Source: an uncultured Clostridia bacterium
GTDB lineage: Bacteria > Bacillota > Clostridia > Oscillospirales > Ruminococcaceae
NCBI GenBank assembly: GCA_947600065.1
Contig: CANQFZ010000014.1
Coordinates: 1 to 40,590, forward strand
Direction: 5' to 3'
DNA: 40,590 nt
The translations under genes and the position numbers were made by a program. Of the stretch, positions 1-40,590 are shown one piece after another; position 1 is the first letter of the stretch, and every line of letters starts with the position of its first letter. A model generated the notes under the pieces. The model made no database searches and had not been told where the DNA came from. It saw only the letters and a program-made list of their open reading frames with translations.

Positions 1-1671
1 GTTCTTTACGGACTGACCGTCGGTATACTGTGCGGTTGTTGCATTTTTATTTGTGCTCCAACCCTTAAAGGTGTAGCCGCTCTTTACAAATGTATTTTTC
101 CTTAAAGCAACATTTGAGTTATATTTCGCAGACGTGCTTTGCATTGTGCCGCCTGTTTGTCCGTTGCCGTTATACTGGATAGTATAGGTACTTACGGGAT
201 TTGCCTTCCAAACAGCATAAAGCGTCACCGACGAAGCGCCTTCAGCTAGGTCAGTCACTGCCTCTTTATCCGCATAGATATGTGAAGTATCAGTCGAGCT
301 TTTCGACCAGCCAACAAATGTATAGCCGTTTCGATAAAATTGATTTGCCGCAAGGTTTTTACTTATACCGACTGAAAATGTTTCGACTGCCATAATGCCC
401 GTTCCGCCGTTAGCGTGATAATTGACCTTATATGTAGGGCTGTAGGGTATCAGCTCCCAGATCTGGTTTCCTGCGCCCGTATAGGTATTTAACACCGCGT
501 TTTCCGAAACCGACGACAATGCATAGTTTGTGTTGCAGTCAATGAATATAGCATAGCCGTTTCCGACTTTCTTGAATTTCCACCACTGAGTGCTGTTTGC
601 AAGGTCGTCATAAATACAAACGTTTACGCCGTTATACGGGCTTTCGCCGTACATCTGAACCAGCCGCTTTGCGTCAACAGGTCGTATTTTATAGGTCTTT
701 CTGTCAGAAGAACAAGCCGTGATCGACATAAGCTCTCCGCGGTTTGTAGTACAGAACTCATAGGTATGCACATTTTCGCAGTTTGCATCATTGTTCCAGC
801 CCAAATTTAAAGCAAGGTTCGTTGCACGGTTGTAAAGCAAATAAGTGCCGTCGGGAATGGTATCGAAGGTCTGAGTTGGTTGTGAACCTTTTCCTATCGA
901 CACTTCGTTTTTGTTGAAGGTGTATGTGATCGAACCCGAATGATATCCCAAAGGAGGAACAACGGCAGACGTGCCCGTCGGGAAAACCGACCTTACGCTG
1001 GGATTTACAAGGATATTCCCGTTCTTTGTAAATCCATCGGCTTTCTTAAGCACTTCACTGCACTCTAAAGTAAACAGTTTACTTTCAATATCACAATTCT
1101 TGTCGCAAAGAACCATTCCGAAATGCAGGTGTACACCATAACCGTTGCCGCCCGTATTTCCTACAAATCCTATAACATCGCCTGCGCGGACGGTTGCTCC
1201 TACTTTTACGTTAAAGCCAGACAAATGCTGATAATAGGAATAATAGCTCTTATTTGTCCCCGAGACGGGATGTTCGATTATTACTGTATTGCCTCTGTCA
1301 CCGAAGTATGCTGCAAAGCGCACGGTACCTCCCGCAGCCGCCATTACATTTGCTCCATAATCTGCGTAGACATCAAAGCCGTTATGACCGGATTGTCCGA
1401 ACTGACCGGCATAATGCCATTCATCGCCCCAATTCCGACCGTCAGTTGCGTGGTTGCTCCCACACAATCTGCAATAGCCATTTATACAGCCTGCCCAGTC
1501 GGTAAAGTTGTTATAATAGCCTTTGTCAAGCGGAAAAAGCCATGTTCCGTCGTCGCGGCCTTCCGTTCGGTCAATTCTCGCAACTGCAGCAGATGTCTGT
1601 ATGGGAAGAATATTATTTATCCCAATAAAAACTGCAAGCGCCATAAAAACTGCCAGAATTTTTTTCATCAT
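1..1671 (-). CDS. Secreted M23 (LytM-type) endopeptidase with ricin-type and InlB-type repeats, partial
   Basis: The reading frame is open from an ATG at 1671 to the window edge: 557 codons with no stop, so the C-terminus is missing. A signal peptide (MMKK, hydrophobic core, cleavage near residue 28) is followed by an M23 metallopeptidase domain at about residues 45-190. The Zn/catalytic signature is visible: HNGFD (H96, D100), QHL (H149) and HLHF (H181, H183). Residues 272-410 form a ricin-B-like beta-trefoil with QWW and NQIWEL motifs. Two InlB-type (Listeria-Bacteroides) repeats follow, at 414-489 and 496-557, each with a GYTF-GW core. The family cleaves peptidoglycan cross-bridges or stem peptides outside the cell; the lectin and InlB parts suggest glycan or surface attachment (inference). 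The start is chosen because GAAGG lies 7 nt upstream; an in-frame ATG at 1689 lacks a good site. More repeats or an anchor probably lie beyond the edge. Confidence 0.9.
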   Translation of the reverse strand, partial: MMKKILAVFMALAVFIGINNILPIQTSAAVARIDRTEGRDDGTWLFPLDKGYYNNFTDWAGCINGYCRLCGSNHATDGRNWGDEWHYAGQFGQSGHNGFDVYADYGANVMAAAGGTVRFAAYFGDRGNTVIIEHPVSGTNKSYYSYYQHLSGFNVKVGATVRAGDVIGFVGNTGGNGYGVHLHFGMVLCDKNCDIESKLFTLECSEVLKKADGFTKNGNILVNPSVRSVFPTGTSAVVPPLGYHSGSITYTFNKNEVSIGKGSQPTQTFDTIPDGTYLLYNRATNLALNLGWNNDANCENVHTYEFCTTNRGELMSITACSSDRKTYKIRPVDAKRLVQMYGESPYNGVNVCIYDDLANSTQWWKFKKVGNGYAIFIDCNTNYALSSVSENAVLNTYTGAGNQIWELIPYSPTYKVNYHANGGTGIMAVETFSVGISKNLAANQFYRNGYTFVGWSKSSTDTSHIYADKEAVTDLAEGASSVTLYAVWKANPVSTYTIQYNGNGQTGGTMQSTSAKYNSNVALRKNTFVKSGYTFKGWSTNKNATTAQYTDGQSVKN

Positions 1672-1736
1672 AACAAAACCTTCTTTCATAATTATACATT
1701 TGCCCTTAAAAAGATTTACACAGGACTTTCACTACT

Positions 1737-1742
1737 ATTATA
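1737..1742 (-). promoter_or_regulatory. Extended -10 promoter of the M23 endopeptidase gene
   Basis: On the minus strand this reads TGATATAAT, a perfect extended -10 (TGn plus TATAAT) about 65 nt before the ATG at 1671. No good -35 lies 17 nt upstream, as is common for extended -10 promoters. It lies beyond the recN terminator, so the M23 gene is probably transcribed separately. Confidence 0.6.
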
Positions 1743-1814
1743 TCACATAGAATAATCAATTCTGTAATTTGAATTTTACCGAACGTTTTCTTGCAAAAAT
1801 TCAACATTTTATTA

Positions 1815-1846
1815 CAAAAAAATCGGGCTGAATTTTTGTTCAGCCC
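1815..1846 (-). terminator. Rho-independent terminator after recN
   Basis: A perfect 8-bp stem, GGGCTGAA / TTCAGCCC (1825-1832 with 1839-1846) and a 6-nt loop, is followed on the minus strand by GATTTTTTTG. It begins 11 nt after the recN stop and closes the long housekeeping operon. Confidence 0.92.
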
Positions 1847-1856
1847 AAACGTTATA

Positions 1857-3500
1857 TCAGTTTTCGCACAGCATTTCTTCGGCTGCCTTTAAGCTTGCCG
1901 AATTATTTTCGCTTCCGTCTATAATACGTGCGATCTCTCGAACTCTGCCCGCATGGTCAAGCTCGGTTATTTTTGTATAAGTCCTGCCGTTTTCGACAGT
2001 TTTTTCGAGCGAAAGATGCCGCTCGGCTTTCGCGGCTATCTGCGCTAAATGCGTTACGCACATAACCTGGCGCGAGCGCGACAGTTCCTTTAATTTAACG
2101 CCTACTTTCTGTGCGGCGCGGCCGCTTATTCCCGTGTCTATTTCGTCAAAGATAAGCGTCGGCATATCGTCGCTTTTCGCTAGAACGCACTTTATCGCGA
2201 GCATAATTCTCGACAGCTCGCCGCCCGACGCTATCTTATTCATCGGTTTTGGTTCTTCTCCTGCGTTTGCGGATATCATAAGCTCTACAAGATCCATTCC
2301 GCTTATTGAAATTTTATCGGGCTTTACGGCGAAAACTATCCTCACATCAGGCATATCAAGAAACGTAAGTTCGCTTTTTATTTCCTCTGCAAATTTATCG
2401 GCGGCTTCTTTCCTAAGCTTGGATATTTCGGATGCCGCGGCTTTTACCTGTATTGCGAGCTTATGTTTTTTCTCGTCAAGCTCCGCTGCTCGCCCGTCAG
2501 CATTCTCCATATTTTCAAGTTCCGTCCTGCACTCAACAAGATAGTCCGCAAGATCATCGGCAGAGCGGTTATATTTTCGCATTGCCGTTTTTAAAAGCGA
2601 CATTTTGTCTGAAAGTTCAGCTTCGTTGTTGTCGCTGTATTTTTCGCAAATACTGTAGATCTCGTCGGAAATGTCGTCGGCTTCTCCCACAACAGCCGCC
2701 AGCCTTTCGCAAAGCTCGACTGTCTCGGGCTCTAAGTCGGATATGCTTTTAAGATAACTTGCTGCGTCTCTCAGCGCCTCTAAACACCCGCCCTCTGCGG
2801 AAAGCGCGGAAAATGCCTTTTGCGCGGCGTCTGTTATTTTTGCGCCGTTTCTCGCATTTTCAAGCTTTTGTTCGAGAATTTTTCCGCTCCCCTTTTCAAG
2901 CTCCAACGGTTCAAGCTCGGAAATAACGGCTTTTAGACGTTCTTTTTTAAACTCGCGCATTTCGTTGTCTTCCGTAAGCTTTTTCAGTTCACGCGAGGTC
3001 TTTGAAAAATCACGGAAAAGCGTATGATATTCGTTTATCCTGTCGGTTATTCCCGCATGTCTGTCGAGAATATCGAGCTGGTTTTCATTTGACATAAGTA
3101 TGCGATTGTCGTGCTGACCGTGAATGTCAATAAGCAAGCTCCCTATTTCTTTGAGCATTGCAGCTGTTGCTGTTCTGCCGTTTATGTGAGCGGAGCTTTT
3201 TCCGTCCGCAAAAATCTCGCGAGATAAAACTACCTCGTCACATTCTTCAAAACCGAGCTCTATAAGCTTTTCGTTTGCCGAAGCGGGTATGTCGTCAAAA
3301 AGTGCGGAAACGACTGCCTTTTGTTCGCCAGAACGAACAATGTCACGGCTGACGCGCTGACCTAAAATAGCGTTTATACCGCCGATAAGCACGCTTTTTC
3401 CTGCGCCCGTTTCACCCGTAAAAACGTTAAAGCTGCCGCAAAACCGAGCGTTTCCACGCTCGATCACCGCAAGATTTTCAATTGACAGCTCTCTTAACAT
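1857..3500 (-). CDS. recN: DNA repair protein RecN
   Basis: SMC-like ATPase acting early in recombinational repair of double-strand breaks. The 547-residue length is typical. Walker A GETGAGKS lies at residues 29-36. The middle is a charged, heptad-rich coiled coil. The C-terminal ATPase half has the signature ASGGELSRIMLAIK and Walker B PTLIFDEIDTGISG, then CVTHLAQIAA. The start ATG has AAGGAG 7 nt upstream. It is the last gene of the operon starting at asp23. In Bacillus and many Clostridia recN is followed by spoIVB and spo0A; here it ends in a terminator and an unrelated M23 gene follows. Confidence 0.97.
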   Translation of the reverse strand: MLRELSIENLAVIERGNARFCGSFNVFTGETGAGKSVLIGGINAILGQRVSRDIVRSGEQKAVVSALFDDIPASANEKLIELGFEECDEVVLSREIFADGKSSAHINGRTATAAMLKEIGSLLIDIHGQHDNRILMSNENQLDILDRHAGITDRINEYHTLFRDFSKTSRELKKLTEDNEMREFKKERLKAVISELEPLELEKGSGKILEQKLENARNGAKITDAAQKAFSALSAEGGCLEALRDAASYLKSISDLEPETVELCERLAAVVGEADDISDEIYSICEKYSDNNEAELSDKMSLLKTAMRKYNRSADDLADYLVECRTELENMENADGRAAELDEKKHKLAIQVKAAASEISKLRKEAADKFAEEIKSELTFLDMPDVRIVFAVKPDKISISGMDLVELMISANAGEEPKPMNKIASGGELSRIMLAIKCVLAKSDDMPTLIFDEIDTGISGRAAQKVGVKLKELSRSRQVMCVTHLAQIAAKAERHLSLEKTVENGRTYTKITELDHAGRVREIARIIDGSENNSASLKAAEEMLCEN

Positions 3501-3544
3501 TTTGTTGCTCCTTATTATTACTTTACAGTCTATAATCTATTATT

Positions 3545-3988
3545 TTAAAGCGCCTTTTCAAGATATACCATATCGACCAATTGCCTGCCACATTCAAAAA
3601 TGGGGTGGTCATAATTATCGACAAAAAAATTTTTCACCCTGTGAGCTTCCTTAAAACCGCACTTTTTATAAAACGGGATAGTAAGCGGACTGTCGCCTGT
3701 TCCTACTTTTAGGACATTATATAAACCTTTATATTTTCTCTCGATAAATCCTATAAGCTTTTTTCCGTATCCCATGCGCTGATATTCATCTCTTACGGCG
3801 ATATTCTTTATTTCAAGTACCGAATTTCCCTCATCGGTAACAACGCATACTGCTTTAACGTCATCTTCCATGAGCGCGTACATTGTTCCGCGATCAATAT
3901 AACGCATTATCATATCTTCCTGCTCATCACCAAGCAAAAGCAGGTCGATATACGCTCGTTTGTCCGTTTTGACTTCAATAATATCCAT
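3545..3988 (-). CDS. GNAT family N-acetyltransferase
   Basis: A 147-residue protein with the Gcn5-related acetyltransferase fold. IAVRDEYQRMGYGKKLIGFIE at about residues 63-83 contains the acetyl-CoA pyrophosphate-binding motif A (RxxGxGxxL/I type), and FYKKCGFKEAHRVKNFF is the usual C-terminal Y-x-K-x-G-F element. The substrate cannot be told from sequence. Its start lies 14 nt inside the end of the upstream unknown gene, so the two are probably translationally coupled. It sits between argR and recN, which are normally adjacent, so it is an accessory insertion in the operon. Confidence 0.88.
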   Translation of the reverse strand: MDIIEVKTDKRAYIDLLLLGDEQEDMIMRYIDRGTMYALMEDDVKAVCVVTDEGNSVLEIKNIAVRDEYQRMGYGKKLIGFIERKYKGLYNVLKVGTGDSPLTIPFYKKCGFKEAHRVKNFFVDNYDHPIFECGRQLVDMVYLEKAL

Positions 3989-4472
3989 TCGCTTTTAAGC
4001 GCTCTTTCGCTTCGATATACATTGCCGTTGCCGCAAAATTCTGCAAGTCCGCTTCATCAACGCCCCGAAAAGCGCAAACCTCGTCCCATAGCAAACTGCT
4101 GCCCTCAACTGTAAAAAAACCGCTCGTAAGGTCAATGCCGACAAATATTCTGTCTTCTCCCCAAATCGAAATATCGCCTTTGTTTTCGGGGAAATAAAAC
4201 CTTTTTCCGTTGCCCGAATTTTCAAGATAAAACGCTTTTGGTACAGGCTGTTTGCCGCAAAGTTTTTCGGCATTGAACTCATTCTTCAGAACATTTTCCG
4301 AAACAACATCTAACGCGTCTTTATTAAATATTTCCGTCAGAGGATAATGGTTTTCAAGATACGACAAGATCTCCGCTCCGCTTTTTCTGTTGGGCTTTAA
4401 AATATCCTTATATTTCTCCCAAACTGCTTTCCATTGTTCAAGCGTTTTCCTGTCGGGCGCACGAGTTATCAT
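3975..4472 (-). CDS. Hypothetical protein, unknown family (165 residues)
   Basis: I do not recognise this protein. It is soluble, acidic to neutral, with no signal peptide or membrane segment. The N-terminus is helix-like and charged (TLEQWKAVWEKYKDIL). The centre is likely beta-rich and aromatic (KAFYLENSGNGKRFYFPENK, then GEDRIFVGIDLTSGFFTVEG). It ends in a helical tail (NFAATAMYIEAKERLKANGYY). The ATG at 4472 is preceded by GAGGAG, the argR stop is 6 nt upstream, and the 3' end overlaps the GNAT gene by 14 nt. Coding is supported by the tight operon packing. It may supply or modify a substrate of the neighbouring acetyltransferase, but this is only inference from coupling. Confidence 0.8.
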   Translation of the reverse strand: MITRAPDRKTLEQWKAVWEKYKDILKPNRKSGAEILSYLENHYPLTEIFNKDALDVVSENVLKNEFNAEKLCGKQPVPKAFYLENSGNGKRFYFPENKGDISIWGEDRIFVGIDLTSGFFTVEGSSLLWDEVCAFRGVDEADLQNFAATAMYIEAKERLKANGYY

Positions 4473-4478
4473 AAATAA

Positions 4479-4925
4479 CTATCTCCTCATCATTCTCGCA
4501 AGTTGGATTGAAAGCGCCTTAGCGTGATTTTCGGTTTTTGTGAGAATAAACACGGTATCGTCGCCCGCTATCGTTCCCATAACAGAACTTATCCTGCGCT
4601 CGTCTACGACCTTACAAGCCGCGTCCGCAAGCCCCGAATGGCACTTCATGACAACAATGTTCGCCGCGTAATCAACGGATATAACAGACTGGGCAAAAAT
4701 GTCGCTGTATGTCAGTTCTTCGTCCGAAATTCCCGAATAATAACACGACACTCCGCTTTCGGACATACACTTTTCTATACGCAGCTCCGCAATATCGCGC
4801 GACAAAGTAGCCTGGGCGGTTTTTACCCCGCGCTTTTCTAAAAGCTCCATTAGCTGATTTTGAGTTTCTACTTCGTTCTGCGATATTATTTCCATTATAA
4901 GAAGCTGACGCGCTTTCTTTTTCAT
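4479..4925 (-). CDS. argR: Arginine repressor ArgR (AhrC)
   Basis: A 148-residue transcriptional regulator of arginine biosynthesis and catabolism; family members form hexamers with arginine as co-repressor. The N-terminal winged helix-turn-helix includes TAQATLSRDIAELRIEK, with the conserved S-R-D recognition helix. The C-terminal oligomerisation and arginine-binding domain contains VMKCHSGLADAACKVVD and GTIAGDDTVF, where the paired Asp residues bind arginine in known ArgR structures. RBS AAGGAG lies 6 nt before the ATG. The position between nadK and recN is the conserved Firmicutes location. No convincing ARG box was searched for systematically in this window. Confidence 0.96.
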   Translation of the reverse strand: MKKKARQLLIMEIISQNEVETQNQLMELLEKRGVKTAQATLSRDIAELRIEKCMSESGVSCYYSGISDEELTYSDIFAQSVISVDYAANIVVMKCHSGLADAACKVVDERRISSVMGTIAGDDTVFILTKTENHAKALSIQLARMMRR

Positions 4926-4934
4926 ATGCGCTCC

Positions 4935-5789
4935 TTATTCTCCGTCCTTTATAGGCGTCAAAAGCTTGTTGTGAATTACTCCGTAAAATCCTTCGCCCGT
5001 TTCTATAAGCAGAAGATCCTTTTCATAACGGGTAAGCTGCAGGACATCGCCTTCCAAAAACGGAACCGCCATACCGCCGTCTGCGGAAATTGTCGCTGTG
5101 CTGTCGCCGTAATGACAAACGCGCGCGGTCACTTTCTGCTTTGCGGAAAAGATCATTGTACGGTTAAAAAGAGTATGCGGGCAAAGCGCCGTAAACTCTA
5201 TACACTCCATATCGGGAGAGATTATAGGTCCTCCCGCAGAAAGCGAATATGCGGTAGAGCCTGTGGGAGTGCTTAAAATGATACCGTCAGCTCTTACGCG
5301 GGTAACCTCGCTGTCGCCGCAGTAGATCATATATTCGGGAAGTCTTGAACGGCTGCTGCGGGAAATGGTCACATCGTTCAATACCTGCTCGGAAAAGATG
5401 ACCTCGCCGTCGCGAATAAGTTTACAATCAAGCATCATTCGCGGCGTTACGGGGTGATTTGAGTTTAAAATGTCGGGTATCTTCCAGATATCCTCCGCTT
5501 CTACAGTTGCCATAAATCCGAGCCTGCCGAAGTTTACTCCCAAAAGCGGAATACCATATTCTGCCGCGACTTTTCCCCAGCGCAGTATAGTACCGTCGCC
5601 GCCGACAGTTATTATATAATCGCAGCCCTCGGGGGACTCTACGACCTCCGCTCCGACTTTTTCAACAAAGAGCGTATTCTCTCCGAATATACACGGCGTT
5701 ATCCCCGCGGCTTTAAGAAACTGCGCTATCTTTCTGGATTGCGTCGCCGCGCCTGTTTTTCCCATATTGAACACAATTAGAACTTTCAT
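4935..5789 (-). CDS. nadK: NAD kinase (ATP-dependent)
   Basis: Phosphorylates NAD to NADP in the cytosol. The 284-residue protein has the family signature GGDGT at residues 63-67, then NFGRLGFMA, LNDVTISR and the NAD-binding DGIILSTPTGSTAYSLSAGG. A longer in-frame ORF starts at 5882 but runs inside tlyA. I chose the ATG at 5789 because AAGGAAAAGGT sits just upstream and it forms a 4-nt ATGA overlap with the tlyA stop. A tlyA-nadK-argR-recN order is standard in Clostridia. Confidence 0.96.
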   Translation of the reverse strand: MKVLIVFNMGKTGAATQSRKIAQFLKAAGITPCIFGENTLFVEKVGAEVVESPEGCDYIITVGGDGTILRWGKVAAEYGIPLLGVNFGRLGFMATVEAEDIWKIPDILNSNHPVTPRMMLDCKLIRDGEVIFSEQVLNDVTISRSSRSRLPEYMIYCGDSEVTRVRADGIILSTPTGSTAYSLSAGGPIISPDMECIEFTALCPHTLFNRTMIFSAKQKVTARVCHYGDSTATISADGGMAVPFLEGDVLQLTRYEKDLLLIETGEGFYGVIHNKLLTPIKDGE

Positions 5790-6514
5790 ACCTTTTCCTT
5801 TCTCAGTACAAGAAGATATTCGACGTTTCCGTCGCCGCCCGTCACAGGCGAGATTTCCGTTCCTATAACGGAAAACCCGCACTGCTCCGCGAAATTAACC
5901 AAATCATTGACTACTTTCAGCCTTAGCTTTTCATCTTTTACAACACCCTTTTTGGTGAGAAGATTTTTATTTCCTACCTCAAACTGCGGCTTTATCAATA
6001 CGACCGCCTCGCCGCCGTCCTTTAATAATCGGAAAATGTGCGGCAAAATGAGCTTCTGCGAGATGAACGAAACGTCCGCGCCTATAAAATCGGCAGGCTT
6101 TTCAAGCGTAAAATCACGGATATCGGTCTGTTCGAGAGAAATTACGCGGTTGTCGTTTTTCAGCTTTTCAGCGAGCTGGGCTGTTCCGACATCGACCGCG
6201 TATACAAGCTCCGCGCCATGTTGAAGCATACAATCAGTAAAACCTCCCGTTGACGCGCCGACATCTACGCAAGTTTTATTCTTTAGCTCAAGCCCAAAAG
6301 CTTCTATTGCCCTTTCAAGTTTCAACCCTCCGCGCCCGACGTATTTAAGCTGCTTTTCTTCGAGAATTGAAACCTCGTCGTTCTCGCCTATATCAAACGA
6401 CGGCTTTAGGACCGTAGTTCCGTTTACCGAAACGCCGCCTTGTTCAACGAGTCTCGCCGCGGCTGTCCTGCTAGAACACAAGCCGTTTTTTGCAAGATAA
6501 ACATCTATCCTCAT
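5786..6514 (-). CDS. tlyA: TlyA family rRNA (cytidine-2'-O)-methyltransferase
   Basis: The protein has an N-terminal S4 RNA-binding domain (residues 1-60: MRIDVYLAKNGLCSSRTAAA, GGVSVNG) joined to a Rossmann-type SAM methyltransferase of the FtsJ class. Visible motifs are VGRGGLKLERAIE, the SAM-binding CVDVGASTGGFTDCML, AVDVG, ADVSFISQKLILP and LIKPQFEVG. Characterised TlyA proteins 2'-O-methylate cytidines in 16S and/or 23S rRNA and confer capreomycin sensitivity. The 242 residues are a little shorter than Bacillus and Mycobacterium members but all motifs are present. It overlaps nadK by 4 nt and starts 7 nt after dxs. Confidence 0.94.
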   Translation of the reverse strand: MRIDVYLAKNGLCSSRTAAARLVEQGGVSVNGTTVLKPSFDIGENDEVSILEEKQLKYVGRGGLKLERAIEAFGLELKNKTCVDVGASTGGFTDCMLQHGAELVYAVDVGTAQLAEKLKNDNRVISLEQTDIRDFTLEKPADFIGADVSFISQKLILPHIFRLLKDGGEAVVLIKPQFEVGNKNLLTKKGVVKDEKLRLKVVNDLVNFAEQCGFSVIGTEISPVTGGDGNVEYLLVLRKEKV

Positions 6515-6520
6515 TTCGGC

Positions 6521-8371
6521 TCAATCTTTCAGCCTTTTAGCCATTTTGTCCTCGGACAAGCCGTACATATCAAACTGCTCCTCTACGCTTGCCGCAGGAA
6601 CGAACCCGCCTTTCACCGCGACTATCTCGACCTTTGTATTGCAATCTTCACCCATAAGCTCTACTGCAAGACCTTCTCCTACCCCGCCGTTTTGCGAACT
6701 TTCCTCGAAAAATACAACTCTTTTATATTTCTTTGCGGTTTCGATTATTTCCTTTGGAAGCGGGTTTATTTTCACGAGCCTTAACATATCGGCGTTTGCC
6801 GTTTCGCAGGCTTTCGCGCAATTAAGAGATATTCTTCCGTATGTTATGGCAAGAATGTCGGAATGTTTTCCCGAATAGTAATAATCGCTTGTAGGAGACA
6901 TTGCCGACAAAAACCGCTTGTCAATATCGCAGAACTCGTTTCCTTTGGGATAACGGACGGCGGCTATTCCTTCGGTTTCATATATCGCACGGTATAAGCA
7001 CTGTTTAAGCTCGGCAAATGACGCGGGAGAATATATTGTTGTGTTCGGTATCATTCTAAGCATAGGCACATCGAAAATTCCCTGGTGCGTTTCTCCGTCC
7101 TCGCCGACAAAACCCGCGCGGTCAATTGCAAGAGTAATGTGCGTTTTTTCTATCGCGCAGTCATGTATTATCTGGTCAAAGCCGCGCTGTAAAAATGTCG
7201 AGTAAACAGCGAAAACGGGCAGCATACCTCCCGTCGAAAGTCCCGCGGCGAATGTTATGCTGTGTTGTTCGGCTATTCCCGTATCATAAAACCTCGAAGG
7301 GAAAAAGTTCTTGAAATAATTAAGTCCCACAGCGTATTTCATCGCCGCAGTCACGGCGCATATACGCCTGTCTTTTTTTCCAAGGCGCGCAAGCTCCTGA
7401 CCGAACATTTCCGAATATGTTCTAGGCGTGTTGAACTCGTCGTTGTTATACTCGACCGCAACTCCGCCTTTTCCTATAGCATGGTATTTTCCGGGATTAT
7501 CCTGCGCGGGTTTATAGCCTTTTCCTTTTTTGGTAAAGACATGGACTATACACGGGCGCTTTACAAACTTTGCAACAGTGAGCGCCTCTATCAGGTCTTC
7601 GAGGTTATGCCCGTCGACGGGTCCGATATAAGTAAAGCCTAAGTTTTCAAACATATTGCTGCTGTCGTAGAGTGTCTGCTTTATAAGGCGTTTTATATCG
7701 GTTATGATGTCCTCGACAGGTTTACCTACAACGGGAATTGCCGAAAGCACGGTCTTTACGTGTTCTTTTGCTTTATAATATTTTTTCGTAGAACGGATAT
7801 GCGCAAGATAACGAGCAAGAGCGCCCTTGTTCTTTCCTATCGACATGGCATTGTCATTAAGCACAAGAGTAAGATTTGAAGCAGTCTTTCCCGCATTATT
7901 CAGCGCTTCGTATACCATTCCGCCCGTCAGAGCGCCGTCGCCTACAACCGCCGCGACAGCTCCGTCCTTTCCGCAAAGACGCATTGCCTCGGAAATACCG
8001 TATGCGGCAGAAACGGATGTGCTGCTGTGTCCCGAGATAAAAGCGTCTGCTTCGCTTTCATCGGGCCTTGAAAAACCCGAAAGTCCGTCTTTTTGTCTAA
8101 GCGTTTTAAAGCGTGAATATCTTCCTGTAAGAAGCTTATGAGCATAAGACTGATGACCTACGTCCCAGACTATTTTGTCGCCGCCGAACACATCAAACAC
8201 GCAGTGAAGCGCTACGGTAAGCTCTACAGTTCCGAGATTTGAGGACAGATGTCCGCCGTTTTTTACAGTAGTATGCAAAATGCAGCCGCGAAGTTCCTTG
8301 CAGAGCTGTCTTAGCTGCGGAATAGTCATATTTGAGATTATATCGTGATTTATGTCGTCCGAGAGATACAC
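6521..8371 (-). CDS. dxs: 1-deoxy-D-xylulose-5-phosphate synthase
   Basis: Condenses pyruvate and glyceraldehyde 3-phosphate to DXP, the first step of the MEP isoprenoid pathway; needs thiamine diphosphate and Mg. The 616 residues are full length. Motifs: GGHLSSNLGTVELT (catalytic His41), DVGHQSYAHKLLTGR, ISGHSSTSVSAA, the ThDP motif GDGALTGGMVYEALNNAG at 144-161, the transketolase pyrimidine-domain motif GIAEQH, and DRAGFVGEDGETHQG. The start is GTG at 8371 with AAGGAGG 6 nt upstream. Operon partners ispA (prenyl transfer) and a DUF212 phosphatase-like gene fit a shared isoprenoid role. Confidence 0.97.
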   Translation of the reverse strand: MYLSDDINHDIISNMTIPQLRQLCKELRGCILHTTVKNGGHLSSNLGTVELTVALHCVFDVFGGDKIVWDVGHQSYAHKLLTGRYSRFKTLRQKDGLSGFSRPDESEADAFISGHSSTSVSAAYGISEAMRLCGKDGAVAAVVGDGALTGGMVYEALNNAGKTASNLTLVLNDNAMSIGKNKGALARYLAHIRSTKKYYKAKEHVKTVLSAIPVVGKPVEDIITDIKRLIKQTLYDSSNMFENLGFTYIGPVDGHNLEDLIEALTVAKFVKRPCIVHVFTKKGKGYKPAQDNPGKYHAIGKGGVAVEYNNDEFNTPRTYSEMFGQELARLGKKDRRICAVTAAMKYAVGLNYFKNFFPSRFYDTGIAEQHSITFAAGLSTGGMLPVFAVYSTFLQRGFDQIIHDCAIEKTHITLAIDRAGFVGEDGETHQGIFDVPMLRMIPNTTIYSPASFAELKQCLYRAIYETEGIAAVRYPKGNEFCDIDKRFLSAMSPTSDYYYSGKHSDILAITYGRISLNCAKACETANADMLRLVKINPLPKEIIETAKKYKRVVFFEESSQNGGVGEGLAVELMGEDCNTKVEIVAVKGGFVPAASVEEQFDMYGLSEDKMAKRLKD

Positions 8372-8392
8372 GTTGTCCTCCTTAAAATTGAA

Positions 8393-8887
8393 TTACGGAA
8401 GCGGAAACGCCATTGCTATAATTATTCCCAAGAGCGAGCCCGCCACTACCTCTATTGGAGTATGCCCAAGAAATTCTTTTAAGTCTTTCTGATTAACCAG
8501 GTCTTCTATATCCGAATCGTCATCGCTTCCGCCGAGAGCCGTTATCTCGTCATCAAGCTCATCTACTATCTTTCTGAGCTTGTTGAGCTCTTTTGCATGA
8601 AGCCCCGCATTATATCGCACGCTCATCGCGTCATAGATAACTATTCCCGCAAGCAGCACCGAAAAGGCGAAATCGGAGCTTGCAAAACCCTTAAACCGCA
8701 GAGTATAGATCATAACCGAAACGACAAGCGACGAATGGGAGGAGGGCATACCTCCGGCGCCGGTTATGCGTTCGGGATTAAATGTTTTGTATTTTACAGA
8801 GTAATGTATGGTTTTAAGTATCTGAGCAGTTATCCACGAAATAAGTCCCACGGAAATAATGGGATTTATCATAAGAATATCAAGCAC
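8393..8887 (-). CDS. Divergent PAP2 family membrane protein (DUF212)
   Basis: A 164-residue membrane protein carrying GAGGMPSSHS (residues 43-52), the PAP2-type phosphatase signature in its divergent DUF212 form, plus an upstream helix and two downstream hydrophobic segments (FAFSVLLAGIVIYDAMSV and the C-terminal GSLLGIIIAMAF). HTPIEVVAGSLLG carries the family's second conserved His. Between the helices is an acidic insert (DDEITALGGSDDDSDIEDL). The family likely dephosphorylates lipid or prenyl phosphates; placement between ispA and dxs supports prenyl diphosphate as substrate, but this is inference. The start is GTG at 8887, with AGGAGG 10 nt upstream. Confidence 0.88.
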   Translation of the reverse strand: MLDILMINPIISVGLISWITAQILKTIHYSVKYKTFNPERITGAGGMPSSHSSLVVSVMIYTLRFKGFASSDFAFSVLLAGIVIYDAMSVRYNAGLHAKELNKLRKIVDELDDEITALGGSDDDSDIEDLVNQKDLKEFLGHTPIEVVAGSLLGIIIAMAFPLP

Positions 8888-8901
8888 TTTCAGACTTCCT
8901 C

Positions 8902-9789
8902 CTAATTGCTTCTTTCAGCAAGCATATTGGCAAGCTCATTTAAAAACTCCGTTTCCGAAAACTCGGTCAAAAACTCTTTTGCCTCTGCCGTAAGCTGTCT
9001 TACACGCTCTCTCGCCTCGTCTATCCCGACGGCGGAAACGTATGTGTATTTTCCGTTTTCCTTGTCGCTTCCTATCGGTTTTCCGAGAGTTTTTTCGTCC
9101 GCAGTTATATCAAGTATATCGTCTGTTATCTGAAACGCAAGCCCTATACTTCTGCCAAATTTTCCTGCGGCATCCTGTTTGCTTTCATCGGCGCCTGCCG
9201 CTATACAGCCTGCTTTACAGCAAAATTCAAGCAGCGCGCCCGTTTTCATTCTGTACATTTCGAGAATTTCTGAAACAGACGGCTGTTTGTTTTCATATTC
9301 AAGGTCAAGCGTCTGCCCGCCTATCATTCCCTCAAATCCCGCAAGCTGAGCGAGAAGCTGTATGATCTTGAGCGCATAAACAGGCTCGATTGTCTGTTCC
9401 ATTCCCGCCTTTGCTATTATCTCAAACGGCATTATAGCAAGCGCGTCGCCCGCAAGCAGAGCCGTCGCTTCTCCAAAAGCCTTATGACAAGAAGGTTTTC
9501 CGCGCCGCAGGTCGTCGTTATCCATACACGGAAGATCGTCATGAATAAGTGAAAACGTATGCATCATTTCTATTGCGCAAGCCACAGGAAGCGCCGTTTC
9601 GGGTTCTCCTCCGCAGACGCGGCAAAACTCCATAACGAGCGCGGGTCTTAGGCGTTTTCCGCCTGCCGAAAGGCTGTAACGTGCCGCTTCTATGACCGAC
9701 TTTTGCGGACAGTCCGTGCTCGGGATATATTTTCCGAGCGCTTCTTCGGTCATCTGAGCGTATTCTCTAAGCTTTTCGTTTACGTTCAT
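8902..9789 (-). CDS. ispA: Polyprenyl synthetase, probable geranylgeranyl/farnesyl diphosphate synthase
   Basis: Trans-isoprenyl diphosphate synthase of 295 residues that elongates DMAPP with IPP. The first Asp-rich motif, IHDDLPCMDNDDLRRGKPS, carries DDxxxxD at 84-90; the second is FQITDDILD. GGKRLRP near the N-terminus binds IPP. IEMMHTFSLIHDD with small residues before the first motif fits a short-chain (C15) product, but chain length cannot be fixed by eye. It overlaps xseB by an ATGA. Its linkage with dxs and xseAB is standard in Firmicutes. Confidence 0.95.
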   Translation of the reverse strand: MNVNEKLREYAQMTEEALGKYIPSTDCPQKSVIEAARYSLSAGGKRLRPALVMEFCRVCGGEPETALPVACAIEMMHTFSLIHDDLPCMDNDDLRRGKPSCHKAFGEATALLAGDALAIMPFEIIAKAGMEQTIEPVYALKIIQLLAQLAGFEGMIGGQTLDLEYENKQPSVSEILEMYRMKTGALLEFCCKAGCIAAGADESKQDAAGKFGRSIGLAFQITDDILDITADEKTLGKPIGSDKENGKYTYVSAVGIDEARERVRQLTAEAKEFLTEFSETEFLNELANMLAERSN

Positions 9790-9974
9790 TGTGCCTTCAT
9801 TTCCGCCTGTTCAACGACAAGCTTTGCTTCATCAAGATATTTTCCGCATTTCTCTATAAGTCCCGCCGCTTCTGTATAAAGCTTTAAGCTTTCGTCAAGA
9901 GAAATGTTCTTATCCGACATTTTCAATGATATTTCCGAAAGCCTTTTCATTGCCTCTTCAAAATTGAACTCCAT
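9786..9974 (-). CDS. xseB: Exodeoxyribonuclease VII small subunit
   Basis: A 62-residue all-helical protein (FEEAMKRLSEISLKM...LDESLKLYTEAAGLIEKCGKYLDEAK) that matches the XseB helical hairpin. Several copies wrap one XseA in the exonuclease VII holoenzyme, which degrades single-stranded DNA to oligonucleotides. It starts one base after the xseA stop and shares an ATGA with ispA, so translation is tightly coupled through all three genes. Confidence 0.95.
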   Translation of the reverse strand: MEFNFEEAMKRLSEISLKMSDKNISLDESLKLYTEAAGLIEKCGKYLDEAKLVVEQAEMKAQ

Positions 9975-9975
9975 T

Positions 9976-11172
9976 TTATTCCCTTACTTTCTTTATCTCG
10001 GCTTCTGCGCTGCCGCTGCCGAACATTATTTCAACATCATCTCCGACAGAAAGCTCTCCTGCGTCGGAAATTATTTTTTCTCCCAGCTTTACCGTCGAAT
10101 ATCCGCGCTTTAAAACCGAAAGCGGATCTAGCGCGGAAATAAGCTGTCTGTGTTTTTCGAGAGTTATTTCGCTTATCTCAAGCTTTTTATTCATAGAGCG
10201 CTTTATATTGTCCGAAAGCACCGAAAGCCTGTCTTCCCTGCTTTTATAGCTTAGTTCAAGAAGCTCGTCCATACGTTTTTTAAACGAAGATACCTCGGCA
10301 TACTTCTGCATTAGTTTTGCATTAAGCTTGTCCGAAAGCGCAGTTTCAAACATTTCCAGCCTATGAAGAAGTTCTCCTTTATCGGGCACAGCCGCGACCG
10401 CCGCCGCCGTTGGAGTAGCAACTGTTTTGTCTGCGGCAAGGTCGGATATGGTAATATCTATCTCATGACCGACGGCGCTTATTACAGGTATCTTGCTTTG
10501 AAATATCGCTCTCGCGACGCGCTCACTGTTAAAAGCGCTGAGATCTTCGGAAGCGCCGCCGCCCCTACAGATTATAATAACATCAGCGTCTGTAGTCTGA
10601 GCGTATTCTATGCCGCAGACTATAGAATCGGGCGCGTCCCCACCCTGTACCACCGCAGGCACAACAAACATCTTTACACAGGGAAATCTGCCTTCAAGCG
10701 TTGTTTCAATGTCGTGAACGACCGCTCCCGTAGGAGAAGTAACGACCGCTATCTTTTTAGGGAACTCGGGAAGCGGACGTTTTCTGTCAAAAACACCCTC
10801 GGATTTCAGCTTTTTTACAAGCTCATCGAGCGCCACTGACTGTTCGCCGTCTCCGTCGGTTATAACTTCATTACAAACAAGGCTGTATGTTCCCGAGGTT
10901 TCATAGACCGAGACAGCGCCTTTGCAGATAACGCTCTTTCCCTCTTCTATTTCAGCGCCTATCCTGCTGAAAACCCTGCTCCATATTATGACGCTGAGCT
11001 TTGAAGACTTGTCGGAAAGGTTGAAATAACAGTGTCCCGCAGATGAAAACTTAAGACTTGTTATTTCTCCCCGCACCGCAAGGTTTACAAGCCTCTGTTC
11101 GTTTTTCACCAGACGCGAGATAAGCCCGTTTACATTAGACGGAGTAACAACAATCTCTTTAGCGTTCTCCAT
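9976..11172 (-). CDS. xseA: Exodeoxyribonuclease VII large subunit
   Basis: Catalytic subunit, 398 residues. The N-terminal OB-fold runs about residues 10-110 (VNLAVRGEITSLKFSSAGHCYFNLSD). The catalytic core follows, with KKIAVVTSPTGAVVHDIETTL, IICRGGGASEDLSAFN, VARAIFQSKIPVISAVGHEIDITISDLAADKTVATPTAAA. A long coiled-coil then leads to the C-terminal DPLSVLKRGYSTVKLG, typical of XseA. The start overlaps the end of nusB by 14 nt. Confidence 0.97.
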   Translation of the reverse strand: MENAKEIVVTPSNVNGLISRLVKNEQRLVNLAVRGEITSLKFSSAGHCYFNLSDKSSKLSVIIWSRVFSRIGAEIEEGKSVICKGAVSVYETSGTYSLVCNEVITDGDGEQSVALDELVKKLKSEGVFDRKRPLPEFPKKIAVVTSPTGAVVHDIETTLEGRFPCVKMFVVPAVVQGGDAPDSIVCGIEYAQTTDADVIIICRGGGASEDLSAFNSERVARAIFQSKIPVISAVGHEIDITISDLAADKTVATPTAAAVAAVPDKGELLHRLEMFETALSDKLNAKLMQKYAEVSSFKKRMDELLELSYKSREDRLSVLSDNIKRSMNKKLEISEITLEKHRQLISALDPLSVLKRGYSTVKLGEKIISDAGELSVGDDVEIMFGSGSAEAEIKKVRE

Positions 11173-11578
11173 TGTTTCCCTCTAACTCTTTCATGTACGA
11201 ATTCAATATCCCGTTTATAAACGAGCTGTCCGATTTAAGAGAATATTTCTTTGAAAGCTCGACAGCTTCGTTTATTGCCACGACATTAGGGATCTTTTCA
11301 CAATATTTCATCTCATAAACAGCGATCTTAAGTATAACGATATTGACCTTTGCAATACGCGCGACCGACCGCGTCTTTGAATATTTCGAGATCACTCCGA
11401 GAATTTCCTCGTCATGCTCTAAAACTCCCCGCACAAGCTCGTCCGTCTGTTCGTTTTTCGCCATATCGAAAGCTTCGGAATTAAGCTCGTCTATCTCGTC
11501 CGGAGATGTTCCGAAAAGCGTCTGATAGAGTATCAGAAAAGCGCCCTCGCGTATCTCGCTTCTTTTAAGCTTGCTCAT
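11159..11578 (-). CDS. nusB: Transcription antitermination factor NusB
   Basis: All-helical RNA-binding protein that with NusE (S10) binds boxA and prevents premature termination of rRNA transcription. The 139-residue protein shows REGAFLILYQTLFG near the N-terminus and RIAKVNIVILKIAVYEM followed by IPNVVAINEAVELSKKYSLKSDSSFINGILN, the conserved C-terminal core. A longer in-frame start exists at 11599 inside asp23, but MSKLKRSE at 11578 aligns with family starts and has GGGGTGG close upstream, so it is preferred. It overlaps asp23 by 14 nt. Confidence 0.94.
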   Translation of the reverse strand: MSKLKRSEIREGAFLILYQTLFGTSPDEIDELNSEAFDMAKNEQTDELVRGVLEHDEEILGVISKYSKTRSVARIAKVNIVILKIAVYEMKYCEKIPNVVAINEAVELSKKYSLKSDSSFINGILNSYMKELEGNNGER

Positions 11579-11939
11579 TATCCACCCCGACATCTTCATC
11601 TTCTTTAAAGCTTACGCCCGCTATGCCGACATCTACCTTTGTCACAGTAAAACCCGTCATGTTCTGGACAGCTGACTTAACGCTCTTTTGTACGTTTTCT
11701 GCGGCTTTTACGGCATTATAACCTTCTTCGATAAATATTTCAAGTTTTATCGCCGCAGTTTCTCCCGAAATTTTCGCGCGAACGGGAGACTTTCTCATAA
11801 GTTTTGAAAATGCGTCCTCGCTTTCTGTAGGTCTAAACTTTACGCCTTCTATTTCAAGAGCGGCTGTCTGGGCTATTTTTACTATAACATTTTCGGAAAC
11901 TTTTATACTTCCGACGGTGTTGGTCTTATTTTTTTCCAT
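11565..11939 (-). CDS. Asp23/Gls24 family protein (YqhY-like)
   Basis: A 124-residue Asp23/DUF322 protein: GSIKVSENVIVKIAQTAALEIEGV at residues 10-33 is the family hallmark, followed by IKLEIFIEEGYNAVKAAENVQKSVKSAVQNMTGFTVTKVDVGIAGV. YqhY in Bacillus subtilis lies next to nusB and is linked to control of acetyl-CoA carboxylase; the same neighbour here supports a YqhY-type role, by analogy only. It is the first gene of the operon, with GGAGG upstream and a strong sigma-A promoter. Confidence 0.93.
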   Translation of the reverse strand: MEKNKTNTVGSIKVSENVIVKIAQTAALEIEGVKFRPTESEDAFSKLMRKSPVRAKISGETAAIKLEIFIEEGYNAVKAAENVQKSVKSAVQNMTGFTVTKVDVGIAGVSFKEDEDVGVDNEQA

Positions 11940-11983
11940 AAATTTCCTCCAAATTGACCTATTTATACAAATACCTATTATGT

Positions 11984-12012
11984 ATTATACCACACTTTTA
12001 TTTTTTAAACAA
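11984..12012 (-). promoter_or_regulatory. Sigma-A promoter of the asp23-to-recN operon
   Basis: On the minus strand: TTGTTT (12007-12012), 17-nt spacer, TATAAT (11984-11989), with TGG directly before the -10 making it an extended -10 as well. It lies about 45 nt before the asp23 ATG, and no other strong promoter was noticed down to the recN terminator. Confidence 0.85.
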
Positions 12013-12166
12013 GTATTTTTTTACTTAATAATCAAAAAAATGAATAAAATTTTTTTAATATACAAATTTATGATTTCTAATCAATCTGTGAATTTACTTT
12101 TTATTGATTATGCAGTAACAAAAAATTTATTTCGGAATATTATAAACTGAAAGCGAGGCGAACGGT

Positions 12167-12340
12167 ATGAGATGCCCGAAAAAGCGAAAACACAAAAACA
12201 ACGGAAAATTGCCGCTGATACTTGCGGCAGCGGCATTTCTGGGGGCTATTATGTGCATTTCGTTTTTTTCGTTTAAGGTCATGCTGTTTATAATCGCTAT
12301 TTTGCTTATTGTTCTGGGGATATTTTTGCTTAAGATGTGA
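12167..12340 (+). CDS. Small membrane protein next to spoVM (57 residues)
   Basis: Unrecognised small gene. The basic, polar N-terminus MRCPKKRKHKNNGKLP is followed by two closely spaced hydrophobic stretches: LILAAAAFLGAIMCISFFSF (about residues 17-36) and VMLFIIAILLIVLGIFLL (38-55), ending KM. This fits a helical hairpin or a single long segment, with the basic end expected in the cytoplasm. Upstream is a modest purine-rich site (GCGAGGCG). The stop is 13 nt before spoVM, and the two almost surely share a transcript. Its role may be linked to the forespore membrane surface or coat assembly, by association only. It is antisense to both flanking operons. Confidence 0.72.
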   Translation: MRCPKKRKHKNNGKLPLILAAAAFLGAIMCISFFSFKVMLFIIAILLIVLGIFLLKM

Positions 12341-12353
12341 GAGGAGCGATTTT

Positions 12354-12437
12354 ATGAAGGTTGTTGTTGTCAAAAGTCCGAAAATGTTTACGGGCCTGTT
12401 GAGGCTGGTGTTCGGTATCAGGAACGAACAAAACTGA
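12354..12437 (+). CDS. spoVM: Stage V sporulation protein SpoVM
   Basis: A 27-residue peptide, below usual gene-calling limits. It starts MKVVVVKSPKMF and ends in FGIRNEQN. Position by position it keeps the SpoVM landmarks known from Bacillus subtilis: M1-K2, K7, P9, K10, G14, R17, G21. In Bacillus this amphipathic helix senses the positive curvature of the outer forespore membrane and anchors the SpoIVA coat platform. A strong GAGGAG sits 8 nt before the ATG. The linked genes in this window are the spoIIIA operon and Asp23; in Bacillus spoVM is also near an Asp23 paralogue (yloU) but in another locus. Transcription in the mother cell under sigma-E is expected from Bacillus, but I could not identify a convincing sigma-E promoter here. 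Confidence 0.9.
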   Translation: MKVVVVKSPKMFTGLLRLVFGIRNEQN

Positions 12438-12486
12438 TAAAACCGTGTAAAATCATCATTGCGTAGTCTAAGGGCTTAACGCCGGT

Positions 12487-12686
12487 ATACAGTGGACAGT
12501 GTACAGTATTCAGCAATGGCATCCGCTAACGCGGACATTGTTTAGATTGTTATCAAGTCTAAAGGTTTTCGAGCTAACCCGTTAAAGGTTGTTTGTATGC
12601 CTATTGAACAAAAACAATCTGAATATTATCCGCCGCAAGGCGGATACCGATGCTGTACACTGTACACTGTCAACTGTACACTGTAT
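12487..12686 (+). repeat. 200-bp imperfect inverted-repeat element with GTACAGT-type heptamers
   Basis: The left arm (12487-12535) begins ATACAGTGGACAGTGTACAG and ends in a small hairpin TCCGC-TAAC-GCGGA. The right arm (12629-12686), read on the minus strand, begins ATACAGTG, gains one extra 7-mer TACAGTT, then continues GACAGTGTACAGTGTACAGC and ends in the hairpin TATCCGCC-GCAA-GGCGGATA. The arms therefore match as terminal inverted repeats of about 50 nt differing by a heptamer. The 90-nt centre holds no gene. It resembles a MITE or REP-type intergenic element. It fills the 294-nt gap between spoVM and the spoIIIAH stop and may act as a transcription barrier between the converging genes. 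Confidence 0.75.
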
Positions 12687-12731
12687 GAGGTTCTCCCATT
12701 GCACTACGCAGTGCAGTTATTCTAAGTTAAC

Positions 12732-13268
12732 TTATTTTACTTCTACGATGGTTATTTTGTCCGCGCTTACGTCTACCTCCGACAAGAGCGCGGATTTTAT
12801 CTTTGCCGCGCCCGCCGCGTCAAGTCCGTCTGTCTTTACGATAACGTTTGCGCCGTTTGCCGTTATGTAGCAAAGAGCGTCCTCAAAACCCTGTGCTTTG
12901 AGCATGGTTTCTATAGCGTTTTCGCTTGCTATAAGCCCGCTTAAATCCTGTGCGCTCGCTTCTGTAGAATTAAGCTCATCTTGCGTCATATCGCCGCCCT
13001 GATACATGACCGCAAGCATCTGCGCAGCCTCATCACGCGCCTGCTGCTTTTCAAGCCTTGCGCTCGCAAAATATGCGTCAGTATCAGTGTTTGCGACATA
13101 CTCCAGATCGCCGTAATTTCCGCCGACTTCTTCTGTCGGCTCGGTGATATCCTTCTTTCCGCTCTGCGCAATGAAATTCACCGCGACAGCTGCCCCCAGA
13201 AGCAGCGTGAGCGACGCTACGGCTAATTGTTTCTTTCCGATGATAAGATTGATTCTTTTCATTCTCAT
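12732..13268 (-). CDS. spoIIIAH: Stage III sporulation protein AH
   Basis: Mother-cell component of the SpoIIIA-SpoIIQ channel linking mother cell and engulfed forespore. The 178-residue protein has one N-terminal membrane anchor (QLAVASLTLLLGAAVAVNFIA), a linker, and a C-terminal YscJ/FliF-like ring-building domain (LSGLIASENAIETMLKAQGF, ANGANVIVKTDGLDAAGAAKI). The frame is open from a TTG at 13295, but ATG at 13268 has AAAGGAG 7 nt upstream and is preferred. It is the last gene of the spoIIIA operon; no clear terminator follows before the repeat element. Confidence 0.92.
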   Translation of the reverse strand: MRMKRINLIIGKKQLAVASLTLLLGAAVAVNFIAQSGKKDITEPTEEVGGNYGDLEYVANTDTDAYFASARLEKQQARDEAAQMLAVMYQGGDMTQDELNSTEASAQDLSGLIASENAIETMLKAQGFEDALCYITANGANVIVKTDGLDAAGAAKIKSALLSEVDVSADKITIVEVK

Positions 13269-13291
13269 AAGTTTTCTCCTTTTAATAAAAT

Positions 13292-13801
13292 TCAATATGC
13301 TACATAGACCTTTGAAATGCCGATATTAAGGGCTTTCGCGGCAATGTTAGCGACTTGCCCGCGTACTACGGGATCACTTGCTCCCTCGCAGACTATAGCC
13401 GCAGAACGCACAACAGGCATTATTTTTACCGTTTTCAGCGGTTCTTTGGAGCTTCCCGCAAGGACCACCTCCGTTTCTTCGGAATAATCGTTTTCTTTGC
13501 TTTCCGACTTGCTGTTTTTTTCATATACAACGCGCTCCGTTCTGTCTATTGTTACCATAACGCTGACTTTTCCCACTCCGTCTATTTGCAGGATAAGAGA
13601 GCTGAGGCGTTCTTCAAGCTCGTGTTCCAGCTTTGCGTAGTCTTCGCTGAAAGCCGTATCTTGTGATATACTGCTGTCATTTCTTTTGAAAAAACTGCTT
13701 AGCAATAACATCAGCATCACAAAAAGCCCGCACAGTATGGCTATTCTTCGCACCTTGTCATTAGAAAAAATCTGCTTTATACGTTCGCTCAAAAAAGTCA
13801 T
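13292..13801 (-). CDS. spoIIIAG: Stage III sporulation protein AG
   Basis: A 169-residue single-pass membrane protein (RRIAILCGLFVMLMLLLSSFF) with an extracytoplasmic ring domain: LEERLSSLILQIDGVGKVSVMVTID, then KTVKIMPVVRSAAIVCEGASDPVVRGQVANIAAKALNIGISKVYV. The last part is the conserved SpoIIIAG C-terminus. In Bacillus, SpoIIIAG forms a large ring in the intermembrane space. The ATG at 13801 (GGTGAGG just upstream) is preferred over the GTG at 13810. Confidence 0.94.
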   Translation of the reverse strand: MTFLSERIKQIFSNDKVRRIAILCGLFVMLMLLLSSFFKRNDSSISQDTAFSEDYAKLEHELEERLSSLILQIDGVGKVSVMVTIDRTERVVYEKNSKSESKENDYSEETEVVLAGSSKEPLKTVKIMPVVRSAAIVCEGASDPVVRGQVANIAAKALNIGISKVYVAY

Positions 13802-13813
13802 ATTCCTCACCTT

Positions 13814-14269
13814 TTATGTGATCGTTATTTTAATATTCTGCGGAAGCTCGCTTTCGAGAAGTTCACGGGCGGCGGTCTCCCAAGTGCTGTTCTCGCCAAG
13901 GACTATCCTTATTTCAGTAATATCTATGCTGTACAATCCCGAAATATTAACGATTATGTGGACTTGTTCGGGATAAATTTCTTTTTCAGCCAGTAAAGCC
14001 CTTATCTTCTCTTCGGTTTTTCTGCATACCTCGTCTCTTAATTGCTCATTAACGCCGCTTGAAAAATCATTTATCGTGCTGTCGGCCTCTTTTTCATATT
14101 CGCTTATGTCAAGCTCGGGTTTTATACCCGCAAATGCAGTTACTGCTATAAGCAGGAAAACACCTGCAGTCAAAAGCGATATCTGCTTTGAATATTTGTT
14201 TTCGGGAACAAGTATTTTAAACAGCGCCGAGGCTATCGCCGCAATACAAATGGTTGAAAGAAATTTCAT
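13814..14269 (-). CDS. spoIIIAF: Stage III sporulation protein AF
   Basis: A 151-residue protein with two N-terminal membrane helices (STICIAAIASALFKILVP and ISLLTAGVFLLIAVTAFAGI) and a soluble C-terminal ring-like domain with YPEQVHIIVNISGLYSIDITEIRIVLGEN. It is part of the SpoIIIA channel. The gene ends 12 nt before spoIIIAG, and the next gene upstream, spoIIIAE, ends 23 nt before it. Confidence 0.92.
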   Translation of the reverse strand: MKFLSTICIAAIASALFKILVPENKYSKQISLLTAGVFLLIAVTAFAGIKPELDISEYEKEADSTINDFSSGVNEQLRDEVCRKTEEKIRALLAEKEIYPEQVHIIVNISGLYSIDITEIRIVLGENSTWETAARELLESELPQNIKITIT

Positions 14270-14292
14270 TTTAATGTCCTTTTAAGTTATAA

Positions 14293-15414
14293 TTATCCTT
14301 TTGTCATCGCAAACATAAGCACTACTGAAATGAAATTCAGCAGTATAAAACAAGCGCACACAGCAAGTATTATGGTTATTATCTGCGTACAGCTTTTAGC
14401 TAAAACCGAGAGCGGCTTTAAGTCAAACATTTCCGCGGCTGCTTCTGCCGCAGAAAACATTATAAGATAGCAAAAAAGCGACGAAGCTATGGGGAGAATT
14501 ATCGCGAAAGCGGCTATTATACCGTAAGTGCCTACGCTTGACTTCAATATCTCAAGTCCGCCGCCGACCGTTCCAACCGCATCGGAAATAGTGCCGCCTA
14601 CAATGGGAACTCCCTGTGAAACAAGGAATTTTGCCGTTCGGAGAGCTGTTCCGTCAGATGATGAAGCGACGGCTGTCTGTACGGAAAGCACACCCATAAA
14701 TATCGTCATGATGAGCGACAAGCCCCATACGGTAAACTTTTTTATAAGCTCCCCTGCTTTTTCTATTTTAAGTTCGGGATGTACCGCTCCCGCTACGGAA
14801 AAGCCGAGTATCGCGCTGCAAAGCGGAGCAAGAAGATTTACGCATATTTGGGAGAAAAGCTGTGACGCGGCTATAACTGCGGTATTTACTGCCGAGGCGG
14901 TATTGATATAACCGAGCGCGGCGGAAATTCCCGCAAATGACGGAATAAAGACTATCATAAAGTTTGCGGCGGCGCTTAATACTTCGAGCGTGTCATTTAC
15001 CGCACCACATATCGCCGAAGCGCATATTCCTGCGGTGCATACGGCTCCGACGGCGGAAATGACGCCCTTTAGAGTATTGTCCGGGGCTATGCTGTTTCCT
15101 AAAACGCACAGGAGAATTGCTCCGCATAGCGCTCCCAAAACTTTCAGCGGCTCTGTGACCTTACTCGCAAGCGTATCCCAAACGCTTTGAAGCACGCCAA
15201 AAAACGTCAGGTTTTCAGCGCCGTTGTTATCGGGAGCTATCCCGTTTTCATCCAGAAGATCCTGTGCTTCGTCCGTAAGCGCGCCGCTTAATTCGCCGCT
15301 TATTTCACTGCTTAACTCGTCGCTCGAATCATCTGCGCTTACCGCATAGGACCTTAAATTCAGAAATACTATAATGAATATCGAAAAGAATATTAACGAA
15401 AGAATTTTTTTCAT
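14293..15414 (-). CDS. spoIIIAE: Stage III sporulation protein AE
   Basis: Polytopic membrane protein of 373 residues, the largest channel-complex component. A signal peptide (KKILSLIFFSIFIIVFLNLR...SYAVSA) is followed by a low-complexity Ser/Glu/Leu stretch (SSDELSSEISGELSG) and many hydrophobic segments with conserved elements such as TVWGLSLIMTIFMGVLSVQTAVASSSDGTALRTAKFLVSQGVPIVGGTISDAVGTV, a SpoIIIAE hallmark. GAGGA lies about 7 nt before the ATG. It belongs to the sporulation operon and should act in the mother-cell membrane facing the forespore. Confidence 0.95.
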   Translation of the reverse strand: MKKILSLIFFSIFIIVFLNLRSYAVSADDSSDELSSEISGELSGALTDEAQDLLDENGIAPDNNGAENLTFFGVLQSVWDTLASKVTEPLKVLGALCGAILLCVLGNSIAPDNTLKGVISAVGAVCTAGICASAICGAVNDTLEVLSAAANFMIVFIPSFAGISAALGYINTASAVNTAVIAASQLFSQICVNLLAPLCSAILGFSVAGAVHPELKIEKAGELIKKFTVWGLSLIMTIFMGVLSVQTAVASSSDGTALRTAKFLVSQGVPIVGGTISDAVGTVGGGLEILKSSVGTYGIIAAFAIILPIASSLFCYLIMFSAAEAAAEMFDLKPLSVLAKSCTQIITIILAVCACFILLNFISVVLMFAMTKG

Positions 15415-15438
15415 TTGATCGTCCTCGTTTTTTCTGTC

Positions 15439-15825
15439 TCACCGAATAAGGCTCGTTATAAGTTTTGCAAGGTCTGCGAATACGGGCAGAGATATTGCCG
15501 CTATCGCCGCTCTGCCTCCAAGCTCCAGCCATACTGCCGCAGAATTTTCTCCCGCGTCGCGGGCTATGCTCGAACACAATGTTGTTATATAGCACACCGC
15601 AAGTGCTTTAAGCATTATCCCTATAAGCCTTAAATCTATACCCGCCTGCTCGGAAAGATCCTTTACGGCATTTACTGTCGGCATAAGCATGGAAATGACC
15701 ATTGAAAGGACAATAGTGCCTGCCGCGACGCTTACAAAAAACGCTGCTTCGCTGTTTATCTTTCGCAAGATAAGGCAGATGACCGCGGACAATATTCCAA
15801 CTCCGCAAAGCTCTATTACTTCCAT
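15439..15825 (-). CDS. spoIIIAD: Stage III sporulation protein AD
   Basis: A 128-residue protein with four hydrophobic segments and the conserved cores ICLILRKINSEAAFFVSVAAGTIVL and IGIMLKALAVCYITTLCSSIARDAGENSAAVWLELGGRAAIAAISLPVF. It is a paralogue-like partner of SpoIIIAC; the two share membrane elements resembling flagellar export proteins. The distance to spoIIIAC is 11 nt and to spoIIIAE 24 nt, all co-directional. Confidence 0.95.
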   Translation of the reverse strand: MEVIELCGVGILSAVICLILRKINSEAAFFVSVAAGTIVLSMVISMLMPTVNAVKDLSEQAGIDLRLIGIMLKALAVCYITTLCSSIARDAGENSAAVWLELGGRAAIAAISLPVFADLAKLITSLIR

Positions 15826-15836
15826 ATTTCAACATC

Positions 15837-16034
15837 TCACCACAGTCCGAATACGTTTTTTATTGTGTCAAACAATTCTTCTATTTCGGGTATCAGCATA
15901 AGAAGCACGATTATGATACCCGCGACAGTAAGCATAACAGCCTGTTCGTCATGGTCGGTCTTTTTTAATATTAAATTCAATATCGCTACAATAATTCCTA
16001 CAGCAGCTATCTTAAAAAGCAGATCAAGCTCCAT
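15837..16034 (-). CDS. spoIIIAC: Stage III sporulation protein AC
   Basis: A 65-residue two-helix membrane protein (LLFKIAAVGIIVAILNLILKK and AVMLTVAGIIIVLLMLIPEI), a standard length and layout for SpoIIIAC. ATG at 16034 has GAGGAA 6 nt upstream. It lies between spoIIIAB and spoIIIAD in the invariant operon order. Confidence 0.94.
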   Translation of the reverse strand: MELDLLFKIAAVGIIVAILNLILKKTDHDEQAVMLTVAGIIIVLLMLIPEIEELFDTIKNVFGLW

Positions 16035-16043
16035 AATTATTCC

Positions 16044-16520
16044 TCATACAATAAGTATTGCGGCGGCAGCTCCGCACAGCGCGCCTATGCGTCTTAGAGC
16101 TTTTCCTTTTCGCAAATATTCCTCCGCAGCCTGTTTTTCGAGCCGCTTAAACCGCTCGGAATAAAGCGAAACAGTCATTATAGCGCCCTCGCTCCCGCTC
16201 TTTGAAAGTGCGGGGAGAAGCTCCTTTAAGAGTGCGGCAGCTTCCCACTTTTCGGGGAGTTCGCCGCAGGCTTTTTCCCATGCCGCCTTTATATCCGAAA
16301 GCTCTCCTAAGTATTCATTTACTTTTTTGGCAAAGCACCCGTTCTCGCGTGAAATAAGCTCCGATAATTCGGGATTTCCAAATTTTATCTCAACAGAAAA
16401 ATTATTGAGCATCATTATTATTTCACTTAGAAATTCAACGCGTTTTTTAAGCTCGCGGCTCTTTTTCATTCCGAAATAAGCGCAGACGGCAAATGCAATA
16501 AGCGATAAAAATATTCTCAT
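16044..16520 (-). CDS. spoIIIAB: Stage III sporulation protein AB
   Basis: A 158-residue protein with an N-terminal membrane helix (RIFLSLIAFAVCAYFGMKKS) and a C-terminal one (ALRRIGALCGAAAAILIV), flanking a soluble helical domain with LKKRVEFLSEIIMMLNNFSVEIKFGNPELSELI, the SpoIIIAB/GspF-like core. The frame is open upstream to 16697 within spoIIIAA, but the ATG at 16520, 14 nt after the spoIIIAA stop, matches the family start and has a GTAAGTGG element upstream. Confidence 0.92.
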   Translation of the reverse strand: MRIFLSLIAFAVCAYFGMKKSRELKKRVEFLSEIIMMLNNFSVEIKFGNPELSELISRENGCFAKKVNEYLGELSDIKAAWEKACGELPEKWEAAALLKELLPALSKSGSEGAIMTVSLYSERFKRLEKQAAEEYLRKGKALRRIGALCGAAAAILIV

Positions 16521-16534
16521 ACTACCACTTACTT

Positions 16535-17377
16535 TCAATCGCGCATAACGTGAATTTCCGAAATGTTTCCCCTGTCCTTTACGATCGCGGCGCAGTCGAA
16601 ATATTGAAGCACGGCGCTTGTGGAAGGGCGCTTTGAAAGTTCGGAATAATCTCCCGCATGGGCGGAGGCTATTATTTTTGCTCCGCAAAAGGCGCACTGT
16701 TCAATTGCTTTTTCGTCGTCGCCTATTTCGTCGCAGACAATTATTTCGGGGCTTAAAGTTCTTAGCGCCATAAGTATGCCGTCGGTTTTTTCACAGCCGC
16801 ACAGGACGTCCGTATTAAGTCCTATGTCAAAGGAAGGAGTTCCTTTTATCATCGCGGAGATCTCGCCGCGCGTGTCTATAACGGTAACGCGGTATTTCTC
16901 GGAAAGCCTTCTCGAAAGGTCGCGGAGAATAGTGGTCTTTCCCGACATAGCCGCTCCTCCGAGCAAGAGCGAGCGCGGCTTGTCCGAAAATATCATTTCA
17001 AAAAGTCCGTCCGCACAGCCTTTTATTTCGTGGGCTATGCGTATGTTAAGCCCCGATATATCGCGGATAGTTTCGACTTTTTCGTTTTTATAAACGCACA
17101 TACCGCTTATGCCGACGCGATGTCCGCCGTTTATTGTAACAAAACCGCGCGCAATATCGTGTTCAAACGAATAGACAGAATACCTGCAAATTTCCGCAAA
17201 AACCTCGGCTATCTCCTTTGCGCAAAACGGCTCGCTGCAAGGGAACATTTTCCCCGATGTTTCAACGCACACGGCAGGTCTACCGGATCGCAGCCTTATT
17301 TCCGCAACGCTTGAAAGCGGCTTTTCTATGCGGATCTTTGAGATCGAAGCTAGCGGCAGTTTTAATGTCTCGGTCAT
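16535..17377 (-). CDS. spoIIIAA: Stage III sporulation protein AA, secretion-type ATPase
   Basis: Cytosolic AAA-type ATPase thought to power or gate the SpoIIIA channel, related to type II/IV secretion ATPases. The 280 residues contain SVYSFEHDIARGFVTINGGHRVGISG (conserved family block), a P-loop at 141-148 and a Walker B-like IIVCDEIGDDEKAIEQCAFCGAKIIASAHA. The P-loop is unusual: GAAMSGKT follows the G-x4-GKT rule but lacks the Pro-Pro-Gly usual in SpoIIIAA (typically PPxxGKTT). AGGAGG lies upstream of the ATG. First gene of the operon. Confidence 0.94.
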   Translation of the reverse strand: MTETLKLPLASISKIRIEKPLSSVAEIRLRSGRPAVCVETSGKMFPCSEPFCAKEIAEVFAEICRYSVYSFEHDIARGFVTINGGHRVGISGMCVYKNEKVETIRDISGLNIRIAHEIKGCADGLFEMIFSDKPRSLLLGGAAMSGKTTILRDLSRRLSEKYRVTVIDTRGEISAMIKGTPSFDIGLNTDVLCGCEKTDGILMALRTLSPEIIVCDEIGDDEKAIEQCAFCGAKIIASAHAGDYSELSKRPSTSAVLQYFDCAAIVKDRGNISEIHVMRD

Positions 17378-17414
17378 TTTAAGTTCCTCCTTTTTTTCTT
17401 GTCCGATATGTTAA

Positions 17415-17422
17415 ATTGTATT
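17415..17422 (-). promoter_or_regulatory. Possible sigma-E -10 element before spoIIIAA
   Basis: On the minus strand AATACAAT matches 7 of 8 positions of the Bacillus sigma-E -10 consensus CATACAMT, about 38 nt before the spoIIIAA ATG. The matching -35 region 14-15 nt upstream (GTTCTAA) is poor. The spoIIIA operon is sigma-E controlled in Bacillus, so the position makes sense, but the call is weak. Confidence 0.35.
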
Positions 17423-17479
17423 CGGAGGGAGGGCGTTTTAGAACTTCTATGTTTTCATATAAGGTTATTTGCTTAATAA

Positions 17480-17650
17480 GACGTACAAACCCATTTGTTG
17501 TTTTCTTCAAACGTTATTTCTCTAAATAAGGTTTTCTCGCCCTATCCTGTTAGAGGTTAGAGGTTAGAGGTAAGAGGCTAGAGTTTAAGCCGAAAGGCTG
17601 TTCGTGAACATGACGCACAAAAGCCCATTTGTTGTTCTTTTCAAACGTTA
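17480..17650 (+). repeat. Direct repeat pair flanking a TAGAGGT heptamer array, in a gene-free spacer
   Basis: The 353-nt gap between spoIIIAA and the dehydrogenase has no gene. It contains two imperfect direct repeats of about 38 nt, at 17480-17517 and 17612-17650. Both read GACG-ACAAA then CCCATTTGTTGTT and end TTCAAACGTTAT. Between them lie five tandem heptamers at 17551-17585: TAGAGGT three times, AAGAGGC, TAGAGTT. The same heptamer family recurs in opposite orientation at 28893-28934. Confidence 0.8.
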
Positions 17651-17685
17651 TCTGCCGAATTTTATGTACACAAGAAATAACAAGT

Positions 17686-17715
17686 AAGCCCCGAACGCTT
17701 TTGGCATCGGGGCTT
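17686..17715 (-). terminator. Hairpin terminator after the dehydrogenase gene
   Basis: A perfect 9-bp GC-rich stem AAGCCCCGA / TCGGGGCTT (17686-17694 with 17707-17715), 15 nt beyond the dehydrogenase stop. The minus-strand tail is poor in T (ACTTGTTATTTC), so termination may be moderate. Confidence 0.65.
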
Positions 17716-17730
17716 TATTAACGGCTTGAA

Positions 17731-18714
17731 TTATTTTACTTCGTTTTTAAGTTCATTTCCCGAAAGGTAATCGTCGAAATTTTCAAGCGTTATCTGGGCG
17801 ATATTCGACAATGCTTCTTCGGTAAAAAACGCTTGGTGGGAGGTTATAATAACGTTAGGTCTTGAAACGAGCATAGAGATGACCTCGTCGGTCACTATTT
17901 TGTCGGAGTTGTCCTCGAAGAATAACCCGCTCTCCTCCTCATATACATCAAGCGCCGCGCCGCCTATCCTCTTTTCATTTAGAGCCTCAAGGAGAGCCTC
18001 GGTATCTATAAGCCTTCCGCGCGAGGTATTTACTATAAGAACGTTTTTTTTCATAAGCTCAAGCGAGCTTTTATTTATGATATAATGTGTTTCTTTTGTA
18101 AGCGGACAATGGAGCGAGATAATATCCGAATCCGTAAACAGTTCTTCTTTTGAAACATATTCTACTCCGTCTATCTTTGCGGGAAACGGGTCGAACGCCA
18201 AAACGTTCATTCCGAAGCCCTTGCAGATGTCGATAAAAACTCTGCCTATTTTTCCCGTACCTATAACTCCTGCGGTCTTTCCGTGGAGGTCAAAGCCCAT
18301 AAGTCCGTTAAGGCTGAAATTGAAATCGCGCGTGCGGATATATGCGCGGGGAATTTTTCTGTTGAGCGCAAGTATAAGACCCATAGTATGCTCGGCTACG
18401 GCATAAGGCGAATATGCGGGTACTCTGAGGACTTTTATCCCGCGTTTCTGAGCCGCCTTTACGGCTACATTGTTATACCCCGCGCAGCGCAGGAGTATCA
18501 CTTCTACTTTAAGGCGCGAAAGTATCTCTATTGTTTTCTCGTTTACGTCGTCGTTTACAAACACGCATACCGCTTTCGCGCCCTCGGCGAGTTTTGCATT
18601 TTCGGGTCTTAATCTTCCGACATAATAACGTATATCGTAGTTTTTGTTGTATTTGTCGAACCATTCCTTATCATAAGGCTTTGCGTCAAAAAACGCAATC
18701 TCTTCTTTTCCCAT
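17731..18714 (-). CDS. D-lactate dehydrogenase family 2-hydroxyacid dehydrogenase
   Basis: NAD-dependent D-2-hydroxyacid dehydrogenase, 327 residues. The nucleotide-binding motif GTGKIG lies at 152-157, with the acidic D in LAFDPF after the next strand. Catalytic elements are visible: CAGYNNV, the Arg in VNTSRGRLIDTEALLEAL, the Glu in LDVYEEESGLFFEDN, and the His in IITSHQAFFTEEAL. The FFEDN and SHQAF forms match the D-LDH/VanH branch that reduces pyruvate to D-lactate; other hydroxyacids remain possible. The frame extends to 18765, but ATG at 18714 with GGGAGGG 6 nt upstream is the likely start. It is divergent from the TfoX-mutS2 unit. Confidence 0.9.
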   Translation of the reverse strand: MGKEEIAFFDAKPYDKEWFDKYNKNYDIRYYVGRLRPENAKLAEGAKAVCVFVNDDVNEKTIEILSRLKVEVILLRCAGYNNVAVKAAQKRGIKVLRVPAYSPYAVAEHTMGLILALNRKIPRAYIRTRDFNFSLNGLMGFDLHGKTAGVIGTGKIGRVFIDICKGFGMNVLAFDPFPAKIDGVEYVSKEELFTDSDIISLHCPLTKETHYIINKSSLELMKKNVLIVNTSRGRLIDTEALLEALNEKRIGGAALDVYEEESGLFFEDNSDKIVTDEVISMLVSRPNVIITSHQAFFTEEALSNIAQITLENFDDYLSGNELKNEVK

Positions 18715-18771
18715 AGTATCCCTCCCATGAAACATTTGCTGATATTCTCTCCCGAATTTCGGCAATTATGC

Positions 18772-18800
18772 TTGACAAAACAAGTGTTTGGAATTATAAT
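18772..18800 (+). promoter_or_regulatory. Sigma-A promoter of the tfoX-mutS2 unit
   Basis: Consensus TTGACA (18772-18777), 17-nt spacer, TATAAT (18795-18800). It is a perfect sigma-A match, 33 nt before the TfoX-domain ATG. Confidence 0.93.
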
Positions 18801-18833
18801 TGTAGTAGCACTTTTATAGAGGAGGAAAATAAT

Positions 18834-19151
18834 ATGCCGTCAACCAAAAATTATCTTGAATTTGTCTTAGGACAGCTTTCCGAACTGAATGAGATCTCCT
18901 TACGCAAGATGATGGGCGAATATATGCTCTACTACAGAGGAAAATATTTCGGCGGGATATTTGACGATCGTTTTCTTGTAAAGGACATAAGCTCCGCACG
19001 AAAGCTCATGCCGAGCGCACAGCTCGAACTGCCGTATGATGGCGCAAAAGAAATGCTGCTTGTAGATAATGTTGACGACAGGGAATTTCTAAATGAGCTT
19101 GTCGAAGAAATGTACGAAGAACTTCCCGAACCTAAAAATAAAAAACGATGA
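18834..19151 (+). CDS. TfoX/Sxy N-terminal domain protein
   Basis: A 105-residue protein equal to a single TfoX_N domain: ISLRKMMGEYMLYYRGKYFGGIFDDRFLVK, followed by ELPYDGAKEMLLVDNVDDREFLNELVEEMYEELP. In gamma-proteobacteria TfoX/Sxy co-activates competence genes with CRP; in Clostridia the stand-alone domain has no established role. The ATG at 18834 has GAGGAGG 8 nt upstream; the frame is open back to 18768 but that start lies inside the promoter. It ends 7 nt before mutS2 and shares its promoter. Confidence 0.85.
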   Translation: MPSTKNYLEFVLGQLSELNEISLRKMMGEYMLYYRGKYFGGIFDDRFLVKDISSARKLMPSAQLELPYDGAKEMLLVDNVDDREFLNELVEEMYEELPEPKNKKR

Positions 19152-19158
19152 GGAAATA

Positions 19159-21528
19159 ATGAACAAATACTATAAAAAATTAGAGCTTGACAAGATTTTA
19201 GAACTTTTAGCAAACGAAACGGTGAGCGACTATGCGCATAACAAGGCGCAAAAAATAACGCCGCTTCGCAGTTATGACGAGATAAAAACGGAACTAAAGA
19301 AAACCGACGACGCTTTTACGCTGTCGGCTAAATTTGGCACGCCGCGCTTTAGAAAAGTCCCCGATATTTCGGACGCATTAAAACGCGCCGCCGCGGGAAG
19401 TATGCTGAGCTTTCGGGAGCTTTTGGATACGGCGGCGGTACTGCGCGAAACGGCAATGCTCTGCGACTGGTTCTCACAATGTGAGAACACGGAATGTTCG
19501 CTCTCGGAATACTTTAAGACCTTAACGCCGATAAAGCCGCTCGAAAAGCGCATTTCCGACAGCATTTTGTCGGAAGAAGAAATGTCGGACAACGCGAGCG
19601 CGGAGCTTGCCTCAATACGCAAAAGGATAACCCGACAAGGTCTTCATATCCGCGAACAGCTCGACGGTATGCTTAAAAACAAGTCGCAGCGCGATTTTTT
19701 GCAGGAAGCGGTCGTTACTATGCGCGACGGGCGATATGTCGTTCCCGTAAAATCTGAGCATAAAAACGATGTTCCGGGGCTTGTACACGACACTTCCGCC
19801 ACGGGGCAGACGTTTTTTATAGAGCCGATGAGCGTTGTCGAGGCTAACAACGAAATTCGTATACTCAAAAACCGCGAACAAGCGGAGATAGAAAGAATTA
19901 CCCGCGAAATTTCCGAGGAAATAGGGACTAATTCTTCTGCAATTGCCGAGAATTTCAGAATTTCGCAGATACTTGAACTGTACTTTGCAAAGGCAAATTT
20001 GGGCGCTAAGATGAAAGCTGTTGTTCCCGTACTCGTAAACGAGCCGAAAGTTATACTTAACCGAGCGCGACACCCGCTTCTTGATAGAGACACGGCTGTG
20101 CCCATTTCGATAAGTATCGGCGAAGGCTATGGTTGTCTTATAATAACGGGTCCGAATACGGGCGGTAAAACCGTCGCTATTAAAACAGTCGGACTGCTCG
20201 CGCTTATGGCGGCTTGCGGGCTGATGATACCTGCGGGCGACGGGAGCGTTATCGGCGTTTTCGACAGGATATTTGTAGATATCGGCGACGAGCAGAGCAT
20301 AGAAGAAAGCCTTTCAACGTTTTCCTCGCATATGACAAATGTCGTTGGGATAGTAAACAATGCAAGCGAAAATTCTCTTGCGCTCATAGACGAGCTTGGA
20401 AGCGGGACCGACCCCGTAGAGGGCGCGGCGCTTGCCGTGGCGATACTTACGGAGCTTAAAGACCGAGGCTGCAAGGTGCTTGCGACAACTCACTATCAGG
20501 AAGTAAAGATGTTCGCGCTTGAAACAGAGGGCGTTGAAAACGCAAGCTGTGAATTTGACGTTGATACTCTTAAACCCACATATCGGCTCATAATCGGCGT
20601 TCCGGGAAAATCAAACGCGTTTGCTATTTCGCAAAGGCTCGGTATGCCGAAAAAGATAATCGCAAATGCCGAAGATCTCGTCAGCACTGAAAACAAGCGC
20701 TTTGAAGAAGTTATAAGCAAGCTCGAGCAAACGCGAAAAGAGCTTGAAGAACTCAGAGCAAGCGCGGAGCTTTCGGAGAGAAACGCTAAAATGACCGAAA
20801 GCGAACTTAAACAAAAGCTGTCCGAGCTTGAAGCGCAGAAAGAAAAGGAACTCGAAAACGCACGACAGCGCGCGCTTTCAATTGTCCAACAGACAAGAGC
20901 GCAATCGGACATTCTCTTAAACGAGCTTGAAGAACTGAAGAAAACAAAGGACAAAGAGGCTTTGCGAAAAGGAATTTCAGACGCAAAATCGCGTTCAAAC
21001 TCAATGCTCAACAAAATGCAGGACGACGCTAATCCCGTAACTGAAAGGCGCGTAGAAAGCTATGTTCCGCCGCGCCCGTTCAGACAGGGCGACACAGTAA
21101 GGCTTGCTGACACGAACCGTGAAGGAACGCTGCTTACTGTTCCGAATATAAACGGGGTTTGCTTTGTGCAGACAGGCTCTGTAAAAGTGAAAACAAATGC
21201 GAATAATCTGCGGCTCGTTGAGAAAAAAGCCGAACCGCCAAAAGGCAAGGTAAAGAAAGTCGTTAGTTCAAATATGACGAGGCGCGGCGGTATGGAGCTC
21301 GATATTCGCGGAATGATGGGCGATGAGGGAGTAATCGAGGTCGAAAGGTTTATTGCTTCTGCGCTTATGTCGGGGCTTTCGCAAGTTGTCATTATCCACG
21401 GAAAAGGAACAGGCGCGCTTCGTGCCGCTGTTCATACCGCTTTAAGACGAAATCCCGCAGTAAAAAGCTTCAGGCTCGGAGAATACGGCGAGGGCGAAGC
21501 AGGGGTAACTGTGGTGGAGCTAAAATAA
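19159..21528 (+). CDS. mutS2: Endonuclease MutS2 (with Smr domain)
   Basis: A 789-residue MutS-II family ATPase/nuclease, active in suppressing recombination in some bacteria and in rescue of collided ribosomes in Bacillus. The N-terminal helical core and clamp are followed by Walker A GPNTGGKTV (near residue 331), ALIDELGSGTDP (near 410) and ATTHYQEVK. A long Glu/Lys-rich coiled coil covers about 515-620, then a KOW-like segment (FRQGDTVRLADTNREGTLL). The C-terminal Smr nuclease domain (about 714-789) has LDIRGMMGDEG and VIIHGKGTGALR. The ATG at 19159 follows GAGGAAATA; an upstream in-frame start at 19093 lies within the TfoX gene. Confidence 0.96.
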   Translation: MNKYYKKLELDKILELLANETVSDYAHNKAQKITPLRSYDEIKTELKKTDDAFTLSAKFGTPRFRKVPDISDALKRAAAGSMLSFRELLDTAAVLRETAMLCDWFSQCENTECSLSEYFKTLTPIKPLEKRISDSILSEEEMSDNASAELASIRKRITRQGLHIREQLDGMLKNKSQRDFLQEAVVTMRDGRYVVPVKSEHKNDVPGLVHDTSATGQTFFIEPMSVVEANNEIRILKNREQAEIERITREISEEIGTNSSAIAENFRISQILELYFAKANLGAKMKAVVPVLVNEPKVILNRARHPLLDRDTAVPISISIGEGYGCLIITGPNTGGKTVAIKTVGLLALMAACGLMIPAGDGSVIGVFDRIFVDIGDEQSIEESLSTFSSHMTNVVGIVNNASENSLALIDELGSGTDPVEGAALAVAILTELKDRGCKVLATTHYQEVKMFALETEGVENASCEFDVDTLKPTYRLIIGVPGKSNAFAISQRLGMPKKIIANAEDLVSTENKRFEEVISKLEQTRKELEELRASAELSERNAKMTESELKQKLSELEAQKEKELENARQRALSIVQQTRAQSDILLNELEELKKTKDKEALRKGISDAKSRSNSMLNKMQDDANPVTERRVESYVPPRPFRQGDTVRLADTNREGTLLTVPNINGVCFVQTGSVKVKTNANNLRLVEKKAEPPKGKVKKVVSSNMTRRGGMELDIRGMMGDEGVIEVERFIASALMSGLSQVVIIHGKGTGALRAAVHTALRRNPAVKSFRLGEYGEGEAGVTVVELK

Positions 21529-21531
21529 TTA

Positions 21532-21555
21532 AAGGGAACGTTTTAACGTTCCCTT
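21532..21555. terminator. Bidirectional terminator between mutS2 and engB
   Basis: A perfect palindrome: AAGGGAACGTT / AACGTTCCCTT, starting 4 nt after the mutS2 stop and ending 5 nt before the engB stop. On the plus strand the tail is AGTTTTATT; on the minus strand it is AATTATTTTA. It probably serves both converging genes. Confidence 0.85.
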
Positions 21556-21559
21556 AGTT

Positions 21560-22144
21560 TTATTCATTTGAGATATCTTCGATTATCTCGCGTATTTGCT
21601 CTGCGCCCTCCCCTGTCTGCGAGGAAAACTCAACGAGAGTAAGCTCGCTTGCGCAAGGAAGCTCGCTTTTAAGCGCTTCGCGCCGTTTTATACGCTCGTT
21701 TGCCGAGAGCTTGTCGGCTTTTGTAAGCGCCACAATGAACGGAAACTCTCCGTCTATAAGCGCGTTTATCATTTTTATATCGTCGCTTGTGGGAGAATGT
21801 CGCATATCAATTAGCTGTATAACAAGGCAAAGCGAACGCTCCGCCGAAAGATAATCACCGATAAGCGCCGAAAATCTTTGCTTTTCGCTCTTTGATGTTT
21901 TGGCATAGCCGTAACCGGGCAGGTCTACGAGAAAGACGTTTTCTAGCTCATAGAAGTTTATTGTTGCGGTCTTTCCCGGTTCAGCCGACGCGCGCGCAAG
22001 ATTTTTCCTATTCAGAAGCTTATTTATCATAGAAGATTTTCCGACGTTCGAGCGCCCGATAAAGGCTATCTCGGCGCGGTCGGGCGCGGGAAGCTGAGTT
22101 ATAAAGCCGTATGACGCGAAAAATTTCGCGTTGTTATAATTCAT
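21560..22144 (-). CDS. engB: Ribosome biogenesis GTPase EngB (YsxC/YihA)
   Basis: Essential GTPase for late 50S subunit assembly, 194 residues. The G-motifs are clear: G1 GRSNVGKS at 30-37, G2 within EPGKTATINFY, G3 LVDLPGYGYAK, G4 LTKADKLS, G5 near LVEFSSQTGEG. It lies 47 nt downstream of lon, the conserved Firmicutes lon-engB pair, and ends at a shared terminator with mutS2. Confidence 0.96.
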   Translation of the reverse strand: MNYNNAKFFASYGFITQLPAPDRAEIAFIGRSNVGKSSMINKLLNRKNLARASAEPGKTATINFYELENVFLVDLPGYGYAKTSKSEKQRFSALIGDYLSAERSLCLVIQLIDMRHSPTSDDIKMINALIDGEFPFIVALTKADKLSANERIKRREALKSELPCASELTLVEFSSQTGEGAEQIREIIEDISNE

Positions 22145-22191
22145 CTGTCGCTCCTTGTTGAAATGTCAATTTACTTTGGGCTTGTTGTAGC

Positions 22192-24606
22192 TTATGCATT
22201 CAGCACAGGCTTTTTTACCTGCGGCTTGTTTGCTTTATTTACGACGGGCTTTTCGGAAATAACGTTCTTTTCCCTCTTTACCGAGCAATTTGTCTTTACA
22301 AGCGCCGTGTCGAGGACCGTGGTAATATTCTCCGCGGGAACGAACCTTATGTTTTGTTTTACTTTTTCGTCGATTTTCTCTAGGTCGGGCATATTGTCCT
22401 TTGGCAGGCAGACCGTAGAAATTCCCGCTCTATACGCCGCCATTGTCTTTTCTTTAAGACCGCCTATAGCCAGAACTTTTCCGCGCAGGGTTATCTCCCC
22501 CGTCATCGCCACATCTCTGCGGACAGGCGTTCCCGACAATGCGGAAACAAGAGCAGTCGTAAGCGTAACACCGGCAGAAGGACCGTCTTTGGGAACAGCG
22601 CCCTCGGGAGCATGGATATGGATATCCTTGGTTTTGTAAAATTCCTTGTCTATACCGTATTTATCCGCAAGCGAACGCGTAAGGCTGACGGCAATCTTTG
22701 CGGATTCTTTCATCACGTCTCCGAGCGAACCCGTAAACTCCGTCTTTCCTGTGCCGTCCAGAACCAAAACTTCAAGCGGGAGCATTGTTCCTCCGACAGA
22801 AGTCCATGCAAGACCGTTTACATATCCGACCTCGTCATGTGCGGAAAGCTTTTCGGGAAGATATTTCTTTATTCCGAGAAATTCTTCGATATTCTTATCC
22901 GTGACATTTACGGTTTTTTCTCCCGATACTATCATCTTCGCAGCTTTTCTGCATATTTCGGCGATCCTGCGTTCAAGCTTTCTTACGCCTGCTTCGCGAG
23001 TGTAAAAGTCGATGACAGAATATATAGCCTTGTCGCTTATTTTAAGCGTTTTGTTGCTTTCGCCGCTTTTCTTAAGCTGCTTCGGGATAAGATGCTTCTT
23101 TGCTATGTTGAACTTTTCCTCGCGCGTATAGCTCGAAAGCTCAATTACTTCCATTCTGTCAAGAAGCGGCGCGGGAATTGTAGTTAAATCGTTTGCGGTC
23201 GTTATAAACAATACATCGCTCAGATCTACGGGTATCTCTACATAATGGTCTACAAACGCGCTGTTCTGTTCGGAATCGAGGACTTCGAGCATTGCAGAAG
23301 ACGGGTCGCCCTTATAGTCGCTGTTCATCTTATCAATTTCATCAAGAAGGATAACAGGATTTATAGTTTTTGCCGAACGAAGCGCGTCTATAATTCTTCC
23401 CGGCATTGCTCCTACATATGTCTTTCTGTGACCGCGTATCTCCGCTTCATCACGCACTCCGCCGAGAGATATCCTCGCATATTTGCGTCCGAGGGCTTTT
23501 GCTATTGATTTTCCGATAGAAGTCTTTCCTACTCCCGGAGGACCGTAGAGACAGAGTATCTGCCCCTTTACATCGGGAGCTAAAGCTCTAACAGCTATGG
23601 TTTCAAGAATACGCTCCTTTACGCTCTTCATGCCGTAGTGATCCTTGTCGAGCTGTTTTGCGACAACCTCGATATTCAGCTTATCTTTTGTGCGCTTGTT
23701 GAAGGGAACGGACAGCACCGTGTCGAGATATGTCCGTATGACAGCTGCTTCCTGAGAAGAGCCGGACATTCTTCCAAGCTTTTCCGCTTCTTTTATCAGC
23801 TTTTCTTCGGACTCTTCGGAAAGACCTAACGCAACAATTTTTTCTATGTAGTCCTGCTGTTCTTCAAACGGGTCGTCATCGTTTCCGAGCTGGCGTGAGA
23901 TCGCTCTCATCTGTTCGCGCAGATAATACTCGCGCTGGTTTTTATCAATCTGTTCATGCACCTGTTCGTTTATTTCTATTTCCGTCTGCATTATGCCTAT
24001 ATCTCTTTTAAGCATTGTTATAAGCATGACGGTGCGCTTTGAAAGATCGTTTGTTTCAAGAAGCTTCTGCTTTTCTTCTACCTTTAATACAACATTAAAG
24101 ACGACCTTATCAAAAAGCTTTGAAAGATCGGTCTCGCCCACAATGCTCTCATAAAGCTCGCGCGGCATCTTCGGCGACACCATGGCATATTCGTCAAACG
24201 TCTGAGAAAGAGAATGTACCAGAGCCGTTTTCTCCCTTTCGCTGAGAGCAGCGGTCTGTCTTGATTGAATTTTTGAAACTTCAAATTTCAGATATTCCGC
24301 ACAAGACACTTCTTTTTCTATTTTAGCTTTATAAAGTCCCTCTATAAGCACTCTAGTAAGTCCGTCGGGAGTTGTAAGAAGCTGTCTTATTTCGGCGACA
24401 ACTCCTACGCTGAAAATATCTTCAGGCTCGGGTTCTTGATCCGCCGCGTTTTTCTGTGCGACAAGAAAGATGTGTCCGTCTGCCGCAAGCGCCGCCTTAA
24501 GCGCGGCAACGGAGCGTTCTCTGCCTACGTCAAAATGTAGCACCATAGAAGGAAACACGACAAGTCCCCGAAGGGAAATGGCGGGTATAGTCAGATTTTT
24601 GTTCAT
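22192..24606 (-). CDS. lon: ATP-dependent protease La (Lon)
   Basis: Cytosolic AAA+ serine protease for damaged and regulatory proteins, 804 residues. The N-terminal substrate-binding domain begins IPAISLRGLVVFPSMVLHFDVGR. Walker A GPPGVGKT lies at 355-362 and Walker B is NPVILLDEIDK. The protease domain holds the Ser-Lys dyad: S677 in PKDGPSAG and K720 in GGLKEK. After the normal end there is a Lys/Val-rich tail of about 35 residues (EKPVVNKANKPQVKKPVLNA) without clear function. The promoter lies 100 nt upstream, leaving a long leader; no CIRCE-type operator was seen. Confidence 0.97.
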   Translation of the reverse strand: MNKNLTIPAISLRGLVVFPSMVLHFDVGRERSVAALKAALAADGHIFLVAQKNAADQEPEPEDIFSVGVVAEIRQLLTTPDGLTRVLIEGLYKAKIEKEVSCAEYLKFEVSKIQSRQTAALSEREKTALVHSLSQTFDEYAMVSPKMPRELYESIVGETDLSKLFDKVVFNVVLKVEEKQKLLETNDLSKRTVMLITMLKRDIGIMQTEIEINEQVHEQIDKNQREYYLREQMRAISRQLGNDDDPFEEQQDYIEKIVALGLSEESEEKLIKEAEKLGRMSGSSQEAAVIRTYLDTVLSVPFNKRTKDKLNIEVVAKQLDKDHYGMKSVKERILETIAVRALAPDVKGQILCLYGPPGVGKTSIGKSIAKALGRKYARISLGGVRDEAEIRGHRKTYVGAMPGRIIDALRSAKTINPVILLDEIDKMNSDYKGDPSSAMLEVLDSEQNSAFVDHYVEIPVDLSDVLFITTANDLTTIPAPLLDRMEVIELSSYTREEKFNIAKKHLIPKQLKKSGESNKTLKISDKAIYSVIDFYTREAGVRKLERRIAEICRKAAKMIVSGEKTVNVTDKNIEEFLGIKKYLPEKLSAHDEVGYVNGLAWTSVGGTMLPLEVLVLDGTGKTEFTGSLGDVMKESAKIAVSLTRSLADKYGIDKEFYKTKDIHIHAPEGAVPKDGPSAGVTLTTALVSALSGTPVRRDVAMTGEITLRGKVLAIGGLKEKTMAAYRAGISTVCLPKDNMPDLEKIDEKVKQNIRFVPAENITTVLDTALVKTNCSVKREKNVISEKPVVNKANKPQVKKPVLNA

Positions 24607-24707
24607 TTAATAATATCCTTTCCAAATTGACAATGATCTAAGGCAACAACCGACAATCTCGGAAGAGTGGTAACTGCGCAATATTGCCTTTGTTATGTCA
24701 TATATCT

Positions 24708-24736
24708 ATTATAATACTTTTAGTTATAATTTGCAA
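24708..24736 (-). promoter_or_regulatory. Sigma-A promoter of lon-engB
   Basis: Minus strand: TTGCAA (24731-24736), 17-nt spacer, TATAAT (24708-24713). The transcript would carry a leader of roughly 95 nt before the lon ATG. Confidence 0.82.
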
Positions 24737-24765
24737 CTCTGAAAATATTCCGATTTATTTTCACA

Positions 24766-25548
24766 TTATCGGAAAATAAGTGAAAAAATGAGATAAACAA
24801 CCGGCTGGTGGAGCATATATATCCATATTGTATAGCGACCGACAGTGGCTAACCACTTTATATGTACGGGATAGAAGAATTTCGGGAGAGAGCCGTTTTT
24901 CGCCCATATTCCGAAATAACTTCCGGCGATAAACAAAAACAGCCATGGGAATATCGGGAAATAATCGTATGAAGAAAAGCCTTTCGGATCAAATCCAAAC
25001 GGAAACAACACGCCCGCATTATATAACTCATCCGGCAGTTTCCACTCGAAAAGCCCCGGCAGACCGAAAAATCCGCCGCTTACTACCCCGCCGCCATCAT
25101 TGTATATCCTCACTACATAACATGAAAGCGCAAACAAAACTCCAAAAACTATTATTCCTACCAAAGCGGGAATATGGTCAAGAACTTTTTCGGAAAGTCC
25201 GAAGATCATCATAGAAATTCCCAGAAAATGTAAAATTCCGAAATAAATGTTCCCGCTCGTAAAGAAAGGCGTAACAAAAGTAAGTATCATTCCCAGAAAA
25301 AAACACTGTACTCCGCGCTTCAGATTATTGCGGGAATAACGGCAGACCGTTCCCGAAATGAAGATAAACAGACCCGCAAAGGAAGTCTGGACAACATCGA
25401 ACCATTCGTCAAAAAACACAGGCACTTTGACGCCAAAAAAATAGTTCAAGTCAAACATAGCGTGATAAACGACCATACAAATGATCGCAAATCCGCGAAG
25501 CTCGTCAAGAAGCCCTACTCTCCCGCTTGTTTTTTTATCTGTCGGCAT
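24766..25548 (-). CDS. DUF1624 / HGSNAT-like membrane acyltransferase
   Basis: A 260-residue polytopic membrane protein with the DUF1624 (heparan-alpha-glucosaminide acetyltransferase catalytic-domain-like) signature: LLDELRGFAIICMVVYHAMFDLNYFFG at the N-terminus, with the key His in VVYHA. Later segments are AGLFIFISGTVCRYSRNN, FGILHFLGISMMIFG, YFPIFPWLFLFIAGSYFGIWAKN and the last helix VGRYTIWIYMLHQPVVYLIFS. About seven membrane helices are visible. The family transfers acyl groups to sugars or surface polymers; the substrate here is unknown. It has its own divergent promoter. Confidence 0.88.
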   Translation of the reverse strand: MPTDKKTSGRVGLLDELRGFAIICMVVYHAMFDLNYFFGVKVPVFFDEWFDVVQTSFAGLFIFISGTVCRYSRNNLKRGVQCFFLGMILTFVTPFFTSGNIYFGILHFLGISMMIFGLSEKVLDHIPALVGIIVFGVLFALSCYVVRIYNDGGGVVSGGFFGLPGLFEWKLPDELYNAGVLFPFGFDPKGFSSYDYFPIFPWLFLFIAGSYFGIWAKNGSLPKFFYPVHIKWLATVGRYTIWIYMLHQPVVYLIFSLIFR

Positions 25549-25581
25549 AATTTTCCCCCGTTGTTTTATCGCTTACTATAC

Positions 25582-25610
25582 ATTGTAGCACATTTAACGA
25601 AAAAATACAA
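25582..25610 (-). promoter_or_regulatory. Sigma-A promoter of the DUF1624 gene
   Basis: Minus strand: TTGTAT (25605-25610), 17-nt spacer, TACAAT (25582-25587), about 35 nt before the start. The -35 lies only 7 bp from the -35 of the divergent dusB promoter. Confidence 0.75.
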
Positions 25611-25617
25611 TAACCTC

Positions 25618-25646
25618 TTGAAAAAAAGTTTGAAATATGCTAAGAT
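25618..25646 (+). promoter_or_regulatory. Sigma-A promoter of the dusB operon
   Basis: TTGAAA (25618-25623), 17-nt spacer, TAAGAT (25641-25646); GATAAT overlaps as an alternative -10 with a 20-nt spacer. It is divergent from the DUF1624 promoter, about 80 nt before dusB. Confidence 0.6.
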
Positions 25647-25724
25647 AATGTTGTGACTGAATTGAACAATTGTCAAATAATTGTTAGTCAAAGAAACAAA
25701 TATACGCCGTAAAAGGGGCTTGCT

Positions 25725-26708
25725 GTGGAACATATAAAAATAGGAAACGTTGAAATAGAAAAAACGGCGGCTCTCGCGCCGATGGCGAGCGTTGCGGACA
25801 GAGCCTATAGACTTATTGCAAAAGAATACGGTGCGGCATATTGTGTGGGAGAAATGGCGAGCTGTAAGGGGCTTTGCTTTTCAGACAGAAAGACCGCAGA
25901 GCTGCTTTGTATAACTGATGCCGAACGCCCTGCGGCGATACAGCTTTTCGGCGCAGAACCCGAATTTATGGAAAAAGCGGTTAAAATTGCTGAAAAATAT
26001 TCGCCCGATATTATCGACATAAACGCGGGCTGTCCTATGCCGAAGATAGTAAACGGCGGAGCGGGAGCGGCACTTATGAAAACTCCCGAGCTTTTTGGAA
26101 AAGTTGTACGCGCGGCAGTTATGGCGACAAATATCCCCGTTACGGTTAAATTCCGCAGCGGCTGGGACGAAAGCTCGGTAAACGCCGTAGAGATAGCGAA
26201 AATTGCCGAAGAAAACGGCGCGGCGGCAGTGACTGTCCACCCGCGCACTAAAACCCAGCTCTATGCGGGGCACTCGGACTGGAGCGTTATAAAAGCCGTA
26301 AAAGACGCGGTAAGTATTCCCGTTATAGGGAGCGGAGATGTGCAGAGCGTAAATGACTGCGTGAAAATGTACGAACAGACGGGCTGCGACCTTGTGATGA
26401 TAGGCAGGGGGAGCTATGGAAAGCCGTGGCTATTCGGGCAGATAAGCGATTATTTCGAGGGAAAGCCTATAAGAAGCGAGCCGGCTTTCACTGAAAAAAT
26501 AAGCATTATGCGCCGACACATAACGCTTCTCACAGAAGATAAAGGTGAAACCGTAGGAATAAAAGAGGCGCGGCGACAGGCGGCGTGGTATATAAAAGGA
26601 ATAAACGGCGCGGCAAAGCTGCGCGATGATTTCTCAAGAATGAACACGTTCGATGACTTTGAACGGCTTTTGGAAAAAATTTCGGAGGTAAACAAAAATG
26701 GAGCTTGA
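25725..26708 (+). CDS. dusB: tRNA-dihydrouridine synthase (DusB/NifR3 family)
   Basis: FMN-dependent enzyme reducing specific uridines in tRNA to dihydrouridine; 327 residues. The TIM-barrel motifs are present: LAPMASVADRAYR, ASCKGLCFSDRK, PAAIQLFGAEPE, DINAGCPMPKIVNGGAGAALM with the catalytic Cys, VTVKFRSGWD, VTVHPRTKTQLYAGHSDW, IPVIGSGDVQS and MIGRGSYGKPWLF. The C-terminal helical RNA-binding part follows. The start is GTG at 25725 with AAAGGGG 6 nt upstream. It overlaps the DUF815 gene by 11 nt. Confidence 0.95.
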   Translation: MEHIKIGNVEIEKTAALAPMASVADRAYRLIAKEYGAAYCVGEMASCKGLCFSDRKTAELLCITDAERPAAIQLFGAEPEFMEKAVKIAEKYSPDIIDINAGCPMPKIVNGGAGAALMKTPELFGKVVRAAVMATNIPVTVKFRSGWDESSVNAVEIAKIAEENGAAAVTVHPRTKTQLYAGHSDWSVIKAVKDAVSIPVIGSGDVQSVNDCVKMYEQTGCDLVMIGRGSYGKPWLFGQISDYFEGKPIRSEPAFTEKISIMRRHITLLTEDKGETVGIKEARRQAAWYIKGINGAAKLRDDFSRMNTFDDFERLLEKISEVNKNGA

Positions 26709-27837
26709 AAAGCTTAAAACGCTTTGTGCGTTCGACATAAAGGACGACCCTCTTGTCAGGGCGCTGTGCAAGGAAAATGATTATCCGAGGGCGCTTAATA
26801 TTCTCCTCACAAAAAATCAGACTCTGGCGGAATACTTTTGCGATGCAATGAAATATTCGGGCTCGCCGCTCGTGGACGAGTGTGCGAAAGCTCCGACCGA
26901 GCAGAGGATCAGTGCTATTGAATATGACCTTAAAGTCATAAGCGATATTGTTGCGAAAGGCGCAGAGGGAATAAAGCAGGAAATTGCCGAAAAGACGGGG
27001 AATGAATTGATAAAGGAAATGCCCTGCTTTGAGAGCGGGAAGTTTGAATATGACGCGGAGTATTTCCTCGATTTTGTCCGCAAGAACGGCAGCGGTATCT
27101 TCGCAAAATACCGCGCGTTTACATACAACGGAAAGCTCAAACCCATAGAAAAGCCCGACCCAATTTCTTTAAGGGATCTGAAAAACTATGAGATACAGAG
27201 AAAGCAGGTCATTGAAAACACGCTTTGCTTTTTAAAGGGTCAGCCCGCGCAGAACGTTCTGCTTTATGGCGACAGAGGAGCGGGAAAATCCTCGACGGTA
27301 AAAGCTATCTTTAACGAATATAAAGAACTCAGAATGGTCGAGATAGCGAAAGAGGACATAAAGTATCTTCCCGAGCTGTTCGGTATTCTCGGGAAAACGG
27401 GGCTTAAATTTATAGTGATGATAGACGACCTGTCATTTTCGGAGGTCGACGACAGATTTGCGGTATTAAAGGCGGCTCTGGACGGATCGCTTTCCGCAAA
27501 GCCCGAAAATATCCTCATCTACGCCACCACAAACCGCAGGAAGATTATCCGTGAAACAGTCGCAGAACGTGAAATATCGACGGCTGACGCTATAGACGAA
27601 AGTATGTCGCTTTCGGACAGGTTCGGTCTGTTTATTACATTTTCAAAACCCGACAAACAGCTTTATCTCAATATCGTGCATCAATTGTGCGAGGACAAGG
27701 GCATAAAAGCCGATGAGGAAAAGCTCGACAAGTCGGCGGAGCTTTTTGCTCTGCGTCACAGCGGACGTTCTCCGAGAACCGCAAAGCAGTTTGTTGAATG
27801 GCTTTCGGGCAGAATAGAGCTTGGTCTTGATTACTGA
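26698..27837 (+). CDS. DUF815 family ATP-binding protein
   Basis: An AAA+-like ATPase of 379 residues. Walker A GDRGAGKS at 191-198 follows NVLLYG; Walker B is FIVMIDDLSFSEVDDRF; IYATTNRRKIIRET carries a sensor-1 Asn. The N-terminal 180 residues are helical. The DUF815 family occurs widely as an uncharacterised P-loop ATPase. Here translation overlaps dusB. The downstream substrate-binding lipoprotein starts 28 nt after its stop, so the three genes probably form one transcript, though no functional link is obvious. Confidence 0.9.
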   Translation: MELEKLKTLCAFDIKDDPLVRALCKENDYPRALNILLTKNQTLAEYFCDAMKYSGSPLVDECAKAPTEQRISAIEYDLKVISDIVAKGAEGIKQEIAEKTGNELIKEMPCFESGKFEYDAEYFLDFVRKNGSGIFAKYRAFTYNGKLKPIEKPDPISLRDLKNYEIQRKQVIENTLCFLKGQPAQNVLLYGDRGAGKSSTVKAIFNEYKELRMVEIAKEDIKYLPELFGILGKTGLKFIVMIDDLSFSEVDDRFAVLKAALDGSLSAKPENILIYATTNRRKIIRETVAEREISTADAIDESMSLSDRFGLFITFSKPDKQLYLNIVHQLCEDKGIKADEEKLDKSAELFALRHSGRSPRTAKQFVEWLSGRIELGLDY

Positions 27838-27865
27838 AATTATCGGCAGAAAAACGGAGTATAAA

Positions 27866-28774
27866 ATGAAATTTAAAAGAATTGTATGCGTTGCATTGTT
27901 TTGCGCGGCGGTGTTGTGCGGGTGTGATAAAAAAGATAATGTTCCGTCAGAGATAGTTGTTTCAGGCGACAGCGAATATGAAGAAGATGTAAAGCCTTTC
28001 CCCGCAGAATCCTGCGGCGTTATGCTTAATAAAGAGGCTGAAAAAGTAGTATCTCTCTCCCCCGCTACGACCGAGATAATTTGTGAGCTGGGGTTTGGGG
28101 ACAGGCTTGTGGCTGTGAGCAACTATTGCGACTATCCCGAAGGCTTATCAATGCCGAAAGTGGGAAGTACGGAAAACCCGGATATTGACGCGATAATTGC
28201 GCTTGAACCCGATGTCGTTTTTACACTTTCGCTCTTGTCAGAAAGAGACAGGTATATGTTAAACCATGCGGGAATTGAAGTGCTTACGCCAAAAAATCCA
28301 GAGAGCATTGAAGATTACTATACAATGTACAAAGAAATTGCTGCGGCATTTTATGGGAAAACAATTTTAGATCCACAAAAGGGCGAATTTAAAAACGTTG
28401 CAATCGCAGGCGATGCACGCAAAAAGCTGGAAGACGCGGCTATAGAGATAGGGAGCTTTGTCTATATAACCGAAATGATGACGCTTTCGGGAAATGATAC
28501 TTTTGCGGGAGCGGTTTTAGGGCTTTGCGGAGAAAATTTGTGCAATAAAAGCGGTTATGTTTCGACGGAAGAATGTGGAGAGGTCGTTCCGAAATATATT
28601 ATTGCCGACGACAAACTGACCGAAGCTAAACTCAAAAAGGACAAGACAGTTTCAAAAATGCTGAGCGGCGGTGCAAAGATAATCTACATTACTTCTTCTT
28701 ATCTTGAACGTCCGACATCGCGTACCGCCGAGGTATTTTCACAGATAAGAGAACAACTTAGTCAAAGCGAATAG
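27866..28774 (+). CDS. ABC transporter substrate-binding lipoprotein (BtuF/FhuD-like fold)
   Basis: A 302-residue lipoprotein. The signal peptide ends in a lipobox LCGC with Cys20. The body has the helical-backbone class III binding-protein pattern: KVVSLSPATTEIICELGFGDRLVAVSNYCDYPE, VGSTENPDIDAIIALEPDVVFTL, VLTPKNPESIEDYYTMYKEI. Such proteins bind cobalamin, haem or siderophore-iron. No permease or ATPase gene is next to it, so it is an orphan and ligand identity is open. The ATG at 27866 has GGAG 7 nt upstream; an earlier in-frame start at 27821 would destroy the signal peptide. Confidence 0.88.
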   Translation: MKFKRIVCVALFCAAVLCGCDKKDNVPSEIVVSGDSEYEEDVKPFPAESCGVMLNKEAEKVVSLSPATTEIICELGFGDRLVAVSNYCDYPEGLSMPKVGSTENPDIDAIIALEPDVVFTLSLLSERDRYMLNHAGIEVLTPKNPESIEDYYTMYKEIAAAFYGKTILDPQKGEFKNVAIAGDARKKLEDAAIEIGSFVYITEMMTLSGNDTFAGAVLGLCGENLCNKSGYVSTEECGEVVPKYIIADDKLTEAKLKKDKTVSKMLSGGAKIIYITSSYLERPTSRTAEVFSQIREQLSQSE

Positions 28775-28813
28775 TTTTACAGTCTGTAGTTTTAGTTGTC
28801 ATTGATAAAAATC

Positions 28814-28882
28814 AGAGGCTGAAGTTTAAATGGAAAAGTTGCTTACAATATTAAACAACTTTCCCTTAAAGCTTCAGCCTCT
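28814..28882. terminator. Long imperfect hairpin, bidirectional terminator
   Basis: The outer stem AGAGGCTGAAG (28814-28824) pairs with CTTCAGCCTCT (28872-28882). The inner part pairs imperfectly down to AAGTTG / CAACTT around a 14-nt loop. On the minus strand it is followed by GATTTTTATC, serving the giant surface protein gene; on the plus strand by TTTACTATT, serving the lipoprotein gene. Confidence 0.8.
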
Positions 28883-28892
28883 TTACTATTAT

Positions 28893-28934
28893 CTCTTACC
28901 TCTAACCTCTAAACTCTTACCTCTTACCTCTAAA
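28893..28934 (-). repeat. Heptamer tandem repeat array (six units)
   Basis: Six perfect-length heptamers in a row: CTCTTAC, CTCTAAC, CTCTAAA, CTCTTAC, CTCTTAC, CTCTAAA. On the minus strand these are TTAGAG/TAAGAGG-type units, the same family as the array at 17551-17585. The array lies just after the stop of the giant surface protein and before its terminator, so it is transcribed in its 3' UTR. Confidence 0.85.
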
Positions 28935-28953
28935 AACCGCCCTCGTTTTTAAT

Positions 28954-31900
28954 TTAGCGTGATTTTTTCTTAGACTTTACAGCGCATACAGTAAACGCCG
29001 ACATTGAAACAAGCATTACTCCTACAAGTATTCCTATCGGGCTTCCTGTCGGAGGAACATCCTCGCCTTCACTCGGTTTTTCTTCCTTAGCGCCGCAGAG
29101 AGTGCATACGCCGTCTTTAAAGACATGTTCGCCGTATTCTTCTATCTCTCCGCATACGCACTCGCGATAATGGTGCTCGGAATCATACTTCCATTCGCCA
29201 AATTCGTGAACATGGTCGGAAGGCAGGCGCTCAATAACTTCGCCGTCAGCTATCTTTTCGCCGCAGCCAAGGCAGTAGGTGTCGCCCGTATAACCTTCTT
29301 CTTCGGTAGTAGCGGGTTTATGTCCTACGATATTAGTGCCGCCGCTGTGGGTCGTGCTGTCCTTTTCGGTGTACTCAAAGCCGCATACCTCGCAGTGCTT
29401 TCCGCTTTCGCAAGTCGCAGTGCCGCCCGTGTGAGCAGCCTTATCACTAAGAACATGACAGTTGGGATTTGTGCAGGCTGTCTGATGCCCTGTTTCATCG
29501 AAAGTTACGTTTCCTGAGAAATTATGCTGTTTTGCTTCTTCTATTACCGCGTCGCAGTCTTTGCAGCGGACTTCTGTTTCACAGTTATAGTCCTCGTCTG
29601 TGGGGGTATGCTTTGTTATTTCCCTGTAGCCGCAGACTGAACATTCGCGATAGTGATTTTCTCCGTCCGCAACATAATCGCCGAACGAATGTTCCGCAAG
29701 GTCTTCTACATGACCGCAGCTGCATTCGTGATAATGGTGCTGTGCATTGTAGAGCCAGCCATTAAATGAATGTACGTGCTCATCGGGCAGGCGCTCTAAA
29801 GTTTCGCCCTTTGAAATAAGCTCGCCGCAGGTTTCACAATATGTGTCGCCCGTATATCCTTCTGCTTCGGTCGTTGCGGGTTTATAGCCGTCGAGCCTTG
29901 TTTCGCCGACATGGTTATTTGGGTCTTTTTCGGTGTATTCAATTCCGCAAAGCTCGCAGTGAGCGCCGCTCGTGCAGGTAGCTGTTCCGCCGATATGAGC
30001 AGCCTTTTCGCTGGTCTTACGGCAGTTTACGTTTACGCACGCTACCCGGTGACCCGACTCGTCACCTTCTACTCGTCCCGCAAAGTTATGACTTTGCGCG
30101 GGAACTATAACGGCGTCGCAATAAATGCAGGTTATAGCCGTTTCACAGTTATAGTCCTCGGGCGTATGCTCGTGAACACCTACCTGGCGATAACCGCAGT
30201 CGAGGCACTGACGATAATGGGTGTCGCCGTCATTGTGGTAGTAATCAAATGAATGCTCTTTTATAGAGCTTGCGTCTATCTCGCCGCAGCCCGAGCATGA
30301 GAGCCAATGTTCTTTATCGTTATGTCCTTCTATGCTGAAATCGTGTTCGTGAACTTCTTCGAGCATAGGAATTACTTTTCCTTCGGACAATACCTGTTCA
30401 CAGCCGAGACAGTAAAGGTCGCCCGTATATCCGTCTGACTCATAAGTTGCTTCTTTTTCATTTCTGAGCTCTGTGCCGCCGACGTGATTTTTAGGATCTA
30501 ACTCTCCATAGTGAGTATGGCAAAGATCGCACTCGGCTTCGCTGCAGCAGGTAGCCGCTGTTCCCTGAACATGAGCTTCATGCTTTTCAGCGTCACAGTC
30601 GGGGTTTGTACATTCGAGCAGGTGGGTATTTTCATTGCCGCTTCCGGGTTTTACTGCCCAGGAGTGTTCTGCGCCTGCGGCTATCATTTCATACCCGCAG
30701 TCATCACAGAACGTAGGCGTTGTACAATCGTGGTCGCTCGTACCTTTATGCTCAATACGAAGCTGTGCCTCACAGCCCTTTATCGTGCAGTTATGATAAT
30801 GATATTCGCTGTTTGTATGCCAGTCTTCACACCAGCTATGCTCAAGCAATGCGGGAAGGACTGTATATCCGCACTCCGAGCAAGTTACCGCCTTATGGCA
30901 GTCGCCCTCATAACCGTCTTCTGCCAGCTTGTCGTGGGGCTCTACTTCGCTGAGAACTTTCTTGCAGACAGCACATTCAAGGTGATGTCCCGTTTCATCT
31001 GCAACATAAACCGCCTCGTGGTCGTGGTTTGCTCTAGAATATCCGCAGCCTGTGCAAACGTCGTCTACAAATGTATGTTCACTGACATAAATGCCCTCTG
31101 TATACTGATACTTACAGCCATCTTCTACGCAAAGGCGCGAATGAAGCTCTGCCTCGTGTCCCGAAACCGGAGCAAGAAGATTGTTGTTGAAGGGTGAATG
31201 ATGAGTTTTTGCGCTCTTTATTTCTTTTCCGCATGCAGCGCAATTTACAGCGGTCGTGCAGTCGCCGTCGTCAGTTCCAAAATGAGTTTCGGTCTGGACG
31301 TAATCGCAGTTCTTACACTGACGATAGTGGTTGTTTTTATCCCACGCCTGCTGATAATAATCGCCGAATTCATGCTCTTTCGCGGGGTTAATTACCTTTC
31401 TGCATACCTTGCAGCGTTCTTCGGTCTCGCAGTTGTTGTCGTCCGTATAAATGTGCTTTCCTGTAGCGGGAGTTGTCTTTTCATAGCTATCGCCGCATAT
31501 CGTACACTGATATGTTTCAACTCCACTTGTAGCGCACGTTGCGGAAACAGTCTTTACGAGAACATAATTATGTGTTCCGCCGAGATTTTCAACCTCTGTC
31601 GTATAAGTATCGCCGCAGTATTCACAGGTATGCTTAACTGTTCCCTTGTCAGTGCAGGTGGGCTTTTTCGTCATTTCTTCTTTGTAAGAATGAAGCGAAC
31701 TATACGCGGGCAACTCTTCGGTTTTCTTAAAGCCGCAAACCGAGCACACCCATTCTTTGAGACCGCTTTCCTTACAGGTTGGGTCTTTTACGGTCTTCCA
31801 AACGCCCGTATGTTCTTTGTTCGGCTCCATGGGAGAAGAGAACTTCTCTCCGCAGTCCGCGCATACAGACATCTTTACTTTGTCCTTTGTGCAGTCGCCC

Positions 31901-34900
31901 GAAGGTGAAGCCGCAAAGCTGCTTCCTACAAAGTGAGCATGAGTCGGGATCTCCAGAACGCTGCGTATTGCTCCGCACTCTGTGCATACCTCATAGGAAA
32001 TGCCGTCTATATCACAAGCCGCTTCTTTTACAAAAGGCATCCAGTAGTGCTGTGCGTCTGAATTTGCCGTGCCGCTTGTTTCAACTTCGATATAGCTGCA
32101 CTTTTTGCATTTCTTAATTGTATAAGTCAGTCCGTCGCAAGTAGATGTTACTGTCTCTACATTTGAAAGGTCATGCGAATGTTCGGTCTTTTTAATTGCC
32201 TCATTATAGCTTTTAAAAGGAACATAGAACCTTCCGCAGTCTCTGCACTTATACATTGTAACTTCATATTTATTTTTAGTGCAGGAATCCTCAAATACAA
32301 AGGTAGAACGTCCTGAAAGAACTCCGTGATCTTTACCTACCTTTATCTCGCGAGTTACGGTCGAATCGCCCTTTACGGCGGTTATGGTGTAATTATAATA
32401 TTCGCCTGCCTTAGAGGGAGCTTCGAGAGTAAATGATGAACCCGCAGTGTAGTTCTTTGTGCCGCCCTGTCCCGAAACGGTGATAGTATCAGCTCCGAGA
32501 ACGTTTACTGTCGGTGCGCCGCAGAATGTATCGGAATCTTTTCCTCTGGTGATTGTGTAATACTCCTGATTTGGAACAACAACTATCACGGGGTCAGCCG
32601 AAACTACCTTCGGAACAACGGTAACTACTCCTGCCTTTTCTTCTTCAGCCTTTACGGTCTTGGGAACAAAGGATACATTGAGCATATCGTTTGCGCCGAT
32701 TATGTCGTAATAAGTGAGCTTGAAGGTGCCGTCAGCGCCAACAGCTATATTGCGTCCGCCAAACGAAACAACGTCTACGGTATATCCTTCCTTGGCTTCA
32801 ACCTTGAATGTATGGCTTTCGCCTTCTTCAAACGAGATAAAGCCGTCTGCTCCTACAGCAGGAACGTTGTCGCATGTAACAGAGCCGTTTCCGTCTGTTT
32901 TTACGATTATGTTATGGTCTTTCTCCATTTCGTCCGCGCTTATCTGAGAAGCGTCGAGAGCAACTATCTCAAACGGTGAGAAAGAATCGCAGAGTATAAC
33001 CAGACCATACTGTGTAACAGCGAGCGGGATTTCCTCTACGGAAATTATATCGTCGCCGTATTTGTGTCCGGGCTTATTTTCGTTTCCGCAATGTTTTGTT
33101 TCCGAGCAGCGTGTAAAGTGATAAGCCTTGAAGACTACTTCTTTATTCGCAACATCTTCCGCGTCATAGCCTTCGGGGAAACCAAGCTGCATTCTCAGGC
33201 TCTCGCCCTCGAGAACAACGGTCATTTTGCAAAGACGCGTAAAGTTTATCTCGTACATTTTGCTGCTCTTTATCGCAGACTCGGGAATATCAGTATATTC
33301 GTCAAATGCATCTGTAACTTCGTTATACTTAGCGCGGCTCATTCCGTCTTCTTTACCTATTTCTTCAACGGTGAGCATAAGACGACCGTTCATATCGTCT
33401 ATCTTCATCTGCTTCTGAAGCTCTTCGAGAGAGGTTTTAGAACCGTCTGTTCCCTCTACAGCGAGCTTGCTTAAATCGAGGTCGTCTGGATTATCGAGCA
33501 GATAGGGACGTCCCCAGAGCGCCCAGTCGATACCCTGGCTGCGGTATGCCATAGGACATACTGATGTCGACATAATGTAGCTCCAGGAATTGGGAGCTTT
33601 ATTTGAACGGCTGCCTACAAGTCCCGTTATTTGGAAATCATAAAGCGTAAGGTCGTCGGACCAGTTTGTACTTGCGCGGAACTTATATTCCAGACCTTTT
33701 ACGAAACAGTTTTCGGGATCGTGTACATGCTTTTTGTCACAATCATAGAGCCACGTAACTACGCCGTCATCTATGATATAGTCGCCGTCGAGGTCGGCAG
33801 AAGTCCTTGAGACAAGCTTCATTTCAAAGATCTCGCCGTCTCTGTCCTGCTGGTATGTGGCAAATTTTACCTGTATAGGCTCGTTTGCCGCTCTTCTGTA
33901 ATCTTCAGTCTCGGGCGCACCCCGGTTAGTTATGCCGACAGTGCTTATTTCGGACAGAACGGGGTGGTACATCTTGTCGTCAAATTCGATATGAATAGTA
34001 AACATCTGTCTTGTGTCAAGCTGACCCGTAGGAGCGGGAGACTGTCTGTAAATGCACGGAGCAGCCTCAAATGCAGCAGCGGCATTATAGAGAAGCTCTG
34101 TCTGCGAAATTATATCCGAACCGTCGCCCTGATAAAATCCTGTTTCGGGATCTTTGGAAAGTCCGTTTGACTCGGGACGATTGCCCCATGTTTCAAATCC
34201 CTTCGGACGTCTTGTAGTAAGCGCAAACTCAACATACTCGCAGGTCGCGGTATAGAGCTTCAAGTATTTGTCGGTGTCGTAGAAAAACTCATTATTCTCT
34301 GACAATACCAGCGCTGCCGCAACATAATACCAGTCTGTCATACTGTGCGAAGTCCCGTCGGGGTGCCGGTCGTACATTTTTATGAGCAGATAAACGCCCT
34401 GTTCTGCGGCTTTGCTCATGCCCATACCGTTATAATCAACGGTAAACTGACCCGCAGTTTCGCCTTCCATTTCGCCGTTTGCGGTATAGGAAACGTGAAG
34501 ACCCGTTACGGTATCGTTATAAACATCGTCGCCGTTATAGGTAGACTGCTCTATTTGAGGATATGTAAAGCTCATATTGCCGCTCGAAACAACTCCCGAA
34601 GGCAGCCAGTTGTTTCCGACTACTTCGCTTCCGACAAGGAGATAGCTGTCTACTTCGCCGCCGTCGTTTCCTTTGCCGTCGCCTTCGATACGTTTTCCGT
34701 CCTTATCGAGACGAATGGGGTCGTCCCATGTAGCGTCGAGAGCATACCATTTCTCCCCTATGCGTACCTCGTTCCACATATGCATTTCGGGTGAATTTCC
34801 CGAATTCTGTATACCGTGTACAAGCACGCAGGGAATATTCAGCCTATTCAATACCGCCTGCACTGTGCGGGCATAACCCTCGCAGACGCCCTCGTGTGTA

Positions 34901-35574
34901 ACAAGAGAATAGATAGTGCGAATATACGGCGCATTTTCGGGCTTACACTCCGTTTCAAACTTATACGAAATGCTCTTTGTAACGGTATCGTGTACAAGCT
35001 TTACCCTGCGCGCGTCTGCATCGGCGCTGCTAAGTCCTGTTACATCAAGATTCTGCGCAGCAGTTACTATTTCCGCTATTGCGGTGGAAATCTGAGCGTC
35101 CATTTTTTCAACTTCTGCGGCATCAAGCCCCGGAAGAAGGTATGTATCGGCTCTGCCTATGCCCATATAAACGGCATATTCTCCCGTCTCCTTCATTCCG
35201 ACGCGCATAGAAATATACGAGCTGTCGAAATACCATGCGTCGGGACACTCCAGATCAAAAGCGTCCTTTGCCGCGGAAAAAATATCCGAAAGCTTCGAAT
35301 CTCCGCCTAAATAGGCTTCGAGCGTTTCGGCGCTTATTGCGCCTTCTTCAATAAGATCTACGGTCTTTGTTCCGCCTTTAAGGCTGCCGTCCTTATACAT
35401 TTCATAAAGGACGTCATAAACATTCTTCGCCTCGGGGCTCAACTGATCGTAGAAATAATGATAAGGTTCTGCAGTTACAGCTGCTACCGCTTTGAATGTG
35501 TCGAGCCTGAAAACCGACAGGCAGGTAAACGCAACAGCAAATGCAAGAATACAGCTCATTACCTTTTTAAACAT
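28954..35574 (-). CDS. Giant cell-surface protein: transglutaminase-like domain, Cys-knuckle repeat array, sortase signal
   Basis: 2206 residues. A signal peptide (cleavage near residue 32) leads to a transglutaminase-like domain at about 185-290 with an intact triad: C231 in EGVCEGYA, H265 in HMWNEV, D280 in ALDATWDDP. Beta-rich and partly repetitive segments follow, including an InlB-like stretch (KTDGNGSVTC to NVSFV, about 895-975). From about 1085 to 2165 there are roughly thirty C-x-x-C-G type knuckles separated by His/Tyr-rich linkers. The last ones form modules of 188-192 residues. The C-terminus has VPPTG (2173-2177), a hydrophobic helix and KKKSR, a sortase signal variant of LPxTG. 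Family knowledge: such transglutaminase domains act as cysteine proteases or cross-linkers; metal binding by the knuckles is inference. RBS is AAGGGGG. Confidence 0.9.
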   Translation of the reverse strand: MFKKVMSCILAFAVAFTCLSVFRLDTFKAVAAVTAEPYHYFYDQLSPEAKNVYDVLYEMYKDGSLKGGTKTVDLIEEGAISAETLEAYLGGDSKLSDIFSAAKDAFDLECPDAWYFDSSYISMRVGMKETGEYAVYMGIGRADTYLLPGLDAAEVEKMDAQISTAIAEIVTAAQNLDVTGLSSADADARRVKLVHDTVTKSISYKFETECKPENAPYIRTIYSLVTHEGVCEGYARTVQAVLNRLNIPCVLVHGIQNSGNSPEMHMWNEVRIGEKWYALDATWDDPIRLDKDGKRIEGDGKGNDGGEVDSYLLVGSEVVGNNWLPSGVVSSGNMSFTYPQIEQSTYNGDDVYNDTVTGLHVSYTANGEMEGETAGQFTVDYNGMGMSKAAEQGVYLLIKMYDRHPDGTSHSMTDWYYVAAALVLSENNEFFYDTDKYLKLYTATCEYVEFALTTRRPKGFETWGNRPESNGLSKDPETGFYQGDGSDIISQTELLYNAAAAFEAAPCIYRQSPAPTGQLDTRQMFTIHIEFDDKMYHPVLSEISTVGITNRGAPETEDYRRAANEPIQVKFATYQQDRDGEIFEMKLVSRTSADLDGDYIIDDGVVTWLYDCDKKHVHDPENCFVKGLEYKFRASTNWSDDLTLYDFQITGLVGSRSNKAPNSWSYIMSTSVCPMAYRSQGIDWALWGRPYLLDNPDDLDLSKLAVEGTDGSKTSLEELQKQMKIDDMNGRLMLTVEEIGKEDGMSRAKYNEVTDAFDEYTDIPESAIKSSKMYEINFTRLCKMTVVLEGESLRMQLGFPEGYDAEDVANKEVVFKAYHFTRCSETKHCGNENKPGHKYGDDIISVEEIPLAVTQYGLVILCDSFSPFEIVALDASQISADEMEKDHNIIVKTDGNGSVTCDNVPAVGADGFISFEEGESHTFKVEAKEGYTVDVVSFGGRNIAVGADGTFKLTYYDIIGANDMLNVSFVPKTVKAEEEKAGVVTVVPKVVSADPVIVVVPNQEYYTITRGKDSDTFCGAPTVNVLGADTITVSGQGGTKNYTAGSSFTLEAPSKAGEYYNYTITAVKGDSTVTREIKVGKDHGVLSGRSTFVFEDSCTKNKYEVTMYKCRDCGRFYVPFKSYNEAIKKTEHSHDLSNVETVTSTCDGLTYTIKKCKKCSYIEVETSGTANSDAQHYWMPFVKEAACDIDGISYEVCTECGAIRSVLEIPTHAHFVGSSFAASPSGDCTKDKVKMSVCADCGEKFSSPMEPNKEHTGVWKTVKDPTCKESGLKEWVCSVCGFKKTEELPAYSSLHSYKEEMTKKPTCTDKGTVKHTCEYCGDTYTTEVENLGGTHNYVLVKTVSATCATSGVETYQCTICGDSYEKTTPATGKHIYTDDNNCETEERCKVCRKVINPAKEHEFGDYYQQAWDKNNHYRQCKNCDYVQTETHFGTDDGDCTTAVNCAACGKEIKSAKTHHSPFNNNLLAPVSGHEAELHSRLCVEDGCKYQYTEGIYVSEHTFVDDVCTGCGYSRANHDHEAVYVADETGHHLECAVCKKVLSEVEPHDKLAEDGYEGDCHKAVTCSECGYTVLPALLEHSWCEDWHTNSEYHYHNCTIKGCEAQLRIEHKGTSDHDCTTPTFCDDCGYEMIAAGAEHSWAVKPGSGNENTHLLECTNPDCDAEKHEAHVQGTAATCCSEAECDLCHTHYGELDPKNHVGGTELRNEKEATYESDGYTGDLYCLGCEQVLSEGKVIPMLEEVHEHDFSIEGHNDKEHWLSCSGCGEIDASSIKEHSFDYYHNDGDTHYRQCLDCGYRQVGVHEHTPEDYNCETAITCIYCDAVIVPAQSHNFAGRVEGDESGHRVACVNVNCRKTSEKAAHIGGTATCTSGAHCELCGIEYTEKDPNNHVGETRLDGYKPATTEAEGYTGDTYCETCGELISKGETLERLPDEHVHSFNGWLYNAQHHYHECSCGHVEDLAEHSFGDYVADGENHYRECSVCGYREITKHTPTDEDYNCETEVRCKDCDAVIEEAKQHNFSGNVTFDETGHQTACTNPNCHVLSDKAAHTGGTATCESGKHCEVCGFEYTEKDSTTHSGGTNIVGHKPATTEEEGYTGDTYCLGCGEKIADGEVIERLPSDHVHEFGEWKYDSEHHYRECVCGEIEEYGEHVFKDGVCTLCGAKEEKPSEGEDVPPTGSPIGILVGVMLVSMSAFTVCAVKSKKKSR
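29431..30573 (-). repeat. Tandem 188-192-residue modules inside the surface protein
   Basis: The equivalent His codons of the motif AAHxGGTATC lie at 29431-29433, 29995-29997 and (diverged, AHVQGTAATC) 30571-30573: spacings of 564 and 576 nt, i.e. 188 and 192 codons. Each module carries about six Cys pairs plus the element KPATTExEGYTGDTYC. The two modules nearest the C-terminus are clearly more alike than the third, showing recent internal duplication. Confidence 0.8.
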
Positions 35575-35718
35575 TATATTTTCCCCCTTTGTTAAATATA
35601 TTTATATATAACTAATTGCGAAATAACAAGCTATTCATTTCCTCCGCATTTAAACGCAAAAAACAAATTCTCCCAACAAAGAGTTTAAGCAACATTATTC
35701 CGCAATTTTTGTGTAATC

Positions 35719-35747
35719 ATTGTATCATAAAAAAATCCCGTTGTCAA
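35719..35747 (-). promoter_or_regulatory. Sigma-A promoter of the giant surface protein gene
   Basis: Minus strand: TTGACA (35742-35747), 17-nt spacer, TACAAT (35719-35724). A leader of about 140 nt precedes the ATG; it is AT-rich and I recognise no riboswitch in it. Confidence 0.88.
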
Positions 35748-35786
35748 GCACTTTAAAAAATTTATTTTATAGGTAAACAGTTTGTA

Positions 35787-35840
35787 TAAAAAGACTGCCG
35801 AGAATGTCCATATGCTTGCATATATGGACTTTCCCGACAG
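35787..35840 (-). terminator. Rho-independent terminator after the histidine phosphatase gene
   Basis: The imperfect stem of about 19 bp (35795-35840) has the inner arms GTCCATATG / CATATATGGAC. On the minus strand it is followed by TCTTTTTATAC. It begins 11 nt after the phosphatase stop and insulates it from the giant-gene promoter. Confidence 0.85.
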
Positions 35841-35850
35841 CCCGAATTTA

Positions 35851-36408
35851 TCATATTTCGGAAACTATTGTAAGTGTTTCTCCGTCAAATTCAAGACAAT
35901 ATCCACAGCCGTTATTCACCCTATAATCAAAATAACCTCGGCGCGGCTTGCAGAAACGTTCCATTATCGACATTATCGTTCCGCCGTGGACAACGAAAGA
36001 GATCCTTTCGGAATGTTGTTCTTTCAGGACTTTCAGAAACTCCTCGCAGGAGCGGTTTTTAAATTCCTCGGGGACTTCGCCTTCGGGAAAAGGAAGGGTT
36101 TTTCCGCTGTCGAGCCATTTTTGGTAGAAAGGATTATCTCCGAGCTCACGCGCGCTTTGTCCTTCAAAAGCGCCAAAATTGCACTCGCGCAGGTCATTGT
36201 AAATAACCATTTCTTTGTCGGGATATATAAGCTCTGCGGTTTGAATACAACGCTTCATCGGCGAGCATATCACTTTGTCACAGTCGGGATATTTTCTCTC
36301 TTTAAGCTCGTATATTCCCTCCCTGCATAACGGCTCGTCAATTATGCCTATGTACCTGCTCTCAAGATTTCCCGAAGTTCGCCCGTGGCGGATAAGGTTA
36401 ATTTTCAC
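35851..36408 (-). CDS. Histidine phosphatase family protein (phosphoglycerate mutase-like)
   Basis: A 185-residue member of the branch-1 histidine phosphatases. LIRHGRTSGNLESRYIG gives the RHG core (phosphorylated His8). KVICSPMKRCIQTAELIYP has the second Arg, LRECNFGAFEGQSARELG the Glu, and VVHGGTIMSIM the second His. The overall form resembles alpha-ribazole phosphatase (CobC) or small broad-specificity phosphatases; no cobalamin genes are nearby, so the substrate stays open. The start is GTG with AGGGAG 7 nt upstream. Confidence 0.88.
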   Translation of the reverse strand: MKINLIRHGRTSGNLESRYIGIIDEPLCREGIYELKERKYPDCDKVICSPMKRCIQTAELIYPDKEMVIYNDLRECNFGAFEGQSARELGDNPFYQKWLDSGKTLPFPEGEVPEEFKNRSCEEFLKVLKEQHSERISFVVHGGTIMSIMERFCKPRRGYFDYRVNNGCGYCLEFDGETLTIVSEI

Positions 36409-36431
36409 ATCAATTCTCCCTTTTTATAATA

Positions 36432-36462
36432 ATGAGGAAAAGCCTTTATAACTTTTCCTCAT
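36432..36462 (-). terminator. Hairpin after pfkA, probable terminator
   Basis: Perfect 11-bp stem ATGAGGAAAAG / CTTTTCCTCAT 25 nt after the pfkA stop. The minus-strand tail (TATTATAAAAAAGG) has few T residues, so it may be a weak terminator or a processing site. Confidence 0.55.
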
Positions 36463-36486
36463 AACATATTGCTTGGATATCTTATA

Positions 36487-37569
36487 TTAGTCGCCGAATG
36501 AAATGCCTATTGCTCTTGCCGTTTTTACAAGCTGATGATTTTCGGGAACAAATTTGGTTTTCATCGCCACATCCTTTAGAGGATTTTCGGTTATCCTTCC
36601 GTCAACCATAGCCACCGTAAATCCGAACTTTTCTTCCTTCAGAAGCTTTGCAGCGTGAGCGCCGAACTGCGTCGCAAGCACTCTGTCATAAGCCGAAGGA
36701 GAACCTCCGCGAAGGATATGCCCGGGAACTACCGTTCTTGTTTCAAGTCCTGTCTTTGCTTCAATTTCCTTTGCGATACGTGTCGTCGCTGTTACTATTC
36801 CCGAATCTGCACGGCTTTGAGCGCGTTCTTTCTTCTTCATCTTTGCTTCTTCAACGTCGTATGCGCCCTCGGCAACGGCGATTATTGAAAAGTCTTTTCC
36901 CGCGTCAGCGCGTTTCTGGCAAGCCTTTGTGACCTTTTCTATATCATACGGTATTTCGGGGATAAGGATAATATCCGCGCCGCCCGCTATGCCGCTGTAG
37001 AGCGTGAGCCAGCCCGCCTTGTTGCCCATAATTTCTATTACCATTATTCTGCTGTGAGAATTTGCGGTAGTGTGTATTCTGTCGATAACTTCCGTTCCGA
37101 TATCTACAGCCGAATGGAAACCAAACGTAACGTCCGTTCCGAAAATGTCGTTGTCTATGGTTTTTGGAAGTCCTATTACGTTAAGTCCCTCTTCCGAAAG
37201 CATATTCGCGGTCTTATGAGTTCCGTTTCCGCCGAGGGTGAAAAGACAATCTAGCTTCAGATCTCTGTAGGTCATCTTCATTTCCTTGACCTTATCTACA
37301 TTGTCGTCCTCGATTATCTGCATCATTTTATAGGGAGTACGCTTTGTTCCGAGAATAGTTCCGCCGGTGGTGAGTATTCCCGAAAAATCCGAAGGCGACA
37401 TTATCTTATAATCACAGTGTATAAGTCCGTGATAGCCGTCGTGAATACCGACTATTTCGACCTTATCGCCGAACATTTCATAAGTGGCTTTTGCAACTCC
37501 GCGTATAGTCGCGTTAAGTCCCGGGCAGTCGCCGCCGCTCGTCAGAATACCGATTCTCATTTTTGCCAT
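36487..37569 (-). CDS. pfkA: 6-phosphofructokinase, mixed nucleotide/PPi signature
   Basis: Phosphorylates fructose 6-phosphate in glycolysis; 360 residues. Motifs: GILTSGGDCPGLNATIRG, GGTILGTKR, LGGNGTHKTANML (GGNGT 113-117), GLPKTIDNDIFGTDVTFGF with catalytic Asp139, EIMGNKAGWLTLYSGIAGGAD, and PGHILRGGSPSAYDR. By the Escherichia coli numbering, Gly116 equals Gly104 (ATP type) while Lys136 equals residue 124, where Lys is typical of PPi-dependent enzymes. The Mg-binding Asp103 is replaced by Asn115. A Gly104/Lys124 pair is known in ATP-using members of divergent clades, so ATP is the better guess. RBS GGAGGT lies 8 nt before the ATG. It follows dnaC by 27 nt. Confidence 0.94.
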   Translation of the reverse strand: MAKMRIGILTSGGDCPGLNATIRGVAKATYEMFGDKVEIVGIHDGYHGLIHCDYKIMSPSDFSGILTTGGTILGTKRTPYKMMQIIEDDNVDKVKEMKMTYRDLKLDCLFTLGGNGTHKTANMLSEEGLNVIGLPKTIDNDIFGTDVTFGFHSAVDIGTEVIDRIHTTANSHSRIMVIEIMGNKAGWLTLYSGIAGGADIILIPEIPYDIEKVTKACQKRADAGKDFSIIAVAEGAYDVEEAKMKKKERAQSRADSGIVTATTRIAKEIEAKTGLETRTVVPGHILRGGSPSAYDRVLATQFGAHAAKLLKEEKFGFTVAMVDGRITENPLKDVAMKTKFVPENHQLVKTARAIGISFGD

Positions 37570-37596
37570 AATATTTTACCTCCAAATTTATTATTT

Positions 37597-38574
37597 TCAC
37601 CAGTTATTGCCCGCAGTTCTCAGACGGTTGTCCGTTCCGTAAAAGAGAAGCACCCTCATACTGAACAGCCTAGACCAAATCCTGTCCTGATACCGCGCCT
37701 TTATCTCGCCCATTTCAAGGTTTGTACTTACTACCATTGGTCTGTTGTGAGCTACCCTTGCATTTAAAAGCTGATATACTACCGAAGAACTGTATTCCGT
37801 GTTGTGTTCCGCTCCGAGGTCGTCGAGTATGAGCAGGTCACAGTCTGTTATTATCCGCATTGTGTCGCCGTCGGAATTTCCAAACTGTTCTGAATTGAGC
37901 TTTCTCAAAAGCTCGGGCACGGAATTATATACGACCGACCAACCTTTTTTAATAAGCTCGTTTGCTATAGCAAGCGAAAGATGTGTTTTTCCCAGCCCCG
38001 TCGCGCCTATCATAAATATCCCGCTTCCCGTGCCGTTAAATTTTTCGACAAATCTTTTGCAGTCTTCTAGATTTTTTTTCATCGTTTCACGCGGAACACA
38101 GTCGCATTTTTCACTGTATTTGTCGGAATAAAACGACAGGTCGAAATCATCAAAAGTGCAAAGAGAGCCGTTTTCGTTCAAATCGGCTGCGGCAAATTTA
38201 ATCGCGGCACGCTTTATACAGCTGCACCATTCGCCGTTTACAGCGCCCTTGTCGGAGCAAATATCGCAATAAAACAAAGGCTTCAGATAGTCCTCGTCAT
38301 ATCCGTTATTTACAAGTATATCTGTCATTTTTTTCTGAATGGACAGATTTTTGTTTTTGATCTTTTCAAGAACTTCATAACGGTCCTCGATTCTGCCGTT
38401 GATCACAACAGAAACAATATCCCGCGCCGTCTGTGCAAGCTGTTCTTCAAGTTCTCCGTATTCGGGGAATTTTCCGAGAATCTCCGCGTGTCTTTCGGCT
38501 TCTGTGCGCTTTAACTTTGAATGTTCATTTTCGAGCATATTGAAAGCTTTTATGATATATTCCGAACTAAACAC
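37597..38574 (-). CDS. dnaC: DnaC-like helicase loader ATPase
   Basis: AAA+ ATPase of 325 residues, related to DnaC/DnaI loaders of the replicative helicase. The N-terminal coiled region is followed by a Cys cluster, FYCDICSDKGAVNGEWCSC (CxxC plus CxC), likely Zn-binding. Walker A is GATGLGKTH within MIGATGLGKTHLSLAIANEL, Walker B is LLILDDLGAEHNT, then VVSTNLEMGEIKARYQDRIWSRLF. The frame begins at a TTG (38583) overlapping the DnaD gene stop, but the GTG at 38574 has GGAAG 8 nt upstream and is preferred. The pairing with a DnaD-domain gene is the standard clostridial dnaD-dnaC layout. Confidence 0.92.
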   Translation of the reverse strand: MFSSEYIIKAFNMLENEHSKLKRTEAERHAEILGKFPEYGELEEQLAQTARDIVSVVINGRIEDRYEVLEKIKNKNLSIQKKMTDILVNNGYDEDYLKPLFYCDICSDKGAVNGEWCSCIKRAAIKFAAADLNENGSLCTFDDFDLSFYSDKYSEKCDCVPRETMKKNLEDCKRFVEKFNGTGSGIFMIGATGLGKTHLSLAIANELIKKGWSVVYNSVPELLRKLNSEQFGNSDGDTMRIITDCDLLILDDLGAEHNTEYSSSVVYQLLNARVAHNRPMVVSTNLEMGEIKARYQDRIWSRLFSMRVLLFYGTDNRLRTAGNNW

Positions 38575-38579
38575 TTTTG

Positions 38580-39614
38580 TCAACTTCCATTCTTATATCT
38601 GTTTTTTATCTGAGCCATAACATCGTCCATGTCGAACGAAGAATTTGACGACTTTTTCGTTTTTTCTGCTGTCTTAGGCTTTTCCTTAGGCGCTTCTCTG
38701 TCCGCTTTTCTGGCGACTTTGTATTCCTCGGAGGCTTTTTCGGCTTCCTTTACGGTAAATATATTGTTTTTTCTCCAGTTGTCGAGTATGGCGTTCATAT
38801 ATTCGGGCTGCCACGAACCTATTTCATAGACAGTCTCGTCGTATGCGTGCATTATCATTTCCTCATTGAAGCCCCAAAGTTCCGTCCAGACTTCTAAAAG
38901 GTCGGTTATTTTCTTCGGCATTTTCGATTTAAGCCCGAGTGCTTTCCTTATGCGTTCATAAAGGCTGTCACGCTGCTCTAGTTTTAATATGCGTGCATTT
39001 GCAAGCTCTACGCTGTTTATACCGTTGTCTGCCCAGTCTTTTGCACAGGTCAAGATATAATCGGGGGTGGTCTTTCCCGCTTTTTTGCAATAGCTTAGAA
39101 GCATCATCGAAACGCCCGCGCTAAGCCCGTAATGATCCACAAGCGATATAACCACATTTGTTTCGCGCTGGTAGAGGGGTCTTTCGTAAATTTTCTCCGC
39201 CTCGGAAAACAGCATGGCTATCTCCTTGTCGCTCTTTATTCTGTCAGCGATCTCTCCAGAGGATACCGAAACGGGTTTTACCGCTTTTGCTTTTTCTACG
39301 GTCTTTGCGGGCTGCGGCTCGGAAACCGTTTTCTTTTCCGCCGCCGCGCACAGCTCCCCGCTGTCGTCGCCGTAAACTCTGCGGATAACTCCGCGCTGTT
39401 CCCAGAAAACAGCCGCGTCTTCGAGTTCTCCCTTTTCCGAAAAACCGAGCCTTTCACAAAGCTCGTCCTCCGAAAATGACTTTCCCCCGTATCTCAGCAA
39501 AAACAGCAGGAGCTTTAGCGAATGCTCTCCCGCCAACTTTATATAATCGTCTACAACGCTCGTGGGTACGGCGAAAACGCTGTTCCACACTCCCGCGTTC
39601 AATGTATAATCCAT
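38580..39614 (-). CDS. DnaD domain primosome protein
   Basis: A 344-residue DnaD/DnaB-type protein for primosome assembly and helicase loading. The N-terminal winged-helix-like part (VPTSVVDDYIKLAGEHSLKLLLFLLRYGG) is joined by a low-complexity Lys/Val/Pro linker (about 90-120) to two DnaD_C-like helical domains: EKIYERPLYQRETNVVISLVDHYGLSAGVSMMLLSYC and TDLLEVWTELWGFNEEMIMHAYDETV...WQPEYMNAILDNWRKN. A Lys-rich tail ends the protein. It has its own promoter. Upstream of dnaC, with which it overlaps or nearly overlaps. Confidence 0.88.
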   Translation of the reverse strand: MDYTLNAGVWNSVFAVPTSVVDDYIKLAGEHSLKLLLFLLRYGGKSFSEDELCERLGFSEKGELEDAAVFWEQRGVIRRVYGDDSGELCAAAEKKTVSEPQPAKTVEKAKAVKPVSVSSGEIADRIKSDKEIAMLFSEAEKIYERPLYQRETNVVISLVDHYGLSAGVSMMLLSYCKKAGKTTPDYILTCAKDWADNGINSVELANARILKLEQRDSLYERIRKALGLKSKMPKKITDLLEVWTELWGFNEEMIMHAYDETVYEIGSWQPEYMNAILDNWRKNNIFTVKEAEKASEEYKVARKADREAPKEKPKTAEKTKKSSNSSFDMDDVMAQIKNRYKNGS

Positions 39615-39656
39615 TTAAAAAAACCAGCCTGTATGAATAAATTTTTAAGCAATATT

Positions 39657-39685
39657 ATTTTAACATATTCGGACTATTATTTCAA
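39657..39685 (-). promoter_or_regulatory. Sigma-A promoter of the dnaD-dnaC-pfkA unit
   Basis: Minus strand: TTGAAA (39680-39685), 17-nt spacer, TAAAAT (39657-39662), about 42 nt before the DnaD gene ATG. It probably drives dnaD, dnaC and pfkA. Confidence 0.7.
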
Positions 39686-39731
39686 GTAATTTTTGAAAAA
39701 TTCGTCAGTATGCCGAATATGGTTGTTGTGT

Positions 39732-40418
39732 TTAATTATCCTCGTCATAAGGTTGTACCTCCCATAAGCCGCCCTCCGTAACGCGATAATACTTGTCCGC
39801 AATTGTGTCTACCATAAGTATCGGTATCTCAAGACTTTCCATTACAGTCCCGTCAATGTAATAATGCGACGCTCCGTCAAAATAGATCCCATGGAAATTC
39901 GGGTCTCCCGAAATTTCGGCTGTTCCGACATGCCCCGCTACTACTTTTTCTTTTACGCCTTTTATTTCTCCGAGCTGTGCAGGGTATTTTTCCGTGAACA
40001 TATCATAATCCCACTCCCAGTCCTCGCCGCAGTCCTCGTTTATACCCGCATGGACAAAAATAGTATTTCCCGCACGATATATACGAGGAAGATTTTCGAT
40101 CCAATCTGCGTAGTCCTCGCCGTAGTCGTCCGTGTCGTAATCCGAATACATAGAAGGCGATCTTTCTAAAGTACATTCTCCCCGCAAAAACATTTCCTCA
40201 TGGTTTCCGATAAGAGCGACAACCTTGTCTTTGCCATACTTTTTCTGAAGCCCGATTATCCTGTCGAGAACTCCTGCGCTGTCGCTGCCGCCGTGTATAT
40301 GATCTCCGAGAAGGAGGAGCATACTGTCGGGCTCTCTGAGGTGTTCTTCTACGATAAAAAGAGCCTCGTCAAATTCACCGAGAAATCCATGAATATCGCT
40401 CATGCAATATATCTTCAT
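39732..40418 (-). CDS. Calcineurin-like metallophosphoesterase
   Basis: A 228-residue protein of the serine/threonine phosphatase-like metallophosphoesterase family. The dinuclear metal motifs are all present: D8-x-H10 in MSDIHGFLGE, GD in LLLLGDHIHGGSDS, GNHE in VALIGNHEEMFL, and the later His residues in FVHAGINED and VVAGHVGTAE. The layout is close to bacterial PrpE / PP2A-like diadenosine tetraphosphatase enzymes; the substrate is not decided. The ATG at 40418 has AAAGGAG 7 nt upstream; an earlier in-frame start at 40457 lies on top of the promoter and is rejected. Confidence 0.88.
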   Translation of the reverse strand: MKIYCMSDIHGFLGEFDEALFIVEEHLREPDSMLLLLGDHIHGGSDSAGVLDRIIGLQKKYGKDKVVALIGNHEEMFLRGECTLERSPSMYSDYDTDDYGEDYADWIENLPRIYRAGNTIFVHAGINEDCGEDWEWDYDMFTEKYPAQLGEIKGVKEKVVAGHVGTAEISGDPNFHGIYFDGASHYYIDGTVMESLEIPILMVDTIADKYYRVTEGGLWEVQPYDEDN

Positions 40419-40455
40419 TTTTATCTCCTTTCTGATAAAAAACAATCGGATTATC

Positions 40456-40484
40456 ATTATACAACAGCTTTTTTATTTTGTCAA
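40456..40484 (-). promoter_or_regulatory. Sigma-A promoter of the metallophosphoesterase gene
   Basis: Minus strand: TTGACA (40479-40484), 17-nt spacer, TATAAT (40456-40461). A perfect consensus, about 38 nt before the ATG. Confidence 0.92.
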
Positions 40485-40521
40485 GAGTAATTAAAAAAAA
40501 CGCGTACCTTGTGTGTTATGA

Positions 40522-40527
40522 TATAAT
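40522..40527 (+). promoter_or_regulatory. Extended -10 element facing the right edge
   Basis: TGATATAAT on the plus strand, a perfect extended -10. No good -35 is seen. It would drive a gene beyond the window; the remaining 60 nt show no start codon with a good ribosome binding site. Confidence 0.45.
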
Positions 40528-40590
40528 AGATATGTTACAAAAAGAGAAGACAAACGACCTCAAATAAGTTATAATGTTAATAGCTATAAA

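Follow-up and report, generated by a model that had tools for sequence, protein, structure and literature searches.

The window, the whole 40,590-nucleotide stretch of DNA that we analyzed, carries a gene for a 57-residue membrane protein directly upstream of the gene for the sporulation peptide SpoVM. Judged from their sequences, such proteins are a family widespread among spore formers, including gut clostridia, and overlooked until now; a membrane protein of this kind accompanies spoVM in most examined loci outside Bacilli. On balance, and with modest confidence, we read the pair as a two-gene sporulation unit with one mother-cell-type promoter, in which the 57-residue protein would serve as a SpoVM-specific membrane co-factor in the outer forespore membrane. 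In B. subtilis, it is SpoVM that marks the forespore for coat assembly. The peptide is described as largely dispensable in C. difficile (PMC5607322). For the question of how clostridia mark the forespore, the linked membrane protein is a concrete and testable candidate for a missing part.

The gene for the 57-residue protein (positions 12167–12340, plus strand) starts with ATG, follows a Shine-Dalgarno-like GAGG on the same strand (12155–12158) that has counterparts upstream of the gene in genus members, and encodes a protein in which two hydrophobic segments follow a basic N-terminus. After a spacing of 13 nt comes spoVM (12354–12437, plus strand), 27 codons long and preceded by the Shine-Dalgarno sequence AGGAG (12342–12346, plus strand), the ribosome binding site that had been assigned to it. 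Coordinates and strand of both frames are as originally predicted. The peptide had been named from the landmarks K7, P9, K10, G14, R17 and G21, all of which are present in the 27-mer, and the name is borne out by NCBIfam NF033436, whose cut-off of 31 bits is exceeded with 39.8 bits. A Pfam search with the 27-residue peptide gave no match at E ≤ 1. Its translation has the basic and amphipathic pattern of SpoVM, with K7, P9, K10 and R17 in place, and P9 is invariant in 33 aligned rows. In a related genome, the intact copy is followed at a distance of about 0.2 kb by a second, partial spoVM-like match with an internal stop codon (G006:C9:46764-46829).

The unit is flanked by two minus-strand genes that lie outside it: asp23 (11565–11939; Pfam PF03780, E = 7.2e-17), divergent from the unit, and spoIIIAH (12732–13295; Pfam PF12685, E = 2.4e-29 on 12732–13265), convergent with it. 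The original prediction placed the pair correctly on the plus strand between these genes, but its term "antisense" does not hold, as the unit lies wholly within the spacer. Antisense regulation is ruled out because the unit overlaps neither neighbor. The spacer between spoVM and spoIIIAH also contains an inverted repeat with 42-nt arms (12485–12526 and 12640–12681, 83% complementary) that resembles a small mobile or repeat element. Elsewhere in the window, a 2206-residue open reading frame (28954–35574, minus strand) starts, by eye, like a signal sequence, contains a transglutaminase-like stretch and numerous repeats with CxxC/H, and ends in a hydrophobic C-terminus and a basic tail, resembling a large repeat surface protein.

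Substitution patterns show that the 57-residue frame does encode a protein and is under purifying selection. Pooled over nine genomes, pN/pS is 0.28 in the proposed frame; the two remaining sense frames give 0.99 and 1.30, and the antisense frames give 1.08, 0.46 and 1.53. Differences at the three codon positions number 313, 184 and 572. Comparison of the window gene with eight close relatives gave dN/dS values of 0.10–0.26, save for one pair at 0.61 with only three substitutions. These ratios, together with the codon-position differences, place selection at the level of the protein. Shortness is what would suit a chance open reading frame upstream of spoVM, a reading that conservation and coding selection refute almost beyond doubt. 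The original prediction had been staked on conservation of the frame beside spoVM and on its substitution ratios; the frame is conserved there and coding selection is seen, and what had been described as a basic-plus-hydrophobic frame codes for a small membrane protein whose gene is conserved alongside spoVM. Searches of the window protein against Pfam and NCBIfam gave no match at E ≤ 1, and 34 family members gave scattered weak matches, with at most 3 of the 34 hitting any one family and a best E-value of 2.2e-4. Membership in a described Pfam or NCBIfam family was rejected on these grounds.

To define the breadth of the family, we used three sets of genomes of increasing taxonomic range. The order set comprised 81 related genomes, 71 of which have a SpoVM match at E ≤ 1; one (G069) was dropped, leaving 70 loci. 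Every open reading frame of at least 30 residues within 1.5 kb on both strands of these oriented loci, 1866 in total, was scanned with an iterated profile seeded with 16 genus members. The profile retrieved 65 frames at E < 0.01, one per genome in 65 genomes, with the next frame at E = 0.11. All 65 lie on the spoVM strand and end 10–235 nt upstream of spoVM. Within the genus group, 40 of 43 genomes carry the pair. The class set comprised 196 genomes, 86 of which matched a SpoVM family model at E ≤ 0.1, and contributed 68 loci after removal of 4 already in the order set and 14 with weak or partial matches. The phylum set comprised 299 genomes, of which 70 matched the same model at E ≤ 0.05, and contributed 49 loci after removal of 4 already counted and 17 weak or partial ones; the match at one of the 49 (G527) proved to be something other than SpoVM, and this one is scored as a locus without partner. 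SpoVM exceeds the curated cut-off in just 6 of the 196 class genomes and 16 of the 299 phylum genomes, the others being accepted as frames that read as SpoVM.

A retrained profile found 136 family members at E < 0.005 in 134 of the 187 spoVM loci: 65/70 in the order set, 39/68 in the class set and 30/49 in the phylum set, where the 30 genomes span 13 families outside the class. The phylum is taken to be Bacillota in view of the Bacillus-like SpoVM in some members and the named relatives in Oscillospirales. Every one of the 136 precedes spoVM on its own strand, and none was found elsewhere among the 4714 open reading frames within 1.5 kb. Among 80 named loci, which partly come from the same genomes as the other sets, 41 carry the gene. 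The pair, which had been taken for a local curiosity, recurs at most spoVM loci examined. At two loci (L104 in G211 and L153 in G234), a tandem of two family members precedes spoVM.

The gene is missing at 53 of the 187 loci, so SpoVM can work without this partner. No partner is found at the locus named Ruminococcus albus (L251) or at that named R. flavefaciens (L248), where spoVM lies behind a frame that looks thiN-like by eye. Six loci (G532, G408, G461, G336, G485 and G293), which we take to be from Bacilli because of the likeness of their SpoVM to the B. subtilis sequence, have no upstream gene beside spoVM, and their genomes gave no family match at E ≤ 0.01 anywhere. At six Flavonifractor-type loci (L253, L262, L279, L280, L284 and L290), the partner position is occupied by a different or very divergent 54-residue frame that ends 3–4 nt before spoVM and scores E = 0.056–0.2 against the profile.

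SpoVM itself varies with the partner in part of the data. Among the named Oscillospirales loci, F12 occurs in 24 of 41 with a partner versus 0 of 39 without, and S13 in 6 of 41 versus 33 of 39, counts that are confounded by kinship. The partner-associated residue 12 reappeared in the related order set; the F12/S13 signal is absent from the class and phylum sets.

Linkage to spoVM was then assessed with position ignored, by searching 81 whole genomes with a 34-row profile. This gave 73 matches at E ≤ 0.01, including 62 strong ones at E ≤ 1e-5. Of the strong matches, 57 adjoin a spoVM that had already been found, and 5 occur in genomes without a SpoVM match. Inspection of these five revealed a previously unrecognized SpoVM-like frame directly after the family gene in four (G063, G064, G067 and G073), bringing the total beside spoVM to 61 of 62. 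The fifth, in G065 (L385), is a strong family match with no recognizable spoVM within 1.2 kb, and in the genomes searched it is the sole strong match away from spoVM. At this locus, a frame that we named DUF3794/SipL-like by eye starts about 0.4 kb downstream of the family member. The 11 weaker matches divide into four that adjoin spoVM and seven elsewhere. The family is thus a marker for divergent spoVM genes, having pointed to them in four of five cases; Galperin et al. (2012) left open whether distant versions of SpoVM exist in genomes where none was found (PMC3533761).

The surroundings of the pair differ between groups. In the order set, 28 of 65 loci have asp23 upstream in the opposite orientation, and 18 of 65 have spoIIIAH downstream, likewise opposed. 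In the phylum set, asp23 follows the pair on its own strand at 21 of 30 loci, and rpe precedes it at 15 of 30. These counts are minima, as the neighbors were identified by simple motifs and by phmmer in loci of short extent. The pair moves as a block and stays together while its surroundings change. The family gene almost always sits beside spoVM, which suggests that the two proteins probably work together in building the spore. An alternative that we consider possible, if rather doubtful, is that the protein has a job of its own in the mother-cell membrane, such as a part in cortex synthesis or in keeping the membrane stable, and is co-expressed with spoVM for timing alone. A shared transcript would suffice to explain linkage, lineages with spoVM but without the gene do exist, and SpoVQ, a spore membrane protein described as acting between coat and cortex in C. 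difficile (PMC8265636), offers a precedent. Against it, the linkage survives changes of neighborhood, and a whole-genome search of 23 chosen genomes that lack the gene at spoVM found no strong match in any of them, the nine weak matches in eight of these genomes reaching a best E-value of 8.4e-4 inside a 188-residue frame; timing alone would require neither.

Profile–profile comparisons connect the four sets in a chain, with scores of 48.2 (genus–order), 63.8 (order–class), 56.9 (class–phylum) and 39.3 (order–phylum). The direct genus–class and genus–phylum scores of 32.2 and 34.1 are modest against reversed-profile controls, which score 10.2–29.8; a further control, SpoIIIAC, is a single sequence and weak. 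The proteins are short and hydrophobic, and the profile was trained on its own finds. A single family is argued from this chain of links and from the fixed position next to spoVM, and some members may have arisen independently.

The members share a simple architecture. The N-terminal region has a net positive charge in 132 of 136, the C-terminus is neutral or positive in 130, and a proline occurs in the middle of the protein in 93. Two non-overlapping hydrophobic 17-mers are present in 125 of 136 and in the window protein, and the hydrophobic span has a median of 44 residues. AlphaFold predicted a single helix (residues 15–56) for the window protein, with pLDDT 78.7 and pTM 0.39, and two helices (residues 10–25 and 32–49) for a relative (L242), with a mean pLDDT of 69.4 and pTM 0.35; confidence is low in both models. 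We infer a hairpin in preference to a single helix, since a hydrophobic helix of 42 residues would misfit the bilayer, and the charge distribution suggests that both ends lie on the mother-cell side. Hydrophobic segments and spacing also bear on the idea that the gene is a leader, whose translation at the membrane would drive or time translation of spoVM, with the peptide itself being of minor importance. The short gap, 13 nt in the window with a median of 16 nt across the family, would suit such coupling, but it exceeds 60 nt in 14 of 136 members, the two hydrophobic segments are kept in nearly all, and the amino-acid sequence is under purifying selection (the pooled ratio of 0.28). We regard a leader role as very unlikely.

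A promoter-like motif, GTAAC-N15-GAATANNATR, precedes the unit at 12115–12144 on the plus strand. Of 40 genus members, 34 have GTAAC-N15/16-GAATA ahead of the gene, compared with a mean of 0.035 of 40 in mononucleotide shuffles; the 34 species are related and do not represent 34 independent cases. In the entire window genome (G000) the motif occurs in two places, one of them the site above, and a backward-pattern control matches once. Two sporulation genes from the same genus served as yardsticks. spoIIIAA is a sigma-E gene and dpaA a sigma-K gene in B. subtilis. For dpaA, 27 loci yielded 20 candidate sites with the consensus AC-N15-GCATANAATG; all matches fall below the curated TIGR02853 cut-off (0 of 43 genomes above it), and the genes are called dpaA-like for this reason. 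For spoIIIAA, the start was readable in 13 of 21 sequences, and reading by eye found GTTCTA or GTACTA some 15 nt ahead of the -10 element, which contains [AC]ATA in 12 of these 13. The region upstream of spoIVA in the genus is, by eye, mostly the end of another frame and was uninformative as a yardstick. The -10 element of the pair's motif resembles those upstream of both the dpaA-like genes and spoIIIAA, and its -35 element GTAAC contains the AC of the dpaA-like consensus, where spoIIIAA has GTTCTA. We propose from these resemblances that the promoter is of mother-cell type, sigma-E or sigma-K. At spoIIIAA (window about 17410–17450), close relatives have a -10 that starts with A, as in GAATA, and more distant ones a -10 that starts with C, as in GCATA, hinting at a shift in promoter preference. 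Co-expression of the pair, part of the original prediction, is probable in view of the close linkage, the single conserved upstream motif and the co-transcription of a similar arrangement in C. difficile.

In the SpoVM co-factor model that we favor, the mother cell would produce the 57-residue protein along with SpoVM, and the protein would insert as a helical hairpin, with its basic N-terminus and short C-terminus on the mother-cell side. The hairpin protein would sit in the outer forespore membrane, where it could help in the delivery, holding or stability of the SpoVM amphipathic helix, enabling SpoIVA to build the coat basement. Such a co-factor would be absent, perhaps lost, in Bacilli and several other lineages. 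A bolder version, which we put forward only tentatively and think likelier wrong than right, is that SpoVM, in most spore formers outside Bacilli, is one half of a two-part membrane device, the co-transcribed hairpin presenting or holding it in the outer forespore membrane; the pair would be old in Bacillota, and Bacilli, Ruminococcus and others would have lost the hairpin and rewired the coat basement to SpoVM alone. It is also conceivable, though improbable in our estimation, that the protein modulates the FtsH protease or otherwise shields SpoVM from proteolysis. Small hydrophobic proteins can modulate membrane proteases, and production together with a protease-interacting peptide would fit such a role. 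SpoVM reportedly interacts with FtsH in B. subtilis, a finding attributed to Cutting et al. in 1997.

The closest known arrangement to the co-factor unit proposed here is that of C. difficile, in which spoVM is co-transcribed behind CD25622, a gene for a 50-residue protein described as being of unknown function and sigma-E dependent (Ribis et al. 2017, PMC5607322). Like CD25622, the window gene lies directly upstream of spoVM and is of similar size (57 versus 50 residues), a likeness of place and size. CD25622 was called unique to Peptostreptococcaceae (PMC5607322), unlike the family described here, which spans many families. Ribis et al. report that heat resistance falls 3- to 5-fold when spoVM carries an insertion and equally when CD25622 does, the latter insertions being considered polar on spoVM; they inferred little role for CD25622 (PMC5607322). 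Because polar insertion mutants are effectively double mutants, they do not isolate the role of CD25622 alone. This mild phenotype is the strongest point against a major role for the family, together with the loci at which the gene is missing; the identical mild defects of the two mutants also fit a shared pathway. In the open-access library searched, PMC5607322 was the only paper found on CD25622, no title listed for spoVM-linked small membrane proteins reported a wider family, and no published experiment on a protein of this family was found.

Comparison with B. subtilis concerns both members of the pair. Like the B. subtilis coat basement peptide, the product of the downstream gene is SpoVM by NF033436 and has P9, a residue described as completely conserved (PMC5607322); unlike the window, the six loci with B. 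subtilis-like SpoVM have no such gene upstream. CmpA of B. subtilis acts at the SpoVM/SpoIVA step, the step proposed for the window protein; it differs in being a ClpXP adaptor that is described as confined to Bacillales and absent in clostridia (PMC5607322). Another point of comparison is SpoVQ (CD3457) of C. difficile, reported to be a membrane protein of the mother cell that is induced during sporulation, localizes to the outer forespore membrane and binds the basement proteins SpoIVA and SipL (PMC8265636). Compared by description, SpoVQ differs from the window protein in having one N-terminal membrane segment and a soluble part, and in being confined to Peptostreptococcaceae according to its authors (PMC8265636). 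SpoVQ is a precedent for a membrane protein from the mother cell that works with SpoIVA and SipL at this membrane.
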